62,862 nt of DNA from a virus. A program made the translations under genes and the position numbers. The stretch is from positions 1 to 62,862 of IMG/VR virus record IMGVR_UViG_3300047678_000246; one strand, written 5' to 3'. Position 1 is the stretch's first letter; the number at the start of each line of letters is the position of its first letter. The notes below the pieces were generated by a model. It had not been told where the DNA came from, searched no databases, and worked only from the letters and a program-made list of their open reading frames with translations. Below, in pieces: positions 1 to 62,862 of the stretch.

Positions 1-53
1 CCTAAGTGTACACTGTATCAAATTTTTCACAACATTTATTTTGCGTCAATATT

Positions 54-821
54 TTAATATTTGTTTAGATATCTAAACAGTTTACGAACCATATTTCCAG
101 TCCACTTACTATAAAGTAAATGGGGTACATTTAAAGCATTTAACTTTTCTGCTATCTTTACAGCAGACATTCTATCACGCTTCCATTGCATTATCTGATC
201 CTTTATGGGATCTATATAGATAGAGATAAACATATAATATTCTTGTATTCTTCTATCGTTTGCTTCTCTACCAACTCTTGCTAGTATTTCTTTATTTCTT
301 TTAGCAAATTCTGGATCTGTTTTCAACCGCCTTTTTAGAAGCTTCCCAGATCTCTTTCCTGCCTGTACACAACTCTTTGCTCCTGCTATTTTAGCAGTTT
401 CACTATCAAATCCATCACCACCTTTAGTCATGTTTAATAGTGGGCCTCTTTTTTCTACACCTAATATTTCTGCAACCGTTCCAATTGCCACAATACACAA
501 CTTTTCTAATTGAAATGCTTGCCCCTCAGTGATATTTTCACTGACTATATCTATTTGTGTATATCCGTTATCAATCAATTCTTTTATTCTTCCAAATTTT
601 GCTTTATTAACCGTATCACAAACACCTACCCCTTTATTCAGATCTCGCAAAACTTCTTCTATATGAAATATCAGTCTATCAGTAGATCCCTTACCTACAT
701 AGAAAGGTTCCTTTGTAAACTTCAATTCCATACTTCCACACACTTTTCCATAATTGTATTCTCCTACTCTTGTAGGATCTACAAACACGTAAACATAGTA
801 TCTATTGGATTTCTTATTCAT
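54..821 (-). CDS. GIY-YIG homing endonuclease-like protein
   Basis: The N-terminus has the two GIY-YIG half-motifs in their diverged form: YYVYVFVDP at residues 8-16 and PFYVGKG near 40, followed by R and H residues. This is the variant common in phage and bacterial free-standing nucleases. The last 45 residues (KIAEKLNALNV ... KWTGNMVRKL) resemble the small helix-turn-helix at the end of serine recombinases and probably bind DNA. It is one of very few minus-strand genes and has its own copy of the two-block promoter motif just upstream (831-867), with an AAAGGAG ribosome site. It is probably a selfish mobile endonuclease. Its target cannot be told from the sequence. Confidence 0.7.
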   Translation of the reverse strand: MNKKSNRYYVYVFVDPTRVGEYNYGKVCGSMELKFTKEPFYVGKGSTDRLIFHIEEVLRDLNKGVGVCDTVNKAKFGRIKELIDNGYTQIDIVSENITEGQAFQLEKLCIVAIGTVAEILGVEKRGPLLNMTKGGDGFDSETAKIAGAKSCVQAGKRSGKLLKRRLKTDPEFAKRNKEILARVGREANDRRIQEYYMFISIYIDPIKDQIMQWKRDRMSAVKIAEKLNALNVPHLLYSKWTGNMVRKLFRYLNKY

Positions 822-830
822 ATATGTACT

Positions 831-867
831 CCTTTACAAGTTTGACGGGTTAAACAATACTTGGGCT
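831..867 (-). promoter_or_regulatory. Two-block promoter-like motif, copy 1 (minus strand)
   Basis: Read on the minus strand: AGCCC (867-863), 13 bases, CCCGTCAAAC (849-840), then TTGTAAAGG. The AGCCC-to-CCCGTC distance is 18, as in the six plus-strand copies. It points at the only gene on this strand here, which supports a directional element such as a promoter. Confidence 0.65.
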
Positions 868-972
868 TGGTGTTTCACATCACATTTCACCTATTAGTAA
901 TTTACCTCTTTAGGAGTCCCTATTTTATTTGCATATGTTGAAAACCTTTAGGCTTTTTAAATATATTCCAAG

Positions 973-1008
973 AGCCCCTCCAATGATAAAACCGTCAAAC
1001 TTGTAAGC
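973..1008 (+). promoter_or_regulatory. Two-block promoter-like motif, copy 2
   Basis: AGCCC at 973-977, 13 bases, ACCGTCAAAC at 991-1000, then TTGTAAG. It lies back to back with copy 1, so the 822-1044 gap is a divergent control region. The first plus-strand gene starts at 1045. Apart from these two motifs I see nothing in the gap. Confidence 0.65.
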
Positions 1009-1044
1009 CGGTAGTTTACACGTTTCTATTAAACTGGATTTATT

Positions 1045-1242
1045 ATGCAGATTTATATTTGTCCTTGGTGTGGAAGAAGGGAAGAGTGTGCAGATTACTG
1101 TAGTCCTGCAATGCATCAATGTAATAATATACACACTCCTTATGGTTATTTCACATCATGTTATGCATCTTCTATAAACCTAACTGAGATTCAAAAGTTG
1201 ATCTACGAGAAACATAACATAAGGTGGGATGGAAATGGATAA
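1045..1242 (+). CDS. Small Cys-rich protein, possible zinc ribbon
   Basis: A 65-residue protein starting MQIYICPWCGRREEC. The CPWC pair plus later cysteines suggest a small zinc-binding fold, but the second CxxC pair is not classical. First gene behind promoter motif copy 2. It overlaps the start of the SLOG gene by a few bases. Function unknown. Confidence 0.5.
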   Translation: MQIYICPWCGRREECADYCSPAMHQCNNIHTPYGYFTSCYASSINLTEIQKLIYEKHNIRWDGNG

Positions 1243-1681
1243 AACTTCTTTAGATGATTTTGTTAAAACGATTGGTTTTACTGGAACCCGTCATGGTATG
1301 ACTGACCTTCAAGCCGTTATGTTTGAAGGACTTTGTTCTGGGATAGATGTGTTTCGACATGGTTCCTGTAAGGGTTCTGATGTTCAAGCCGCTCGTATTG
1401 TACGAAGAACTCATATCAAACCCGTTCATATTATTGCTCATCCTGGCCCAGAAGTTGATGATTGTAGGGAACTTAGTGGTGTAGATAATGAAGTCCTTCC
1501 AGGTAAAACGCATTTTGCACGTAACAGGGATATTGTGTTTTATTCCGATCATATCATTGCTACTCCTGCTGATATGGAAGAACAGAAGTTTGGTGGTACC
1601 TGGTACACCATTAAATACGCAGTTAAGATGGATAAGCCAGTTACGATCATTTGGCCAGATGGTTCACTTGAAGCGAGGTAA
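1235..1681 (+). CDS. SLOG / DprA-like Rossmann-fold protein
   Basis: IGFTGTRHGMT, then GSCKGSDVQAARI, a PGPEVDD...HFARNRDIV stretch and GGTWYTIKYA are the successive nucleotide-binding loops of the SLOG superfamily (DprA, YpsA, LOG relatives). The protein is a single domain of about 148 residues. Family members bind nucleotides or nucleotide-derived ligands, and some act as NAD or cyclic-nucleotide sensors in defence. The role here is unknown. I prefer the ATG at 1235 because AAGGTGG (1221-1227) is correctly spaced from it. The in-frame ATG at 1229 is too close. Confidence 0.7.
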   Translation: MDKTSLDDFVKTIGFTGTRHGMTDLQAVMFEGLCSGIDVFRHGSCKGSDVQAARIVRRTHIKPVHIIAHPGPEVDDCRELSGVDNEVLPGKTHFARNRDIVFYSDHIIATPADMEEQKFGGTWYTIKYAVKMDKPVTIIWPDGSLEAR

Positions 1682-1685
1682 TAAT

Positions 1686-1958
1686 ATGCATGGACAATGC
1701 GTTTCAAAATGCTTTATGTGGAAACTTAGATGTCAAGGGTCAATTGGACACGGTGGACATCACTGGTGTTATCAAGGTGATGGTAGTTTTACTCAATGGC
1801 GTAACGAACGGATTAAAGATCCTAAGTGGAAAGACATAGGGATGATTGACACTCCTCCAGATCATGAATCTTACACTCACCCAAAGGATATGTGTAAGAA
1901 GTATTATATGAGTGTGTGGGCCGAAAAAGAAAAGATTAAAAGAAAGAAAGGAAAGTGA
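1686..1958 (+). CDS. Hypothetical His/Cys-rich small protein
   Basis: Ninety residues starting MHGQCVSKCFMWKLRC, with a HGGHHWC cluster that could bind metal and a very basic C-terminus. The reading frame is open further upstream, but that part overlaps the SLOG gene in another frame. The ATG at 1686, directly after the previous stop with GAGGTAATA in front, is the natural start. Not recognised. Confidence 0.55.
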   Translation: MHGQCVSKCFMWKLRCQGSIGHGGHHWCYQGDGSFTQWRNERIKDPKWKDIGMIDTPPDHESYTHPKDMCKKYYMSVWAEKEKIKRKKGK

Positions 1959-1962
1959 AATT

Positions 1963-2178
1963 ATGACTCATTCTTGTCACAGTGCATTCCCTACAAAAGG
2001 TTATGGTGGTGACGAAGATGGTATGACAATTCGTGAGTATTTTGCAATTATGGCATTACAAGGAATGTTATCAGGAGTAGGTGTAAATTATATAAACCCT
2101 GCAAATCCAATGGTAGCACCTACTGCTGTTAAATATGCTGACATGTTGATTGAAGAACTCAACAAAGAGAATAAGTAA
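1963..2178 (+). CDS. Conserved small phage protein
   Basis: Seventy-one residues. The middle, GMTIREYFAIMALQGML, followed by KYADMLIEEL near the end, matches a very common small phage protein family of unknown function (usually GMTLRDYFA...AYxxADAML). The start at 1963 follows AGGAAAG. An upstream in-frame ATG at 1912 overlaps the preceding gene and lacks a ribosome site. Confidence 0.6.
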   Translation: MTHSCHSAFPTKGYGGDEDGMTIREYFAIMALQGMLSGVGVNYINPANPMVAPTAVKYADMLIEELNKENK

Positions 2179-2179
2179 A

Positions 2180-2893
2180 ATGGAATACTACCAAATCATC
2201 ACTGATGAAAAGAAGTTAGATGATTTTCTAACTTTTCTTCCAGAAATTGATGAGGATACTGAGGTTTACTACCTCTCGTTATTTGGTAGGCACAAGTATT
2301 GTAAAGAATTTCCTAATATGAGGGATGATAGTCAGTTGGCCCGATTTACTTCTCGACGGAGTGAATTGAAGCAAAAGATTATGCGGCTTCAGTGTCCAGT
2401 TGGAAGTTGGCACAGGGATGGTAATCCAGTTCCTCAGGAAGCACTGGCTCTGTATATGGCGTATAACCCTAGATTGCTGGCCAAAGCGAACAGGGAGTTA
2501 CTAATAGAGCTTGCACGAAGGATTACCAAGAATGATCTAAACTTTAATCCTATCAGTTTAGCTACAACTAAGGTGCACAGAGCAGTTAGCCGCAAGTTTT
2601 TTGTGGACTTTGATTTTGATGATGTTAAGCCAGAAGAGAAACTGCCACATATATTACAAATCTTTGACAAAGACCATTTTAAAATTTTGGTGACACGAGG
2701 TGGTTTTCATCTTATTGTAATGCTTGACAAAGTGAGACATCAAAAAGATAACTGGTATACTAAGGTGACCAATTTGGGTGGATGTGATGTTAAAGGTAGT
2801 AATACTATGGCGCCAGTTCCTGGGTGTATTCAAGGTGGATTCACTCCGTATTTTCTTTTTGACAAAGTGTTTGCTAACAAAGAGGGAAAGTAA
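2180..2893 (+). CDS. Possible AEP (primase)-like protein
   Basis: A 237-residue protein. FFVDFDFDD (about residues 139-147) followed some 30 residues later by TRGGFHLIV looks like motifs I (hhDhD) and II (sxH) of archaeo-eukaryotic primases. A clear third acidic motif is not obvious, and the protein ends early for a full PrimPol. It could be a truncated or diverged AEP, or an unrelated protein. A DnaG-type primase is separately encoded at 33906. The ATG at 2180 is chosen over the upstream one at 2150, which overlaps the previous gene. Confidence 0.35.
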   Translation: MEYYQIITDEKKLDDFLTFLPEIDEDTEVYYLSLFGRHKYCKEFPNMRDDSQLARFTSRRSELKQKIMRLQCPVGSWHRDGNPVPQEALALYMAYNPRLLAKANRELLIELARRITKNDLNFNPISLATTKVHRAVSRKFFVDFDFDDVKPEEKLPHILQIFDKDHFKILVTRGGFHLIVMLDKVRHQKDNWYTKVTNLGGCDVKGSNTMAPVPGCIQGGFTPYFLFDKVFANKEGK

Positions 2894-3289
2894 ATGGACT
2901 CTCATGAGTTGAAGTATCTCCAAACCTCCCGTAATCAAACTGAAGCTTTGCACACCAATGCTAAAGCTAAGATGGTAGAAGCTCAACACGAGATGGAAGC
3001 GTATAAAAGTAAGATGGTTGAAGCACAAAGGGAAATGGAAAGACATAAGAAGAATCTTAAACACATTGATGATATGATTTCCAATTTGCAAAAGAAAGTT
3101 GTAGTTAGCGAACACGCAATACTTAGGTATTTTGAACGTGTTCTCGGATTTGATCTTGATACCATTAGAAAGAAAGTATTAGATACAAATACTGAGCAGT
3201 TGATCAAGAGTTTGGGCGATGGTTCTTATCCAGTAGAAACTACTCACAAGATTAAAGTTAGAGATAATACCGTAGTCACTATACTGTAA
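2894..3289 (+). CDS. Coiled-coil phage protein
   Basis: Residues 1-75 are a heptad-rich coiled coil containing a near-repeat (KMVEAQxEME twice). The C-terminal part (VVSEHAILRYFERVLG..LDTIRKKVL) matches a small domain often seen in phage proteins of unknown function. The start codon directly follows the previous stop, so the two genes are probably translated together. Confidence 0.6.
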   Translation: MDSHELKYLQTSRNQTEALHTNAKAKMVEAQHEMEAYKSKMVEAQREMERHKKNLKHIDDMISNLQKKVVVSEHAILRYFERVLGFDLDTIRKKVLDTNTEQLIKSLGDGSYPVETTHKIKVRDNTVVTIL

Positions 3290-3313
3290 TTGGTTGAGCA
3301 AGAGTTACAACAA

Positions 3314-3643
3314 ATGAATAAAAAACAGTTACGAGATGATTTTCGTAAGGCGGTTTTTCAACGTGATAATAACAAATGTGTTATGTGTGGTCGATCTGCA
3401 GGAAAGTTAGACGCTCATCATATAACTGATAGACACGAGATGCCAAACGGTGGATATGTATTAGAGAATGGAATCACTCTTTGTGCAGACGACAGCTATG
3501 GAGGTATCGATAATTGTCATTGGAAGGCAGAGAGATTTCATGCTACTGGATATTCTCACTTAGGGTATAGTCCCAAAGATCTATACAATAAGATTGGTTC
3601 TTCTCAAGAGTTGGCAATCCAAAAGTCTAAGGAGTTAGAATGA
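3314..3643 (+). CDS. HNH endonuclease
   Basis: RKAVFQRDNNKCVMCG with DAHHI and ENGITLC...NCHWKAE is a standard HNH nuclease with CxxC zinc ligands. It has about 109 residues from the ATG at 3314. A TTG at 3290 in the same frame is possible but has no ribosome site. It may be a free homing endonuclease or a packaging-type HNH. No terminase lies nearby, so the first is more likely. Confidence 0.75.
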   Translation: MNKKQLRDDFRKAVFQRDNNKCVMCGRSAGKLDAHHITDRHEMPNGGYVLENGITLCADDSYGGIDNCHWKAERFHATGYSHLGYSPKDLYNKIGSSQELAIQKSKELE

Positions 3644-3927
3644 GAAGGTTAATTGCTTTTACAGCTTTGATTATTATGATTATTGGATGTTCCAATTCTA
3701 ATGATGATGTACAATGGAAGAGAGGGACTGTTAAAGTTTTACATATCAATTCTATGTATAGTAAAGTGGCATATTACGAATTACGTGCTATAGTTGAGTT
3801 ACCTGGTGGAGAGCGAAAGAACTTAGAGGTTAAACATAATCTTCCAGTGAGTGGTGAAACATGGCAAGTGGATATTAAAAATAACACTGGAAAATTCGTG
3901 GAGAGAATCAAAGACAAGGAGAAGTAA
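3640..3927 (+). CDS. Small lipoprotein
   Basis: MRRLIAFTALIIMIIGCS is a short basic start, a hydrophobic stretch and a lipobox-like IIGC, followed by a polar 75-residue domain. It would be lipid-anchored at Cys17. Phage lipoproteins sometimes act in superinfection exclusion, but nothing here shows that. The start overlaps the HNH stop. Confidence 0.6.
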   Translation: MRRLIAFTALIIMIIGCSNSNDDVQWKRGTVKVLHINSMYSKVAYYELRAIVELPGGERKNLEVKHNLPVSGETWQVDIKNNTGKFVERIKDKEK

Positions 3928-4118
3928 TGACACCAAGAGAATTAGAACTATTTGCTAATCTGATTGTATATGCTGTTGCACTGGACAATGCAAACCCAGA
4001 TGTAGGATGGGGACCGTCCTCTAAGATGATCGCGCAAGATCTATCCAAATTGTTTTCTTTTGAAGTAAGTGAAGACGATATAAACAAAGCTGTGGAGTTA
4101 TCCAAAGTTAAATACTAG
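3927..4118 (+). CDS. Hypothetical protein
   Basis: Sixty-three residues starting MTPRELELFANLIVYAV, acidic and helical. Joined to the lipoprotein gene by a TAATG overlap. Not recognised. Confidence 0.5.
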   Translation: MTPRELELFANLIVYAVALDNANPDVGWGPSSKMIAQDLSKLFSFEVSEDDINKAVELSKVKY

Positions 4119-4126
4119 AGGGTTAT

Positions 4127-4306
4127 ATGACATCTTTGGAAGATCGTATTGACGATATAGTAAATGGTGAGTGGTGGAAAGATGATAGTAGAGAAGATTA
4201 TTTACATGCTGCTAAAGAATTGATGAAATTAGGTATGACTGAAAACCAAGCGGTTGCATTTGTTGCTAAACTATACTACGCTGCGGCAGCTGAATATGGG
4301 AGTTAA
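4127..4306 (+). CDS. Hypothetical small protein
   Basis: Fifty-nine codons starting MTSLEDRIDDIVNGEWW and ending YYAAAAEYGS. AGAGGG sits just upstream of the ATG. Spacing to both neighbours is a few bases, as expected for the operon. Not recognised. Confidence 0.5.
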   Translation: MTSLEDRIDDIVNGEWWKDDSREDYLHAAKELMKLGMTENQAVAFVAKLYYAAAAEYGS

Positions 4307-4308
4307 CA

Positions 4309-4449
4309 ATGTGGTACAAACAAATAATTGGAAATGAGTTGTATGTGTATTTCAACGGTAGTTTGGTATACAAACGATGGTTGAAAGAAGGTTATGGTAG
4401 AATCTTTGAGAAGAATGGATATAGTTGGATTCCTAAAAACAGGGATTAG
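4309..4449 (+). CDS. Very small protein
   Basis: Forty-six codons, MWYKQIIGNELYVYFNG..., with a beta-strand-rich, aromatic composition. It fills the gap between two genes exactly. Not recognised. Confidence 0.4.
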   Translation: MWYKQIIGNELYVYFNGSLVYKRWLKEGYGRIFEKNGYSWIPKNRD

Positions 4450-4468
4450 GATATGAACGGATTGACAA

Positions 4469-4508
4469 TTGGATCTATTGAAACTTGGTTGGATCTATTG
4501 AAACTTGG
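4469..4508 (+). repeat. Perfect 20-bp tandem duplication
   Basis: TTGGATCTATTGAAACTTGG occurs twice in direct succession (4469-4488 and 4489-4508). Twenty is not a multiple of three, so the second copy shifts the frame of the gene that starts at ATG 4453. Removing one copy restores MNGLTIGSIETWKAMLEQ... in frame with the TIGR02996-like protein. Confidence 0.9.
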
Positions 4509-4901
4509 AAAGCCATGTTAGAACAAGATTATTCTAACAACGAACTTCGATTAGTTTACGCAGATTGGTTGGAAGATCAAGGAAATACTGAACTCGCATA
4601 CTGTCAAAGATGGATGGCATTACATAACAAAAGACCAGAAGAGGCAGAGGATTATTGGCTTTGGCGTAACCCATTCAATTGTTTTGGTGAAGTTCATTCA
4701 ACTTTGTATTCAGTTGTATACGATGCTCTAAGAGGATATAAAAGACATTTCAACACTGCTTATAATTCTAGATGGGAAGCAGAAGCTTCTTTGTGTGATG
4801 TGCTAACAGAAATGCTATCAGTACTAAACCTTTCAAAAATTGTTAAAGTGGATGATTTAGATGAGGAAAGAAGAGAAGCAACACCTTGGCGAAAAGTGTG
4901 A
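4485..4901 (+). CDS. TIGR02996 repeat-companion domain-like protein
   Basis: AMLEQDYSNNELRLVYADWLEDQGN is close to the TIGR02996 domain as I remember it (L.A...P.DD..RLVYADWLEE.GD), a planctomycete-associated domain named from Gemmata. The gene probably began at ATG 4453, behind an AGGATA site, but the 20-bp duplication puts that start out of frame. A protein could still be made from TTG 4485 or ATG 4515, which keeps the whole domain. Function of the domain is unknown. Confidence 0.6.
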   Translation: MVGSIETWKAMLEQDYSNNELRLVYADWLEDQGNTELAYCQRWMALHNKRPEEAEDYWLWRNPFNCFGEVHSTLYSVVYDALRGYKRHFNTAYNSRWEAEASLCDVLTEMLSVLNLSKIVKVDDLDEERREATPWRKV

Positions 4902-5067
4902 TATTGAAGTTACAGTGCGAGAACAATGGGCCCACGACATACTACTGTGTTTTTTAGATAATGATGGATTGCAAAGTGAATATGAGTATGATGATAACGA
5001 ACAGAAGTTAGTAGATCAAGCGGTAAGGATTGCAGATAAACTAATCGCCACACTTTCTAAAAAGTAA
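4861..5067 (+). CDS. Hypothetical acidic protein
   Basis: Sixty-eight residues (MRKEEKQHLG...KLIATLSKK). The reading overlaps the previous gene by 41 bases. A GTG at 4915 would avoid the overlap. Not recognised. Confidence 0.45.
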   Translation: MRKEEKQHLGEKCDIEVTVREQWAHDILLCFLDNDGLQSEYEYDDNEQKLVDQAVRIADKLIATLSKK

Positions 5068-5079
5068 AGGAGATGTTTC

Positions 5080-5583
5080 ATGGAGCAAGAATGGTCATTC
5101 GGACTCATTGTATTGAATTCTGTTATTGGAGTATTAGTAGGAATCCCTACCTACTTGCTAGTTTGTAATGCAGACAAGATAAAAGATTGGGTGATTCTAA
5201 ATAAAAAGACCGTTACTAACACATCATTTCTTAAAATCCACCCTTCGTCGATGAAAGATAAGGATTTCTGGGTGGCTGGTTGGATACAAGCTACAGGATA
5301 TATTCAATGGAAGCTAATTGGTGGTAAGAAATGGCCAGGTGATGGTAGAATAGTTTTAGTGTTTGAAGACATTGATAAATCATACAAAATCTTTGAACGA
5401 ATAAATGAAAATAATTGGGCATCAGTACGTAAGCCAAATAAAGGAGAATATTCAGGAAAAAGTTGTATAGGAGATTGGACCCTTCTATGTAAATTAGAAA
5501 GTCTTTACAAGGAACGGTTTACAAATCAAAATGAGGAATGGGGAAGTGACTACTGGAGGTATCTTGACAATGCAAAAGTTTGA
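5080..5583 (+). CDS. Membrane-anchored hypothetical protein
   Basis: One hydrophobic segment at residues 7-28 (FGLIVLNSVIGVLVGIPTYL), then a 135-residue soluble, Trp-rich domain. AGGAG sits seven bases before the ATG. Not recognised. Confidence 0.55.
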   Translation: MEQEWSFGLIVLNSVIGVLVGIPTYLLVCNADKIKDWVILNKKTVTNTSFLKIHPSSMKDKDFWVAGWIQATGYIQWKLIGGKKWPGDGRIVLVFEDIDKSYKIFERINENNWASVRKPNKGEYSGKSCIGDWTLLCKLESLYKERFTNQNEEWGSDYWRYLDNAKV

Positions 5584-5764
5584 TAAAACCTGGACGGCAA
5601 TTAACAATCTAATAACCATGTTCCCAGTGGAACAAATGAAAACGGTAGTAGATAACTACTACCTCAAGAAGTTTAACAATCCTGCTCCAGGAGAACTATT
5701 GGTGTACAGATTGATGGAATTACAAAAACTGTTGAATGAAGCTCCAGATGCAGAAGGGATGTAA
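5570..5764 (+). CDS. Hypothetical small protein
   Basis: Sixty-four residues starting MQKFDKTWTAINNLI. A strong GGAGG lies within the end of the previous gene, so the start is 5570 rather than the upstream ATG at 5531. Not recognised. Confidence 0.5.
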   Translation: MQKFDKTWTAINNLITMFPVEQMKTVVDNYYLKKFNNPAPGELLVYRLMELQKLLNEAPDAEGM

Positions 5765-5768
5765 TACA

Positions 5769-6011
5769 ATGGGATCTTTAGAAGTTTCGTTGGTTGATTT
5801 AATTGTACCAACAACTATGTGTTTACTTTTATGGGCAGTCTCTTTTTATTCAGGATATCAAACTTGGAATGAATGGAACGCGGTAGATTATTTTGGAAAT
5901 CCTAGAAGAAAAGTTAACGTGATATCAACTATTACATTTTCATTACTTGCTTTAATTACGTTATGTTTGATTACTTACAAATTCATCGAGTGCAAAAATT
6001 CCATTATGTAG
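5769..6011 (+). CDS. Two-helix membrane protein
   Basis: Eighty residues with hydrophobic segments LIVPTTMCLLLWAVSFY and VISTITFSLLALITLCLITY separated by a short polar loop. Starts at 5769 just after the previous stop. Not recognised; a holin-like role is conceivable but unsupported. Confidence 0.5.
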   Translation: MGSLEVSLVDLIVPTTMCLLLWAVSFYSGYQTWNEWNAVDYFGNPRRKVNVISTITFSLLALITLCLITYKFIECKNSIM

Positions 6012-6026
6012 AGGTGCTTTAGAGTA

Positions 6027-6308
6027 ATGACTCCTTCGTATGAACAAGATCTCCAATATAGAGCTAGAGGATTATGTATATCCTGTAGAAAGGTGAAAAC
6101 ATCATGTTGGAGATGTAGTAATTGCCAAATGACTGTCCAAAGAGCGGTAGAAGCATACAGGAAAAGAAATATGGCAAAGGGATTGTGTAAATATTGCCCC
6201 AAAAAAAGAGTAGAAGGATCAAAAACATCTTGTGCGTATCATGTGCAAAAAAGGAAAGAAAGATACTTATGTGACAAGTTAAAGGGGATAAATGCGGAAA
6301 TTTCATAG
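6027..6308 (+). CDS. Cys-rich zinc-binding protein
   Basis: Three CxxC pairs (CISC, CWRCSNC, CKYC) in a very basic 93-residue protein suggest two small zinc knuckles and nucleic-acid binding. Not recognised as a known family. Confidence 0.5.
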   Translation: MTPSYEQDLQYRARGLCISCRKVKTSCWRCSNCQMTVQRAVEAYRKRNMAKGLCKYCPKKRVEGSKTSCAYHVQKRKERYLCDKLKGINAEIS

Positions 6309-6380
6309 ATGAAGATGGATTCTAATACGAAGGATAGTTTATGGAATAATGTTTTTATTGCCACAACTTAATTTAGCAAA

Positions 6381-6417
6381 AGCCCTAACATTACCCAACC
6401 CGTCAAACTTTAAGAGG
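6381..6417 (+). promoter_or_regulatory. Two-block promoter-like motif, copy 3
   Basis: AAAAGCCC (AGCCC at 6381), 13 bases, CCCGTCAAAC (6399-6408), then TTTAAGAGGG. It sits in the 6309-6465 gap ahead of the gene at 6466. The only other content of the gap is a 20-codon open frame (6309-6371) that I do not call. Confidence 0.65.
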
Positions 6418-6465
6418 GTCTCTATTAATTAAACCGTTACCATTAACTGCTTACGAGGAACCACC

Positions 6466-6663
6466 ATGGGAAGAGTATGGCAGAATCAGACATATACATT
6501 ATATGATGATAATGGACAACCTACGAGCGAGGTTCAATGCACTGTTGTAAGGCAAAGGTGCGATACAGGAGAACTAACTGTAAAAATTAAAGATTCTGAA
6601 GAAATAAGATACTTCAAACCTTACACACCTAAAACTACTTCTAATCCTTTCAAATTAGATTAA
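6466..6663 (+). CDS. Hypothetical beta-rich protein
   Basis: Sixty-five residues, MGRVWQNQTYTLYDDNGQ..., with alternating polar and hydrophobic residues typical of a small beta barrel. AGGAACC precedes the ATG. First gene after promoter motif copy 3. Not recognised. Confidence 0.55.
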   Translation: MGRVWQNQTYTLYDDNGQPTSEVQCTVVRQRCDTGELTVKIKDSEEIRYFKPYTPKTTSNPFKLD

Positions 6664-6667
6664 AGAG

Positions 6668-7051
6668 ATGAAATCCCAAAAGAAAAAAGATCCAACCAAG
6701 TTATCAGTAGAAGATTTCTTTTCGCGTATATGGAAGTATTTAGCAGGAGAGGGAAATAAACCTCTTATTACTCTCTTCAAGATGTTGCGAGTCTGTTTAA
6801 AAACAATGACAGACGAGCAAAGATTGTACGCAATTAAAGTCATTCACCTACAATGTAGACCTAGTAATGAAGGTAAAAAGTATAGAAGAAGAAAAGATAA
6901 AGGAAAGAAGAGGAAAAAGAAAAAAGATGTTGAATCTGGATCAGGAACAGACAGTCAAGTTAAACCAATGGATGAAAGAACAGGATCTGAAAGTAGCACA
7001 GAACCAAAAGGACAAGAACCTTTACCACCCGGAGTGGTTGAAGGAGGATGA
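6668..7051 (+). CDS. Basic hypothetical protein
   Basis: 127 residues: a helical N-terminal half (residues 12-65), a run of about 25 mostly Lys/Arg residues, then a Ser/Glu/Pro-rich tail. The last 125 bases are shared with the start of the gene at 6927 in another frame, so the low-complexity tail may be constrained mainly by that gene. Not recognised. Confidence 0.45.
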   Translation: MKSQKKKDPTKLSVEDFFSRIWKYLAGEGNKPLITLFKMLRVCLKTMTDEQRLYAIKVIHLQCRPSNEGKKYRRRKDKGKKRKKKKDVESGSGTDSQVKPMDERTGSESSTEPKGQEPLPPGVVEGG

Positions 7052-7181
7052 ACCATATTATGGATGTAGTGGTGGAGCCTACTCTTACATCTATACTCCA
7101 ACGTCTTTAGGGATGATAATAGGTGTAAGAAACAACATAACGAAGGATGAGATTAATCTGACCAATTTTAAGGATTGGTAA
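6927..7181 (+). CDS. Conserved small phage/planctomycete-type protein
   Basis: MLNLDQEQTVKLNQWMKEQD...PYYGCSGGAYSYIYTPTSLG...INLTNF matches a family I know from phages and environmental bacteria (LTxEQQxKLxxWLKEQ...PYYGASGG..Y.FTPTSLG). Function unknown. The ATG at 6927 with AGGAAAAAG in front is used. An upstream ATG at 6867 would extend it with lysine-rich sequence that belongs to the overlapping gene. Confidence 0.6.
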   Translation: MLNLDQEQTVKLNQWMKEQDLKVAQNQKDKNLYHPEWLKEDEPYYGCSGGAYSYIYTPTSLGMIIGVRNNITKDEINLTNFKDW

Positions 7182-7194
7182 CAGGAGGGATTTA

Positions 7195-7737
7195 ATGACT
7201 AAACAGATTATCTTCTTATACGGGATTCCGGGATCTGGTAAAACTCATTATGCTAGATCTCAAGAGGAAACAGGAAATGTATGGTTAAAGACAAGAGGAG
7301 CGTACGTAATTGATATAGACAAACTGACTAGATCCCATAAAGTTAAAGAACGTGCATTGAATGATATATCAAATCAAGTATATCATTTATTAGATCGGGA
7401 TGCTAAGAAGATTATTCTAGATGGTCTAATTACAACCAATTGTCAGGTGCAAGAGATTGCCAATGCCATATGTTGCCGTAGAGGATATGCTAAACAAAAC
7501 ATCGAATTTGAACTTGTTTGGTGGGAATTAGATAGGGAAGCATGTAGGTGGAATGATCTATATAGAAGATCTCAAGATTCTCTTATCACTATAGATAATT
7601 GTTTATTACAAGAACCTGATCCAAAGATGTTAGAAGGTTTTATGAAGAAAGAAAACATCACCAAGAAAAAAGTAGAAAGAAAGCCAGAATGGAAAGTTTG
7701 GGCTGGTAGAAATGATTTAGGGCAAGAAGAAAAATGA
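7195..7737 (+). CDS. P-loop kinase-like protein
   Basis: IIFLYGIPGSGKTHYA at residues 4-19 is a Walker A loop of the AAA_33 / zeta-toxin / polynucleotide-kinase type, followed by AYVIDIDKL and ILDGLITT as acceptor-side motifs. 180 residues, single domain. It could phosphorylate a nucleotide, polynucleotide 5' end or small molecule. AGGAGGG precedes the start. Confidence 0.65.
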   Translation: MTKQIIFLYGIPGSGKTHYARSQEETGNVWLKTRGAYVIDIDKLTRSHKVKERALNDISNQVYHLLDRDAKKIILDGLITTNCQVQEIANAICCRRGYAKQNIEFELVWWELDREACRWNDLYRRSQDSLITIDNCLLQEPDPKMLEGFMKKENITKKKVERKPEWKVWAGRNDLGQEEK

Positions 7738-8057
7738 AATCTGACACTTGGTGTTTGGGGGGAACTACTGGAAGTTGTTGGGGACCAGAGAAACACACGG
7801 TTTCTGCTTCGACTCCGCCTACTTCTTTCAAAGAATTTGACGATGTATTAGAAAGGGTTTGTCCTAACATTACGTTTTTACAATACAAGAGAATATATAA
7901 TCATTCTGTATTATCCGATACAGAACATCATTCTGACTACTATGGCGGTAGTGTAGAATACGGATTTTATGTTTGTGATTTACCCAAATTGTACGAGATG
8001 CTAGTAGAAATGAAACTAATTAAAAAGGAAGGCCAAAATGGATTGGGAATTTATTAA
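7734..8057 (+). CDS. Hypothetical protein
   Basis: 107 residues, MKSDTWCLGGTTGSCWGPEKH..., no recognised domain. The start overlaps the kinase stop (ATGA) and the end overlaps the next gene by 20 bases. Confidence 0.5.
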   Translation: MKSDTWCLGGTTGSCWGPEKHTVSASTPPTSFKEFDDVLERVCPNITFLQYKRIYNHSVLSDTEHHSDYYGGSVEYGFYVCDLPKLYEMLVEMKLIKKEGQNGLGIY

Positions 8058-8337
8058 CGACCTTCAGATTGCTATCCCTGGACAAGTGTTTATTTGGATT
8101 GGGAGTATTGTAGCTTACTTACTGACGGCGTTTATATCTACAGTATTTGTATACAAATTTTTAAAGCTTCCTCCTGAGGACCCAAAAGCATCAACCCCAC
8201 CGGCTATTATATTCTTTATTTTCTGGCCAATAGGGATAACAGTAGCATTATTTATTATGGTCTTCATATTACCAATGTGTAAAATTGATTGGCTACTAAC
8301 CAAATGTATTGGAAATAAAAAAGAAGAGCCCAAATAG
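8038..8337 (+). CDS. Two-helix membrane protein
   Basis: Ninety-nine residues with transmembrane segments around 15-42 and 53-80, a proline-rich linker and a lysine-rich tail. GGAAGG precedes the ATG. The stop lies inside promoter motif copy 4. Not recognised. Confidence 0.55.
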   Translation: MDWEFINDLQIAIPGQVFIWIGSIVAYLLTAFISTVFVYKFLKLPPEDPKASTPPAIIFFIFWPIGITVALFIMVFILPMCKIDWLLTKCIGNKKEEPK

Positions 8338-8364
8338 TGATTAAACCGTCAAACTAATAAGGGG
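8327..8364 (+). promoter_or_regulatory. Two-block promoter-like motif, copy 4
   Basis: AGCCC at 8327-8331 (inside the last codons of the previous gene), 13 bases, ACCGTCAAAC at 8345-8354, then TAATAAGGGG, which also serves as the ribosome site for the ATG at 8369. Confidence 0.65.
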
Positions 8365-8368
8365 TTTT

Positions 8369-8602
8369 ATGGAAATCTACACTAATCCCAGTAGTAAATG
8401 CTTGAAATGTGATGGAGAAATTGACTGTTTTGTAGATAATTGTCCAGACAAACGTCCCCCATCAAAAGACCATTATGTTTTATGTATGTATTGTGACGCA
8501 GTATATCAGCTTGATGACTCTTTGAAATTAATTTTAATTGACAGATTGAAATTATCCGCAGAGATAAATGCTTCATTAGACAAAAGGTGCTATTTGGAAT
8601 AG
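8369..8602 (+). CDS. Zinc-ribbon protein
   Basis: CLKCDGEIDC near the start and CMYCDAVYQL in the middle give two CxxC pairs about 30 residues apart, the layout of a zinc ribbon. 77 residues. Directly behind promoter motif copy 4. Partner unknown. Confidence 0.5.
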   Translation: MEIYTNPSSKCLKCDGEIDCFVDNCPDKRPPSKDHYVLCMYCDAVYQLDDSLKLILIDRLKLSAEINASLDKRCYLE

Positions 8603-8638
8603 AAAAATGCGTAAGAGAATAACCACTGGAGAAGTTTA

Positions 8639-9139
8639 GTGACCACTACCGGATCAACTCTGGTCAATATGGCAAATAGTAAATTATTTGAGTACCAGAA
8701 AAACATGATAAACTCTTTGAATTCCCTTTATTTTGATTTTGAAACTCGTGTATTTCACCATATTACAACATGTGCATCTATAATACAATTGGCTGGTGAT
8801 ATTGGATGGGATTTAACAGATACTAACGATGCATTAGTATTTGGAGACTGGTTAGAAGATCACAATTATCTCAAAGAGGCTGAGTATATACGAAAACATC
8901 CGAATGGTTTTAATAAATGGTTCTTCTGGGATAGTATAAGTGATTCTACCTTACCCCCTTATTCAGATGCAGAACCACATGGTATTATTTATCCATTTGA
9001 AAACCTTAGATCTAATACCAAACCAACACCTAAGAAAGTTACAGATAGTAAAACTATGTCAAAATATTTGATAGCCAAGAATATATCTAGGCCAACAAAC
9101 ATCTCTAAGAAGGTAAATGATGCGCGAAGATATGGGTAA
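8639..9139 (+). CDS. TIGR02996-like protein, second copy
   Basis: NDALVFGDWLEDHNYLKEAEYIRKHP is a diverged form of the planctomycete repeat-companion domain also seen at 4485. The rest of the 166 residues is not recognised. The GTG at 8639 follows GGAG at a normal distance; the ATG at 8669 is an alternative. Confidence 0.5.
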   Translation: MTTTGSTLVNMANSKLFEYQKNMINSLNSLYFDFETRVFHHITTCASIIQLAGDIGWDLTDTNDALVFGDWLEDHNYLKEAEYIRKHPNGFNKWFFWDSISDSTLPPYSDAEPHGIIYPFENLRSNTKPTPKKVTDSKTMSKYLIAKNISRPTNISKKVNDARRYG

Positions 9140-9980
9140 AGTGATTACTGAACGGCCAAGAAACAATTCAAGAGATAGAAGCCGTCAAAAAGGGATTAGG
9201 AAAAGGGATTCTAAACTTCCGTTAGAAGATCATCCTAAACGAGCTCCCCTTAGAGAAAAAGGGGGTAAGAACAAACAATTTACTGATGTGCTTGGCCCTC
9301 TCCGTGGATTTGTCTTCCGTCAAATTGGAAGACCCTTCTCAAAAGTATTTGCCGAAATAAGTAAGGTTCTTCGTCCTACCGGATTATCAGGATCGCACGC
9401 TCAAGATCACCTTTGGGATATGTTGGTAACCAAAGTTGTGATCCGTGATGGAAAACCATATCATTCTGACGCTCGTGGAGGGTATAGAAAAGATTCTGAG
9501 GGATATCGTCCCATTGAATATGAAGGTAGCTTTAGCGACGTTGCTTATGTTGACCCAAGAGACGGGATCGTTAAAAGAGCACCCAAAGGGTTGACTTTTA
9601 ACCAGCGGTTTAAGCAACAAGTTGAGATTAAACCAAAAGGGATTTGGCTCAACGAAAACGATAACAAATACTATCGAAAACTATTTGATTGTTGGTTTGA
9701 AATCACAGTGAAACCATTAATTGATTCTCCCCAAAATAACAAATACTATTTGAATTACGACAACTCTGATGTTGTATTAGATTACTTAGCTAAAAAGGAA
9801 AATGTTAAATATACAATATTTCCAATAATAAGATCTAATTGGGAATTAACTAACTTTCATGGTAAGCCTGTCAGAGCGATAGCAAAACGCCAATTATCAT
9901 CTAACGAGATTAAGAATTTGGGATTGAACAAAATGGATGTAACTAAACAGGAACCTTTAGTAATAGGAGGAAAGAAATGA
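9117..9980 (+). CDS. Conserved phage/planctomycete protein of unknown function
   Basis: 287 residues. After a basic N-terminus comes KNKQFTDVLGPLRGFVFRQIGRPFSKVFAEISKVLRP and then HAQDHLWDML, a combination I recall from phage and planctomycete hypothetical proteins. The next part (VAYVDPRDGIVKRAPKGLT) is also conserved in those. No enzymatic motif is visible. Start could be 9117 or 9120. The end overlaps the next gene by four bases. Confidence 0.55.
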   Translation: MMREDMGKVITERPRNNSRDRSRQKGIRKRDSKLPLEDHPKRAPLREKGGKNKQFTDVLGPLRGFVFRQIGRPFSKVFAEISKVLRPTGLSGSHAQDHLWDMLVTKVVIRDGKPYHSDARGGYRKDSEGYRPIEYEGSFSDVAYVDPRDGIVKRAPKGLTFNQRFKQQVEIKPKGIWLNENDNKYYRKLFDCWFEITVKPLIDSPQNNKYYLNYDNSDVVLDYLAKKENVKYTIFPIIRSNWELTNFHGKPVRAIAKRQLSSNEIKNLGLNKMDVTKQEPLVIGGKK

Positions 9981-10786
9981 TTGATTTGTCTAGAACACAT
10001 CTTAAAACCGTCCAAGAACTAAACCCACCTCTTGCTAGATTTGTATGCGCTCAGGTTTGGACAGGATTATATCTAGCTGGTGTATCGGTGTATAGAATTT
10101 CTAAACTGTATAACATCACTACTCAGAATGTCGATTATTATTTACAGGAAGAATTGGATAGATTGGGACTATCGGAAGAAGAACATAAATCTATCCATGA
10201 AGATAATAAAAGATCTGTTTTAAAATATGTGGCAAGTCCTAAACAGATACAAGATAATGATTCAAAATTGATGTGCCCAAGAAACATGGATATGTACAAA
10301 AAGTTTAAAGACGGAGAAACTTTACAATCCCTAGCTATTGACCATGAAATTAGCAAGCAAAGAGTGCAGCAGATTATCAATAGGATATCTCAAAGATTAG
10401 GAGAAGATTTAACTGAACGAGAACGGAAGCTGAAAATGCCAGTTGTATCAGATAATTTAAAAGAATTATACCAAGAAGGTAAAGTGACTTTAAACCAAAT
10501 TGCTGATTGGATTGGATGTAAAGAGGTAAGGAGGGTCGCTAAAGTTCTTGGTGTAAACTGGAATGAAAACATACAACAAAGAAGAGAGGAGAGAAAACAA
10601 AAGACTCTAGAAAAATATAAGGCTATAAACGATCTTTTTATGTCAGGAAAGACTATGAAAGAAATAGCAGTTGAGTTCAATACATCAGTAGGATGTATTG
10701 GGCAGACGCTAAATAGATATAGAAAAATGGGTTATGCCGAACCCAAAAGAAAATACAATTCACCTTTAGGGGTTAATTATGTGTGA
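9977..10786 (+). CDS. Multi-HTH DNA-binding protein with sigma region 4-like unit
   Basis: 269 residues with about four helix-turn-helix units. LQSLAIDHEISKQRVQQIINRI near residues 115-136 is close to sigma-70 region 4 (LEEIA..GVSRERVRQIE). Another at the end (KEIAVEFNTSVGCIGQTLNRY) is a similar HTH. It has no region 2, so it is not a complete sigma factor; it is more likely a transcription regulator or half of a split sigma. See the sigma-like protein at 15084. Confidence 0.5.
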   Translation: MIDLSRTHLKTVQELNPPLARFVCAQVWTGLYLAGVSVYRISKLYNITTQNVDYYLQEELDRLGLSEEEHKSIHEDNKRSVLKYVASPKQIQDNDSKLMCPRNMDMYKKFKDGETLQSLAIDHEISKQRVQQIINRISQRLGEDLTERERKLKMPVVSDNLKELYQEGKVTLNQIADWIGCKEVRRVAKVLGVNWNENIQQRREERKQKTLEKYKAINDLFMSGKTMKEIAVEFNTSVGCIGQTLNRYRKMGYAEPKRKYNSPLGVNYV

Positions 10787-11231
10787 ATGTTGTAGTGCTG
10801 ATACTCATTATATTGGTGAGGTTTTCCCAAAGTGGATGTTAGTAAGAGCTCGTAAAAATGGCAACGAGATGAAGGAAGGTGATTGGGGGTTGGTTAATTT
10901 CAACTCTCCTTCTTTTATATGGGATGGAAAATTAGAACCAACAGAAGAACCTAGTAAATTCTGTGTGGATGACAAAGAAGATGTACCACCAGAGTTAGAT
11001 GAAGCTTGGGATAATTACATGGGAGTGGTTGAAGATTTTTCTAAATGTCTACACGGACATGTCCAAGATGGATACCTCCTTTATAAATCATGCTTAGAAG
11101 GAGGATATGATAACAATAAGTGTCCGAGATTTGATGTATGGTTATTTGATAGGTTAGGGCAAGTTGTAAACAAGTGGAAGAAAGACGGAGCTATTATCTG
11201 GATGGAGAATGCAATCAGGCATCGCAAATAG
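10779..11231 (+). CDS. Hypothetical protein
   Basis: 150 residues beginning MCECCSADTHYIG, with four cysteines that could bind metal. The rest is mixed and Trp-rich, no known family. Overlaps the genes on both sides. Confidence 0.5.
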   Translation: MCECCSADTHYIGEVFPKWMLVRARKNGNEMKEGDWGLVNFNSPSFIWDGKLEPTEEPSKFCVDDKEDVPPELDEAWDNYMGVVEDFSKCLHGHVQDGYLLYKSCLEGGYDNNKCPRFDVWLFDRLGQVVNKWKKDGAIIWMENAIRHRK

Positions 11232-11888
11232 AGGAAAGAAATTTTCAGAAGAAGTTATAAAAAGAATAAGTGAAGGACACAAAGGATTAAAATTAAGACC
11301 TCATACAGAAGAAGAAAAACGGCGAATAAGTATTTCTTCTTCTAAAAAATTCACCCCAGAATATAATGCAAAATTTAGAAAGACGATGGAACAATTAGGT
11401 TATTGGATTCCTTTAGAAATTAAAGAAGATTATGCATTTTATGGAATACTTTCTAATTGGATTGCTAAAATGTTTGACACATGTGTGGATACATCCCAAA
11501 TTGAGTTAATAAAAACTCACGGTGTATTTCACCAATATAAAAATACAAAAGGTGTTGTAAGAGATCACAAATTAAATAGAAGAACAGGATTTGAATTGCA
11601 GATTTTCCCAGAAATTCTTAGGCACCCATGTAACTGTAATATTATCACACACGCAAATAATGTAGCTAAATCCTTCAGTAGCACAATTCCTAAAGATTCT
11701 ATTAATATAGAAGATTTATTTTTGACATTGTTAATTATGATGGTGATTGGATAGAACAAGAACAATGCTTAAAACTCATCGGGGCTTACAAAAATGGGAA
11801 AAGGTATAAAAGAAAGCCTTATGAGATTAGATATGTTAAATATGGAATGTCTTTCAGACCTGGAATTAAATACAAGGAAATAAATTAA
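11209..11888 (+). pseudogene. Homing endonuclease (NUMOD3 / HNH-like), frameshifted
   Basis: RGKKFSEEVIKRISEGHKGLKLRPHTEEEKRRIS is two NUMOD3-type DNA-binding motifs, and VVRDHKLNRRTGFE...LRHPCNCNIITHANNVAKS is the catalytic-side sequence of a phage homing endonuclease family. The frame then runs into nonsense and stops at 11754. Dropping one T from the T5 run at 11719-11723 restores EDLFDIVNYDGDWIEQEQC...RYKRKP..IRYV to a TAA at 11886-11888, which overlaps the next ATG like other genes here. So the gene carries a one-base insertion, real or a sequencing error. Confidence 0.65.
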
Positions 11889-12493
11889 TGACAGCTTATT
11901 TTACTTCAGACAGCCATTTTGGACACCAACGAATAATTGAATATTGCGACCGCCCGTTTAAATCAGTAGAGGAAATGAATCAATCTATTATTCAGAGATG
12001 GAATTCCAAAGTTGGTGAAAACGATACGCTTTATTTTTTAGGGGATTGGGCGCTGGGCGGAGGATTTAAGTCCGCTGGAGAAAAAGCCCGTTTTTACAGA
12101 GAGAAGATTAATTGTAAAAACATCTATTTAATATGGGGGAACCATGATCATAGCCGTGAAGATAATTTGTTTAAATCCCAATTTGTAAATTGTCAAGATA
12201 TGATGGAGATAAATGTGGATGGTAAACACATTACTCTATGTCACTATGCATTAAAAGTGTGGAATAAATCACATCACGGTTCTTGGCATTTATATGGACA
12301 TTCTCATGGAACTCTTCCTGATGACCCCAATAGTTTATCATTTGATTGTGGTGTAGATTGTCATAATTTCTACCCATTGAACGTAAAGGAAATAAACGCC
12401 ATAATGGACAAGAAAGAATGGAAATCAGTGGACCATCATAAAGGAGATAAAAAGAAAGGGAATAATAAAATCATTAGAAGTGATATCTTGTGA
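11888..12493 (+). CDS. Calcineurin-like metallophosphoesterase
   Basis: The metal-binding motifs run in order: YFTSDSHFGH (D-x-H), LGDWA (GD), WGNHD (GNHD), HYA and YGHSHG (GHxH). 201 residues, usual size for the phage family. Substrate is not shown; family members cleave phosphodiesters in nucleic acids or nucleotides. The tail is lysine-rich. A second, distinct phosphoesterase lies at 40995. Confidence 0.8.
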   Translation: MTAYFTSDSHFGHQRIIEYCDRPFKSVEEMNQSIIQRWNSKVGENDTLYFLGDWALGGGFKSAGEKARFYREKINCKNIYLIWGNHDHSREDNLFKSQFVNCQDMMEINVDGKHITLCHYALKVWNKSHHGSWHLYGHSHGTLPDDPNSLSFDCGVDCHNFYPLNVKEINAIMDKKEWKSVDHHKGDKKKGNNKIIRSDIL

Positions 12494-12520
12494 TCAGTTC
12501 TGGTAAATAATTATTAATTT

Positions 12521-12988
12521 ATGCAGTACGTATATAACGATGGTGGTAAAAAAGAAGCGGGCTTCAAAGGGAATTCTGGAGATTGTGTTTGTAGATCAAT
12601 AAGTATCGTTACTGGTCTTCCTTACAAAGAAGTCTACAAAGCTTTAAATCAACTGGCTAAAAAAGAACGCATCGGTAAAATTAAAAAAGATAAATCTTCC
12701 GCTAGAAATGGTGTATACAAACATACTTACACCAAATATCTTCTTAGTATAGGTTACTTGTGGGTTCCAACTATGAAGATAGGATCGGGATGTAAATTTC
12801 ATTTAAAAGAAGAGGAACTACCTAAAGGTAGATTAATTGTGGTTGTGTCAAAACATCTTACGGCAGTTATTGATGGCGTCTTGCATGACACAAGTGATTG
12901 CTCCCGAGATGGTACAAGATGTGTTTATGGATATTTTGTTAAAAAGGAAGTTATAAATGAACAGAATCTGCCCAGTATGTCAAGCTGA
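12521..12988 (+). CDS. Papain-like cysteine-protease-fold phage protein
   Basis: GNSGDCVCRSISIVTGL near residue 18 carries the candidate catalytic Cys, SKHLTAVIDG the His, and HDTSDCSRDGTRCVYGY a following polar residue. This order is known from a conserved phage family with a papain-like fold. 155 residues. No clear ribosome site precedes the ATG. Activity and target are unknown. Confidence 0.5.
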   Translation: MQYVYNDGGKKEAGFKGNSGDCVCRSISIVTGLPYKEVYKALNQLAKKERIGKIKKDKSSARNGVYKHTYTKYLLSIGYLWVPTMKIGSGCKFHLKEEELPKGRLIVVVSKHLTAVIDGVLHDTSDCSRDGTRCVYGYFVKKEVINEQNLPSMSS

Positions 12989-13223
12989 GTTTGAATCAAA
13001 AATGGATTATTCTGTATTTGATAGACCTGAAATTGTCAAAGAAATTATGGAATCAGAAGGGTGGGATTGCCCTAATTGTGATGAAAACAAATATCAACAA
13101 GCTATTAAAGATTATAGAGCAGGAATGTTTTATTCATCTGAAGAAGTACACAATCATCTTATAAATGGAACAAAGCCAAGATCTGATCGAGAGTTGAACC
13201 CTGAAAAATATAAATCAAATTAA
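12957..13223 (+). CDS. Zinc-ribbon protein
   Basis: CPVC at residues 5-8 and CPNC near 38-41 are the two halves of a zinc ribbon. 88 residues. Overlaps the previous gene by 32 bases in another frame. Last gene before promoter motif copy 5. Confidence 0.55.
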   Translation: MNRICPVCQAEFESKMDYSVFDRPEIVKEIMESEGWDCPNCDENKYQQAIKDYRAGMFYSSEEVHNHLINGTKPRSDRELNPEKYKSN

Positions 13224-13228
13224 TCAAA

Positions 13229-13264
13229 AGCCCTAACATTGTATTAACCGTCAAACTTGTAAGG
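13229..13264 (+). promoter_or_regulatory. Two-block promoter-like motif, copy 5 (upstream of tRNA)
   Basis: AGCCC at 13229, 13 bases, ACCGTCAAAC at 13247-13256, TTGTAAGG. The next feature is a tRNA, seven bases on, not a protein start. So the TTGTAAGGAG tail cannot be explained only as a ribosome site and is probably part of the promoter itself. Confidence 0.7.
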
Positions 13265-13270
13265 AGTTTT

Positions 13271-13342
13271 GTGCCTGTGGGGTAATGGTTAGCCCGTCAG
13301 ATTGTGAGTCTGAAGGAATGGGTTCAATTCCCATCAGGCACC
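13271..13342 (+). tRNA. tRNA-His (GTG)
   Basis: Acceptor stem GTGCCTG/CAGGCAC, D arm GGGT-loop-GCCC, anticodon arm TCAGA-TTGTGAG-TCTGA with anticodon GTG, and T arm ATGGG-TTCAATT-CCCAT all pair. CCA is not encoded (C73 then CTTTTT). The base before the acceptor stem is T, so the extra G(-1) expected on histidine tRNAs is not encoded. A T-run follows immediately. No other tRNA was found. Confidence 0.9.
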
Positions 13343-13359
13343 CTTTTTAAGGAACCAAT

Positions 13360-13809
13360 ATGTCTTCCGATTTAACATGGAAAGATGTTGTACGTGAAGG
13401 GCTTTCTAAAATTCTTACACACAGACAACTTATAGTCCTAAGGGACGCATTAATCGTAGATGATCCAATGTTAATTCAGGGGGCTACAACTTCTCCTCCC
13501 CCATTACAATGCGTTGAAGATTGGCCAGTAGAAGCGGCTTGTCCATTAGGATTTTGTGGTTGGAAAGGAGATCAATTAGATACTGTAGCAGATGTAGAAG
13601 ATTTCTTTGCTAAAAAATGTTTTGAATTAGATCAAACATTAGGAGAACCTGCGGCTTGTAGATATTTTCTAAACTATTGGGATGATACTCCTAGAGAAGA
13701 AGCTAGAAAAGAATTACTAGGAGAGGTTGAAAAACTGTTAGAAGGAATAGAAAATGAGCAGAGAAGGTCTAAGGAGGGTGAGGTCGATGCACTGGAAGCT
13801 AGTAGTTGA
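13360..13809 (+). CDS. Conserved planctomycete/phage-type protein
   Basis: 149 residues. LTHRQLIVLRDAL, PPPLQCVEDWPVEAACPLG, and the Leu-Gly-Glu-Pro-Ala stretch followed by FLNYWDDTPREEAR recall a hypothetical family in planctomycete genomes. No catalytic motif is visible. It follows the tRNA by 17 bases and is probably on the same transcript. Confidence 0.55.
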   Translation: MSSDLTWKDVVREGLSKILTHRQLIVLRDALIVDDPMLIQGATTSPPPLQCVEDWPVEAACPLGFCGWKGDQLDTVADVEDFFAKKCFELDQTLGEPAACRYFLNYWDDTPREEARKELLGEVEKLLEGIENEQRRSKEGEVDALEASS

Positions 13810-13963
13810 AAGTATGGTAGACGCAATTTACAGTAAATGGTGGAACAGAGAAGAGACCACCGAAGAAATGATTGTACAAATAGAACGTATACCCCAATAT
13901 GAGAGGGAATGTCAAATTGATCAAATTGATTTAGATCATTATTTAGAAGGGTCTGGAGAATGA
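13787..13963 (+). CDS. Hypothetical small protein
   Basis: Fifty-eight residues starting MHWKLVVESMVDAIYSKW. AAGGAGGGTGAGG inside the end of the previous gene is well placed for the ATG at 13787. The ATG at 13754 in the same frame is the longer alternative. Not recognised. Confidence 0.45.
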   Translation: MHWKLVVESMVDAIYSKWWNREETTEEMIVQIERIPQYERECQIDQIDLDHYLEGSGE

Positions 13964-14364
13964 AGAAGACTAAAGAGGAAGCAATTGATTGGATGTATTC
14001 TTTTATTAATCCAATCCAATTAAAATTAGGATTACCATACACAATAAATTTGTACGAATGGACAATCTGGAACTTTTGGCATAATGTCATAAATTTCCCA
14101 ATCAACGGAACGGAATTAGAAATTAGTTTTGCTATTAGAATTAAAGGCGACGATAATTCATTTATGTGGGAACCTGACGATGGAAGTGATAGAAGTAAGG
14201 GGTGGAAAGGTGATTATATAAAGATGATGTATGGGTCTGGTGCAAAACACGATTGCCCTTATTGTGAATGCTGGAAAGAACATTATCAATCCAAGAAATT
14301 TAATGATTCTATAGAAGCTTTGGAATGGGTGGATTCTTTACTTACTTTAAACAGATCGGTTTAA
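13960..14364 (+). CDS. Hypothetical protein
   Basis: 134 residues, Trp-rich, with a CPYCEC motif near 105 that may bind metal. Four-base overlap with the previous stop. Not recognised. Confidence 0.5.
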   Translation: MKKTKEEAIDWMYSFINPIQLKLGLPYTINLYEWTIWNFWHNVINFPINGTELEISFAIRIKGDDNSFMWEPDDGSDRSKGWKGDYIKMMYGSGAKHDCPYCECWKEHYQSKKFNDSIEALEWVDSLLTLNRSV

Positions 14365-14379
14365 GAGGATAAGTTTTTC

Positions 14380-14571
14380 ATGGCTAAGCAAAAGTCGATT
14401 TATGTAGAACGTGTTTGGCAGACTACCGATGCTCCTGGGTACTATCCGTACGCCATGAGATTCGCTTGGTCTTATCCCGAAGATCCGGCTTGGAAGCAAC
14501 ATCAGTACGATTTAGAAAGTTGGGAGAACGAGCAGAAGAGGGCTAAAACTCAAAAAGATCAGGAGTGGTAA
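14380..14571 (+). CDS. Hypothetical small protein
   Basis: Sixty-three residues, MAKQKSIYVERVWQTTDAPG..., rich in Tyr and Trp. Not recognised. Confidence 0.5.
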   Translation: MAKQKSIYVERVWQTTDAPGYYPYAMRFAWSYPEDPAWKQHQYDLESWENEQKRAKTQKDQEW

Positions 14572-14985
14572 GTGGAAAATATTTCCATGCTAAGTCTTTT
14601 TCAATCAGGATGTTTCACTCTTAATAGTGGAAAAGAATCAAAATGGAAAATCGAATGCGACGCATTAACTTCCGCTGATTGGGACACGTTAGCTATTATG
14701 GTGAGAGAACTTGTAGGATCGTATTCCAGAGTTCTGGGAGTCCCTAGAGGCGGTTTACCCTTACAAGAACGTTTGGAGCCTTTTGTCAGTCAAATCGGTC
14801 CTGTACTCCTCGTAGACGATGTATTAACCACAGGAGGATCAATAACAAAACTACGAGATAAATTGTATAATGAACAAATTCATCTTGAACTATGTCACAT
14901 AAAAGGTGTTGTTGTATTCTCAAGAGGGAAAACGCCATCATGGATTAAATGTCTCTTCCAAATGCCTGAACAAATGCATGTCTGA
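14572..14985 (+). CDS. Phosphoribosyltransferase-like protein
   Basis: VLLVDDVLTTGGSI near residues 85-98 is the PRPP-binding motif of type I phosphoribosyltransferases, and GVPRGGLPL upstream fits the PPi loop. FTLNSGKESKWKIECDAL near the start recalls orotate phosphoribosyltransferase. 137 residues, short for the family. It may salvage a base or act as a regulator. GTG start with AGGAG in front. Confidence 0.7.
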   Translation: MENISMLSLFQSGCFTLNSGKESKWKIECDALTSADWDTLAIMVRELVGSYSRVLGVPRGGLPLQERLEPFVSQIGPVLLVDDVLTTGGSITKLRDKLYNEQIHLELCHIKGVVVFSRGKTPSWIKCLFQMPEQMHV

Positions 14986-15083
14986 TTAAACAATTCATTG
15001 CTGAATTGTCAGTCACAAACCATTCCGCTTTTCACATTGGGTTACACATCTCCAACTATTGCCTTATTTCAAAGGAGATAGGA

Positions 15084-15653
15084 ATGACTGACAACGTAGT
15101 CAGATCCAAAATGGAAGTAGATTACGAGGAAGTAGAATCTTTAATACACTATCAAATAAGGAATATGATCGGAAATGGAGTCCTCTACGATCAAGAGCAA
15201 GCTCTGTCAGATGCTAATCTAGCTTTCGTAAAAGCTCATCTTAATTTTGATAATCATATTGCTAGTTTCAACACCCACATAGGCTTTAGAGTCTGGGTTG
15301 CGTTGAAGAATGCACTACGCCAAAACTACAAGAAGATGAAGCCTTTATCATTCTCAGAATTAGATTCTGATGGACAACAACAAATAGAAAACAAATTATC
15401 AAACAGAAACAAACAATTTACAGAAGAGGAGCACCATTCCAACAATTGGATGGAAGATATTAGTTCAGATGCAAAAGAAGTTCTTAACCTTGTCTTACAT
15501 CCGCCGAAAGATGTGATGTTTCTGTTATTCGAACAAGGTAGAGAATACATATCAACTCATAGAAAATGTTTGAAAGAATATTTAGTAGATTGTGGATGGG
15601 ATAGAGATAGGATTGAAGAAGCTTTTGAAGAAATCAAAGAGGCTATGTCTTAA
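15084..15653 (+). CDS. Sigma-70 region 2-like protein (candidate phage sigma factor)
   Basis: EQALSDANLAFVKAHLNFD followed by FNTHIGFRVWVALKNALRQ resembles sigma region 2.1-2.4 (DL.QEa..gl..A...fD...g..FsTya.w.i...i). The C-terminal part, helical with RHxxR-free sequence, could hold a weak region 4. 189 residues, the size of an ECF sigma. ATG 15084 follows AAAGGAGATAGGA; an upstream in-frame codon at 15006 lacks a ribosome site. A perfect 7-bp inverted repeat with a 4-base loop (14991-15008) lies in the leader. It is the best candidate here to read the two-block promoter motif, but that link is inference. Confidence 0.5.
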   Translation: MTDNVVRSKMEVDYEEVESLIHYQIRNMIGNGVLYDQEQALSDANLAFVKAHLNFDNHIASFNTHIGFRVWVALKNALRQNYKKMKPLSFSELDSDGQQQIENKLSNRNKQFTEEEHHSNNWMEDISSDAKEVLNLVLHPPKDVMFLLFEQGREYISTHRKCLKEYLVDCGWDRDRIEEAFEEIKEAMS

Positions 15654-15976
15654 TGAGCGAAAAAGGAAGTGCTAGGATTTTCTTTGGGTTATTGTTAATT
15701 CTTGTAATTGGCAGTTTTATCTATTTTCTAGTTAATGAATATCCAATCACATCTAATTGGGAAACATTTCAATTATTAGAACGGGGAATTGAGAACAATC
15801 AGTATTATGTTAGGTCCATTAAAGGTGAAAGAATAAACTGCACAAGAGATGTTTATCTTCGATTTATTGCTGCTGGCACGTATACATGTAAAGTTTCCCC
15901 AAAGCTAAAAGATTCTGAATACAGATACATTTACGAAGTAAAGAAAGTTAATCTCCTTTCCAACATTCAATGGTGA
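15653..15976 (+). CDS. Single-pass membrane protein
   Basis: Transmembrane segment at residues 9-27 (IFFGLLLILVIGSFIYFLV), then an 80-residue extracytoplasmic-type domain with two cysteines. Start overlaps the sigma-like gene stop. A sigma gene followed by a membrane protein is the layout of sigma/anti-sigma pairs, but no anti-sigma motif is visible. Confidence 0.5.
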   Translation: MSEKGSARIFFGLLLILVIGSFIYFLVNEYPITSNWETFQLLERGIENNQYYVRSIKGERINCTRDVYLRFIAAGTYTCKVSPKLKDSEYRYIYEVKKVNLLSNIQW

Positions 15977-15988
15977 ATTGAGGATATT

Positions 15989-16636
15989 ATGCTTCGTTAC
16001 ATTTTGATGTTATTCTTTATGTATGGAGACGCAGAGTCCTACAAACTCGTAGAAGATCTTAGTGACAATAGTTTTATGGTGAGGCAAAAAAGCCATGAAA
16101 AATTATTGCAAATGGAACACAAAGCATTAAGAGCATTAGAGTTAGGATACGATTCTCGTAATCCAGAAACTAGAATAAGATGTGAAAAGATACTTGAACA
16201 ATACTACAATATACAACCAAGAAAAGGTAGTATGCCTGCGATTTATTGCTTATCAGGACCAGTTAAAGGGCAATACCTAAAAGAATTACGTAATGCAAAC
16301 GAGTACGGATCTAATTTAGAGTTTTATGCACATTACGATAAATTAGCAAACGACAGTCTTCTTCCTTGTAATTACTTAATTGGATTGACCTGTCATTGGT
16401 ACACTGCAAAACAATTACGGAATGAAGGAAAAAGTTATTGGTGTTACCAATATTGTAGAGAATGTGAGACCACTGAATTACTTTGCAAAGACTTGTTATT
16501 TCTAGGAATTTCTAAACCAAAAGTACAAGATTTATTAGAGTACATGCAAAAGAGATACAATTCTCTTCCAAGAGATATAAAATCCCCTCCTAAATGGTTA
16601 CTAAACTACTACGACCTCTATGCTGAAATTAATTAA
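15989..16636 (+). CDS. Exported HEAT-repeat-like protein
   Basis: Short hydrophobic leader (MLRYILMLFFMYGDA), then LVEDLSDNSFMVRQKSHEKLLQMEHKALRALELGYDSRNPETRIRCEKIL, a repeat unit typical of exported planctomycete HEAT proteins. The rest (Cys- and Tyr-rich) is not recognised. 215 residues. Last gene before promoter motif copy 6. Confidence 0.5.
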   Translation: MLRYILMLFFMYGDAESYKLVEDLSDNSFMVRQKSHEKLLQMEHKALRALELGYDSRNPETRIRCEKILEQYYNIQPRKGSMPAIYCLSGPVKGQYLKELRNANEYGSNLEFYAHYDKLANDSLLPCNYLIGLTCHWYTAKQLRNEGKSYWCYQYCRECETTELLCKDLLFLGISKPKVQDLLEYMQKRYNSLPRDIKSPPKWLLNYYDLYAEIN

Positions 16637-16646
16637 TTTAACCAAA

Positions 16647-16682
16647 AGCCCTCTCAATACCTAAACCGTCAAACCTGTAAGG
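16647..16682 (+). promoter_or_regulatory. Two-block promoter-like motif, copy 6
   Basis: AAAAGCCC (AGCCC at 16647), 13 bases, ACCGTCAAAC at 16665-16674, CTGTAAGG. It heads the nicotinamidase-like gene at 16705. Confidence 0.65.
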
Positions 16683-16704
16683 AAAAACTTAAAGGAGAAG
16701 AAAA

Positions 16705-17526
16705 ATGGCAAAGAAGATTCACCTGGTAGTTATTGATCCACAATATGATTTCTGCGATCCTTCTGGTGCCCTTTATGTTAAGGGAGCAGATGAGGATATG
16801 AAGAGGTTGACGAATATGGTCAACCGTCTACGATCTAAAATCGATGATATTCATGTTACTTTGGATTCGCATCATTTAGTCCACATAGCTCATCCTATTT
16901 TCTGGAAAGATTCTTCGGGTAATAATCCTAAACCCTTTTCTATTATTAGTGCTCCAGAGGTCCGTGACGGCGCTTGGACGACGACTAAACCGTCTCTATA
17001 CAAGAAAGCGCTAAATTACGTCGGTCAACTTGAAAAGAATGCTCGATACCCATTATGTATCTGGCCACCGCATTGTCTTATCGGAACTAAAGGCCAAACG
17101 GTTTATGCTCCGATGATGGATGCTTTGCTAGAATGGTGTCGAGATTTTGCTTCAGTAGATTTCGTTACTAAAGGCAGTAATATCCTAACTGAACATTATT
17201 CTGCTATTGTTGCTGACGTGCCTGATCCCAATGATCCTAGCACTCAGATGAATGTTGGCTTTCTGAATACTATTAATGAAGCTGATATTGTACTTCTTAC
17301 TGGTGAAGCGTCATCCCACTGTTTGAAAAATACATTATATGATATGGTTAACTATTTTCAAGATGACAGTTTGATTTCTAAGCTTGTTTTAGTAACTGAT
17401 ACAACAAGTCCTGTTCCAGGATTTGAACATTTACACGACCAAATGATAAAAGAAATGACTACAGACAGAAAGAAGATTGGGAAAACAGAACTTCAGTTAA
17501 CAACAACCAAAGATTTTCTAGCTTAA
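16705..17526 (+). CDS. Nicotinamidase / isochorismatase-family hydrolase
   Basis: VVIDPQYDFCDPSGALYVKGA carries the catalytic Asp and early metal/active-site region of nicotinamidase. TLDSHHLVHIAHPIFW fits the metal-binding DxHxxxH loop. VLLTGEASSHCLKNT holds the nucleophile Cys. 273 residues. Nicotinamidases convert nicotinamide to nicotinate for NAD salvage, so this could restock NAD during infection. Activity on another amide cannot be excluded. It is the only plus-strand gene between copy 6 and the minus-strand endonuclease, and the two converge with a 9-base overlap. Confidence 0.75.
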   Translation: MAKKIHLVVIDPQYDFCDPSGALYVKGADEDMKRLTNMVNRLRSKIDDIHVTLDSHHLVHIAHPIFWKDSSGNNPKPFSIISAPEVRDGAWTTTKPSLYKKALNYVGQLEKNARYPLCIWPPHCLIGTKGQTVYAPMMDALLEWCRDFASVDFVTKGSNILTEHYSAIVADVPDPNDPSTQMNVGFLNTINEADIVLLTGEASSHCLKNTLYDMVNYFQDDSLISKLVLVTDTTSPVPGFEHLHDQMIKEMTTDRKKIGKTELQLTTTKDFLA

Positions 17527-18435
17527 TAAGAAGTCTTCGCATTTTGCGATACAAGTTTTAGGATCTTTGAGAAATTCAAAATCCCAAACAATTAATAAAT
17601 CGTACCCTCTGGATTTTATGGCAGCAGTTTTAAATGCCTCTATTCTTCGAGAATCTCTTACTATAACATCGGGATAGAAAGTGTTCCACCCAGTTTCCAA
17701 GTCATCCTGTTCTGGTAAATGGTGAAATTTCGACCCATTGTATTCAATACACTTTTTGAGAATGGTGTTTACAAAGTCAAAACGGAAGTTAAGCTTGTAA
17801 AATGTAACGACAAATTCCCCTTTATGTTCTCCAAAATATGTTTTCTCGTTTATTCGATTGGGGAGTAACTTATGTATTTACCAAAATAATCTTTGGCTTT
17901 CTTTTGAACATCTATTACTAAGTTCTGCTAAACTACGAACGCCGTGATTTTTCATCAAAGTATCATAGAATTTTTCTTTGCTTTCAGGAACTTGCATGGA
18001 ATATTCATACCCATATTTATCTTTCATACCTTGCAATTGTTTGGACCTGATTTCAGGATCTTGGCTTACGTTTTCGACCCCATATCGCTGTAGGTTTGTC
18101 TGTTTACGTTTTTCTTTTACCTGTTCATTTTGAAGAGGATTATCAGTGCCATATTTCTCACGCCATAACTGTATTCTTTTTTCGAGAAATTCTTTTGTCT
18201 GAAACCGAGAAATTCCACCGTTTTGTTGTAATTGTTTTTCATATGCTCTTTTGTTTAAACAGTCTCGACATCGATTTCTACCTCCTCTCATATGACGAAA
18301 ACGAGTTGTTGAAATCTTCCCACAAGGACATCTATAAGAAAGGATTTGATTTGTATTCGTGTATTGTAGTGTCAGTAATTCACAACCTTGGTCTTTGAAA
18401 AAATTATATACATATTCATAAGAATGTTTAAACAT
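17518..18435 (-). pseudogene. Vsr-like homing endonuclease interrupted by an in-frame stop
   Basis: From 18435: a CPCG...CRDC zinc finger, then repeated NUMOD-like units (EKYGTDNPLQNEQVKEKRKQ, QRYGVENVSQDPEIRSKQ), then SKESQRLFW and TAA at 17878-17880. The same frame continues: KLLPNRINEKTYFGEHKGEF...KKCIEYNGSKFHHLP...RGYDLLIVWDFEF to TAG at 17518. That tail is the catalytic Vsr/EDxHD-type domain (IEYNG matches the usual IEFNG). One C-to-A change (TCA to TAA) would explain the stop. It is either dead or depends on readthrough. It explains the otherwise empty 17.5-17.9 kb stretch. Confidence 0.7.
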
Positions 18436-18543
18436 TAGGGTTTTCCTTTGGCTAATACTTGTAAAGACCGATAAAGTTTAATAAAAATGTGTTTTGATGT
18501 CAACCACAATATTCAAATAGTTTTTAACGTAGAAGAATAAATC

Positions 18544-18762
18544 ATGATGACAGCTCAAAAAATGATTGAGATGCTTCAATTATTGCCACCAGACGCGGTG
18601 TTGTTCACTTATTCTGATGGTAGTTTAACTCCAGTATTTGACATCCAAAAAGAAAAGCCTATCCATAAAATGCAATCAGTAAGCGGTTTTGACTGGTGGA
18701 TTGAAGACGCAAATGAGGATGATGAAATTTTTGAAACTGTAACAGGAATAATCATTCAGTAA
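18544..18762 (+). CDS. Hypothetical phage protein
   Basis: Seventy-two residues. MIEMLQLLPPDAVLFTYSDG resembles the start of a common small phage family (xxLixxLxxLPPDAxV). The 108-base gap upstream (18436-18543) is divergent with the endonuclease gene; no two-block motif is present there. Confidence 0.5.
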   Translation: MMTAQKMIEMLQLLPPDAVLFTYSDGSLTPVFDIQKEKPIHKMQSVSGFDWWIEDANEDDEIFETVTGIIIQ

Positions 18763-18789
18763 CGTGTAAAGAACTAAGGAGTCCAAACA

Positions 18790-19533
18790 ATGCCTAAATA
18801 TGATAATGTGATGGAAAGCCGTAAGATCCCAGGAACCCATTTTGGTTATACTGGTACTCGGTTAGCGGATTTAGCCCAAGCCACTGAATACACTTTGGTA
18901 ACTATGGTGCTAGATGAAAGTGGTTCTACAGAAGGTTTCAAAACAGAGATGGAAAAGTGTATCCAAGAAATAGTCAAGGCCTGTAGATATTCTGCGAGAG
19001 CAGACAATCTTATGTTACGACTAGTAGCATTTGGCACCAATTATAGAGAGGTTCACGGGTTCAAACTTCTTCAATCCTGTAATCCTGCAGATTACGACGG
19101 ATGTTATCGCTCCGCAGGTTGTACTGCTTTGTTTGATGCAACTTGTGATGCCATCCAAGCCACTGCTGATTACGCAAAACAACTTAATGACAACGAATAT
19201 AATTGCAACGCTTGTGTGTTTGTTCTAACTGATGGGGATGATAATGAAAGTAAACTGACACCAAAACAAGTTCAAGAATCTTTTGTTAAATGTATTAAGA
19301 GTGAGTCTTTGGAAAGCTTGGTGTCCGTTTTAATTGGCGTCAACATCCAAGATGCTGGTCTGAAAGCTAGATTAGAAGATTTTCATAAAATGGCCGGATT
19401 CACCCAGTTTGTAGAACTCAAGGACGCTTCGGAGAAAACCTTGGCTAAATTGGCCGCTTTCGTTAGCAAGAGTATTTCTAGCCAGTCTCAAGCGTTGGGA
19501 ACAGGTGGTCCAAGCCAAAGTCTAACTTTCTAA
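18790..19533 (+). CDS. von Willebrand factor A domain protein (TerY-like)
   Basis: VTMVLDESGSTEGF gives the MIDAS motif DxSxS near residue 38. SAGCTALFDATCDAI supplies the conserved Thr, and FVLTDGDDNES the third metal site. 247 residues, one vWA domain with a short Ser/Gly-rich tail. Such free-standing vWA proteins occur with a PP2C phosphatase and a Ser/Thr kinase in the TerY-P triad, and both partners follow here (20708, 22557). AAGGAG precedes the ATG. Confidence 0.8.
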   Translation: MPKYDNVMESRKIPGTHFGYTGTRLADLAQATEYTLVTMVLDESGSTEGFKTEMEKCIQEIVKACRYSARADNLMLRLVAFGTNYREVHGFKLLQSCNPADYDGCYRSAGCTALFDATCDAIQATADYAKQLNDNEYNCNACVFVLTDGDDNESKLTPKQVQESFVKCIKSESLESLVSVLIGVNIQDAGLKARLEDFHKMAGFTQFVELKDASEKTLAKLAAFVSKSISSQSQALGTGGPSQSLTF

Positions 19534-19544
19534 AAGGGTAAATT

Positions 19545-19907
19545 ATGCGGTACGAATACCGTTTTCATAAGTGTATTTACGACCATGGTAAAGAGATAAC
19601 ATCCCCTGTTCAATTTAGTGAGGGATTGAACAGGGGATGGGTAAACAGCGCTTATTTCGTATGCGAAGCAGAATCAGGAAAGGTTTTAAAGCAACGCCTT
19701 CCAGTAATGAATTTACAAAAGGACTTAGACGAATATTACGAGAGACTTAGAGAAAACTGCGTGGATTTTGTAGAGAACTCCTCTAAATTTGATCGTGAAA
19801 ACAGTTACCATTCTAGTATTAAAAACACTTTAGAGTGGATAAAACAAACAGAAGAAGAAATTAGGATTGATACTTGGTTTGGTGAACAACCTGATATTTT
19901 GGAGTGA
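19545..19907 (+). CDS. Hypothetical protein
   Basis: 120 residues, charged and helical, no known family. Its codons 19-32 lie in a perfect 14-bp inverted repeat (19600-19639). Confidence 0.5.
   Translation: MRYEYRFHKCIYDHGKEITSPVQFSEGLNRGWVNSAYFVCEAESGKVLKQRLPVMNLQKDLDEYYERLRENCVDFVENSSKFDRENSYHSSIKNTLEWIKQTEEEIRIDTWFGEQPDILE
19600..19639 (+). repeat. Perfect inverted repeat inside a gene, 14-bp arms
   Basis: CATCCCCTGTTCAA (19600-19613), a 12-base loop, then TTGAACAGGGGATG (19626-19639). There is no T-run after it, so it is not a normal terminator. Confidence 0.85.
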
Positions 19908-19910
19908 TAA

Positions 19911-20324
19911 ATGTTAGGGTTTGAAACAAAGAAGTTTGGATTTGATTGGGGTGGTAGTCTCGAAAATAATGAACACCTCAGACAACTTGCTCGTGATCTA
20001 ATAGCGGCAGGACATGAAGTGCATATTATCCCAGCAGCAGGATATCTTCCTACAGATGAAACATATTTCTCGTGGATGAAAGCACTTAACATTCCATGGA
20101 CTGGATTTCATAGAATATTTGTAGGACCATTCCCAGGGGGACCTTCTATGAACTCCCCTGAGATGATAGCTAACGATAAAGTTGCAAAGATGCAAGAAAT
20201 AGGGTGTCATATCCTTTATGATGATAATGATTATAACATAGCAGCTGTTCTTGCCGCCGGATTAGAAGCAGTGAAAATATCAGGCAATCACCCTATTCCT
20301 ATCCCAAAAGAGTTAGGTTGGTAA
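19911..20324 (+). CDS. HAD-like fold protein, altered active site
   Basis: KFGFDWGGSLENNEHLRQLARDLIAAGHEVHII looks like motif I and first helix of a HAD phosphatase, but the DxDxT nucleophile motif reads DWGGS, keeping only the first Asp. ILYDDNDYNIAAVLAAGLEAVKI fits the acidic motif IV region. 137 residues. Possibly a binding protein or an unusual hydrolase. Confidence 0.4.
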   Translation: MLGFETKKFGFDWGGSLENNEHLRQLARDLIAAGHEVHIIPAAGYLPTDETYFSWMKALNIPWTGFHRIFVGPFPGGPSMNSPEMIANDKVAKMQEIGCHILYDDNDYNIAAVLAAGLEAVKISGNHPIPIPKELGW

Positions 20325-20325
20325 C

Positions 20326-20523
20326 ATGTTATGTCATGCTTGTATCGAATTTGAAGAGGAAAAAGAAGCAATTCGGTTTAGATGTCAATTGCCAAATGGC
20401 CATACTGGACCGCACCAAGAAAAAGGTGATTTAGGAATTATCTCTCCTATACCTTACACCATAATTTGGGAAAGCTCTGATACTAACAATTACGGAGCTG
20501 GAGAGGAGTTAGATTCTAAATGA
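20326..20523 (+). CDS. Small zinc-binding phage protein
   Basis: FRCQLPNGHTGPHQEKGDL matches a short motif (C.LP.GH.GPH) common in small phage and actinobacterial zinc proteins. 65 residues. MLCHAC at the start supplies the other cysteine pair. Confidence 0.5.
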   Translation: MLCHACIEFEEEKEAIRFRCQLPNGHTGPHQEKGDLGIISPIPYTIIWESSDTNNYGAGEELDSK

Positions 20524-20711
20524 ATGATTTAAATGACTTCTGTCAATACTGCGGTAACGGGATATATCACTGTGGCGGGAAATGCCCGAAAGTAAAGAAA
20601 ATTTCCTATCATGAAAACGGGATGATCAAAGAAGTGGAATTCTTCGAAGATTTACCATGGTGGAGCACTTTGCCCCAAACATGGATATCTGAAACTAAGG
20701 AAGAAAAATGA
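20520..20711 (+). CDS. Small phage protein with Zn-like CxxC
   Basis: CQYCGNGIYHCGGKC near the start and KKISYHENGMIKEVEF, a motif seen in many small phage proteins of unknown function. Four-base overlaps with both neighbours. Confidence 0.5.
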   Translation: MNDLNDFCQYCGNGIYHCGGKCPKVKKISYHENGMIKEVEFFEDLPWWSTLPQTWISETKEEK

Positions 20712-21556
20712 ACACTGATTCATTTTACTGTATTGGCTCTACACATCATGAGTGTCAAGATTATGCTTTGGCAGATGAGGAATTAGTATTACTGTCCGAT
20801 GGGTGCTCATCTGCTAAAAACTCTGATTGGGGTGCTAGATTACTAGTAAAATGCTTTCAGAATAGCATGCAATTTCTAGAGTATACGGATCAATGCTTTT
20901 TTAACATAGTGAAAGAAGCTAAAAATCACGTTAATAATCTTTTTCTAAACGAAGATTGTTTAGCCGCCACAATACTTGGAGTATTCTACAAAGACCCCGG
21001 CCAAAATTACAATAAATACATAAGTACATTTATAGTTGGGGATGGATACGTCTTTGCAAGAAATAGAGATAATAAAAATGTTTCAATTTGGAATCACCAG
21101 TTCAAAAGTGGGGCTCCTTGGTATCCCTATTACTTACTACACCAAGGATTGAAAAACGATTACCTGAAACAATTTGGGGGTTCTAAATTTACTCGTGCAA
21201 GACGTGATTTTGATAAAAATAGAGAGGAGATAGACCTTGGATTTTATTATAGAACTCCTCAAGAATTTGAAACATCTGATGGTATGCGTATTCACGGAAA
21301 CGGATTTGACATCCAAACCTATGATTTAGTAGGGATAGCATCAGATGGATTAGGGTCTTTTATTCGACAAGAAGTAGGGAACACAAGTATCACCAATAAA
21401 CCTTTGGATGCTTGTCAAGTTCTTTTAGATCTGTTAGATTTCAAAACTCTGGAAGGTAGATTTGTTCAACGTAGGTGTCAACGATTTTTAAAAGATTGTG
21501 CGGGAAAAGGGATAAAACACACGGACGATTTTTCAATAGGAGTGATTCATGTCTGA
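20708..21556 (+). CDS. PP2C-family protein phosphatase
   Basis: ECQDYAL, LVLLSDGCSSAKNSDWGARLL, CLAATILGVFY, VGIASDGLGSF and HTDDFSIGVI follow the order of PP2C (PPM) motifs, and the metal-binding Asp residues (LSDG, SDG, DD) are present. 282 residues. It would remove phosphate from Ser/Thr. Together with the vWA protein at 18790 and the kinase at 22557 it forms a TerY-P-like set. Confidence 0.75.
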   Translation: MNTDSFYCIGSTHHECQDYALADEELVLLSDGCSSAKNSDWGARLLVKCFQNSMQFLEYTDQCFFNIVKEAKNHVNNLFLNEDCLAATILGVFYKDPGQNYNKYISTFIVGDGYVFARNRDNKNVSIWNHQFKSGAPWYPYYLLHQGLKNDYLKQFGGSKFTRARRDFDKNREEIDLGFYYRTPQEFETSDGMRIHGNGFDIQTYDLVGIASDGLGSFIRQEVGNTSITNKPLDACQVLLDLLDFKTLEGRFVQRRCQRFLKDCAGKGIKHTDDFSIGVIHV

Positions 21557-21752
21557 TTATGATCAGAATATGTGGCAGGAAGTATTGGACACTTATAAAT
21601 GTATATTGTCTTGTCGTAAAAATATGCCAGGAATGCGTTTAGAGGATGCTTTAAATTCGTCTGCATTTAATTCTATGAAATCAGAATACACATGGCTTCA
21701 AGGTAAAGCAAAATCGGAAGGTGTGGAAGAGCGTATCAGGAAACAGGAGTAA
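21549..21752 (+). CDS. Hypothetical protein
   Basis: Sixty-seven residues, helical, overlapping the phosphatase stop. Not recognised. Confidence 0.45.
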   Translation: MSDYDQNMWQEVLDTYKCILSCRKNMPGMRLEDALNSSAFNSMKSEYTWLQGKAKSEGVEERIRKQE

Positions 21753-21758
21753 TATGCT

Positions 21759-22136
21759 ATGAGTCCATTTGCCTCAGCGTTGAAGGATTTATTGGACAAC
21801 AATGGAGCTTACGATAGATCAGACTGGTCTTATATTTTAGATACTCCCTTAGAACAGATTGAATCTTGGGTGGAAGACACTACCTGTCCAAGACCTCATC
21901 ACTTAGGTATGATATTCACTTGTGTAGATCGTGCGTCAGACACGAATAAAGAAGTTTCGGCAAAGTTTAAAGCCGTTTGTCAGGAGCGATCTACGCTCGT
22001 GTCACCCTTTGGCAAACGAATGCTACCGACTGTTTGGGAATATTTTAACCGTCCCGCTATTTCCGAATTATCATCCAAATTGGCAAAGTTGAGGCCAGAT
22101 CAGCAAGAGAAAATGTTAGAGGAGATGTATAAGTAA
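21759..22136 (+). CDS. XRE-like HTH protein (tentative)
   Basis: 125 residues. MSPFASALKDLLDNNGAYDRSDWSYILDTPLEQIESWVED...PRPHHLGMIF has the spacing of an XRE-type helix-turn-helix (..LL...g.t...la..lgvs...is.wv.g...P....l..i). The recognition helix is weak. It may regulate the signalling set around it. Confidence 0.4.
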   Translation: MSPFASALKDLLDNNGAYDRSDWSYILDTPLEQIESWVEDTTCPRPHHLGMIFTCVDRASDTNKEVSAKFKAVCQERSTLVSPFGKRMLPTVWEYFNRPAISELSSKLAKLRPDQQEKMLEEMYK

Positions 22137-22321
22137 TGGATCTTTGGGAATATGTTGATATGTTAGACAATGAATGTGATCCCAACACCATGGGTGAAAA
22201 AGGGTGGGAAGCGTATGCATTGAAAGAATATGATCACGTTACTAGATACTATTACAAGCGTAAGCTTCCTATAATCAAAGACCAACCTCTGCGCGGTCAG
22301 TTTGACGGGCATAGGGAATAG
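22136..22321 (+). CDS. DUF4177-like small protein
   Basis: WEYVDMLDNECDPNTMGEKGWEAYAL...YYYKRKL follows the W-EY...LN..G..GWE...Y.KR pattern of DUF4177. TAATG overlap with the gene before it. A paralogue follows at once. Confidence 0.5.
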   Translation: MDLWEYVDMLDNECDPNTMGEKGWEAYALKEYDHVTRYYYKRKLPIIKDQPLRGQFDGHRE

Positions 22322-22332
22322 GAGGAATATAA

Positions 22333-22560
22333 ATGGGCAAGTGGGAATACAAAGTATTTTTCGACAATGATAGTGGTATAAATTATACCGAACGTTACTT
22401 AAATGCTAAAGGGGAAGATCGCTGGGAAGCTTACGCTGTAGTAGCAGAAGCAAATTCTAGTGGACATATTTTAGGGCGTTACCATTATCTCAAACGTAGG
22501 ATTCAAGAAGAACCTAAAAAGGAAGTTGATCACAGTCTTGATTATTATGAGGAACCATGA
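22333..22560 (+). CDS. DUF4177-like small protein, second copy
   Basis: KWEYKVFFDND...LNAKGEDRWEAYAVV...YHYLKRR repeats the pattern of the previous gene in 75 residues. The two look like a tandem duplication that has diverged. Function unknown. Confidence 0.5.
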   Translation: MGKWEYKVFFDNDSGINYTERYLNAKGEDRWEAYAVVAEANSSGHILGRYHYLKRRIQEEPKKEVDHSLDYYEEP

Positions 22561-24242
22561 AAGTCTTCGTCAAAGGAAAGACAAAATCTGTTGAGCTTAC
22601 TACTGCTGACTTTCTTGCGCAAGGAGGTGAAGGAAAAGTCTACGCAAAAGGTAGTACGGTTTACAAAGTGTGCGAACCAGGGAAAATGATTCCTTCAGGT
22701 AAGTTTACAGAACTTTCGGTTTTGACCGATCCCCATATTGTTAAACCAGAAGATATCATAGTTGATTCTAAAAATCATGAAATTGGTTACACAATGAAGT
22801 ATGTACGAGATACATACACTCTATGTCAACTATTTACAAAAGCATTTAGAGTACGTAATAGTATTAAACCAGAAAGCATTCTTGATCTAGTTCGACAAAT
22901 GCAAGATACTATTCATTATGTACACAATCATAACATTCTTTTGGTTGATTTAAACGAATTTAACTTCTTGGTTGATGAAATGTTTAAAGACGTCTATTTT
23001 ATAGACGTTAATAGTTACCAGACACCACACTATCCAGCAATGGCAATCATGGATAGTATCAGAGACCGTCATTGTAACGGGAAGTTTACAAAAGTTTCTG
23101 ATTGGTTCTCTTTTGCGGTTATATCGTTTCAAATGTTTATTGGAATTCACCCATATAAAGGGAAACATCCTAACTTTCCTGATTTAGAAAGTAGGATGAA
23201 AAATAACGTATCGGTGTTTAATACTGAGGTTGGATATCCTAAAGCCGCTTGTCAGCCGTTTTCAGTATTACCAGACAGTTATCTGCAATGGTATAAAGCC
23301 GTATTAGATAAAGGTGAACGAGTTGCTCCCCCTACAGATTTAATGTCTGTTGTACATGTAATTACACCAAAAATCAAAGTGGTTGGTGGCAAGCATTTGA
23401 CAATAGATAAGATTAGAGAGTTTCCGTTTCCTATTATTCAATATTACGAATCTTCTGGAAGGGAAGTATTTGTAACCGAACAAAAGATCTATGTGGATAA
23501 AAAAGAATTTGTCAATCCAAATCCCAAAATTGTTATGGGATTTACAAGAACTAATTTACCAGTTGGAGTTTGGATAGAAAATTCCTTGGTGAGAATTAAA
23601 GATATTACCAACGATATTGACATTCCATTTTATTGTTGCGGTCAGAAAATAATGGAATACCAAGGTAGGGTGTATATCCAAAATGGAATGGATGTGTATC
23701 AAATAGTTTTTATGGAGATGAAAGACAAGATTCTTGCTTCATCTCATATTGTGGCAAATGTGTTAGAACAAAGCACCAAATTGTATTCTGGTGTGGTAAT
23801 ACAAAACTTATTTGACGCTTACTACGTTTCAGTTTTCCCAGAGAACAAGCAATGTCAGCAAATTGCAATACGGGAATTGGATGGTCAAAGAGTCATTGAT
23901 GCTAAATTTGAGAACCGCGTACTAATGGTTGTTTCTGTAGATCGCAAAGGTATTTACAATAAACACACCTTCGTGTTCAAAGATGACTGGAAACAATACA
24001 CAATCTCCAAGAAGGAAAATATCACTCTTGCCGGATTAAACTTTACAGTATTGGATAATGGAGTTTGTGTTCATATTGATGAAGACGAAAACATTGATAT
24101 CTTTCACGTAAACAAACCTGATGTGGTTAAACAAATAATAGATGACGTTATTGATCAAGACATGATTTTATGTCACAAGGGAGCAAACGTAATGTTTACC
24201 AAGGAAAATGCAATTTACTCTGTCACAATGAGGAAACCATAA
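22557..24242 (+). CDS. Serine/threonine protein kinase-like protein with C-terminal propeller-like region
   Basis: Kinase domain in residues 12-250: glycine loop LAQGGEGKVYAKG, VYKVCEPGK with the ATP-binding Lys, a catalytic loop HNILLVDLNEFNFLVD (HRD replaced by LVDL, Asp and Asn kept), and a metal Asp in YFIDVN in place of DFG. The remaining 300 residues are short beta strands (VFVTEQKIYVD, FVLKDDWKQY-like units), suggesting a propeller sensor. It completes the vWA/PP2C/kinase set. ATG overlaps the previous stop. Confidence 0.65.
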   Translation: MKVFVKGKTKSVELTTADFLAQGGEGKVYAKGSTVYKVCEPGKMIPSGKFTELSVLTDPHIVKPEDIIVDSKNHEIGYTMKYVRDTYTLCQLFTKAFRVRNSIKPESILDLVRQMQDTIHYVHNHNILLVDLNEFNFLVDEMFKDVYFIDVNSYQTPHYPAMAIMDSIRDRHCNGKFTKVSDWFSFAVISFQMFIGIHPYKGKHPNFPDLESRMKNNVSVFNTEVGYPKAACQPFSVLPDSYLQWYKAVLDKGERVAPPTDLMSVVHVITPKIKVVGGKHLTIDKIREFPFPIIQYYESSGREVFVTEQKIYVDKKEFVNPNPKIVMGFTRTNLPVGVWIENSLVRIKDITNDIDIPFYCCGQKIMEYQGRVYIQNGMDVYQIVFMEMKDKILASSHIVANVLEQSTKLYSGVVIQNLFDAYYVSVFPENKQCQQIAIRELDGQRVIDAKFENRVLMVVSVDRKGIYNKHTFVFKDDWKQYTISKKENITLAGLNFTVLDNGVCVHIDEDENIDIFHVNKPDVVKQIIDDVIDQDMILCHKGANVMFTKENAIYSVTMRKP

Positions 24243-24803
24243 ATGTCTGAACACAATCCAGAAAAAGTCCTTGAAATAGCGAAAGACGTTGTCAGAACAA
24301 TTAAGAATTTCAAATCGGTCGAGCAAGGGATATACCTACTGATAAAAAGAACACCAATAGGTATTGGTCAGTTTAATTACACTAATAGTGCTCAAGGTCA
24401 TATGCATCAGATAATCCCCAATTGTGAAGTGTGCGCACTAGGTGCTTGCTTTACAAGTTACATTACCACTAACAACAATGTGACGGTTGGTGATCTCTTC
24501 AAAACTACAATATCAAACACTGATATGTATGCAACTTCTTATGAATTCATACGTAGTAAACTAGATACTGTTTTCTCTAAAGATCAACTTGATCTTATTG
24601 AGTATGCGTTTGAACAAGGACATGTTGATTACTACAGTCGTGTTAGTTACGACCCAATCTATCAGAAAGCCGAAGCGTTTGGGAATAGGTTCCAACATGC
24701 AAGAATGCGGTTGATGGCTATTATGAAAAACATCGTCTCAAACGATGGTTGGTTTAAACCAGAACTATCTGGAGTGCGAAAAAGAAAACCTACCCCACAG
24801 TGA
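24243..24803 (+). CDS. Conserved phage hypothetical protein
   Basis: 186 residues. NCEVCALGACFTSYI and QHARMRLMAIMKNIVSNDGWF resemble a phage family (C..CA.GA.f.S.v ... R...im.nii.n.g.F). Directly follows the kinase. Confidence 0.5.
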   Translation: MSEHNPEKVLEIAKDVVRTIKNFKSVEQGIYLLIKRTPIGIGQFNYTNSAQGHMHQIIPNCEVCALGACFTSYITTNNNVTVGDLFKTTISNTDMYATSYEFIRSKLDTVFSKDQLDLIEYAFEQGHVDYYSRVSYDPIYQKAEAFGNRFQHARMRLMAIMKNIVSNDGWFKPELSGVRKRKPTPQ

Positions 24804-24813
24804 ATTAAACGCT

Positions 24814-24841
24814 TTGCTATCAACGAGTTATATATTATAAT
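24814..24841 (+). promoter_or_regulatory. Candidate sigma-70-type promoter
   Basis: TTGCTA (24814-24819), 16-base spacer, TATAAT (24836-24841), in the gap before the gene at 24876. GGAGGAG follows at 24851 but is too far from that ATG. Confidence 0.4.
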
Positions 24842-24875
24842 AATGGTGTAGGAGGAGAGTTGAGAGTAGATTTAA

Positions 24876-25118
24876 ATGTTATCAGGCATTTATGAACAGT
24901 ATATAAAACACCAGTCTCAAACCAAGACTGAGGATCAGACTACGTTCAGAATCGAGTTAATATGCCCAAACGAAAGCAGAAATCTAGTTTTGAACAATCT
25001 TTGGGATTCTGGATGGGAGATTACTAGAAGCGGTCCTATTCCAGAGGATTTTTCAAAGCAGCTTATCAAAGCTGAAAGGGTGTTTAAACAATGGGGGAAT
25101 TTGATATCTTCGAAATAG
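24876..25118 (+). CDS. Hypothetical protein
   Basis: Eighty residues; the LICPNESRNLVLNNLWDSGWEITRSGP stretch suggests a small alpha/beta fold. Not recognised. Confidence 0.45.
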   Translation: MLSGIYEQYIKHQSQTKTEDQTTFRIELICPNESRNLVLNNLWDSGWEITRSGPIPEDFSKQLIKAERVFKQWGNLISSK

Positions 25119-25384
25119 AAGATGCACATACAAAAACATTTCGCCAAAGAAACGCTTTAGAAGAATCATCAATTTGTGGATGTTGTTATTGTAGGGCTAT
25201 CTTTCCACCTTGTGATATCAAAGAATGGTGTGATCGTGGAAAAACTGCTATGTGCCCAGTTTGCAGTATTGATTGCGTTATTGGTGATTCATCTGGATAT
25301 CCCATAACAAAAGATTTTCTTGATGCAATGCACGAATATTGGTTTAAACCAAAAGATATAAATAATTGGTCTAATAGATTTTGA
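25091..25384 (+). CDS. Conserved zinc-binding protein
   Basis: CGCCYCRAIFPP...MCPVCSIDCVIGDSSGYPITKDFLDAMHEYWF matches a widespread small protein family (CP.CGID.VIG..SGYPIT..FL..MH.YWF) known from bacteria and phages. 97 residues. Function unknown. Confidence 0.6.
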   Translation: MGEFDIFEIEDAHTKTFRQRNALEESSICGCCYCRAIFPPCDIKEWCDRGKTAMCPVCSIDCVIGDSSGYPITKDFLDAMHEYWFKPKDINNWSNRF

Positions 25385-25424
25385 AAGTTCTGTTTTCTTT
25401 TAAACCTGAGGAGGTCTTACTAAG

Positions 25425-25814
25425 ATGAAAGCTAAGCTACCGAACGGTATGAATGTTCAAGTTGGTGTTCGTCACACTACTGATGAGCTTCCTAATCATG
25501 AACATCCTGGTGAATCTATTGTATGTAGAAGCACCCACGTTCTGCTAACTTTAGAAGATGGTGTGGATTTTGCAGCACGTGCAATTTGTAAGCCGCCTGA
25601 TCAGTTCTGTAAGCGAGATGGCCGTAGACGTGCGGCAGATCGTCTTCTTCAAAACTTAAAGTTCATTCTTCCTTCTAAAGAAGATCGTAGAGCAGTCTTC
25701 CAAATGGTTTGCCCAGAATATAGTCAAAATAGTCCCCGTAGAGAAAGACGAAAGTTGCGTCGTAGAAATTGGTATCTACGATCTCTTCAAAAAGCTTCTC
25801 CGGAGGAAAAGTAA
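25425..25814 (+). CDS. Hypothetical basic protein
   Basis: 129 residues. The C-terminal 30 residues are very basic (RRERRKLRRRNWYLRS), suggesting nucleic-acid binding. GAGGAGG precedes the start. Not recognised. Confidence 0.5.
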   Translation: MKAKLPNGMNVQVGVRHTTDELPNHEHPGESIVCRSTHVLLTLEDGVDFAARAICKPPDQFCKRDGRRRAADRLLQNLKFILPSKEDRRAVFQMVCPEYSQNSPRRERRKLRRRNWYLRSLQKASPEEK

Positions 25815-25816
25815 AT

Positions 25817-26185
25817 ATGTCTGAATGGAAACAAGAGGATTTGATCTTATCAGAAGAAAATGTTTTGCGTAAGTTCCAAAATGCTGTAGATGAACTAGCG
25901 GCAAAAGGAGAAACAGCAGATGATATCGCTAAAGCATTGATAGAAGATGGGTGTCAAACTCACACAGCAATGTCTACATGTATGTGTCCAGTGGGCAGAT
26001 GGATTTGGCATAGAATACCATGGAAGTACAGTAAAGGGTTTTCTTTCCAAGTAGGGAGGTTAGGCGTGGGAGAAGGATACCGACAACAACTAACTTTTCC
26101 AGAACAGATTCAAAACTTCATAAAAGGTTTTGATACTGGAAGTTACAAACAATTATGGACGACTAAAGTTTGTGTGCCTGATTAA
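25817..26185 (+). CDS. Hypothetical protein
   Basis: 122 residues from ATG 25817, which follows GGAGGAAAAG. CMCPVGRWIWHRIPW contains two cysteines; no known family. Confidence 0.5.
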   Translation: MSEWKQEDLILSEENVLRKFQNAVDELAAKGETADDIAKALIEDGCQTHTAMSTCMCPVGRWIWHRIPWKYSKGFSFQVGRLGVGEGYRQQLTFPEQIQNFIKGFDTGSYKQLWTTKVCVPD

Positions 26186-26191
26186 ACATTA

Positions 26192-28636
26192 ATGTTAACC
26201 CAACCATTTTCATATCAAGAAGAAGATATCCGTAGAATAGAAGAATTCAACGGAAGATGTCTTCTTGGTTTGGAGATGGGTCTTGGGAAATCTCTTGAAT
26301 CATTAGTCTATTGCTTAGATCATCCAAATTTACGTCCAGTAGTAGTTGTCTGTCCTAAAAGTCTAAAATACAATTGGGAGAAAGAAGCCCGAATACACGT
26401 AGGTTTAAAAGCAGTAGTTTTGGAACATGCTAAGCCCCCTGGTAAGAACATACCTTACCAGGGGGACATTTACGTTATAAACTACGATATTCTTGGTGGA
26501 TGGTTATCAGTATTAAAAAAAATCAAACCAAAAATAGTAATTGCTGATGAATGTTTTCCATTTAACACCCCAGTGTTAACCGATAGGGGTTGGTTACATA
26601 TCGGGGAAATTGTAGAAAATCAGTTAGAAATATCAATTGCTTCATATTCTTTTGCTAAAAAAAGGGTTGAGTTTAAACCGATTACCCATTATATTAAGAA
26701 TAGAATAGGTAGTCTTAGAATGGTAAAAGTGAGCCATGAAAATGGCTCACTTACCTGTACTGAAAATCATAAAATATGGACGGAGAATAGAGGTTATGTC
26801 CAAGCGATTGAATTACGAAGCGGTGACAAACTGCGTTTGGTGCGGGGAAAAATTTCCGGAGGGGAAGAAAAAAAGATTCTGCAACAACACCTGCTCTGGA
26901 AATTGGTGGAAGGCGCAAACCCCAGTAAACAAATTCCCTTGCGGGTGGTGCCAAAAAGAAATAGTAACGAGAGGATCATCCACAAAAAGATTCTGCTGTC
27001 CGTCGTGCGCATGTTCATGGAGGATGACTCAACCAGAAATACGAGAAAAAGTGTACACAAAAGAAACTGTAGAAAAAATAAAAAAAGGGATTGCAGAATA
27101 TCAAAAATCAGAAAAAGCAAAATTAGATTCTTTAAACAGATCCAAAAGAATGACAGAAAACAATCCAGTCCACATGGATGGTGTGGTGGGAAAAATATTA
27201 CAAACCAGAGAACGGAACGGGAATTTGCATGTTTGGACTGGCAAACGTGGGGGGAATGGGAAAATTACCAAACAAGAAAAAATATTGTTAGAAGCATTAG
27301 GAGAAAATTGGAAATCCCCACTTCCAGTTCCTACGCATCAAAAAGCAGGATCAGGATTTCCAACATGTTACAAAATAGATGTTGGAAATCAACTATTCAT
27401 GTTGGGAATAGAAATAGATGGGAACGGTCACAAAAATTTGAATTCCCAAACAAACGATCAAAAAAAACAAATGTTTTTAGAATCTCAAGGGTGGAAAATG
27501 TTAAGGTTTTGGAATCACGAAATAGACAACGATCTGACGAATGTTTTGAGCAAAATCAATTCGTATACTGTCTCGAAATAGCGGATAACCATAATTTCTT
27601 TGCAGATGGAGTATTAGTATCAAATTGTCAATACATCCGTGCCATTAAAGGAGTCAAACGGGTAAAATATTTCAAAGAGCTATGCCAAGGAGTCCCTCAC
27701 GTTCTGGCACTTAGCGGTACACCATTAGTTAACCGACCCGCCGAATTATGGAATGTAATTAATCTATTAAGGCCAGATGTATTTGACAGTTGGGTTGATT
27801 TTGCCCCAAGATATTGTGCTCCAAGACTTACTAGATGGGGGTTGGTTTATGATGGAGCAGAAAACTTAGACGAGCTTAATCAACGCCTCGTCTCTTCATG
27901 CATGATTAGAAGGTTGAAATCCGAAGTACTTACAGACCTTCCTCCAAAATCCCGTTTCGTCGTTCCTCTTCCATTAGAAAAACCAAAAGAATATCAGTTA
28001 GCCAAAACCGATTTTTTGAAATGGTTGGCTCAGGTAAATCCTAAAAAAGTCAAAAGAGCAAAAAGAGCTCTTGCATTAGTCAAACTCAATTACTTACTCC
28101 AGTTAGCCGCTAAACTCAAATTAAATTCAGTCTTTGAATGGATAGATAATTTTCTAGAAGATTCAGTAGGTAAGATACTATTATTTTGCACCCACAAAAA
28201 CACTTTAGATTTATTAGTTGACAGATATAAAGATCAATGCGTTTTTATTGATGGCAGTGTATCTGGAACGAAAAGACAATTAGCAGTTGACCAGTTTCAA
28301 AATAATAAAAAGACACGTGTTTTCGTTGGTAATGTAGTTGCGGCGGGAACAGGATTAACACTTACAGCTGCTTCGACAGTGGCATTCGTAGAATTAGATT
28401 GGGTTCCCGCCAACATGACACAATGCGAGGACAGAGTTCATAGAATTGGGCAGAAAAATAACGTCCAGATTTACTATCTAGTTGCGCATAACACTATAGA
28501 AGAAAAACTTTGTGAGATACTTCAAGATAAACAAAAGGTGTTGGATGCGGTACTAGATGGTAAAATTGATGGCTCAGGAACCTTAGATGTTTATGATGAA
28601 TTGGAACGTGAATTACACAGGAGTTTTTCAGTATGA
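26192..28636 (+). CDS. SNF2-type superfamily 2 helicase containing an intein
   Basis: Extein helicase motifs: I (LGLEMGLGKSLESL, 26-39), II (VIADE-CQ, split by the intein after residue 120), III (ALSGTPLVNRP), then IV-VI in the second lobe (LLFCTHKNTLD, VAAGTGLTL, QCEDRVHRIGQ). The mature protein is about 456 residues, like the compact phage SMARCAL1/UvsW-like translocases that remodel replication forks. The intein (26552-27625) interrupts the DEAH-type box, so the enzyme is inactive until spliced. No obvious ribosome site precedes the ATG. Confidence 0.85.
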   Translation: MLTQPFSYQEEDIRRIEEFNGRCLLGLEMGLGKSLESLVYCLDHPNLRPVVVVCPKSLKYNWEKEARIHVGLKAVVLEHAKPPGKNIPYQGDIYVINYDILGGWLSVLKKIKPKIVIADECFPFNTPVLTDRGWLHIGEIVENQLEISIASYSFAKKRVEFKPITHYIKNRIGSLRMVKVSHENGSLTCTENHKIWTENRGYVQAIELRSGDKLRLVRGKISGGEEKKILQQHLLWKLVEGANPSKQIPLRVVPKRNSNERIIHKKILLSVVRMFMEDDSTRNTRKSVHKRNCRKNKKRDCRISKIRKSKIRFFKQIQKNDRKQSSPHGWCGGKNITNQRTEREFACLDWQTWGEWENYQTRKNIVRSIRRKLEIPTSSSYASKSRIRISNMLQNRCWKSTIHVGNRNRWERSQKFEFPNKRSKKTNVFRISRVENVKVLESRNRQRSDECFEQNQFVYCLEIADNHNFFADGVLVSNCQYIRAIKGVKRVKYFKELCQGVPHVLALSGTPLVNRPAELWNVINLLRPDVFDSWVDFAPRYCAPRLTRWGLVYDGAENLDELNQRLVSSCMIRRLKSEVLTDLPPKSRFVVPLPLEKPKEYQLAKTDFLKWLAQVNPKKVKRAKRALALVKLNYLLQLAAKLKLNSVFEWIDNFLEDSVGKILLFCTHKNTLDLLVDRYKDQCVFIDGSVSGTKRQLAVDQFQNNKKTRVFVGNVVAAGTGLTLTAASTVAFVELDWVPANMTQCEDRVHRIGQKNNVQIYYLVAHNTIEEKLCEILQDKQKVLDAVLDGKIDGSGTLDVYDELERELHRSFSV
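26435..26465 (+). repeat. Perfect inverted repeat in the helicase gene, 12-bp arms
   Basis: CCCCCTGGTAAG (26435-26446), loop AACATAC, CTTACCAGGGGG (26454-26465). No T-run follows. A second one (11-bp arms, GAAA loop) is at 26727-26752 in the intein. Confidence 0.85.
26552..27625 (+). mobile_element. Intein in the helicase DExx box
   Basis: Starts with Cys (CFPFNTPVLTDRGWLHIGEI, block A), has block B GSLTCTENHKIWTE, the LRSGDKLRLV stretch, and ends with block F VYCLEIADNHNFFADG and block G VLVSN before Cys+1. 358 residues. The region between about 26820 and 27560 in this frame is a Lys/Arg-rich sequence with no known domain. It is the wrong-frame reading of a homing endonuclease gene (26796-27581). 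The penultimate residue is Ser instead of His. Confidence 0.85.
26796..27581 (+). CDS. Vsr-like homing endonuclease nested in the intein, +1 frame
   Basis: 261 residues from ATG 26796 (AGAGG in front); the frame is open from 26736. Two zinc knuckles (CVWCGEKF...RFCNNTC and CGWCQKEI...RFCCPSC), a helical linker, then LGIEIDGNGHKN...QTNDQKKQMFLESQGWKMLRFWNHEI, the catalytic core of the Vsr/EDxHD homing nucleases found in phages (I-Bth0305I relatives). It stops inside block F of the intein. So it takes the place of the usual in-frame endonuclease domain but reads one base off from the intein. Confidence 0.8.
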   Translation: MSKRLNYEAVTNCVWCGEKFPEGKKKRFCNNTCSGNWWKAQTPVNKFPCGWCQKEIVTRGSSTKRFCCPSCACSWRMTQPEIREKVYTKETVEKIKKGIAEYQKSEKAKLDSLNRSKRMTENNPVHMDGVVGKILQTRERNGNLHVWTGKRGGNGKITKQEKILLEALGENWKSPLPVPTHQKAGSGFPTCYKIDVGNQLFMLGIEIDGNGHKNLNSQTNDQKKQMFLESQGWKMLRFWNHEIDNDLTNVLSKINSYTVSK

Positions 28637-28875
28637 CAACAAGATCTATTCTAGAATGCGATAAGTGCGGAAAAGAATGTAAATTTGATTCCATTTGGGC
28701 AAAAATAGACAGAAAAATGGATGCCGCCGGAAGTATGGACGACGACCATGTAAGAGTGGATTTATGTGATAAATGCATGCACACAATTATGAAAATTCTA
28801 GTCCAGAAAATGGATTTTGATGAAGCAAAAATATTTGTCGCACTTGCAAGAGTTAAATCCCCCGCTAATAATTAA
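28633..28875 (+). CDS. Zinc-binding small protein
   Basis: CDKCGKEC at residues 9-16 and CDKC near 45 give a zinc-ribbon pattern in 80 residues. ATGA overlap with the helicase stop. Last gene before promoter motif copy 7. Confidence 0.55.
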   Translation: MTTRSILECDKCGKECKFDSIWAKIDRKMDAAGSMDDDHVRVDLCDKCMHTIMKILVQKMDFDEAKIFVALARVKSPANN

Positions 28876-28885
28876 AAATAACAAG

Positions 28886-28923
28886 AGCCTCATCAATCCC
28901 CTAAACGTCAAACTCTTAAAGGG
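28886..28923 (+). promoter_or_regulatory. Two-block promoter-like motif, copy 7 (diverged)
   Basis: AGAGCCT (AGCCT at 28886), 13 bases, AACGTCAAAC (28904-28913), TCTTAAAGGG. Two changed bases relative to the consensus, same spacing. It heads the gene at 28949 and probably the MoxR operon. No later copy was seen. Confidence 0.6.
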
Positions 28924-28948
28924 TTTAACGCCGTTAGAAGGTTCATAA

Positions 28949-29581
28949 ATGAATCCAATTTACACTTATGAAAACTCTACTTTTAAAGTAGGTTCTCGTA
29001 AGGCAGAACCTGTTTTAGTAAACTTCTGGGTTGAAGATTACTCCGAAGTTTTGGGTAATGAACTTTTAGAAAACTGCAAGACTAAGAAAGTTGAATATCC
29101 AGAATGCCCTTTCTGTCTTAACGGGGAACTGACAGTTGATTTTTGGCATAACGGAAATTACTTTAAAGAAGGTACAAATGGCACTCTACGAATACAATCA
29201 AATGATAAACACACAACATCGATGATTGATATTGTTTTATTACGTGAAGAATCAGTTTCCTTTGTTGCTAAACATAGAAAACGATATCTATGGGTGTTTA
29301 ACTCCGTCGGAAAACCTATTTTGGACGACTTAGAATTATTTCCAAAGAGGTTTACTATGCCAGTAATGAAAGTGTATATTGTAAACGATTTTCAAGGTTT
29401 TACTCCATTACCAGTAGCTGGATATGTATTAGCAAAATCAGAATGGGATGCTAGGGAATTGTTTAACCAACAACTTAAATCTAAAGGTCTAGATAAAAAG
29501 CAGTACGAAAGATTTACTCTAAAAGAGTTAGATCTTACTAAACCTCAAGCTTCAATTTTAGTTGATGGTGGCGACTTTTAA
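28949..29581 (+). CDS. Hypothetical protein
   Basis: 210 residues. CPFC near 50 may bind metal; the C-terminal third (MKVYIVNDFQGFTPLPVAGYVLAKSEWDARELFNQQL) is an alpha/beta piece common at the end of phage proteins. First gene of the MoxR operon. Confidence 0.5.
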   Translation: MNPIYTYENSTFKVGSRKAEPVLVNFWVEDYSEVLGNELLENCKTKKVEYPECPFCLNGELTVDFWHNGNYFKEGTNGTLRIQSNDKHTTSMIDIVLLREESVSFVAKHRKRYLWVFNSVGKPILDDLELFPKRFTMPVMKVYIVNDFQGFTPLPVAGYVLAKSEWDARELFNQQLKSKGLDKKQYERFTLKELDLTKPQASILVDGGDF

Positions 29582-29591
29582 GGAGTGGAAA

Positions 29592-32243
29592 ATGGGTGTG
29601 TTGGTTACTGATTTCAAATTGGATTTCTGGTTGGAACACGATCTCAACGTTCTATTCACTGGACATCATGGTGTTGGAAAAACTGCGATGGTGTGTGCGT
29701 GTTTTGAACGATATGGTTTAGTGAAAAATGAAGATTATCTATACTTCAGTGCGGCTACATTAGATCCCTGGGTGGATTTTATTGGTGTTCCCAAAGAAGT
29801 TAAAGATGATGATGGTATTAGTTATTTGGAAATGATCCTACCTAAGAGATTAGCAAAAGGGAAAATCAAAGCTATTTTCCTTGATGAGTTCAATCGCTGC
29901 ATTTCAGGTGACACTAAAATACCCCTCCTAGATGGGTCTCTAACAAAAATCAAAGATTTGGTAGAAAAGGATTCATTTTATGTGTATAGTTATGACACAA
30001 AACTACAAAAAATAGTTATCGGCCGCGGGCATTCTGCTAGATGCACTCTACAAAATCAACAATTAATCAAAATAACATTAGACAATGGACAATGTATTAG
30101 ATGCACTTTAGATCATCCAATTATGACAAGAAATGGCGAATATAAAATTGCTTCTGATTTAGTAGTTGGCGAATCTCTAATGCCTTTACATAGAAGAATA
30201 AATAATAGATATGAACAGGTTTTACAACCAAACAGGAAAAATAACAAATGGCAATACACACATTGGCTTTCTGATGAGTTTAATCTGCTTAACAATAAAT
30301 ATTGTTGCGTAGATGAACGTATACAACGACATCATCTAGATAAAAACACATTAAACAATATTCCAGAGAACATTATAAGAGTTCACATTAATGATCATTT
30401 AGCAGTTTATCGCAGTAGTGATGGTGGTACAAATGCACATAAAAACCATCCAGATCTTTCTTTTAGATCAATGCTATCAAAGGAAGGAATGAAAAAAGCA
30501 CATACAAATTCGGCTAAAACAAGGCAAATAAGTCAATCGTACAAAAAAATCAGATCAGAACTTTCTAAAAATTATTTTTCTACAGATGGGGCAAAAGAAG
30601 CGCAAGCTAATAACTGCAAAAACGGTTGGGAGAATGGACAGTTTGATTTTAATCAAACTATAGCTCACGAAAAAATGTACAAAACCAAATGTATAAATTT
30701 TGGTTTGACTCTAATAACAAAAGGTATCAAGCTAACTCCTGAATCATATTCTTTTGAAAGGTCTTTAATCAAAGGAAAAGGTAACGCACCACCTAAATTA
30801 GAAAAACTACTATCATATTTTGGCACATTTGATAACTACTTATTGTTTGTACAAAGTAAAAACAACCATAAAATCGTTTCTATCGAACTTGATGGGGTTG
30901 AAGATGTGTACGATATGACTGTAGATAATTATCATAATTTCGCTACTGAATGTGGTGTGTTTGTTCACAACTCACCATCAAAAGTCCGCAATGCAGTTAT
31001 GGAATTGCAACAATTTAAATCTATCAATGGTAGATTATTTCCTAATCTTAAAGTGATTTGGGCAGCTCAAAATCCAGTAGATGAAGAAGAAACTTATAAC
31101 GTCGAAAAAATTGATCCTGCCCAAGACGATCGATTTCATGTTCGAGTGGAAATTCCATATCGTCCTAGTGTAACATATTTCACCAAGGTGTATGGACCTA
31201 AAATTGCATCTGGGTCTATTGAATGGTGGAATGGGTTACCAGCAGAAGTGAAGAAAGAAGTCTCTCCAAGAAGATTAGAATATGCACTTAAAATGCATAA
31301 GATTAAAGGTGATCTTCACGATATTCTTCCAGATAGTTGTGGTATCAAAAAATTACTGTATGTGTTGGAGAGTGAACCAGTAGAAGAAGTTTTGAAAAAA
31401 TATCTTATCCAAAAGAATAAAGACGCTGCTATTGCATACCTAAGTAACGAAAACCATTACGAAATGGCTATTAACCATATTCTAAAACAACCAAACTTTA
31501 GAGAATACTTTCTACCATTAATTCCTTCGGAAAAACTATCTTGTTTGATGTCAGAAGACAAAGCATTAGCGAAATATGTGGTTGTAAAATCTGATTCAGT
31601 TCCAATATTCAAACAAGTAACAGAAGAGATTTTACAAGTAAACAGTAACAAACCTCTTTGCGCGTATTTAAACGAAGTGTTAAAAACATGCCTAAAAAAC
31701 GGGCCTGTTATTACTATTCCTCCACATTTTAGCACTAAACCTTCAGATCACAAGCCATGGGCACAACAGTTAGCTATGATGAAAAACTGGCCTATGGGAA
31801 CACCCCAATACAGAAACAATGCATACGATCGTGTTTTAAATAACGTTCCTGCAAAACTTACTTGGGAGGAAGTTAAATGGACACTAGATGTTATTAACAA
31901 CATCTTTGAACATTCCTTTCCAGTCGCCATTTCAACAAGAATGAAAAGCCTAGTTGGAGTTGTAAACCATTGTGCTAATCAACTTTCAAAATCAGTTGAA
32001 CTAGGTTGGTACGATATTATTGAAGATCTTAACTCTAAAGGGGCATATAATAGCCTGATCTCTAAAATTCAAGACGCTGGTTTCACCCTTCCAGAAAAGG
32101 TTGTAAAAGACGGTGATGGTAATACTATCAAAACGATTAAATTTGTTGATCCAAAAACAGCAACGATAAAAGATTTGTTTCCGACAGTAGCTGCTCATGC
32201 AAATTCGTTTGCAAAAGGGGTAGAAGATGTCTTCGACAGCTAA
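29592..32243 (+). CDS. MoxR-type AAA+ ATPase containing an intein
   Basis: Walker A VLFTGHHGVGKTAM near the N-terminus, Walker B IKAIFLDEFNR, interrupted by the intein immediately after, then SPSKVRNAVMELQQFK and KVIWAAQNP (sensor 1) of the AAA+ core. The extein totals about 525 residues, longer than MoxR because of a helical C-terminal region. MoxR ATPases act with vWA-domain proteins as chaperones or metal-loading factors; such a partner follows. ATG 29592 is preceded by AAGGAG; an earlier in-frame start at 29562 lies inside the previous gene. Confidence 0.8.
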   Translation: MGVLVTDFKLDFWLEHDLNVLFTGHHGVGKTAMVCACFERYGLVKNEDYLYFSAATLDPWVDFIGVPKEVKDDDGISYLEMILPKRLAKGKIKAIFLDEFNRCISGDTKIPLLDGSLTKIKDLVEKDSFYVYSYDTKLQKIVIGRGHSARCTLQNQQLIKITLDNGQCIRCTLDHPIMTRNGEYKIASDLVVGESLMPLHRRINNRYEQVLQPNRKNNKWQYTHWLSDEFNLLNNKYCCVDERIQRHHLDKNTLNNIPENIIRVHINDHLAVYRSSDGGTNAHKNHPDLSFRSMLSKEGMKKAHTNSAKTRQISQSYKKIRSELSKNYFSTDGAKEAQANNCKNGWENGQFDFNQTIAHEKMYKTKCINFGLTLITKGIKLTPESYSFERSLIKGKGNAPPKLEKLLSYFGTFDNYLLFVQSKNNHKIVSIELDGVEDVYDMTVDNYHNFATECGVFVHNSPSKVRNAVMELQQFKSINGRLFPNLKVIWAAQNPVDEEETYNVEKIDPAQDDRFHVRVEIPYRPSVTYFTKVYGPKIASGSIEWWNGLPAEVKKEVSPRRLEYALKMHKIKGDLHDILPDSCGIKKLLYVLESEPVEEVLKKYLIQKNKDAAIAYLSNENHYEMAINHILKQPNFREYFLPLIPSEKLSCLMSEDKALAKYVVVKSDSVPIFKQVTEEILQVNSNKPLCAYLNEVLKTCLKNGPVITIPPHFSTKPSDHKPWAQQLAMMKNWPMGTPQYRNNAYDRVLNNVPAKLTWEEVKWTLDVINNIFEHSFPVAISTRMKSLVGVVNHCANQLSKSVELGWYDIIEDLNSKGAYNSLISKIQDAGFTLPEKVVKDGDGNTIKTIKFVDPKTATIKDLFPTVAAHANSFAKGVEDVFDS
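29898..30971 (+). mobile_element. Intein with HNH endonuclease in the MoxR Walker B region
   Basis: Begins CISGDTKIPLLDGSLTKIKDL, block B QCIRCTLDHPIMTRNGEY, ends VYDMTVDNYHNFATECGVFVHN before Ser+1. 358 residues. RIQRHHLDKNTLNNIPENIIRVHINDHLAVY in the middle is an in-frame HNH endonuclease core, the normal arrangement in contrast to the helicase intein. Confidence 0.85.
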
Positions 32244-33624
32244 ATCCAATGAGACCATAATTGATAAACCTCTGGTAGTTATTACCAAAGAAGATTGGCT
32301 AGAAATGGCCCGTCAGTTAGAGATTCACCACTCTATATTCTACAAAGTGTGGCAAATGGGAAAGCCTGTTCTTACCACACATATCCCCACCGCTGCAGTT
32401 CAATTTGACAAAAGTGGTGAGTTTGTAATGTTTTATTTCAACCCAGAGTTCTGGGAAAAATGTACATTGTATGATAGATTATTTGTAGTATCACATGAGT
32501 GTCTCCATGTGATACTAAATCATGGTGTGCGAACCAGAGATTCCTTAGATAAAAAAGCTTGTAATGTAGCTTTGGATATTGTTGTAAACCATCTATTGAC
32601 AAGATCGTTTGGTTTTGAACGTGAAAAAATCTCCGGATGGAAAGAACTGTGTTGGGTGGACACCGTCTTCAAAAATAAAGATGGTACGATTAAAACTCAT
32701 AAAGATGGATCAAAAATTAGAGATGATCAAAGCTATGAACATTATATCAACTTGTTTGAACGTATCGAAATCCCAATAGGATCTATGATAGGAAACGATG
32801 GAAATCCAGTAGCAGGTAACGGAGGTAAGCCAAATGATGATGGGGGAGGTCTACATACTGTAGATGATCATAACACTCTTGGTGAAAGCGCTTTTGAAGA
32901 AGTTATTGATAAATTAGATGAGGAACTTTCATCAGAGGAAAAACAATCCCTTAAAAGTATGATTGAAAAACATTTTCCAGAATCCGAAACACATAAGAAA
33001 GCGGGAAAAGGAACGGGTGGGCAGTGGCATTTCGTAGAGACAGTCAAAAAGAAACCTAAGAAAAAATGGGAAACCATAATTAAAAAATGGTCTCTCAAAT
33101 ATATTTCTAATGAGTTTAAACAAAAAGAACAATGGGCTAGATTAAATAGAAGATTTCAATTTCTTCCAAGTAAACTATTTTTACCTTCCGAAATGGAGTT
33201 CGATGACAAAGAAAAAGATAAGAATAGAATCAAAGTGTATTTCTTTTTAGATACTAGCGGATCATGTATTGGTTTAAAAGACAGATTTTTCCAAGCTGCT
33301 GAAACTCTCCCCACAGAAAAATTTGATGTGAGACTTTTATGCTTTGATACGCAAGTAAAAGAAACCACTCTTGCTTCTAAAAAAGTATATGGTGGTGGGG
33401 GAACTAGTTTTAGGATAATGGAAGAATTCATTCAAAAAGAAAAAACAACTAAAGAAGTTCCATATCCCCAAGCAGTGTTTGTTATTACTGATGGAGATGG
33501 AGATCAGATTGTGCCAGAATTCCCTAAAAACTGGCATTGGTTTCTAACTTACGATAACAGTTACGCAAAATCATATTGTCTTCCAAAAGAGACTAACATC
33601 TACAACTTAAAGGACTTCGAATGA
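32227..33624 (+). CDS. DUF2201-like metallopeptidase/vWA protein
   Basis: LFVVSHECLHVILNHGVR (about residues 85-102) has the HExxH zinc site of the DUF2201 putative metallopeptidase domain. The C-terminal half is vWA-like: YFFLDTSGSCIGL (DxSxS), GGGGTSFRIMEEF, FVITDGDGD. 465 residues. Start overlaps the MoxR stop by 17 bases, which is typical of this conserved pair. A perfect inverted repeat (32487-32516) lies over the HExxH codons. Confidence 0.8.
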   Translation: MSSTAKSNETIIDKPLVVITKEDWLEMARQLEIHHSIFYKVWQMGKPVLTTHIPTAAVQFDKSGEFVMFYFNPEFWEKCTLYDRLFVVSHECLHVILNHGVRTRDSLDKKACNVALDIVVNHLLTRSFGFEREKISGWKELCWVDTVFKNKDGTIKTHKDGSKIRDDQSYEHYINLFERIEIPIGSMIGNDGNPVAGNGGKPNDDGGGLHTVDDHNTLGESAFEEVIDKLDEELSSEEKQSLKSMIEKHFPESETHKKAGKGTGGQWHFVETVKKKPKKKWETIIKKWSLKYISNEFKQKEQWARLNRRFQFLPSKLFLPSEMEFDDKEKDKNRIKVYFFLDTSGSCIGLKDRFFQAAETLPTEKFDVRLLCFDTQVKETTLASKKVYGGGGTSFRIMEEFIQKEKTTKEVPYPQAVFVITDGDGDQIVPEFPKNWHWFLTYDNSYAKSYCLPKETNIYNLKDFE

Positions 33625-33797
33625 GTAAAGATACTCAAAATGGATTGCTTCACTGGATGGGTGTGGTGTTAGGATGTTTTGCAGGATACTACCTCCTTAC
33701 TGACAGGATCGATCGTGGGCTATTACTATACAATATCTCATGTACTTTGTATTGTGTAGCTAAACTAAACGTTCCTAAGCCTAATAAGGAAGGTTAA
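33621..33797 (+). CDS. Small membrane protein
   Basis: Fifty-eight codons: MSKDTQNGLLHWMGVVLGCF..., one hydrophobic segment (WMGVVLGCFAGYYLL). Four-base overlap with the previous stop. Not recognised. Confidence 0.5.
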   Translation: MSKDTQNGLLHWMGVVLGCFAGYYLLTDRIDRGLLLYNISCTLYCVAKLNVPKPNKEG

Positions 33798-33818
33798 TCA
33801 CCGCTGGCAGGACGTGTG

Positions 33819-33901
33819 GCACCGTCTCAGGACTCTTGTAACTAAAAAAGCGTAGTTTTGCCCGGTTAGGTTAATCCAGACGGTGCAGTAACGTCTGGAG
33901 G
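33819..33901 (+). ncRNA. Switch-like structured leader of the primase gene
   Basis: GCACCGTCT (33819-33827) pairs perfectly with AGACGGTGC (33878-33886), enclosing a small hairpin AACTA/TAGTT (33840-33857). The same AGACG can instead pair as CCAGACG (33876-33882) with CGTCTGG (33892-33898), which runs into the ribosome site GGAGG. The two helices exclude each other, so the leader could turn translation of the gene at 33906 on or off. It is not a tRNA: the D and T arms do not pair. I know no riboswitch class that fits. Confidence 0.45.
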
Positions 33902-33905
33902 TAAT

Positions 33906-34787
33906 ATGAACATAGTAGAAATACTACAAAAGTATAACATACAAACTGCTCCAGATGGACATCACCATTGCACTGAACATTTCATTCAGGTGGATTGCCC
34001 TTGGTGCAGCCCAAACTCTGGTAAATGGAGAATGGGATTAGCCAAAAACGGTAGGGTATCAAGTTGTTGGACATGTGGGTCTCATTCAATTGTTGATACT
34101 TTATGTGAGGTAACAAAAGAAACTTGGAATGTAGTTAGAGAATACCTTAAATCCATTTCATCTTTAGATGACTGGGCGCCAAAACATAAGAAAAAAGGAA
34201 GAGTTAAATTACCAGTAGGAGTTGGTCCTCTTTTATCAGCTCATCTTAAGTATTTAAAGAAAAGAGATTTTGATCCTAACGTAGTAGGCCCACTATGGAA
34301 TTTACAAGGTATTGGTATTTCTCCGACCCATGCTTGGAGGATATTCATACCGGTAATTCAATATGGACGAACGGTATCTTGGACCACAAGATCTATATCT
34401 GAAGATGATAGTGTTCCAAAGAAATACAAGAATGCAGATTCGGAAGAAGAAGAGATAAGTATCAAAGACACTTTGTTTGGAATAGATCTTGTAAGAAATG
34501 CGATCCTAATATGTGAGGGACCATTTGATGCGATGAGAATAGGTCCAGGAGCTGTGGCTACATATGGGTTAAGTTACACCAAACAACAGATTAATCTAAT
34601 GGTGAACTACCCGGTAAGAATTGTATGTTTTGATAACGAACCACAAGCTCAAGAAGTTGCTCATGATTTGTGTAAGAAATTAACACCATTTCCAGGAACA
34701 ACTATCAACGTAGCAATTGATGCTAAAGATCCTGGATGTGCAACTCAAAAAGAGATTGCCGAATTGAGAAAGGAATTTCTAGATTAA
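33906..34787 (+). CDS. DnaG-type primase with TOPRIM domain
   Basis: N-terminal zinc site: CPWC (about 37-40) and CWTC (about 56-59). TOPRIM domain: ILICEGPFDAMRIG with the catalytic Glu, IVCFDNEPQAQEVA as the second acidic motif. 293 residues, shorter than bacterial DnaG and lacking its helicase-binding domain. It makes primers for phage replication together with the DnaB-like helicase at 37276. The preceding leader may control it. Confidence 0.8.
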   Translation: MNIVEILQKYNIQTAPDGHHHCTEHFIQVDCPWCSPNSGKWRMGLAKNGRVSSCWTCGSHSIVDTLCEVTKETWNVVREYLKSISSLDDWAPKHKKKGRVKLPVGVGPLLSAHLKYLKKRDFDPNVVGPLWNLQGIGISPTHAWRIFIPVIQYGRTVSWTTRSISEDDSVPKKYKNADSEEEEISIKDTLFGIDLVRNAILICEGPFDAMRIGPGAVATYGLSYTKQQINLMVNYPVRIVCFDNEPQAQEVAHDLCKKLTPFPGTTINVAIDAKDPGCATQKEIAELRKEFLD

Positions 34788-34834
34788 ATATTTTGCTTTA
34801 TTAACTGCGAACGATTAGGTATGATATTTAATTC

Positions 34835-35740
34835 ATGCTTCCACGTAACTTGGTTATGATTAGAACAGTTAAAATCTCATTAGGTTCTGCTACCAAAACA
34901 AAGATAAGGAAACTACTTTCTTTGACTTGTAGATTGCGTAAATACACTAATGACTGTATTGATTACATTTGGAATTCTAATACACCTTTAAAAGAATTAT
35001 CGTATAAAAATGTTTATCCAACAAGTTCTATTACACATTCCCATATCCAATTCTGTTGGAGACAAGCATGTAGCATAACAAATATAGCCAGAAAACTAAA
35101 TTTTAAAAACCTTTGTAAGAAACCAATATTGAAACATTCAGTACAATTATCTGCTCAAACATCGCGTATAAGTATTAAATTAAAACATTTTGACTATGCA
35201 CTGAAAATTTCTGGAAGATAACGTATATGGTACTAACATCAAACAAATTTGTGAGAAAATAAACCGTAAGAAACCAGGAAGTAATGGTAAACGCAGAGCA
35301 AGAACTGAACGAGATCAGTATATAAATCATGTGGTTAAGAATATCCCCTGGAGTATTATTTCTAAGATTGCATTGGAAGATCTTAGAGGTATAAAGAAAG
35401 GAAAATCAAAGAACAGAAATAAAAATTTTAGGAAAAGATTGATACCATGGTCGCCTCGACAAGTATTATCAAGAGCAACGTGTTTGGCAGAAGAAAACGG
35501 TGTTTGTCTTCTGCTTGTTGATCCTAAAAATACTTCTAAGAGATGTCCTCAGTGTGGTTTGGTATCAAATGAAAACAGAAAGGGAGAGAAGTTCTCTTGT
35601 GTAAGGTGTTGCTACACTACATCGTCAGGCCATGCGGCAGCAAGGAACATTATCGCTAAAACCTTTAGTAACTATCAGGAGTTTACAGTCCCTGATTCTA
35701 AAAACCGGAAACATGTTGTTTCCGGTGACTGTTTAATTCA
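34835..35740 (+). pseudogene. Decayed TnpB (IS200/IS605-type) remnant
   Basis: 34835-35221 encodes the TnpB N-terminus (IRTVKISLGSATKTKIRKLL...TNDCIDYIWN). From about 35217 another frame gives the C-terminal half: ISKIALEDLRGIKKGK (RuvC II), SKRCPQCGLVSNENRKGEKFSCVRC (zinc finger), SSGHAAARNI (RuvC III without its Asp). The RuvC I segment is missing and the halves are in different frames. A 9-bp hairpin (ACCGGAAAC-ATGTT-GTTTCCGGT) near 35713-35735 is likely a right-end or omega-RNA structure. Dead as a nuclease. No TnpA is present. Confidence 0.7.
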
Positions 35741-35774
35741 CTCCCATTTTACCTATTTAAAGGAGGCAAATCAT

Positions 35775-36020
35775 ATGGGTGCTAGAGGACGTCCGGTAAC
35801 AAATAACGATGCTACAACTAAACATATCGTTACGGACATTGAAACTTGGAATGCTATGAATGCGGCTAAACGATCTCCTAGTGAATCTCTTGGGGATGTT
35901 CTTCGAAGATTATTGAAGATGCCCGCAAAGTTTAGTAACCTCAGTATTGATAAGCCAGAAAAGGCTGAGAAAGTCGACAAGACTGAAGATACTGACAAAA
36001 AGAAAAAGAAGAAGGAATAA
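35775..36020 (+). CDS. Ribbon-helix-helix-like small protein
   Basis: 81 residues from ATG 35775 behind a strong AAAGGAGG. HIVTDIETWNAMNAAKRSPSESLGDVLRRLLK has the strand-helix-helix layout of RHH repressors, followed by a Lys/Glu-rich tail. The frame continues from the TnpB remnant upstream, so a longer reading would be artificial. Confidence 0.5.
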   Translation: MGARGRPVTNNDATTKHIVTDIETWNAMNAAKRSPSESLGDVLRRLLKMPAKFSNLSIDKPEKAEKVDKTEDTDKKKKKKE

Positions 36021-36031
36021 AGCGATAAAAC

Positions 36032-36067
36032 GAAATAAGAGAGCCCTGCAACAAGCTCTCTTATTTC
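36032..36067 (+). terminator. Long perfect hairpin after the RHH gene
   Basis: GAAATAAGAGAGC (36032-36044), 10-base loop, GCTCTCTTATTTC (36055-36067), 12 bases after the stop. No T-run follows, so it may act as an RNA-stability or factor-dependent end rather than a classical terminator. Confidence 0.45.
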
Positions 36068-36259
36068 AAGATCTGAATAGAGCAGACGGGAACTGAGACA
36101 AACAAAACAAAGAAGAAAGAAGAAAGAAGACAAAGAAATGCTTTTCCAAAGGCACTTCTTACAGGAAGACATTTTTATTGTACCTAGCGTAAACCGAAAA
36201 GAAAAGGGTTATTTTCCTTATTTTCAAAATTTATTTCCTCAATGGAGAGGTAATCTCAT
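36068..36259 (+). other. Intergenic region with purine-rich tract
   Basis: No gene seen. It holds a purine-rich stretch (about 36092-36138) and ends in GGAGAGG ahead of the next gene. No two-block motif and no clear -10/-35. A replication origin or leader could lie here, but nothing shows it. Confidence 0.3.
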
Positions 36260-37264
36260 ATGATGACTAAAAAAGAATTTACTGAATCCGTATCCGTCAT
36301 TGAAAATCATTCTTGTAATACTTTTTTGAAACTGCGATTTGATCATCTTAGACATTTAAAAGGGGATATGGTTTCTGCAGTGATACTTTCATATTTATTA
36401 AATTTATTACATATGAAGAGTAACTGTGATAAAGACAAGAAGTTGTTACAGAAACATGAAATGTGGTTTAGATGCCCATCTAAAAAAATTGAACACGATT
36501 TGGGTATTAAAGAATCTAAAAGAAGACGATCAGTTGAATGCCTTCAAAAAATGGGATTGTTAGAAATTGACAATAGACAAGGAAATGTAACATGGGTTAG
36601 GATCCCCATTGAAGGATTAAGAGCTTTAGAACGTAGTGATCCAACAGTTGACTTAGAGAATGACGTAATTGAAGACGAGAGTGAAGATGATACTCAGACC
36701 TTTGAAAACCAAGGTGCTAACCCCTTGAAAACCAAGGTGGAAGAACCTTTAAAAACAAAGGTCCTATATAAAACTAATAACCTTACTAAGAACTTATCTA
36801 ATAATTGTCACTCTCGTGACGGTTTTAAAGATGATGTTGAAAAACCAAAAGATGAAAAACCAACTCCTACCTCTAATAACCAAACGGCGCAGGTACATCT
36901 TCTTGAAGATTTCACAAAAGATGTTGAGATGGGATTAAAAAGAGCTAAAAAGTACAAGAGAGATTCCAACCGAGATATATGGACAGATCATTTAAATATG
37001 ACTGTCAGAGAAATAAAAGAAAGGGATAATATTACATGGGGTGAAGCTTTTAGACACGTTAAGAAAGTTCTTACATATCATTTATCTAACCTAAGCAGTC
37101 CTTATCACATCAAAGCATACTCATTAGTGTCAATGGAAGAAAGATTTATTGATATAGAATCTAGTTGGCAACGTCAATTAGGAATCGAAAAGATGGAAGA
37201 GACAAAGAAGATCACAGAGGAGAAAAAGAAAAATGGTGGTATAGATCCTAAGAACATGTGGTAA
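36260..37264 (+). CDS. Winged-helix replication protein (candidate initiator/helicase loader)
   Basis: 334 residues. Residues 35-115 read as a winged helix (VILSYLLNLL...WFRCPSKKIEHDLGIKESKRRRSVECLQKMGLLEI...TWVRI), the fold of phage replication-initiation proteins. An acidic, low-complexity linker follows (130-200), then a helical C-terminal domain. It sits between primase and DnaB-like helicase, where O/DnaD-type initiators or loaders usually sit. ATG 36260 or 36263 after GGAGAGG. Confidence 0.55.
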   Translation: MMTKKEFTESVSVIENHSCNTFLKLRFDHLRHLKGDMVSAVILSYLLNLLHMKSNCDKDKKLLQKHEMWFRCPSKKIEHDLGIKESKRRRSVECLQKMGLLEIDNRQGNVTWVRIPIEGLRALERSDPTVDLENDVIEDESEDDTQTFENQGANPLKTKVEEPLKTKVLYKTNNLTKNLSNNCHSRDGFKDDVEKPKDEKPTPTSNNQTAQVHLLEDFTKDVEMGLKRAKKYKRDSNRDIWTDHLNMTVREIKERDNITWGEAFRHVKKVLTYHLSNLSSPYHIKAYSLVSMEERFIDIESSWQRQLGIEKMEETKKITEEKKKNGGIDPKNMW

Positions 37265-37275
37265 ACTGGTAAATA

Positions 37276-38727
37276 ATGCACATGAAGATTACTAAGTATG
37301 AAAACGAAAAAGAGAGAAGATTTCTTGAAGTGCTTATTGGAAATGATGCTTTCGCAGGATTTATTGCTTCTAAATGGAAAGAACGATTATTTGCTTCTCC
37401 TTACTCAAATAAGATTGCTCAATGGTGTGTAGATCATTACAAAGTAGAAAACAAAGCTATTAATACGGGAATATACACAAAATATGAGCTTTGGGTTGAA
37501 AAAGAGAGACCTTCAGACGAAGAATCTGATACCATTGCTAAGTTGGTAAATAGTTTAGATTTTAGAGATGTTGAATCAGAGAACATACCATTATTAAGAG
37601 AAAGTTTTATCAATCATGCAAGAAAAGTTTCATTAGAGAACCTTCGAGATGAACTAGGATCAAAATTAGAATGTGGACAGTTGGATATGGCCACAGAACT
37701 GGTAGCGAAACATTCTGGTTTTGAAGGTGAAGTTAGCAAAGGTATCTATTTGTTTAATGATGATGAAGCAATAGTTTCAACCTTTCAAGGTATATCAGAA
37801 GACGGGTGTATGATCCCGTACAAAGCGGGATTAAGGGAGTTCTTTTCTGGATCGACTCAAAGAGGGCAGTTTCTTGCCTTTTGTGGACCCCAGAAAGTAA
37901 GTAAATCATTCTGGTTATTAGATTCTGCTTTTAGAGCGTATAAGATGGGAAGAAAGAGGGTATTGTATTTTCAAATTGGGGATTTGACGGAGCAACAAAT
38001 CAAAGAAAGATTTATGGTTAGAGCAGCTAATCATCCATTAACATCAATAGATGATAAATGGCCTTGTGTAATTGCACGACCGACTGAGATATTTGCTCCC
38101 AAAACAGAAGAGGGATTACCCAATGTGATTTGTGAAGAAGAAATTTTTGAAGAACCGTTGATGGGTGTTGAAGCTTTGAAAGCAATCAAAAGTATGTTGA
38201 AAAAGGATATACGTAGTACACAACCCAAGTTTATTATTAGGCATCAATCAGAAATGAATGCATTGGAGATACGCGCAGAGATTCATAATTTGATTGTATC
38301 TGGATGGCATCCAGACGTTGTAGTTATAGATTATGCTGACAACTTATCCCCTTGTTATAACAAAGAGGATAAAAGAGATCAAATTAATACTAATTGGAAG
38401 ATAATGTCCCAAACTAGAATTCAATATCATCTTTTGATGTTAACTGCCACTCAGGTTAAAGTTAAAGGATTTAATAAAAGGGCATTAGACCGTACTGATT
38501 TTTCTGAGGATAATCGTAAATTTAATCATGTTACTGGCATGGTTGGGATAAATGTAGATGGTCAAGAGAAAGAAAAAGGAATAACTAGGTTGAACTGGAT
38601 TATGAATCGTAACAAACCGTACAATGTGTATAGATTCTGTTATTGCGCTGGGAATCTTGGTGTTGCATATCCTTCAATGGTGAGTATTTATCCTAAAAAT
38701 CAATCTTCCCGTAAGAAGGAAGATTGA
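37276..38727 (+). CDS. DnaB/RecA-like replicative helicase
   Basis: 483 residues. RecA-type core: FLAFCGPQKVSKSFWLLDSAF (Walker A), RVLYFQIGDLTEQQI, VVVIDYADNL (Walker B), LLMLTATQVK, and KGITRLNWIMNRNKP near the end, the DnaB order. The Walker A loop reads GPQKVSKS, with Ser where GK[ST] normally has Gly. It unwinds DNA for the phage fork with the primase at 33906. Start 37276 or ATG 37282; no strong ribosome site. Confidence 0.7.
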   Translation: MHMKITKYENEKERRFLEVLIGNDAFAGFIASKWKERLFASPYSNKIAQWCVDHYKVENKAINTGIYTKYELWVEKERPSDEESDTIAKLVNSLDFRDVESENIPLLRESFINHARKVSLENLRDELGSKLECGQLDMATELVAKHSGFEGEVSKGIYLFNDDEAIVSTFQGISEDGCMIPYKAGLREFFSGSTQRGQFLAFCGPQKVSKSFWLLDSAFRAYKMGRKRVLYFQIGDLTEQQIKERFMVRAANHPLTSIDDKWPCVIARPTEIFAPKTEEGLPNVICEEEIFEEPLMGVEALKAIKSMLKKDIRSTQPKFIIRHQSEMNALEIRAEIHNLIVSGWHPDVVVIDYADNLSPCYNKEDKRDQINTNWKIMSQTRIQYHLLMLTATQVKVKGFNKRALDRTDFSEDNRKFNHVTGMVGINVDGQEKEKGITRLNWIMNRNKPYNVYRFCYCAGNLGVAYPSMVSIYPKNQSSRKKED

Positions 38728-38741
38728 TTAAGGAGTTGAAA

Positions 38742-38969
38742 ATGATGCAGAAGAGTAAAGTAACGTCTACTGATTGGGAATTAGTAAACGAAGGTGGTCG
38801 CAAGTTTTTAGTGATTAAGCCGTTTGGAGAGGGATTTGAGTATAGCATTCCTTTTAATGAATTACAAGGTAAAGAATTAGTTGATTGGAAGAAGCATCTG
38901 AAAAGGAAGAAATGGATAAATGATGAGATCTACATTAATTTTATCCAAGCAGTAAAGAGTTTGTCATAA
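38742..38969 (+). CDS. Hypothetical protein
   Basis: 75 residues from ATG 38742, seven bases after AAGGAG. Start MMQKSKVTSTDWELV. An upstream TTG (38724) overlaps the helicase stop. Not recognised. Confidence 0.5.
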   Translation: MMQKSKVTSTDWELVNEGGRKFLVIKPFGEGFEYSIPFNELQGKELVDWKKHLKRKKWINDEIYINFIQAVKSLS

Positions 38970-39298
38970 TGCCTGGATTACAAATAGGAAGCTCTCCTAG
39001 TGAGAAGGTATTACAGGATATCCTTAATAGGACCTCTGATAAGAGAATGATTAGGAAGATTACCCATTGGTTGTTTGATTACAAAAGTGGACTCAAAGAG
39101 TTTGATAAATTATCTTGGAAATATCAAGAGGAAGTGTTAAGGCATTGGGATTGTCATTATAAAGAAAGATTACTACAATCGTTGGATTCAAACATAACTT
39201 TTGATCAAAAGACTATAAAAGATCTTGAAACACACAGTTTGTGTGTAATGGCAAAGTATAGAAGGGAAGCGTTAAGAAGGTGGAAAAGGAGAAAATAG
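38969..39298 (+). CDS. Hypothetical basic helical protein
   Basis: 109 residues, helical, ending in RREALRRWKRRK. One-base overlap with the previous stop. Not recognised. Confidence 0.5.
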   Translation: MPGLQIGSSPSEKVLQDILNRTSDKRMIRKITHWLFDYKSGLKEFDKLSWKYQEEVLRHWDCHYKERLLQSLDSNITFDQKTIKDLETHSLCVMAKYRREALRRWKRRK

Positions 39299-39781
39299 AT
39301 GGGAAGTTTGCAGCACAGAGGGTATTTTGGTGTTGGTATATGGCATCCTCATCACGAATGCAATGTAGGCACGTTGTATAGGTCGGCATTAGCGTTTGGA
39401 GCGTCTTTTATATTCACAGTTGGTAGAAAGTACCGTCGGCAATCTAGTGATACTGTAAATAGTACCAGTCATATTCCATATTTTTGTTTTCAATCTGGTG
39501 AGGAGTTAGAAGAAGGTGTTCCGAATGGATGTCGTATTATCTGTGTTGAGATAACAGATAATGCAAGAAATCTGCCAGTTTTTTGTCATCCAGAAAGATC
39601 TGCTTATTTGTTGGGTAATGAAGGAAGTGGTATTCCCCCTAAGTTTATGGAAAACAAATTGGTTGTTCAGATACCAACCGCTCAGTGTTTGAATTTAGCA
39701 TCTGCTGGAACAGTGGTAATGTACGATCGTGTGTGCAAACAAGTTCAGAGAGATATTACAGGAGGGTGTAATGGAAAGTGA
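39299..39781 (+). CDS. SpoU/TrmH-family RNA 2'-O-methyltransferase
   Basis: NVGTLYRSALAFGASFIFTVG (motif 1), AYLLGNEGSGIPPKF (motif 2) and VQIPTAQCLNLASAGTVVMYD (motif 3) are the three knot motifs of SPOUT methylases. 160 residues, the size of TrmL. It would methylate a ribose in tRNA or rRNA. With the phage tRNA-His and the peptide deformylase it points to phage interest in translation. Confidence 0.8.
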   Translation: MGSLQHRGYFGVGIWHPHHECNVGTLYRSALAFGASFIFTVGRKYRRQSSDTVNSTSHIPYFCFQSGEELEEGVPNGCRIICVEITDNARNLPVFCHPERSAYLLGNEGSGIPPKFMENKLVVQIPTAQCLNLASAGTVVMYDRVCKQVQRDITGGCNGK

Positions 39782-40076
39782 TGTAGTTAACGTCAGTTAT
39801 TTTTTAACCGGGATACCAGCATTTTTTCTAATGGTGTTCATGTATCTTATGTCAGTGATAGTTGTCAGTTTATTGTATGGTAGATTTTTATACTCTGATA
39901 AGGATGATAAGGATGATAAAGATGATAAAGATGATAAAGACCCACCCCTTTTGGTTGGGGGTTTATGGCCTTTGTGGTGTTTGGTACAAGTGCTTTATTA
40001 TATATCATCTGGTGTTGGGTATGTATGTGAAAAGTTTAACAATTATGCTTCATCCTTATCTGAAAAGAGGAATTAA
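39771..40076 (+). CDS. Membrane protein with Asp/Lys repeat
   Basis: 101 residues from ATG 39771 (GGAGGG in front). Transmembrane segment at about 10-34, then five DDK/DKD units coded by a 9-bp repeat (39897-39941), then a second hydrophobic segment. The repeat could vary in length. Not recognised. Confidence 0.5.
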   Translation: MESDVVNVSYFLTGIPAFFLMVFMYLMSVIVVSLLYGRFLYSDKDDKDDKDDKDDKDPPLLVGGLWPLWCLVQVLYYISSGVGYVCEKFNNYASSLSEKRN

Positions 40077-40079
40077 TAA

Positions 40080-40685
40080 ATGTACGAGATGTTTACCGAT
40101 CGATCTAGGAAAGTCATGCAGTTAGCAAATCAGGAAGCACAAAGATTCAATCACGAATATATTGGAACAGAACATGTTCTTTTAGGGCTTATTAAAGAAG
40201 GTTCTGGTGTAGCTTGTCATGTATTAAGAAATATGGGTATAGAAGTTGGTGAAGTTAGAAAGAGGGTGGAGGATAAATCTTTTTGTGGTCCAGATATGGT
40301 GACTATGGGGAAATTGCCTCAAACACCCAGAACCAAACAAGTAATATTGTATGCAATTGAAGAAGCTAAATCTTTGAAACACACCTATGTTGGAACTGAA
40401 CATTTGTTGTTGGGTCTTGTTAGAGAAGACGGTGGTTTGGCTTGTGATGTATTGAAAAGTTTTGATCTCAAATTAGAAGATATTCGTCAGGAAACGCTCG
40501 AGTTGCTTGGGTATTCAATACCAGAAGAAAAGGAATCAGATCAGTTATTAATGGTTCAACGTGTGGCAGAACATTTAGCGATTGAAGATGGATTACTTTC
40601 AGTGTTTGCTAAGATCGCGGGAGTTACAGATGAGGAGTGGAAGAAGAAAGTAGAAGAGCATAAGAAAAGTAAGGAAGCAAAATGA
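40080..40685 (+). CDS. Free-standing Clp N-domain protein
   Basis: FTDRSRKVMQLANQEAQRFNHEYIGTEHVLLGLIKEGSGVA and, 75 residues later, KQVILYAIEEAKSLKHTYVGTEHLLLGLVRE are the two Clp_N repeats of ClpC/ClpA. The AAA+ domains are absent; the rest is a 60-residue helical tail. Clp_N binds adaptors and substrates, so this protein could redirect or block host Clp proteolysis. Host ClpS/ClpC-like single domains also exist, so acquisition from the host is possible. Confidence 0.8.
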   Translation: MYEMFTDRSRKVMQLANQEAQRFNHEYIGTEHVLLGLIKEGSGVACHVLRNMGIEVGEVRKRVEDKSFCGPDMVTMGKLPQTPRTKQVILYAIEEAKSLKHTYVGTEHLLLGLVREDGGLACDVLKSFDLKLEDIRQETLELLGYSIPEEKESDQLLMVQRVAEHLAIEDGLLSVFAKIAGVTDEEWKKKVEEHKKSKEAK

Positions 40686-41005
40686 TTCCGACTTTGGCTT
40701 TTAAATTACTTGACGAGATACAGACAAATCGTTATGAATTAGATAGAATAGGAATATTAGCAGATTGCCTTGATGATTCTGGGAATTCGTTGGGTGGTAC
40801 AGTAAGAATAGTACAACACATGTTAACATGTGTAGGAACTAACAAGTGCCCAAAATGTAGTACCAAATGTTATTGGAGATCTGGAGTTCATTTTGAGCAT
40901 CAATTAAGATGTCCGAAGTGTGAGTACTGTTTTGAGCCTCAGGAATGTTTTGACCAGATAATAGAGGAAATGGTTGATTTGTTTTCTCCAGAGTATGGTG
41001 AATAA
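40682..41005 (+). CDS. Zinc-ribbon protein
   Basis: CPKCSTKCYW (about 57) and CPKCEYC (about 79) form a four-Cys zinc ribbon in 107 residues. Four-base overlap with the Clp_N gene. Confidence 0.55.
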   Translation: MIPTLAFKLLDEIQTNRYELDRIGILADCLDDSGNSLGGTVRIVQHMLTCVGTNKCPKCSTKCYWRSGVHFEHQLRCPKCEYCFEPQECFDQIIEEMVDLFSPEYGE

Positions 41006-41672
41006 AGTGAGGATTGCGGCAGTTTCTGATTTACACGGGATGCTACCTCCTATTCCTGACTGTGATATACTCTTAATAGCAGGGGATATTTGTCCGTTAT
41101 CAGATCATAGTCCTTTTGGGCAGATGAAGTGGTTGCAGTCATCGTTTGAAAAGTGGTTAGATGAAATACCAGCTAAGGAAGTAGTGGCAGTAGCGGGTAA
41201 TCATGATTGGATATTTCAGAAGATGCCCCATATGGTTCCTAGACTTCGTTGGAGATACTTACAAGATTCTGGGTGTGGAATAGAAGGGTTGAAGGTATGG
41301 GGAACTCCTTGGCAACCCCCTTTTTTTGATTGGGCGTTCAATATGGAAGAAGAAGGGTTGCGAAGGAAATGGTCTCTTATACCTGATGACACAGATATTC
41401 TTGTAACTCATTCTCCCCCGTTTGGATATGGAGATGAAGCATTACGTAAGTTAACAGATGAAAACAAAGAAAAATGGCCAGATACTGAACATACTGGTTC
41501 ACCATCTCTTACAGAAAAAATTAAAGAACTACCAAATCTAAAATTGCATGTATTTGGGCATATCCATCGAGGATATGGAAGATACGAAATAGGTAGTAAG
41601 ATAGTAGCCAATGTTTCTTTGGTCAATGAAAAGTATCAACCAGTGAACGAAGTTATGGTGTTTGATATATGA
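40995..41672 (+). CDS. Metallophosphoesterase (Icc/MPPED-like)
   Basis: AAVSDLHGMLPP, LLIAGDICPL, VAVAGNHDWIF, LVTHSPPFGYGD and LHVFGHIHRGYG are the five metal-binding motifs in order. 225 residues. It resembles the compact MPPED/YfcE-type phosphodiesterases. ATG 40995 has AGAG ahead; GTG 41007 is possible. Different from the phosphoesterase at 11888. Confidence 0.8.
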   Translation: MVNKVRIAAVSDLHGMLPPIPDCDILLIAGDICPLSDHSPFGQMKWLQSSFEKWLDEIPAKEVVAVAGNHDWIFQKMPHMVPRLRWRYLQDSGCGIEGLKVWGTPWQPPFFDWAFNMEEEGLRRKWSLIPDDTDILVTHSPPFGYGDEALRKLTDENKEKWPDTEHTGSPSLTEKIKELPNLKLHVFGHIHRGYGRYEIGSKIVANVSLVNEKYQPVNEVMVFDI

Positions 41673-42097
41673 TTGAGAAGATAGTATATTACACCGACCC
41701 AATATTGAGGGAACCTTGTGTTGAGATTCCCCCGAAGAATACCTATTGGGATCTTTGGGCTAATTTGTGGGATACCTTGCGATATCATAAAGGGTTGGGA
41801 TTGGCGGCTCCACAAATTGGAAAACGATGGCGGGCTTTTATGGTAGATGGTCAACTTTGTATAAACCCTATCACAACAAGCAAGAGTAATTCTACTGCGT
41901 TTGAAGAAGAGGGATGTTTAAGTATCCCAAACACTCAAGTTATTGTTGAGCGATCTACCTGGATACGTGGGGAGTACATTGGTAGATCTGGGGATAAGAT
42001 AACGTGGAAATTGGCAGGATTAAAGGCTAGAGTTTGGCAACATGAGATGGATCATTTAGACGGTATTTTGATCACAGATTATCAAACCCAAAAATAA
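41669..42097 (+). CDS. def: Peptide deformylase
   Basis: GLGLAAPQIG (motif 1), EEGCLSIP (motif 2, with the zinc Cys) and WQHEMDHLDGIL (HExxH) are all intact. 142 residues, short as in other phage and marine-virus deformylases. It removes the N-formyl group from new proteins. The zinc ligands and catalytic Glu are present, so it is probably active. Confidence 0.9.
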   Translation: MIEKIVYYTDPILREPCVEIPPKNTYWDLWANLWDTLRYHKGLGLAAPQIGKRWRAFMVDGQLCINPITTSKSNSTAFEEEGCLSIPNTQVIVERSTWIRGEYIGRSGDKITWKLAGLKARVWQHEMDHLDGILITDYQTQK

Positions 42098-42146
42098 AAT
42101 AAGGAATTTTAATGAAGCCATAATAATTATTAGGAGGTTATTTATT

Positions 42147-42368
42147 ATGATGACTAGGGATGAACTTAGTATACTTCATTGTTCGGAACAAATGGAAAGT
42201 ATACTTATGAAATGGTCGGAAGAAAATTTGGATGAATTTTTGAACATGGCAGAAGTCGTACAAGGGCTTTGCGATACAGGAAGTGTTATAGACGCTTTTA
42301 CTATGATTGGAATAGGAAAAGTTGGAAGTATGATAATTCACAAACATGCTTCGGAGAGCATAAGATGA
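42147..42368 (+). CDS. Hypothetical protein
   Basis: 73 residues, behind AGGAGG. A further 18-codon open frame (42365-42421) overlaps its stop; too short to call. Not recognised. Confidence 0.5.
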   Translation: MMTRDELSILHCSEQMESILMKWSEENLDEFLNMAEVVQGLCDTGSVIDAFTMIGIGKVGSMIIHKHASESIR

Positions 42369-42427
42369 ATAGGAAGATACGTTTAGTTACTAATATTAAA
42401 GAAGACAATCTATATGGATAAAATTTT

Positions 42428-42718
42428 GTGTCTGAAAACATATTTAATAAGCAACCAGTAAATTACGAAACATTAGTTCATAATTTTTTCGATAAATGGC
42501 CACACGGTAAAATATCTTTACTCGTTGGCCATTTATTGTATGCATTAGATGAGCAGGAAGAATATCATTACTTCACGGATGAGGTGTACAATATGCAAGA
42601 AGGCCAATCTATGTTAATAGAATTTATGGCCGATTTAGAAAGAATAAAACCAAGGAAAAGTAACAGTAGTAAACCCAAATTTGATTTCAGTAAAATAGAT
42701 GAGGAGGAATTGGAATGA
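42428..42718 (+). CDS. Hypothetical acidic protein
   Basis: 96 residues, GTG start, acidic tail (FDFSKIDEEELE). Not recognised. Confidence 0.45.
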   Translation: MSENIFNKQPVNYETLVHNFFDKWPHGKISLLVGHLLYALDEQEEYHYFTDEVYNMQEGQSMLIEFMADLERIKPRKSNSSKPKFDFSKIDEEELE

Positions 42719-43143
42719 AGATATCGGAGATGGTGACAAAATTGGAAAAGGAATTTAGTGATGATGTTTGTAAATTACATAAACTTACTGTGTATCCTTT
42801 AGGGGATGACAATACTGTTGAGAGATATAATGTTTCAATAGGATGTAAAGTTAAAAAAGAATTGCGACCTGCTTGTTTTGAGATTGCCTCAGGATATTAT
42901 GTAGAGGCAGAAGGGGAATCGTTTGAGCAAATAACAGAGGAATTAATAAAAAAGGGGAAGGATAAAAGAGGCCAAATTTATAAGGAACTTGAGAGTAAAA
43001 AACAATCCCTTAGGATTAGTTTACAACTTTTGGATAAGATAGAAGTTGGAGAACAGATGACTGTACAATCTTCTTGGGAACAATTGGTGTCTTATATATG
43101 TGTTTCCAAGCCAAAGAATGACCTATTTTATGGAAGTAAGTAA
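42715..43143 (+). CDS. Hypothetical protein
   Basis: 142 residues, MKISEMVTKLEKEF..., mixed helix/strand, no known motif. Four-base overlap with the previous stop; GAGGAGG in front. Confidence 0.5.
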   Translation: MKISEMVTKLEKEFSDDVCKLHKLTVYPLGDDNTVERYNVSIGCKVKKELRPACFEIASGYYVEAEGESFEQITEELIKKGKDKRGQIYKELESKKQSLRISLQLLDKIEVGEQMTVQSSWEQLVSYICVSKPKNDLFYGSK

Positions 43144-44001
43144 ATGCGGCCACTTTGGTTGCTATTAGACGGTAATTATCTCTGTTGGAGATCCTACCAC
43201 GTCGTAGGGGATCTCCAACACAACGGACTACCCACTGGGGTCGTTTTTGGGTATTTTAAGACTATACTAGATCTGCAAGAACAATTTGTAACAAGTAGGG
43301 TAGTACATTGCTTTGATCATGGAAGATCAAAGCGTTATGAGGTATACCCAGAATACAAAGCTTCACGTCAATCTAAAAGGGACCTATCTAAAGAAGAAGA
43401 GCAATCTCATCTCAGAGTACGTAATCAAATTATCAGATTAAGAAGAGATTATCTTCCAGTAATAGGGTGTAAGAATATTTTTTCTTGTAGTGGTTATGAG
43501 GGAGATGATATATTAGCTTCTATTTGTAAAGGACTACCAGAAGATCAGGAAGCGGTTATAATTGGTAGTGATCACGATTTGTTTCAACTTTTAACAGATC
43601 GCATATCTATGTATAATCCTAAAGAGAAGAAAACTATTACTGTTGATTCTTTTAGGAAAGAATGGGGTGTGGAACCAGAGGATTGGGCGAGAGTAATGTC
43701 AATATCTGGATGTGGTAGTGATGGAATAAAGGGTATTGATGGAGTAGGTGAAAAAACAGCAGCTAAGTTTTTACGAGGTGAGTTGAAGTTTAGCACCAAA
43801 GCATATAAAGAGATAACATCTAATCCTCAAGTAATGGAAAGAAATAAATCATTAGTAACACTTCCTTTTGATGGGTGTCCAACTTTTACATTACAAGATG
43901 ACAAATTAGATAGGGAAGGTTGGGAAAGGATTTGTGACGAGCTAGGTATGAAGAGTATTAGAAATCTACGTAGGTTGTTACCTTTCAATGTGAATTTTTA
44001 A
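43144..44001 (+). CDS. 5'-3' exonuclease (FEN/Pol I N-domain type)
   Basis: WLLLDGNYLCWRSYH, CFDHGRSKRYEVYPEYKASR, SGYEGDDILASI, VIIGSDHDLFQLL and GIDGVGEKTAAKFL (H3TH) are the FEN motifs in order, with the acidic metal ligands present. 285 residues. It removes RNA primers and flaps. The phage polymerase at 60071 lacks this domain, so the two probably work together. Perfect inverted repeats lie at 43183-43220 and 43310-43333. Confidence 0.85.
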   Translation: MRPLWLLLDGNYLCWRSYHVVGDLQHNGLPTGVVFGYFKTILDLQEQFVTSRVVHCFDHGRSKRYEVYPEYKASRQSKRDLSKEEEQSHLRVRNQIIRLRRDYLPVIGCKNIFSCSGYEGDDILASICKGLPEDQEAVIIGSDHDLFQLLTDRISMYNPKEKKTITVDSFRKEWGVEPEDWARVMSISGCGSDGIKGIDGVGEKTAAKFLRGELKFSTKAYKEITSNPQVMERNKSLVTLPFDGCPTFTLQDDKLDREGWERICDELGMKSIRNLRRLLPFNVNF

Positions 44002-44013
44002 GGAGGGTTTGTA

Positions 44014-44205
44014 ATGTTTGGTTACAATGATGGTAAAACTCGTTTGTATCAGTATGTGGTCTTTACACCGGACGAGATTATTATTCCGATCAAAACAATG
44101 TTAGCTAAAAGTGAAAAATCTGTTCTTTTAAAGATTTTGGGTGATCTACCACAAGAATGGAAAGACAAAATTGACAGCGTTGAGGTCGCTGTCCGTCCCT
44201 TTTGA
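44014..44205 (+). CDS. Conserved small protein
   Basis: 63 residues. TRLYQYVVF...TMLAKSEKSVLLKILGDLP...VEVAVRPF resembles a small phage/planctomycete family (RLYQYAV...vlA......r.i......d.veV.VRPF) known to me only as hypothetical. AAGGAGGG in front. Confidence 0.55.
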   Translation: MFGYNDGKTRLYQYVVFTPDEIIIPIKTMLAKSEKSVLLKILGDLPQEWKDKIDSVEVAVRPF

Positions 44206-44389
44206 CGGTCATAGTGGAAGTGGTGTTTCTTGGTTGAACGAACGTGTTGGAGGTGCTTTAGGATCTTCAGATTCTTGCAGTAGTCAGACTTCTGATCAGA
44301 TATTTGGTGGAAGTGGAGAAAGAGCAACTTATCATAAGTTGACTGGATTAACGGCTTCTGGTAATCGTGTTGTTGTTGAAAATCAGTAA
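44141..44389 (+). CDS. Hypothetical Gly/Ser-rich protein (start uncertain)
   Basis: 82 residues if it begins at ATG 44141, overlapping the previous gene by 65 bases. The part after the overlap (GHSGSGVSWLNERVGGALGSSDS...) is Gly/Ser-rich. A later TTG could be the true start. It may not be a gene. Confidence 0.3.
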   Translation: MIYHKNGKTKLTALRSLSVPFDGHSGSGVSWLNERVGGALGSSDSCSSQTSDQIFGGSGERATYHKLTGLTASGNRVVVENQ

Positions 44390-44401
44390 AGGAGAAGTAG
44401 A

Positions 44402-44902
44402 GTGAAGTTGTCACCGGCGCCAGATGTGAAAACAATTGCAGATGATCTTATACCTAAGTATCATTCTCATTTAGTAGATATTCGTGTAGAGTATGTGTTT
44501 TGCGAAAAAACCCCAAATAGAGGAGGTAAAGAAACTTGGGGTACAATGCAAAAGATAACTGGGAAGTCTGCTTATTTAGGTGCAGATAAAGAAGATCAAG
44601 ATAGAGGGTTAAACGACCCTTTTTTTATGATGACTATAAGTTATCCTGTATGGGAAACGCTTTCTAACAAAGATCGTATTGCTTTAGTGGATCATGAATT
44701 GTGTCATGCAGTGGTGAAGGTAGATGAAGAAACTGGTGATCCAAAGCTGGGTACAGTGACTCATGATGTGGAAGAATTTAAGGCCGTGATAGAACGTCAT
44801 GGTATTTGGAGACCAGATGTAGAGCAATTCATACAAACGGCTAATAAGAATAAGTCTAAGTTTAACACTTTAGAGGAGGACGATGAAGATGAAGAGAGTT
44901 AA
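44402..44902 (+). CDS. Phage putative metallopeptidase
   Basis: ISYPVWETLSNKDRIALVDHELCHAVVKVDEE contains HELCH, the zinc site of the phage metallopeptidase family. 166 residues with an acidic tail. GTG start after AAGGAG. A terminator-like hairpin with T7 (44605-44626) lies inside the gene. Confidence 0.65.
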   Translation: MKLSPAPDVKTIADDLIPKYHSHLVDIRVEYVFCEKTPNRGGKETWGTMQKITGKSAYLGADKEDQDRGLNDPFFMMTISYPVWETLSNKDRIALVDHELCHAVVKVDEETGDPKLGTVTHDVEEFKAVIERHGIWRPDVEQFIQTANKNKSKFNTLEEDDEDEES

Positions 44903-45155
44903 AGTGTCAGTAGAAACACAAGATATTCATTATGATATGGCCAGGGTTGTTAGAAATTGTCCAGTTGCACTGGCAATAAAAAGAGCTTTGAATAAAAAGA
45001 ATGGTATTTGTGTATTTAGAGATTGTATTGGGTTAGGTGGATATAAGACATCTCCGAAAGTAATGTTACCAACAAGAGCCACAAAGTTTATTGATAGGTT
45101 TGATGAAGGTAAACCAGTTCAACCATTCAATTTTTATATCTCAATTCCAGAATGA
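44883..45155 (+). CDS. Conserved phage hypothetical protein
   Basis: 90 residues. NCPVALAIKRALNK, and TKFIDRFDEGKPVQPFNFYI near the end, match a small phage family of unknown function. Starts inside the previous gene behind GAGGAGG. Confidence 0.55.
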   Translation: MKMKRVKVSVETQDIHYDMARVVRNCPVALAIKRALNKKNGICVFRDCIGLGGYKTSPKVMLPTRATKFIDRFDEGKPVQPFNFYISIPE

Positions 45156-45162
45156 GTGTGTT

Positions 45163-45774
45163 ATGGCTAAAGGAGGTGCATACGAACGGGATCTCTGTAA
45201 AAAGTTATCCCTTTGGTGGTCCAAAGGGATACACGACGATTTGTTTTGGAGAACAGCAGGTAGTGGTGGTAGGGCTACAGTAAGAGGTAGAAAAGGCCAA
45301 CAGACAAGAGGTCATTGTGGAGATATCTGTAATACAGATTCAGAGGGAGAGCCATTAATCAAGGCTGTGGCTATTGAATGTAAGAGAGGTTATTCTAAAC
45401 ATACAATAGCAGATTTGTTAGATTGTCCTACCACTAGCGCTATACAGGAATATGAAAAATGGTTTGAACAAGCAGAGACAAGCAAGGTAAATTCTGGTGC
45501 ATTATCATGGATTTTGATACATAAGAGGGATCAGAGAGACCCTCTTATTTTTATGCCATGCGATTTGTGGTGTGATTTAGAAGATGTCGGCGCGATGTAT
45601 GAATGCCTTCCATCTCCATTTTTACAAATAACCTCTTCTTATAGAAAGAAGGATAAAACGACAAATAGAGAAACTATTATGGGATTTCATTTAGATTTTT
45701 TTTTAAACGGTACAACCAAAGAGCATATTTTGAAGATATTATCTCAAGGAACTTCGGAAGTCAAGGATGAGTGA
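45163..45774 (+). CDS. PD-(D/E)XK nuclease-like protein
   Basis: ERDLCKKLSLWWSKGIHDDLFWRTAGSGGRATVRG, then GHCGDICNTD and VAIECKRGYSKHTIADLL. The D (GDI) and ExK (ECK) of the restriction-like fold are present. 203 residues from ATG 45163. Family members act as junction resolvases or restriction-type nucleases. Confidence 0.65.
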   Translation: MAKGGAYERDLCKKLSLWWSKGIHDDLFWRTAGSGGRATVRGRKGQQTRGHCGDICNTDSEGEPLIKAVAIECKRGYSKHTIADLLDCPTTSAIQEYEKWFEQAETSKVNSGALSWILIHKRDQRDPLIFMPCDLWCDLEDVGAMYECLPSPFLQITSSYRKKDKTTNRETIMGFHLDFFLNGTTKEHILKILSQGTSEVKDE

Positions 45775-45813
45775 ATTTCTTTTTAACACTTACAAGAATA
45801 GATAGGTGCGTCA

Positions 45814-46413
45814 ATGCTGCCGCTACAAAAGGTGCAGTGTGATATAGTTAGTGAACAGATTAAAATTAGTGAACAGATTAAAATTAGTGAACAGATTAAA
45901 ATTAGTGAACAGATTAAGAAAATGAGAAAGAGGGTTAGGTATTTACAAAAAGCAGATTACCAAAGAATTTTAGAAATAGATTCTTTGTGTTTTTATCCTA
46001 CGCTGACATTAGAAGCTTTACAAGATCATGTAAACACTAGAAGTAGAGAAAGAGATTGTGCTGCAAAGGTGATGGAAGTAGACGGACAGGTTGTAGCATT
46101 TCATTTATACAGTTATTTGAAGAGCCGAATTCAAATTGAAAGATTAGGCGTTCATCCTGATTATAGAAGAAGAGGTTACGGAACTAAATTAGTTCAAGAA
46201 GCATATAGAAAACTTACACATAAAGTAAACAAGTTGTGTTTTACTGCGTGTGAGAATGCAGATGATACAATTAGTTTTCTGAGAAGTCTTGGATTTGTGG
46301 CCACCGCTGTTAAGAGGGGAATTTGTTTTGATGGTAGCGATGGTTATTGTTTTAGGTTGGTTCGTGTGGAAGCAATTCCAAAGCGTTCTGAGACACAAGT
46401 CGTTACTGTCTAA
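45814..46413 (+). CDS. GNAT acetyltransferase
   Basis: RYLQKADYQRILEIDSLCF, AFHLYSYLKSRIQIERLGVHPDYRRRGYGTKLVQEAY (acetyl-CoA loop RRRGYG) and FTACENADDTISFLRSLGF are the GNAT motifs of the RimI type. Residues 12-37 are a repeated ISEQIK unit coded by an 18-bp repeat. The true start may be later (MRKRVRYL, 45921). It opens the modification cluster; substrate unknown. Confidence 0.75.
   Translation: MLPLQKVQCDIVSEQIKISEQIKISEQIKISEQIKKMRKRVRYLQKADYQRILEIDSLCFYPTLTLEALQDHVNTRSRERDCAAKVMEVDGQVVAFHLYSYLKSRIQIERLGVHPDYRRRGYGTKLVQEAYRKLTHKVNKLCFTACENADDTISFLRSLGFVATAVKRGICFDGSDGYCFRLVRVEAIPKRSETQVVTV
45850..45917 (+). repeat. 18-bp tandem repeat, about 3.8 copies
   Basis: AGTGAACAGATTAAAATT three times in perfect succession plus 14 bases of a fourth. 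In frame with the GNAT gene (ISEQIK units). Copy number could vary. Confidence 0.9.
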
Positions 46414-46507
46414 CAATTTAAATTTAAGATATTTTACTAGGATTTTTTGTTATTCTAGGCCATAATAAACGTGTGTAAATCATTATTTTTTATGTTTGAG
46501 GTAAAAG

Positions 46508-47224
46508 ATGTCTAAGCCAGTTAATTATAAGAATAGAATTCAGAAGTTAGTGTATGTTAAAGCTTCAGATCTTATTCCAAATCCGTGGAATTTTAGAGGA
46601 CATCCAGAAAAGCAAAGGGAAGTTCTTAGAGAAGTGTTTGGGGAAATTGGAGTTGCTGGAGCCGTTATTGCTAGAGAAGTAGAAAAAGGTAAGTATTTAC
46701 TTATCGATGGTCATTTACGAAGAGAAGAATTAGGAAGTCAGGAAGTGCCCGTATTAGTTACTGATTTATCTGAAGATGAAGCTAAGATGTTACTGGCGGT
46801 TTATGACGCAGTATCTGATTTGGCAGAAATTGAAAAAGATCAGTTTGGTAAGTTGGCAAAGGAAATCAAAGTTAAGGGCAAGGCCACCGCTTCTTTGTTT
46901 AGTGAGTTAGGGGAAGGTAGTAAGACATTAAAGCCTAAGGAATTAGATTTAGATATTGATGACTCGGATGAGGACGGAGGAGAAGTTGCTGTTGAGGCAC
47001 CTTTCGTTCCAGAAAACAGTCACGTCCGCATGTTACAGCTGTATTGTAGTTCATCAAATATAGATGAATTTGAAGATGTGGTTTCTTATCTTGGGAAGAA
47101 GCTAGGCACTAAGACGTTGACTGATACTGTTATTGAATCTATGAGAATATTAAAAGATTCTTATACCAAAACAGAAGAGAATGTAGAAAAAGAGAGTAAG
47201 AAGAAGACAAAGGTAAAGGTTTAA
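46508..47224 (+). CDS. ParB/Srx-fold protein
   Basis: [27 protein letters not shown] and [39 protein letters not shown] are the two conserved parts of the ParB N-terminal domain. 238 residues; acidic linker and lysine-rich tail follow. Such proteins occur in phage modification clusters, where ParB-like ATP/CTP-binding domains are proposed to act on small molecules or DNA. The 94-base gap before it holds no motif I can name. Confidence 0.75.
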
Positions 47225-47243
47225 TCTAGGAGATCGCATAAAT

Positions 47244-48317
47244 ATGGGAAATAAAATACGAGTCGCAATATTAGGTGTGGGTAATTGCGCTTCTTCACTT
47301 GTACAAGGTGTTGAGTTTTATAAGAATGCTAAGGAAGATGAATTTGTTCCAGGATTGATGCATGTTAAACTGGGACCATATCATGTTAACGATGTTGAGT
47401 TTTCTTGTGGTATTGACGTTGTAAGTGGAAAAGTAGGTGTTGATGTTGGGGAGGCAATTTATTCTTTTCCAAACAACACCATACAATTCGCTAAAGTCGG
47501 GCGTTTAGGAGCTCCTGTAGTACGTGGTATGACCCACGATGGGATTGGAAAGTATTTAAAGGAAAAGGTTAAGATAGATAAGAGGCAAACCGCTAACATT
47601 GTCAAAGTTTTGAGAGATACCAATACTGACGTATTGGTAAACTACTTACCAGTAGGTTCTGAAGAAGCTACTAAGTGGTATATGGAGCAAGCTTTGACGG
47701 CTGGGGTAGCAGTTATTAACTGCATTCCTGTTTTTATTGCTTCTGATCATTCTTATTGGTCTCAGAGATTCACGGACGCTAATCTCCCTATCATTGGTGA
47801 CGATATCAAGAGTCAAGTTGGAGCTACAATACTTAATAGAGTATTGGCCAGACTTTTCGTTGAACGCGGTGTTAGAATTGACCGTGCATATCAGTTAAAC
47901 TTCGGAGGTAACTCTGATTTTCTTAATATGCTTGAAAGGGATCGTTTAGAGTCTAAGAAGATATCTAAAACTCAGTCAGTGACAAGTCAGATTCCCTACA
48001 CTTTGGATAAGGACAACATACATGTTGGACCTTCAGATTATGTTCCTTGGTTAAAGGATAGAAAGTATTGTCATATTGTGATAGAAGGAACCGCATTTGG
48101 AGAAGTGCCATTGAAATTGGAATGTAAGATCGAAGTCTGGGATTCCCCAAATTCCGCTGGTATTGTTATTGATGCAATTAGATGTGCAAAGATTGCATTA
48201 GATCGTAAAGTAGGCGGTCCGTTGTTAGGGCCATCTTCTTATTTCATGAAATCGCCTCCAGTTCAGTATACTGACGAAGTTGCTAGAACTGAAGTCGAAC
48301 AATTTATTGCTAATTGA
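47244..48317 (+). CDS. Myo-inositol-1(3)-phosphate synthase
   Basis: [14 protein letters not shown] (NAD-binding loop), [53 protein letters not shown] and [14 protein letters not shown] are all signatures of the actinobacterial-type inositol-phosphate synthase. 357 residues, full length. It makes inositol-phosphate from glucose-6-phosphate. Rare in phages. Lying between ParB and FkbM, it probably supplies inositol for a modification. The Cys phosphatase at 50082 could remove the phosphate. Confidence 0.85.
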
Positions 48318-48332
48318 AGGGTGTATATTTAG

Positions 48333-49067
48333 ATGGGTAAGAACGATTTTTCTTTGTTAGAGGATGTAACAGTAGGAGGATTGCAATTTCAAATACGTAA
48401 AGATGCTAAGGATTTAGTTGTAGTGGAAGATAATTTATTGAAGCATCCGTACGAGAAGAAGTTTCCAATTGTAAAAGACGAAAACTGGATTGATGTTGGT
48501 GGTCATATAGGTTCTTTCGCTATACGGGTGTTGTCAGTAGGTGGAAAAGTTTGTAGTTTTGAGCCTGATCCCACACATGTTGAGATGTACAAAAAGAATC
48601 ATCAATTAAATGGATTTTCACCGTTGGTACATCAAGCAGCAGTAGTTCAAAAAATACAATCACCAACTGTAAGCCTTTACAGAAATACTCATAGGGGTAA
48701 TTTTGGGGGTAATTCTCTTATCAATCGTTGGAAGACCCCTAGACCGACTGTGGAGGTCTCTTGCATAAGTTTTAAGGACTGTATAGATATATCTAAAAAG
48801 TACCTTGGTGAGAAGAATCTGAATCTGAAATTGGATTGCGAAGGATCAGAAATCGAAATATTGGAGAATATCAGTCCTGAGTTTAATAAGATTGTTTGTG
48901 AGTATCATTATAGTTTTGATCCATCAATAGTAAGAATTCGTAATATTCGAGATAGACTTACAGGTCTTGGATATAGTGTAATGTTTGATCAGAAACTTCC
49001 TGAAAAGGGAGATGTTTGGAAGAATCCAAGAAAACCATTTTCTATGATATATGCAATACTAGAATGA
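48333..49067 (+). CDS. FkbM-family methyltransferase
   Basis: NWIDVGGHIGSFAIRVLSVGGKVCSFEPDPTHVEMYKKNHQLNG (motif I and acidic loop), VEVSCISFKDCI, LKLDCEGSEIEILENI and CEYH are the FkbM pattern. 244 residues. FkbM enzymes O-methylate sugars or similar hydroxyls. Here a hydroxyl on inositol or a base would be a fitting target. Confidence 0.75.
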   Translation: MGKNDFSLLEDVTVGGLQFQIRKDAKDLVVVEDNLLKHPYEKKFPIVKDENWIDVGGHIGSFAIRVLSVGGKVCSFEPDPTHVEMYKKNHQLNGFSPLVHQAAVVQKIQSPTVSLYRNTHRGNFGGNSLINRWKTPRPTVEVSCISFKDCIDISKKYLGEKNLNLKLDCEGSEIEILENISPEFNKIVCEYHYSFDPSIVRIRNIRDRLTGLGYSVMFDQKLPEKGDVWKNPRKPFSMIYAILE

Positions 49068-50080
49068 ATAAAACTGAAACTGAAGTAGATCATTGGTCTA
49101 ATTTAGCTGAGTTTTGCAAATGGGAGATGTGGTCAGGAGGACCAGATCCCCAAATTTCGTTGACTGGTAGGATGGGGGAATTAGATGGGGTGGATTGGCC
49201 AGAAAAGGTTTGGAGGGGGTTGTGTTACGTCGGAGCTTACGTAGTCCCCACTGCTAGTATGGTGTGGAAAGAATGGCCTTGGGAAAGAGTTAACAAAGAA
49301 GGATTAGTAAATTTTGAGCAATGGGCGATGGATAATTGGAAAGGAATAGCACTTCGTAAAGAGCGAAAATGTGTTAGATCCCCAGTAAAGTTCTACAAGT
49401 TTTTTAATTCTGCTGCAAAATGGTTGTACAATAAAATTAACAAAGATAGGGGTTGGATAGATTCTAAAAAAGTAGGAAAAGAAAGATATGACGCGGCTTG
49501 GGAGGATGTTACTTCGATTTACACAATGGGAAGATATGTAGCAATTAAATTTTTGGAGTATGGTAACAGATATCTTGACTTTCGTACTGAGATATACGAT
49601 GTCAGAACTAAGGGTGGATGGAGTCCAAGAACCGCTCTTTCTTTGTTGTGGCCAGAATATAAAGATCATTTATTGGGTGATGATTCTACAGAGAATTTAA
49701 AAGTATCTGATAGATGTGCTAAGAAGACCAAGGAAAAGTTGGAGATAGAGTACGGAACCAAGGTAAGTTTCTTTCAGCTTCAAGTTTGTCTGTGTGAGTA
49801 CAAACAGACTTTCATAAAGAAACATCATTATCCTGGTAGATCTCATGATACAGAAATGAATTACGAACGTAAGATTCGAGATCATTTTGGGCTGAACGTT
49901 CCTTTCTACAACGCTAGGAAAAGTTTATTTCCCAATGTTTGTTTAGGTGAATTATCTGGATGGGATTATGTTAGAGACGAACTTGGAAAATGTTTGGTAG
50001 ATCATGGTTATACGTGGACGGATTCTAAATACAATTATGTCAAATCTAAAGAAGATCTTAAAAATCCAGTGATTTGGTAA
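49064..50080 (+). CDS. Candidate amino acid:DNA transferase (ADDT-like)
   Basis: 338 residues from ATG 49064, overlapping the previous stop. WSNLAEFCKWEMWSGGPDPQISL, GAYVVPTASMVWKEWPW, KERKCVRSPVKFYKF, GGWSPRTALSLLWPE, QLQVCLCEYKQTF and PGRSHDTEMNYERKI. From memory this resembles the predicted amino acid:DNA transferase family of phage thymine-hypermodification systems (Iyer, Aravind and colleagues). I cannot check that here. The neighbouring kinase and TET/JBP gene support it. Otherwise unknown. Confidence 0.4.
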   Translation: MNKTETEVDHWSNLAEFCKWEMWSGGPDPQISLTGRMGELDGVDWPEKVWRGLCYVGAYVVPTASMVWKEWPWERVNKEGLVNFEQWAMDNWKGIALRKERKCVRSPVKFYKFFNSAAKWLYNKINKDRGWIDSKKVGKERYDAAWEDVTSIYTMGRYVAIKFLEYGNRYLDFRTEIYDVRTKGGWSPRTALSLLWPEYKDHLLGDDSTENLKVSDRCAKKTKEKLEIEYGTKVSFFQLQVCLCEYKQTFIKKHHYPGRSHDTEMNYERKIRDHFGLNVPFYNARKSLFPNVCLGELSGWDYVRDELGKCLVDHGYTWTDSKYNYVKSKEDLKNPVIW

Positions 50081-50081
50081 G

Positions 50082-50564
50082 ATGAAAAAATTAAAGACGT
50101 GGGAGATCATAAAAGGGAAGTTGTATCAAAGCCCGCAGTTTTGGAGGGAAAGTCTGGATTGGAAGAGAATCCAGTTAGATGAACTCAATATAGATGCAGT
50201 AGTGTGCTTGACGAAAGTTGTAGATAAACATGTATCTGATAGATACAAAGATAAGTATGTATACTTACATATACCGGATGGTAAGACTTTAGCATTTGAT
50301 AAGCTGCTTCAGGAATCTGTAAGAGTTGGAAATTGGTTAGAAGAAGGGTTAAAGGTGTTGGTGCATTGTCAAGCGGGAAGAAATCGTAGTTCTCTGTTCA
50401 GCGCTCTTTTGTGTATTCGTTGTATGGAAATAAGTGGTGCTGAATCAGTACAACATTTAAGAAAATGTAGGAAGAATGCTTTAGGAAACCCAGTATTCTC
50501 TAATTTCCTTGAAAAGATAGAGCGGTACAGTAGAGTTTTGAGTTCATATATCTACAAGGGGTAA
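50082..50564 (+). CDS. Dual-specificity/Cys-based phosphatase
   Basis: VLVHCQAGRNRSSLFSALL is the HCxxGxxRS phosphatase loop. 160 residues, all-alpha/beta DSP size, with an upstream Asp in IPDGKTLAF as candidate acid. Substrate could be a phosphoprotein, a phospho-inositol or a DNA-phosphate intermediate; the cluster favours the last two, as inference. Confidence 0.75.
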   Translation: MKKLKTWEIIKGKLYQSPQFWRESLDWKRIQLDELNIDAVVCLTKVVDKHVSDRYKDKYVYLHIPDGKTLAFDKLLQESVRVGNWLEEGLKVLVHCQAGRNRSSLFSALLCIRCMEISGAESVQHLRKCRKNALGNPVFSNFLEKIERYSRVLSSYIYKG

Positions 50565-50565
50565 T

Positions 50566-51117
50566 ATGAAGATAATTGCCGTTGGCGGTTGTCCCGCGTC
50601 TGGTAAGACTACTTTGATGCGTCATGTGATAAGTAATTTAGGAAAAGGTAAGATAAAGAAGATAGACACTTTAGTATATCAGATTCATGCAGATACTAAA
50701 TGTATTGTATTAGGAAGTTACGCCAAGGCAGGTTTTGGGGGTACTGATAGATTAAGTATGGGAGTACAACCTGTCGCTTTAGGAGTAATGCAAGCTTGGG
50801 TATCTGATCCAGGTATGAAGGATTGGAATGTGCTTTTTGAAGGAGATCGTTTATTTAATTCTTCTTTTATAGAAGAGATGGAGAAGTTGGGTGTGAATTG
50901 TAGTTGGGTTATGTTAGAAGTTTCAGAAGATATTCAAAAACAAAGACATAAAGATAGGAATGACACGCAGAGTGAGACTTGGCTTAAAGGGAGAGTTACA
51001 AAAGCTAAAAGATTAAAGGAATCTGTAAAGGATGTAAAAGTGCTCAATAATGAAACTGTGGAAGATTTGGAGAAGAATGTCAAGTCGATAATGGAGATGT
51101 TGGGAAATGAAGATTAA
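50566..51117 (+). CDS. P-loop kinase, candidate 5-hydroxymethylpyrimidine DNA kinase
   Basis: IIAVGGCPASGKTTLMRHVI (Walker A), WNVLFEGDRLFNSSFIEEM, VMLEVSEDIQKQRHKDR (lid-like region) in 184 residues. It fits the small P-loop kinases that phosphorylate hydroxymethyl-uracil in phage DNA before transferase attack, next to a TET/JBP gene and an ADDT-like gene. A nucleotide or polynucleotide kinase is the alternative. Confidence 0.5.
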   Translation: MKIIAVGGCPASGKTTLMRHVISNLGKGKIKKIDTLVYQIHADTKCIVLGSYAKAGFGGTDRLSMGVQPVALGVMQAWVSDPGMKDWNVLFEGDRLFNSSFIEEMEKLGVNCSWVMLEVSEDIQKQRHKDRNDTQSETWLKGRVTKAKRLKESVKDVKVLNNETVEDLEKNVKSIMEMLGNED

Positions 51118-51444
51118 AAGAATACCAAGAAGGGTGTTTGAATTTCCAGAAGAAGAGTTACATATTAGTTCACCAGAAGAATCTGTAAAATTCTTCCAAA
51201 AATAATTGATGAAATAGAGGCGAATTCTCTTCCTGATTTTGAGCCTTCAGTTTATTATAATAAGGATGGAGATCAATTCGAGGTATTTTGGAAAAACGAT
51301 AATAATTATGCCGAAGACGTTATCGTTGAAGGTGTAGGTAATTTATTTGCCTTACATAAATCCGAAGGTACTGGAGAGATCGTTGGTATTACCATTTATT
51401 CTATAATCCATCGTATGGGATTGAGGGAAATTAAAGAATCATGA
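51107..51444 (+). pseudogene. DUF2283-like protein, frameshifted
   Basis: ATG 51107 runs MKIKRIPRRVFEFPEEELHI... and stops at 51203. One extra A in the A4 run at 51187-51190 restores KILPKIIDEIEANSLPDF...FEVFWKNDNNYAEDVIVEG...SEGTGEIVGITIYSI to a TGA overlapping the next ATG. The second half resembles DUF2283 (...ylS.....a.e..v.....l......ge.vgi.i). A one-base deletion, real or a sequencing error. Fills the otherwise empty 51.1-51.44 kb. Confidence 0.6.
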
Positions 51445-52457
51445 AAGAGATATATATTAAAGAAGAAGATTGTTTAACACCAGAAGAAACCGAGAAGTTC
51501 AAAGGTACATTTGTAGACGATTCCCATTGGAATATATTAGTTAACAGTGAAGATACTATTGTATATAAACCAGATGGGTCTGTTTTATTAATGTATTTTA
51601 AGAAGGTTTTACCAGCTTCCATTTGTAAGAAGGCTTGGCCTTCTTTAAGGGAAGCATGGAGTATGTCTCAGAATAGGGGGATTGCTGCTGGTATATTACC
51701 AGAGAATCCTGAACTTAGGCATGGTAATAGAGTTAAGAAAGCGGCACCTGGATTTATAACTGGTACCAGAGCACGTCCATTAAAGATGGATGGTACAGTC
51801 AGTAATACAAATTATGCTCAACAGGTTGAAAGTGGTATTATTGGTTATGCTGATCGTAATGCTCGATTTCCATATTGTAGACAAACTTCATTCACTCAAA
51901 AACATGTAGAAAAATGGGTTGAAGCGATTCCTTTCATTCAAGCAGTGGATCAAGTTTTTGCTAAAGGTCATCCAGATAGATATAAGATACAAAAAGACCT
52001 TATTGAAAAAACATCTAAGGATTTTGTGATCCCAGGAACAGCATTTACTACAGTTACGGTCAACCATAATTGGACTACTGCAGTACACAAAGACGCTGGA
52101 GATTTAAAGGAAGGATTCGGAGTTCTTTCTGTATTGAGAGCAGGGAAATTTACTGGTGGGTATTATACATACCCAAGGTTTAAAGTTGCAGTTGATTTAG
52201 GTACACGAGATGTCATTTTAGCGGATGTGCATGAATGGCATGGTAACACTCAAATAGTGGGAATTAAGAATGCTTTTGAACGTATCTCTATGGTATTTTA
52301 TTACAGAAATAACATGAGATATTGTGGTACGAGTGCAGAAGAATTAGAGCGAGTAAAGAAACGTAAGATTCGTGGTGGAGAACCAGTTAACGATAAGGAA
52401 GAAGACATTAAGGATGACATTAAGGATGATAATGGAGATAGTAAGCCATCTGAATAA
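51441..52457 (+). CDS. TET/JBP-family 2-oxoglutarate/Fe(II) dioxygenase
   Basis: TTVTVNHNWTTAVHKDAGDLKEGFGVLSVL carries the HxD iron site, FTGGYYTYPRFKVAVDL the strand region, ILADVHEWHGNTQI the second His, and FERISMVFYYR the 2-oxoglutarate Arg. 338 residues with an acidic repeat tail. Phage TET/JBP enzymes oxidise the methyl group of thymine (or 5-methylcytosine) in DNA, giving the hydroxyl on which further groups are built. Kinase, transferase, FkbM and inositol synthase genes next to it make a hypermodification pathway likely. Confidence 0.75.
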   Translation: MKEIYIKEEDCLTPEETEKFKGTFVDDSHWNILVNSEDTIVYKPDGSVLLMYFKKVLPASICKKAWPSLREAWSMSQNRGIAAGILPENPELRHGNRVKKAAPGFITGTRARPLKMDGTVSNTNYAQQVESGIIGYADRNARFPYCRQTSFTQKHVEKWVEAIPFIQAVDQVFAKGHPDRYKIQKDLIEKTSKDFVIPGTAFTTVTVNHNWTTAVHKDAGDLKEGFGVLSVLRAGKFTGGYYTYPRFKVAVDLGTRDVILADVHEWHGNTQIVGIKNAFERISMVFYYRNNMRYCGTSAEELERVKKRKIRGGEPVNDKEEDIKDDIKDDNGDSKPSE

Positions 52458-52468
52458 AGGATAAGCTA

Positions 52469-53086
52469 ATGATAGTAAAAGGATCTTTGGGTGGTAAATC
52501 CACGTCGTTTGAAGAATTACTTCACTCACTTTCTAAAAGCCCATATCGAAATAGATTGTTGAAAACAATCTTATCTTCTAAGTATTACACTAATGGAACT
52601 ATTCTAACTTTGTTATCAGACGATGATGAAAGAAAACAAGTTCAGAAGATCCATTATGATGTTTTAGTGTCAGATTCTACTTACAAAGATTCAAAGCCAG
52701 TTAAACTGTTTCAAGCAGTTCCTAAGTATTTAAGAACTGAAATTAAGACCGCTAAGAGAATTGATGTAGACGATAATTTAAGCGTGGTAAGATTGTTAGG
52801 GAGTGGAATAAAACAGTTCGTTGAATTAGAAAATTTCAATTTACTGTATCATCGAGTTAAGCAGTGGGCTTCTGATAAAGATTCTGTATCTTGGTGGTTT
52901 AGTAGGCAGGATGGGCCTATTGTTGTGATAAAACAGGGTGGGTTACTACCAGGGGATTTACTTGGGACCATAGCTCCATTAGTTATAAAGCAAGAAAAAG
53001 AGCAAACTTTTGGAAAGCCAAAATGGAAAAGAGATGTAAGTCCTCTTACTGGGGGATGGTTATACAGAAAGGTAGGAAATAAGTGA
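52469..53086 (+). CDS. Hypothetical protein
   Basis: 205 residues, MIVKGSLGGKSTSFEELL..., mixed alpha/beta, no motif recognised. Overlaps the clamp gene by four bases, so possibly a replication accessory protein. Confidence 0.5.
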   Translation: MIVKGSLGGKSTSFEELLHSLSKSPYRNRLLKTILSSKYYTNGTILTLLSDDDERKQVQKIHYDVLVSDSTYKDSKPVKLFQAVPKYLRTEIKTAKRIDVDDNLSVVRLLGSGIKQFVELENFNLLYHRVKQWASDKDSVSWWFSRQDGPIVVIKQGGLLPGDLLGTIAPLVIKQEKEQTFGKPKWKRDVSPLTGGWLYRKVGNK

Positions 53087-54252
53087 TTGTTAAACGAGAG
53101 TTTTTATTGAACGCATTACAAGCAGTTGCTGGTGCACTTACTAAAAAAGAAGATATCCAGCAATCTGATTGTTTTACATTTAAAAACGGGATGGTGTATA
53201 CATACAATGGTAATCTAGCTATTAGAACAAAGAGCGGATTACCAAATGACATTGAGGGAGCTATAAAAGAGAGGGAATTTTTAGAACATGTTAAGAGAAT
53301 GAAAGTTGATGAGATAGAGATAGAAGACAAGGGAAAGAAATTAGTATTGAGAGGAAAAGGAGAATGGGTCAATTGTTCTAAACAAAATGAGATGGAGTTA
53401 CAGTTAGATGGTATAGAAAATCCTGAAGATTGGAAGGATATTCCAGAAGGGTTTTTAGACGCTCTAGCAGTCGTGCAGGAGTGTGCGGGAAGGGATGAGA
53501 AGCAGTTTGCTACAATTTGTTTACACATAACCCCAGATTATGTACAGGCTTGTGATGGATTTCAAGTTTGTAAGCATACAATATCAACCGGATTTGAGAA
53601 TCCTTCTTTAATTCGTAAGGATTCTATAAAGCCAATTCTTTCGTTGGGGGTTAATGAATTTTGTGAAGGTGATAATTGGGTGCATTTTAGAAACCCTTCT
53701 GGGTTAGTTCTTTCTTGTATGAGGGTGTTACGAGAAGTGCCATTAGATGCATTATTGGAAAACGATGGTGTAGTAGTTAAGTTGCCAAAGGGATTAGCGG
53801 AAAAGGTAGCATCGGCTTCTGTATCATCTTCTAAGAACCCAGATTATAACCAAGTTAAGATAATTCTTAACGGTGAAAAGCAGAAGATGTATGTTATTGG
53901 TGAAGGGGAGACCACAACATATACCGCTCCAAAATCAATAGATTACACTGGTAAGTTAATGTCTTTTATGATTAGTCCAGACCTGTTGATTAAGATATGC
54001 ACTAAATATACCGAGTGTCAAATTAGCGACACAAAATTAAAGGTGACTGGTGAAAACTTTGAGTATTGTACATGTCTATCTAAAGCAGTAGAAAAGGAAT
54101 TGAAACAAGCAGAAGAAGATACTGAGCAGCCTTCTGTCACTGTCGTTAAAAAGAAAAAGAAGAAAGTTGCAGTTGAAGCAGGAGTAACCCAAGAAGACGC
54201 GGTGATTGGTGAGAAGTGTTCCATCTGTCAAGGACTTGGCAGTGCGACCTGA
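53083..54252 (+). CDS. Sliding-clamp (DnaN)-like protein
   Basis: 389 residues of short alternating strands and helices: KREFLLNALQAVAGALTKK at the start, then repeated beta stretches as in DnaN. I see no sharp motif; the clamp family has few. It would hold the polymerase on DNA. The lysine-rich tail and CSICQGLG end are odd: they lie at the border with the GC-rich island (54241), so the original C-terminus may be lost. Confidence 0.55.
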   Translation: MIVKREFLLNALQAVAGALTKKEDIQQSDCFTFKNGMVYTYNGNLAIRTKSGLPNDIEGAIKEREFLEHVKRMKVDEIEIEDKGKKLVLRGKGEWVNCSKQNEMELQLDGIENPEDWKDIPEGFLDALAVVQECAGRDEKQFATICLHITPDYVQACDGFQVCKHTISTGFENPSLIRKDSIKPILSLGVNEFCEGDNWVHFRNPSGLVLSCMRVLREVPLDALLENDGVVVKLPKGLAEKVASASVSSSKNPDYNQVKIILNGEKQKMYVIGEGETTTYTAPKSIDYTGKLMSFMISPDLLIKICTKYTECQISDTKLKVTGENFEYCTCLSKAVEKELKQAEEDTEQPSVTVVKKKKKKVAVEAGVTQEDAVIGEKCSICQGLGSAT

Positions 54253-54751
54253 TCGAGGATGAAGCCAAGCCGGGCATGACGGTCTGCGAGGTGGGATGCT
54301 GGAACGGTCGTACCACCGCTTGCTACCTGCCACGGAGTTTCAGGGGCACGATCCAAGCAATAAGAACGTAGTGTTTTGCGACTTCATGACCAACGTCGGT
54401 GGTAACAGGTCAGTCAAGATCGTCATGGAGAAGACTCCCCAAGCGGCTCGGTTGGTTCCCGACGCTTCCCTCGACATCTGCTTCATCGACGCCAACCACC
54501 GCTACGCCGACGTGAAGGCGGGCATCGAGGCGTGGGAGCCCAAGGTCAAGCGTAGTGGTCTACTGTGCGACCATGACTGCGAGCGTCTTCCTCCCCCGAG
54601 AGCGTTCACGGCGGAGGAACTGGCAAGCAACTACGTCGATGGGATGCACTGCGGCGTCATTCAGGCGGTCTGGGAACGGTACGGCGACCGAGCCGAAGTC
54701 CGGCCAGACTACGGGATCTACGGCACTCCAATATGGGTGGTGAGACTATGA
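54241..54751 (+). pseudogene. SAM-dependent methyltransferase, broken
   Basis: One frame gives AKPGMTVCEVGCWNGRTTACYLP (motif I of a class I methyltransferase) and stops near 54371. Another (open from 54296) continues GHDPSNKNVVFCDFMTN...DASLDICFIDANHRYADVKAGIEAW...LLCDHDCE...PIWVVRL. So a small deletion/frameshift lies near 54325-54345. No start of its own is seen. GC-rich. Confidence 0.6.
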
Positions 54752-54939
54752 ACTGCCGTGGGTGTGGCAAGCCGTTGACAGGAGACGATCAAGTTGCGGA
54801 TGGTTGTTCCTGTAATAGCCCTCGCGGAGTCAATCACGGCATCGTTCCCTTTTACGTTTGTACCTGTATCGAGTGTGATCCGAACGAGACGGGATCAACA
54901 AGAGAGAAGCCACAAGTCAAGTTTCGTGAGTTCCTATGA
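54748..54939 (+). CDS. Cys-rich zinc protein
   Basis: MNCRGCGKPLTGDDQVADGC and CTCIECDPNE provide several CxxC pairs. 63 residues from ATG 54748. GC-rich coding unlike the flanks. Not recognised. Confidence 0.45.
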   Translation: MNCRGCGKPLTGDDQVADGCSCNSPRGVNHGIVPFYVCTCIECDPNETGSTREKPQVKFREFL

Positions 54940-55313
54940 CACGATTGCGAATCCTCTGCTACGCACCGAACCAGCCCAACACCATGACCGACTCCCCCAT
55001 GTGGAGCTGGGCGGTGCGGGAGCTGGGTGCGAAGCTCCTGTGGTACTCCGCCGTCCATGACCGACTGGATGAACTGTGCCCTGGCTGCGACGTGGCGGTC
55101 TACTCCGCCGGAGGAAATACTCCTCAAATACAATTGTGTTGGACTGAACCTGATTACGACGGACCTTCTGAACAAACTTGTGAGATCAATTATTGCCCTT
55201 GGTGTGGAGAAGAGATCACTTTAAAAGAAGTAGAAAGGGTGAGAAAAGTAAAGAAAGTTAAGCAAGTAACGGAACTTAGAACAATTACTGAATATGAAGA
55301 AATTCCAGAATAA
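54936..55313 (+). CDS. Hypothetical protein spanning the island border
   Basis: 125 residues. The first 60 are coded by GC-rich DNA, the rest by AT-rich DNA. INYCPWCGEEITL near 90 is a zinc ribbon half common at the end of phage proteins. It may be a fusion made at the border near 55120. Confidence 0.45.
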   Translation: MTRLRILCYAPNQPNTMTDSPMWSWAVRELGAKLLWYSAVHDRLDELCPGCDVAVYSAGGNTPQIQLCWTEPDYDGPSEQTCEINYCPWCGEEITLKEVERVRKVKKVKQVTELRTITEYEEIPE

Positions 55314-55334
55314 TCTGAGTAAGGTGGGTAGTAT

Positions 55335-56570
55335 TTGTTAAATCGCGGATTTTTTTCATCATCTGAATTACAATCTATCAAAGCACCGCAAAGTGGAATA
55401 CCTAGATGCGGTGCTTGCGGTTTGTATAGACGTTGTAAATCACAAAAGATGCATCCTATAGGGGATGGTAAGAGGAAAGTGTTGGTTGTTGGTGAAGCTC
55501 CTGGAAGAAATGAAGATGACGAAGGAAAACCTTTTGTTGGTGCCTCGGGAGAATTATTAAGGGACATACTATATGAAATAGGAGTAGATTTAGAGAGGGA
55601 TTGTTGGGTAACAAATTCTATAATTTGTAGACCAATTAATGAAAGAGGTGGAAATAAAACACCAACTAAAAATGAAGTGGAGTATTGTAGACCAAATCTT
55701 TTCAACACTATTGAAAAATATAAACCAAATACTGTGATACTTTTGGGTGGCATTGCTGTAAGTAGTTTGATTGGAAGTATTTGGGATATGGAAGCCGGGG
55801 AAGGTGTTTCAAGATGGGTTGGATGGCAAATACCATTAAAAGAGCCAGAAGTATGGGCTTGCCCAACTTGGCATCCTGCGTATTTGCTACGGGAAGAGAA
55901 GAATAAAGTCCTTCGGATGTGTTTTAAAGATCATTTAAAGAGGGCTTTTGATCTAAAAGGGAAAGCATGGGGTGGGAAACCTCCTAATTTCAAATCTAAA
56001 GTAAATGTAGTAATCAATCCAGAAGAAGCTGCTAAAAACATCTACGAATTAATAGATTGTCAACCTAAGTTGGCAGCGTTAGATTATGAAACCACCACGT
56101 TGAAGCCAGATGGTAAAAATGCACAAATAGTATGTTGTTCATTAAGTGATGGTAATACAACTCTAACTTATCCTTGGTATGGTCCTACAGTAAAAGCCAC
56201 CAAAGAGTTTATTCGATGTAAAGAGATAGGTAAGATAGCGTCCAATATGAAATTTGAGGAAAGATGGACGCGCAAAGAGTTTGGTCATGGGGTAAGGAAT
56301 TGGAAGTGGGACACAATGTTGGCGGCCCACACTTTAGATAACAGATCAGGTATTTCTGGGTTGAAGTTCCAAAGTTTAGTGTTACTTGGTCAAGAAGCAT
56401 ATAACGATCATATCTCACCTTATTTGAAATCCGTTAAAACAGGATGTAATGAGCCTAATAGAATTAGAGAACTCGCAATGCGTGATCTATTATTGTATTG
56501 CGGATTAGATAGTCTTTTAGAAGTAGAGGTGGCTAAGATTCAAATGAGAAACATTGGAGTTAATACATGA
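55335..56570 (+). CDS. Family-4 uracil-DNA glycosylase fused to a DnaQ-like 3'-5' exonuclease
   Basis: N-terminal half: VLVVGEAPGRNEDDEGKPFVGASG, CWVTNSIICRP and PTWHPAYLL, plus Cys residues (CGACGLYRRC) for the 4Fe-4S cluster, all of UDG family 4. C-terminal half: AALDYETTTLKPDG (ExoI), ASNMKFEERW (ExoII-like) and DLLLYCGLDSLLEVEV (ExoIII, YxxxD). 411 residues. The phage polymerase has no exonuclease domain, so this fusion probably proofreads in trans and removes uracil. TTG start after AAGGTGGG. Confidence 0.8.
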   Translation: MLNRGFFSSSELQSIKAPQSGIPRCGACGLYRRCKSQKMHPIGDGKRKVLVVGEAPGRNEDDEGKPFVGASGELLRDILYEIGVDLERDCWVTNSIICRPINERGGNKTPTKNEVEYCRPNLFNTIEKYKPNTVILLGGIAVSSLIGSIWDMEAGEGVSRWVGWQIPLKEPEVWACPTWHPAYLLREEKNKVLRMCFKDHLKRAFDLKGKAWGGKPPNFKSKVNVVINPEEAAKNIYELIDCQPKLAALDYETTTLKPDGKNAQIVCCSLSDGNTTLTYPWYGPTVKATKEFIRCKEIGKIASNMKFEERWTRKEFGHGVRNWKWDTMLAAHTLDNRSGISGLKFQSLVLLGQEAYNDHISPYLKSVKTGCNEPNRIRELAMRDLLLYCGLDSLLEVEVAKIQMRNIGVNT

Positions 56571-56803
56571 GCAAGCATAACAGAGAACGAAAATCACTAT
56601 GGAGAGAAGGGATACAGAAGAAGCAAATTGGATATAAGATGGAAAATAAAGATATTGCACAATTAAAGTTTGAAAAACCATTTAGAAATGCGGAACCAAA
56701 ACAAAGAGAAGTTAACGAAACAAATAAGATGTTTCAGGAACCACAGTTCGAAGGAATTTCTTATTCATCTAAGATGTCACTAGATATGAGTGGGGAGGAG
56801 TAA
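56567..56803 (+). CDS. Hypothetical protein
   Basis: 78 residues, charged, no known motif. Overlaps both neighbours by one to four bases. Confidence 0.45.
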   Translation: MSKHNRERKSLWREGIQKKQIGYKMENKDIAQLKFEKPFRNAEPKQREVNETNKMFQEPQFEGISYSSKMSLDMSGEE

Positions 56804-57714
56804 TGAAGTTTCCTATCGTATATTCAGATAAGATGGTGTCTGATAGTCATATAGTAAGTCCTTCTGCTATCAAACCTAAGTTGTTTGTAGATTTGCTTAA
56901 AGAATCCCCGTACAAAGACATTATAGAGATTGTCGAACCAGAACCTGTGAGTGTTGATGATATAAAACGATGTCATGAATCTAATTTTGTAGACGATGTA
57001 CTTTCGCTAAAGCGTGATAATGGATTTGGAACTAGATCTCAATCAGTTGTTGATAGTCTTCCTTACACTAATGGGGCAATGTATACTGGAGCTAAATTAG
57101 CAATACAGAATCGAGTTCCTGTGTGTGCTCCAGTATCTGGTTTCCATCACGCTGGTTATGATGGATGGTACGGATTAGGGTATTTCTGCACTTTTAATGG
57201 ATTAGTCATAGCAGGAGAAAAATTAATCCATGATAAATTGTGCCAAAAAGTGGCGATAATAGATTGTGATATGCATTTTGGTAATGGTACCGAACACATA
57301 TTGCCATGTATAGATTTAGAAGAAAAGAAGTACCTTCATTTAACTTTTGGTAAATATTTTTTTAATCCACTGCAGTGTAAAGAATATATGATGTATTTTG
57401 ACACTGTAGAAAGAAGAATGCGGACTTTTTTACCAGACGTTATTATGTATCAGGCTGGAGCGGATGTGCATATATCAGATCCATTTGGTGGGGTTCTTAA
57501 CCAGGATCAGATGTATGAAAGAGATATTACGATGTTTAGTATTGCCAAAGATTTAAATATCCCTATTGTATGGAATTTAGCAGGAGGGTATCAAAAGGAT
57601 GCAGATGGTGGATGTAGTTATGTTTTAAAACTACATGAGAATACATTAAAGGCTTGTAAAGAGGTGTATGGTGTTAACTCAAATGGAAAAGACCCTGATT
57701 GCAAGGGAAACTGA
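56803..57714 (+). CDS. HDAC-superfamily deacetylase
   Basis: SGFHHAGYDGWYGLGYFCTFN, AIIDCDMHFGNGTEHI, MYQAGADVHISDPFGG and WNLAGGYQKD are the histone-deacetylase/acetylpolyamine-amidohydrolase motifs with the zinc ligands (D, H, D). 303 residues. It would remove acetyl from a lysine, polyamine or similar amine. A GNAT acetyltransferase is encoded at 45814; whether they act on the same molecule is unknown. Confidence 0.75.
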   Translation: MKFPIVYSDKMVSDSHIVSPSAIKPKLFVDLLKESPYKDIIEIVEPEPVSVDDIKRCHESNFVDDVLSLKRDNGFGTRSQSVVDSLPYTNGAMYTGAKLAIQNRVPVCAPVSGFHHAGYDGWYGLGYFCTFNGLVIAGEKLIHDKLCQKVAIIDCDMHFGNGTEHILPCIDLEEKKYLHLTFGKYFFNPLQCKEYMMYFDTVERRMRTFLPDVIMYQAGADVHISDPFGGVLNQDQMYERDITMFSIAKDLNIPIVWNLAGGYQKDADGGCSYVLKLHENTLKACKEVYGVNSNGKDPDCKGN

Positions 57715-57964
57715 AAAGTGGGTTGGTCCACCATGCTGGGCTTTTGTCAATGGGTATAGATTAAAACTCAAAGAAGCTATGAAAAGTGGATTTGGTTGAC
57801 CAGGAATTAAGTTGTCTGAACTCAGACAAGAGTGTACAGAATCTGGTGTGATTAAAGCAGTCAAGGATATAACAGATTATTTTACTGCAATAACTGGTGA
57901 AAGTTATTTGAAGAATAGAAATTCTTCTCAAGAAGTTTCAAAGTTTTTCTTATTGGGGAGTTAG
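57668..57964 (+). pseudogene. Hypothetical gene with an in-frame TGA
   Basis: ATG 57668 (GAGGTG in front) runs MVLTQMEKTLIARETEKWVG...KSGFG, then TGA at 57797-57799. The same frame continues PGIKLSELRQECTESG...KFFLLGS to TAG 57962-57964. 98 codons if read through. Starts inside the deacetylase gene. A nonsense mutation is likely; other genes here use TGA as a normal stop. Confidence 0.45.
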
Positions 57965-57966
57965 GA

Positions 57967-58779
57967 ATGGGTAGGTTAGTATCTCCAAAAGTGTATTTTA
58001 TTGGTGAGACAGGTATTTTATACGATGGAATGATAGAATATCTGATAGATTCTGGCAACGGTGATTTTCTTGCTACAATGGAAGAAGCACATGATAAAGG
58101 ATTATCAGACGGTGAGATTCTATGCTCTTTTTATGGAAAGCTTTGTTACGCTAGTCTTACGCTTGACAAGAATAAGAATATCACTAGGATTAGAGATATT
58201 CAAGGTAATTTAGAAGGCATTTTTAACTCTGGTCACGGATCAGTTCTTGAGCATTGTTACTTGAATTTTGTAATTTGTAACTGTTCAAGAGTATTGACTC
58301 ACGAGTTAGTCAGACACAGAGTTGGTACATCATTCTCTCAGACTAGTGGGAGATATGTTAGGGGAGATAGTGTAGATATAGTGTTCGATCCTATTTTGGA
58401 CCCAGTGAGAGAAGATGTAATTGAACTTCAAGGAATAATTGAAGATCGTTATAATAAGATGGTGATCAAATTGGGATTGCCAGAGATGAAAGATTTTGCA
58501 GAAAAGAAGAAAAAGACTTCTGCATTGCGAAGGGTGTTGCCTAACGGGCAAAGTAATGAAATAGGATTCGGATTAAATCTCAGAACTTTACGACATATCG
58601 TACAGTTAAGAACTTCTAGGCATTCTGAGTGGGAAATAAGGCAAATATTCGCTCAAGTGTACAATCTTGTAAAAGCTAAATATCCAATGATCTTTTATGG
58701 AGCAAAGGAGGAAATAGTAGATGGTCTAATAGAAGTCTCAGGTATGAAGCTTCAACCACATGAAAAGGTGAATGAATAG
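57967..58779 (+). CDS. thyX: Flavin-dependent thymidylate synthase
   Basis: RVLTHELVRHRVGTSFSQTSGRYVR is the ThyX signature; here one residue more than RHRx7S. Conserved HGSVLEH and LRTLRHIVQLRTSRHSEWEIRQ also fit. 270 residues. It makes dTMP from dUMP with FAD and folate. Supplies thymine for the phage DNA, which the TET/JBP enzyme may then oxidise. Confidence 0.85.
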   Translation: MGRLVSPKVYFIGETGILYDGMIEYLIDSGNGDFLATMEEAHDKGLSDGEILCSFYGKLCYASLTLDKNKNITRIRDIQGNLEGIFNSGHGSVLEHCYLNFVICNCSRVLTHELVRHRVGTSFSQTSGRYVRGDSVDIVFDPILDPVREDVIELQGIIEDRYNKMVIKLGLPEMKDFAEKKKKTSALRRVLPNGQSNEIGFGLNLRTLRHIVQLRTSRHSEWEIRQIFAQVYNLVKAKYPMIFYGAKEEIVDGLIEVSGMKLQPHEKVNE

Positions 58780-58833
58780 GATTATAGTTTTCAATGAAGA
58801 ATAACTGAAAGAAAGGCGAGATGGTGTTATAGG

Positions 58834-59067
58834 ATGTTGATTTTAAGCAGATCAATTGGCGAACAAATTATGATTGGTGATGATATTACAATTGTAATTA
58901 TGGACGCCCATTTAAATACAGGTCGTTTGGAGATTAGTATAGGTATTCAAGCTCCTAGAGAAGTATCTATCCACAGAAGAGAAGTTTGGGATAAGATTCA
59001 AAGAAAGGACAGACAAGATAATGAGCGATTTTCTGAGTCAAGTAGCGATAAGCAATCTCAGAAATAA
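58834..59067 (+). CDS. csrA: CsrA-like RNA-binding protein
   Basis: MLILSRSIGEQIMIGDDITIVIMDAH...LEISIGIQAPREVSIHRREVWDKIQ is CsrA throughout, with L4/R6 and VxIHR of the RNA-binding face intact. 77 residues with a longer tail. CsrA binds GGA sites near ribosome-binding sites. It could regulate host or phage mRNA. Overlaps the next gene by 47 bases. Confidence 0.85.
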   Translation: MLILSRSIGEQIMIGDDITIVIMDAHLNTGRLEISIGIQAPREVSIHRREVWDKIQRKDRQDNERFSESSSDKQSQK

Positions 59068-59578
59068 GGCAATAGCGTCTAAGAAGAATCAGGCACAAAT
59101 AGTACAACCTCTTTATACGATTCCTGATGATCCAAAAGCTAGAGAACTACTCGCTCGTTTGATATTGCAGGAAGCAATAGAAACGGTTCATGCTTTTGGA
59201 TTTCATCCTCAATCTTTAGAGGACCGTGAAAACTTCGTACTCACTCCAACAAAATCGAAAGAAGAGTTGGATATTTACGAAATTATAGACGGAGCGTGTG
59301 ATACTGTTTACACGGCGGTTGGTGCTTTGTGTGCGATGGGAGTGCCTGACATACTTCATTTATCTGAAGTATGTCAGGCAAACGACGCGAAATTTCCTAA
59401 AGGAGAGGCTATAATAAACGAGGTTGGTAAATATCAAAAACCCGAAGGATGGGTCCCTCCCGATCATAAGAAGATTATGAGCATGATATTGGAAGATTGG
59501 AAAATAAATCCATTATGGATGAAAAAACTATCAGAAAGTTTAATGGAAAAATCTAGGAAAGGTGGATATGTCAATTAG
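59021..59578 (+). CDS. MazG-like NTP pyrophosphohydrolase
   Basis: LILQEAIETVHAFGF, EIIDGACDTVYTAVGALCAMGV (EExxE...DxxxD helices), then EVCQANDAKFPKGE and GKYQKPEGWVPPD. 185 residues. Phage MazG-like enzymes hydrolyse nucleotides, perhaps dNTPs or alarmone-like signals. A perfect 16-bp inverted repeat (59343-59380) lies in the coding part. Confidence 0.7.
   Translation: MSDFLSQVAISNLRNKAIASKKNQAQIVQPLYTIPDDPKARELLARLILQEAIETVHAFGFHPQSLEDRENFVLTPTKSKEELDIYEIIDGACDTVYTAVGALCAMGVPDILHLSEVCQANDAKFPKGEAIINEVGKYQKPEGWVPPDHKKIMSMILEDWKINPLWMKKLSESLMEKSRKGGYVN
59343..59380 (+). repeat. Perfect inverted repeat in the MazG-like gene, 16-bp arms
   Basis: TGCCTGACATACTTCA (59343-59358), loop TTTATC, TGAAGTATGTCAGGCA (59365-59380). 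The longest perfect hairpin seen here. No T-run follows. Confidence 0.9.
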
Positions 59579-59774
59579 CACTGAGAATTATAGAAAGTGT
59601 GAGATCATCAAACATTTAATGGATGCTCAAGCTAGTTTATCTAAAGCATCCAAAGAATCCGCTCAGTGGGCTAATTCCGGCCTTACAGGAAAGATAGAAC
59701 AGTGTAGACAGTCTTTAGTTACTTTTTTAAACAATGTTTTAGATTACAAATCTGGAGAAACAAATGGAAAATAA
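59568..59774 (+). CDS. Hypothetical helical protein
   Basis: 68 residues from ATG 59568, behind AGGAAAGGTGG. Not recognised. Confidence 0.45.
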   Translation: MSISTENYRKCEIIKHLMDAQASLSKASKESAQWANSGLTGKIEQCRQSLVTFLNNVLDYKSGETNGK

Positions 59775-60066
59775 TGGATATGAATTTTCTGAAGGACCAG
59801 AAGTTGTTGGACTCATGTTTTTTCGTAAAGGAGAGACTGAACCAGATGGTAAAATATCTTCATTAAAAGACGCACAAGGGGCTATCAAGCATTTTGTAGA
59901 TTGGATGGCAGAAGATAGGGTTGTGTCAAAGATTTGGATTAGTGAGAAGGGTGATTTCTCTATTAATTTAGAAGATGTCAGTCTAGTTCGGTACGATCCA
60001 ATCCAAGAAAGTAAAGATGATGATTCTGAAGACGAGATAGACACAGAAGAACCAGAAGATTGGTGA
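59764..60066 (+). CDS. Hypothetical acidic protein
   Basis: 100 residues; the tail (SKDDDSEDEIDTEEPEDW) is highly acidic, a feature of DNA-mimic or clamp/polymerase accessory proteins, but no motif proves this. Just ahead of the polymerase. Confidence 0.5.
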   Translation: MENNGYEFSEGPEVVGLMFFRKGETEPDGKISSLKDAQGAIKHFVDWMAEDRVVSKIWISEKGDFSINLEDVSLVRYDPIQESKDDDSEDEIDTEEPEDW

Positions 60067-60070
60067 GCTT

Positions 60071-62572
60071 ATGAATATGAAAGCTTCTACTCCAGAAGCG
60101 TATAAGTTGTTTCATGATGGGGCATTAATATTATCTCAGATCGAACAGAATGGTATTCGTGTAGATACAGAATTGTTAAATGCGACGATAGAAAAGGTTA
60201 ACAAGAAGATTAGGATAAAGAAAGCCAAGTTAGAGAAGACTGAAGTATGGAAGTTATGGCAAGAAGAGTTTGGTAGAAAAGCAAAGATTAGTAGTGGTCC
60301 TCAATTAGCACATATTCTGTATAATAAAATGGGGGTAAAACCAACCAGGTTTACCGCCAAAGGTAGTGATGAGGATCTAGGATTTGGTAAGAGGGATGAT
60401 GGGAAATACAATAAACCATCTACTTCGGAAAAAGCATTACAGGATGTAAACCACCCGTTTGTTCGTGATTTGTTTACTATGAAGGAATATGAGAAAACGG
60501 GAGGTACGTTTTTAAAAGGTATCAGAAGGGAAACAATGGATGGAATTCTCCATCCATTTTTCCATTTACATAGTACAAGAACGTACAGAAGTTCTTCATC
60601 TGATCCTAATTTCCATAATTTCCCAAAAAGAGATGAAACAGCAGCTAACTTAGTAAGGTCTGTGTTTATACCAAGGGAAGGGATGCACTTTTGGGAAACA
60701 GATTTTAAGGGATGTTTTGTAGGCGAAACTTTAGTTGAGACTATTGATGGACCAAGGGAAATCAAGAGCATAGTTGATGGAGTGAATTCTGGTGAGAAGA
60801 TTTATGTATATGGATATGATCATCAGAAACAACGAGTATCAGTGTCTTTTGTAACAAAAGGTGCTATAACAGGAAGAAATGTAGAAGTTTGGAAAGTAGT
60901 GTTGGATAATGGGGAAGAAATTGTTGCTACTAAGAATCATAATTTTATTAAGCGTGATGGTTCGTTTGTTGAGTTAAGGGATCTTGATGTTGGTGACAGT
61001 TTAATGCCTTTCTATAAGAAAAATAAGAGGGGCAAGAAAAAGGATGGTAGTAAGGGAGTCGCTTATATTAAAATTTATTTGAATAATGGGCAGTCGATGT
61101 TGGCCCATAATTTGATTGTAATGGATGTATACAATACAAGGATAACCCAGAATGGATTGGTGGTACATCATATAGATGGAAATGGTATCAATAATAGTTT
61201 AAACAATCTTAAACTAATGACTCGTTCGGAACATATGAGAATCCATTCTTTGCAGGGGTGGGATAGTAAACCGAATGAGAGTGCTGGTAGGGATTTTTCT
61301 TACCAAAAATCAGATGAATTTAAATCTTTGATGAGAGAATTGAATAAAAGAAGAAGAGAAGAATGGACAGAAAAAGATTGGGAAGAATGGCATAAACGCA
61401 TGATGGAGGGTAAGAAAAGAGCAGGGCCAAATGTTGGAGAAAAGAACGGAAGATATGGAAAGCCGTGCAGTGATGAAGTTAAAAGAAACATATCTAATGG
61501 TAGAAAAGGTAAAGGTTTGGGGAAATGGTTGAAAAAAGTCGTTTGTGAGATATGTAAACAAGAATTTGTTGCTTTACATGTTCATTTAAGGCAGATTCAT
61601 AAATTAACATTAAAGGAATACAAAGAGACGTACAATCATAAAGTTGTAAATGTTGAATTTGTTGGCCGTGCCGATGTTTATAATATCACTGTAGAAGGAT
61701 TTCATACTTATGCTTTATCTGCCGGTGTAATAGTTAAGAATTGTGAAGTCGCCGTAGCTTCGGTGGTTACTGGAGACAAAGCTTTAAAAGCTTATGTTAC
61801 AGATAAATCTAAGGATATGCATAAAGATACTGGAGCTGATATCTTTATGCTTCATAGAGATTTAGTAACTAAGAAGCTACGTCACATTTCTAAGAACCAA
61901 TTTGTGTTTGCAGAGTTTTATGGAAGTTATTACAAACAAACTGCAAAAGATATATGGGAATCTGTTTGCAGAGAGAAGGATTTATTATTAGCTGATGGTA
62001 CGCATATTAAGGCGCATTTAGCAAAAAGAGGAATTAAAGAAGGCGGGACATTTGATCCTGAAATAGAAACCAAGAAGGGTACTTTTGAACATCATATCAA
62101 AGAAGTCGAACGTATATTTTGGTATGAACGGTTTCCAGGGTATACTCAATGGAAGAGGGATTGGTACGAGCAGTTTCAGAAGAATGGTGGATTTTACACT
62201 AAGACAGGATTTTGGGTTGGGGGACCCATGTCTAAGAACGCAGTGTTAAACTATCCGGTTCAAGGACCAGCTTTCCATTGTTTACTTTGGTTTCTAATCA
62301 GATTACAGAAATGGTTGAAAAAGAATAAGATGAGGACCACAATAGTTGGTCAAATTCATGATTCTTGTGAAGGTAATTCACCACCTGATGAAATACAGGA
62401 CGTCCTTGGTAAAGTTAACGAATTAGTTTCTGTGGACCTTCCTAAATCGTTTCCTTGGGTCACTGTACCGATGTCCATTGAAGTATCCGTAGCAGATATT
62501 GGTAAGTCTTGGTCCGATATGAAAGAATGGATTGATGTAAATGGTGTATGGCGTCAAAAACCAGAGAAGTAG
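60071..62572 (+). CDS. DNA polymerase I (family A), no exonuclease domain, with an intein
   Basis: 833 residues, 490 after splicing. HSTRTYRSSSSDPNFHNFPKR is the typical Pol I palm entry; motif A reads FWETDFKG-CEVAVAS and is split by the intein at Cys. Then motif B-like RHISKNQFVFAEFYGSYYKQT and motif C VGQIHDSCEGN. No 5' or 3' exonuclease domain; separate genes (43144, 55335) fill these roles. In motif A, CE replaces the usual QIE. Confidence 0.85.
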   Translation: MNMKASTPEAYKLFHDGALILSQIEQNGIRVDTELLNATIEKVNKKIRIKKAKLEKTEVWKLWQEEFGRKAKISSGPQLAHILYNKMGVKPTRFTAKGSDEDLGFGKRDDGKYNKPSTSEKALQDVNHPFVRDLFTMKEYEKTGGTFLKGIRRETMDGILHPFFHLHSTRTYRSSSSDPNFHNFPKRDETAANLVRSVFIPREGMHFWETDFKGCFVGETLVETIDGPREIKSIVDGVNSGEKIYVYGYDHQKQRVSVSFVTKGAITGRNVEVWKVVLDNGEEIVATKNHNFIKRDGSFVELRDLDVGDSLMPFYKKNKRGKKKDGSKGVAYIKIYLNNGQSMLAHNLIVMDVYNTRITQNGLVVHHIDGNGINNSLNNLKLMTRSEHMRIHSLQGWDSKPNESAGRDFSYQKSDEFKSLMRELNKRRREEWTEKDWEEWHKRMMEGKKRAGPNVGEKNGRYGKPCSDEVKRNISNGRKGKGLGKWLKKVVCEICKQEFVALHVHLRQIHKLTLKEYKETYNHKVVNVEFVGRADVYNITVEGFHTYALSAGVIVKNCEVAVASVVTGDKALKAYVTDKSKDMHKDTGADIFMLHRDLVTKKLRHISKNQFVFAEFYGSYYKQTAKDIWESVCREKDLLLADGTHIKAHLAKRGIKEGGTFDPEIETKKGTFEHHIKEVERIFWYERFPGYTQWKRDWYEQFQKNGGFYTKTGFWVGGPMSKNAVLNYPVQGPAFHCLLWFLIRLQKWLKKNKMRTTIVGQIHDSCEGNSPPDEIQDVLGKVNELVSVDLPKSFPWVTVPMSIEVSVADIGKSWSDMKEWIDVNGVWRQKPEK
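60713..61741 (+). mobile_element. Intein with HNH endonuclease in polymerase motif A
   Basis: Starts CFVGETLVETIDGPREIKSI, block B EIVATKNHNFIKRDG, HNH core GLVVHHIDGNGINNSLNNLKLMTRSEHMRIH, ends VYNITVEGFHTYALSAGVIVKN before Cys+1. 343 residues, in-frame endonuclease. Penultimate residue is Lys. Confidence 0.85.
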
Positions 62573-62574
62573 AA

Positions 62575-62862
62575 ATGAAGAATTTTAAATTTGATGAAGG
62601 AGATCTTTGGTTGGGTGATTGTCTGGAAGTAATGAAAACGCTTCCAGACAATTCTATTGATTTAATCTTTGGCAGTCCACCGTATGAAGAAGCAAGATTG
62701 TATTTAGAAGAAGGTAAAAATCTAGGAATAGCGAGGTGTACAGAAGATTGGGTTAATTGGATGATTGATATTTACAAGGAGTCGTTGAGAGTATGTAAAG
62801 GATTAGTAGCATATGTTGTAGGTCATGGACACGGAGCTTATAGTTGGTCAGCAGCACCAGCT
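62575..62862 (+). CDS. DNA methyltransferase, N6A/N4C type (cut by the window edge)
   Basis: LGDCLEVMKTLPDNSIDLIFGSPPYEEARLY has the catalytic SPPY (motif IV) of amino-methyltransferases, typical of N4-cytosine and some N6-adenine enzymes. Ninety-six codons are visible and the gene runs past the window end. No 5-methylcytosine type methylase was seen in the window. A 9-bp inverted repeat (62621-62649) lies at the start. Confidence 0.75.
   Translation, partial: MKNFKFDEGDLWLGDCLEVMKTLPDNSIDLIFGSPPYEEARLYLEEGKNLGIARCTEDWVNWMIDIYKESLRVCKGLVAYVVGHGHGAYSWSAAPA

Follow-up and report, generated by a model that had tools for sequence, protein, structure and literature searches.

A putative homing endonuclease gene nested in the +1 frame of a phage helicase intein

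Introduction

Can one stretch of phage DNA hold an intein in one reading frame and a complete endonuclease gene in another, and if so, are both frames maintained? Inteins have been described as carrying the endonuclease as a fused domain (PMC3943268) or as having lost it. The question is raised by a locus in a single metagenomic virus record, IMG/VR record IMGVR_UViG_3300047678_000246, of which positions 1-62,862 were analyzed; this whole stretch of 62,862 nucleotides is called the window. The original prediction, made from the sequence alone, was that a complete 261-residue Vsr-like endonuclease with two zinc knuckles lies in the +1 frame within a helicase intein, between splicing blocks at both ends and with its stop in block F, and that both frames are kept.

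Results

An endonuclease gene overlaps the helicase intein in the +1 frame

A single uninterrupted helicase-intein frame (ORF 26192..28636, + strand) gave Pfam matches to Intein_splicing (E 1.6e-9), SNF2 (E 9e-26) and Helicase_C (E 1.5e-15). The intein (26552-27625, 358 aa; junctions IADE|CFPF...LVSN|CQYIR) interrupts the Walker B motif of the SNF2 helicase between its Glu and Cys (IADE|C), and splicing blocks were found at either end of it. A second ORF, 26736..27581, is the endonuclease and lies in +1 relative to the intein frame; its product combines a DUF559 domain (E 2e-11) with two CxxC...C zinc knuckles, and its stop codon (27579-27581) falls in intein block F. No nuclease domain was detected in the intein frame of the window (ORF translation and Pfam). 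The nuclease domain is located in the +1 frame, and the criterion of a full-length intein, an in-frame endonuclease, is not met. The predicted layout therefore held in the ORF and Pfam data, as did the completeness of the 261-residue Vsr-like product and its two zinc knuckles. The features are as follows.

26192..26551, + strand: N-extein, N-terminal part of the SNF2/SF2 helicase to Walker B (...VIADE)
26552..27625, + strand: intein, 358 aa, C1...LVSN|C, open over its full length (PF14890, E 1.6e-9; HINT fold predicted by AlphaFold)
26552..26833, + strand: IntN splicing domain, from block A at C1 through GDKL (26822-26833); pLDDT ~94 for residues 1-98
26727..26752, + strand: perfect 11-bp inverted repeat with a GAAA loop, in the intein coding sequence
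26756-26773, + strand: block B (CTENHK), within IntN
26796..27581, + strand: putative EDxHD/Vsr-like homing endonuclease gene, 261 aa from ATG 26796, stop TAG 27579-27581
26832..27008, + strand: endonuclease zinc knuckles, CVWC...CNNTC (26832-26894) and CGWC...CCPSC (26940-27008)
27366..27524, + strand: EDxHD catalytic region (CYKIDVGNQLFMLGIEIDGNGH ... GWKMLRFWNHEI), residues invariant in 46 sequences, predicted fold similar to I-Bth0305I (3r3p)
27569..27625, + strand: IntC splicing blocks F/G (CLEIADNHNFFADGVLVSN), endonuclease stop within F; pLDDT >90
27626..28636, + strand: C-extein (CQYIRAIKG...), remainder of the helicase

Two further inteins were seen in the window. One, in an AAA-type ATPase (29898-30971, FNR|CISGDT...FVHN|SPSK), has an in-frame HNH-like stretch by eye, no nested ORF, and 30 stops in its +1 frame. 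The other, in a family A DNA polymerase (60713-61741), has an in-frame HNH domain recognized by Pfam and served as a canonical control from the same genome.

Intein and endonuclease are each predicted to fold as such

Residues C1, T70, H73, N358 and the +1 Cys are conserved in 40 relatives of the window intein, and the class-1 intein criteria are met (Cys1, block B TxxH, C-terminal Asn, and Cys/Ser/Thr at +1). The residue before the terminal Asn is Ser in the window intein and His in nearly all relatives. AlphaFold predicted a largely confident HINT fold from residues 1-98 and ~307-358 of the window intein, with pLDDT >90 in both halves, while residues 101-306 were mostly disordered; Foldseek matched the predicted structure to the inteins 8ubs, 7cfv and 3ifj. 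This disorder over the overlap agrees with a segment that is merely kept open. On the strength of these models, the overlapped segment probably resembles a disordered linker between intact splicing halves.

All 46 sequences compared, the window's among them, share the same EDxHD catalytic residues. The C-terminal domain of the endonuclease was confidently predicted by AlphaFold, and its best match among solved structures was I-Bth0305I (3r3p), an EDxHD homing endonuclease. The nested gene thus meets the criteria of the EDxHD (Vsr-like) family in both its E-D-H-D residues and its fold; cleavage itself is inferred. I-Bth0305I is intron-encoded. The window enzyme, alike in fold, differs in being nested in an intein and in bearing N-terminal zinc knuckles.

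Both frames are open across many phage lineages

In the +1 geometry, each intein codon consists of base 3 of an endonuclease codon and bases 1-2 of the next, so that a T-ending endonuclease codon before AA, AG or GA creates an intein-frame stop. Over the 261 overlapping codons of the window, the intein frame has no stop and the third sense frame has 22. An exact calculation from the endonuclease protein and window codon usage gave 27.6 expected stops versus 0 observed (P(0) ~1e-17); beside this codon-usage-aware value, the originally estimated chance probability of ~1e-8 was too high. The equivalent relative frame of 22 other window ORFs contained 26-99 stops, with longest open runs of 18-48 codons, and the +1 frames of the two other inteins contained 30-32.

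The nested set was collected by pattern searches of viral and genome contigs, and was completed with named phage records and the window. Searches based on the endonuclease yielded 92 nested loci (74 clusters at 80% identity), all in +1 with the intein open, and all flanked in the intein frame by IntN (upstream) and IntC (downstream) wherever the contig extends. The insertion site was exactly DE|C...N|C or S in all nested loci but two (L098 and L099, three residues downstream of DE|C). In an intein-query search, 60 of the best 80 loci carried an EDxHD endonuclease, and it was in +1 in 60/60. Considerably more than a hundred phage lineages share the nested architecture, counted as 119 clusters (80% identity) in the union of the endonuclease- and intein-based searches, including Vibrio, Pseudomonas and Corynebacterium phages; every cluster is +1, and DE|C of the helicase is the insertion site in almost all. 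The helicases of these loci are highly diverse, and GC content ranges between 0.28 and 0.62. A tblastn search of the endonuclease against named phages gave 43 records; the 40 listed were all under a helicase or equivalent CDS, and in the seven named-phage regions examined the endonuclease was unannotated and in +1 of the helicase CDS (7/7). In two loci (L044 and L095), one ORF encodes a helicase precursor that combines the intein bearing a nested endonuclease with a second, LAGLIDADG-bearing element.

For the endonuclease-ascertained nested set, 684 stops were expected in the intein frame; that set was recognized by its openness, and its zero stops are partly circular. The 60 intein-ascertained loci with an EDxHD endonuclease had no stop against 745 expected. 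The intein query lessens the circularity, but only the best 80 of 202 intein matches by score were retained. Codon choice pointed the same way: T occupied endonuclease codon position 3 in 0/3637 cases before AA/AG/GA codons versus 2395/10029 (24%) elsewhere in the nested class, and in 231/788 (29%) versus 437/1443 (30%) in free-standing and split relatives. These controls (8 free-standing and 4 split-intein relatives) had 9-31 stops each in that frame, 231 observed against 193 expected. A conserved Tyr-Lys is encoded as TAC(-AAR) in 70/70 readable nested clusters, and the Tyr codon is often TAT in free or split copies. The claim that both frames are maintained thus held, in 74 endonuclease-found clusters and 60 intein-found loci, all in +1 and without an intein-frame stop.

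Start signals are enriched near the end of IntN

The predicted ribosome site of the endonuclease was recovered as an SD-like AGAGG before ATG 26796 (duplex -6.6 kcal/mol), although its spacing is tight at only 2 nt. Two further in-frame ATGs upstream (26736 and 26742) both lie inside the perfect 11-bp hairpin, which ends 44 nt before ATG 26796 in a region with a z of -3.8; that this hairpin controls endonuclease translation is possible and no more than a suggestion. Across 72 loci, SD pairing of <= -5 kcal/mol was found at 42% of nested starts versus 16% of 725 internal ATGs from the same host genes (p 1.4e-5). The endonuclease starts near intein residue 85-95 (after C1) in many loci and clusters. 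A D-E-V motif in the start region has GAG as its Glu codon in 14/16 loci versus 52% GAG in exteins (p 0.003), and it therefore embeds the SD sequence GAGGT. RNA near the start was also somewhat more structured across relatives (mean z -0.72 versus ~-0.03 elsewhere). The analysis thus shows that start signals are enriched, that both frames stay open, and that relative frame and insertion site are conserved; translation of the endonuclease is inferred.

Constraint sits in the endonuclease frame

Synonymous removal of all stops was possible for 73/73 proteins in +1 and for only 6/73 in +2. Stops in +1 are always removable in this way because each T-ending codon has a C-ending synonym, and one frame therefore prevails across diverse helicases and GC contents. 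Substitutions at positions 1, 2 and 3 of endonuclease codons numbered 1, 0 and 18 between L005 and L010, and 4, 3 and 15 between L007 and L008; endonuclease codon position 3 is intein codon position 1. Since the differences concentrate at endonuclease third positions, the endonuclease appears conserved and the intein segment only kept open. We consider it likely that the sequence constraint sits in the endonuclease frame, with the reservation that close natural pairs are few and dN/dS in both frames is only qualitative. The view that both frames are kept is corrected accordingly: the endonuclease frame is constrained, and the intein overlap is open but linker-like. K/R and Pro are scarcer in the overlapped intein segment than expected under synonymous recoding. 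The effect depends on the codon-usage null, and additional amino-acid selection on this segment cannot be put more strongly than a possibility.

Relatives show a series of architectures

Relatives range from in-frame through nested, split and mini-intein forms to endonucleases standing free beside an intein-less helicase. In four split viral loci (L058, L059, L071 and L073) numerous TAA, TAG and TGA codons interrupt the intein frame, and a helicase-IntN ORF, the endonuclease and an IntC-helicase ORF form three overlapping genes, with the endonuclease in +1 to both intein halves. The same endonuclease family occurs in-frame in a thaumarchaeal intein of a radical-SAM protein (L104), and free-standing, directly upstream of an intein-less helicase, in L045, L048, L056, L069 and L077. 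In Vibrio phages the helicase site of the window intein is taken by mini-inteins that lack an endonuclease, and the intein-less relatives of the window helicase (L130 and L131) read VDECQNIKNN at the insertion site. In a quick tree the split clade adjoins the nested locus L049 (SH-aLRT 95), and AU tests rejected none of the alternative placements (p 0.26 and 0.74). The original prediction had called the locus a step on the way to a split intein, or back; the link to split inteins held, given the four viral loci with the endonuclease between the halves, and the direction is not resolved.

Several loci of other kinds were noted. The intein-less helicase of L048 has a 4-nt frameshifting stretch at the codon position after DE (4890-4915), which might be a cutting scar or an assembly error. 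In L136 (Salmonella phage S16) and L140 (Proteus phage PM2), a UvsW-type helicase is split by a DE|C intein whose halves share one frame, and a NUMOD3/TnsA-like endonuclease gene in +2 overlaps both. In L137 (Dickeya phage JA33) the halves of a split helicase intein are separated by a large ORF (2723-3859) on the opposite (minus) strand, putatively an endonuclease. In L191 (1390-2823) and L202/L203 the intein is split or broken and is accompanied by a +1 endonuclease of a different family (TnsA-like; LAGLIDADG_2).

Other endonuclease families are nested in inteins

The intein-based scan also recovered inteins whose long +1 ORF belongs to another family: HNH enzymes in inteins of the terminase large subunit, and a LAGLIDADG_2 (E 1e-32) in one of a DEAD-type helicase. 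Further scans gave 11 HNH loci at several terminase sites and 3 distinct LAGLIDADG loci, all in +1 and open. Other HNH relatives had 5-34 stops in that frame, and canonical in-frame LAGLIDADG inteins from the same scan had alternative runs of only 22-38 codons. Single high-GC loci of the HNH and LAGLIDADG families are weaker when taken alone (P(0) 0.002-0.004 for three). The design is repeated by HNH enzymes within terminase inteins and by LAGLIDADG enzymes within helicase inteins, and it therefore likely arose several times.

The cultured Xanthomonas phage FoX3 (L229, MT161383) has a LAGLIDADG gene (2785-3582) nested in +2 of a helicase DE|C intein. The proposal that +1 is universal across all endonuclease families was rejected on this account.

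Discussion

A dual-coded mobile intein is very likely the best explanation of these loci. In the proposed mechanism, one frame would give the helicase precursor, from which the intein would be removed by ordinary class-1 protein splicing, with the ~205 residues across the endonuclease gene forming a disordered loop that joins the splicing halves, both of them intact. Internal initiation near the IntN end would yield, from the +1 frame, an EDxHD/Vsr-like homing endonuclease as a separate protein. The most likely target of this enzyme would be the conserved Walker B codons (DE|C) of helicase alleles that lack the intein; repair of the break would copy the intein with its nested gene into the cut allele. 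Cleavage of the uninvaded allele is inferred because the DE|C site is conserved and empty sites exist. Endonuclease translation, splicing (the window intein having Ser before its terminal Asn), DE|C cleavage and homing are all inferred, without expression, splicing or cleavage data.

Several alternatives were weighed against this mechanism. The intein frame might be open through chance or codon bias, with only the endonuclease or only the intein being real. High-GC loci do give long chance open frames, a few single loci have P(0) of only ~0.03-0.1, and an individual locus could still be accidental; but none of the 684 (endonuclease-ascertained) and 745 (intein-ascertained) expected stops was observed, stop counts are normal in controls with the same endonuclease, and each open frame bears both splicing halves and the Walker B site. 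Chance is thereby refuted for the family and all but excluded overall. An assembly or sequencing frameshift that displaced an ordinary in-frame endonuclease domain is conceivable for a window that is one metagenomic virus record. The arrangement also occurs, however, in the cultured, independently sequenced phages CP-T1, 1.194.O, MR14, phi673 and 159E43, each of which would require two compensating shifts, and the family likewise refutes this explanation, leaving almost no room for it. The findings that had been named beforehand as refuting the prediction (stops in relatives, no start signal, a sequencing frameshift) did not materialize in the nested class.

The nested gene could instead be a relic, the intein splicing while the endonuclease is no longer made or active; HEN decay is common and mini-inteins are known at the same site. 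Against this stand the unchanged EDxHD catalytic residues in 46 sequences, window included, the clustering of differences at endonuclease third codon positions, and the retained start signals, which make a relic very unlikely. Equally improbable is an intein-endonuclease fusion made by programmed ribosomal frameshifting. The sequence does not exclude it and the window start signal is not ideal, but the SD signal is enriched at the start over 72 loci, the start lies near residue 85-95 after C1 in many clusters, and the +1 frame is closed immediately upstream of 26733. Removal at the RNA level, as an intron, would make the protein frame irrelevant, and EDxHD endonucleases do occur in introns too (PMC12350094). 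An intron would need neither the open frame nor the conserved intein catalytic residues, and this option is practically ruled out; an Rfam search of 25800-28700 gave no match even at E<=1.

The dual-coded intein has near precedents. A hidden out-of-frame endonuclease is known from the ShiLan domain, where an HNH is encoded out of frame within a methylase insertion that its authors concluded is no intein (PMC11855218). As here, the insertion leaves the host gene free of stops and conceals a homing endonuclease gene in a different frame; ShiLan, however, has no detectable splicing domain, its HNH lies in the third frame (+2), and no SD was found, whereas the window has a canonical intein as host insertion and its endonuclease in +1. 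Nesting in a canonical intein is thus the difference from the nearest precedent, with possible overlap with a 2025 preprint by Gosselin, Arsenault and Gogarten (10.1101/2025.01.02.630785), cited in PMC11855218 for overlapping frames. That work concerns actinobacteriophage inteins with 'Non-Canonical Architecture' and may describe similar cases; most named nested loci of the present set are not from actinophages. The 'fractured genes' with split inteins and free-standing Vsr-like endonucleases (Dassa et al. 2009, cited in PMC12350094) likewise have an EDxHD/Vsr-like endonuclease between intein halves, as do our four split loci, but the intein of the window, like those of the nested class, is a continuous, unsplit open frame. 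Full-length inteins such as TliVMA and PI-PkoII share the standard position of the endonuclease between the splicing halves; theirs is an in-frame domain, and that of the window would be a separate protein in another frame.

These loci present one DNA stretch that would specify, in overlapping frames, a splicing protein and a separate nuclease over a very large sequence range. They follow an exact, testable rule, that endonuclease codon position 3 is never T before AA, AG or GA, and therefore offer an unusually clean natural system for overlapping genes. They also provide intermediate forms that bear on the unresolved origin of split inteins, which serve as important tools in biotechnology. 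A bolder reading would see recurrent phase-constrained dual coding, with endonucleases of three or more unrelated families (EDxHD, HNH, LAGLIDADG) nested independently, almost always in +1 as the one sense frame from which every stop can be cleared synonymously, and with loss of openness as one route to split inteins with free-standing endonucleases; taken jointly, this could as well prove wrong as right.

A hidden layer of endonucleases is exposed by these searches, annotation having missed the endonuclease in all seven nested records examined. As a separate observation, the FoX3 locus is annotated as helicase in the GenBank record and as 'head morphogenesis' in the RefSeq copy.
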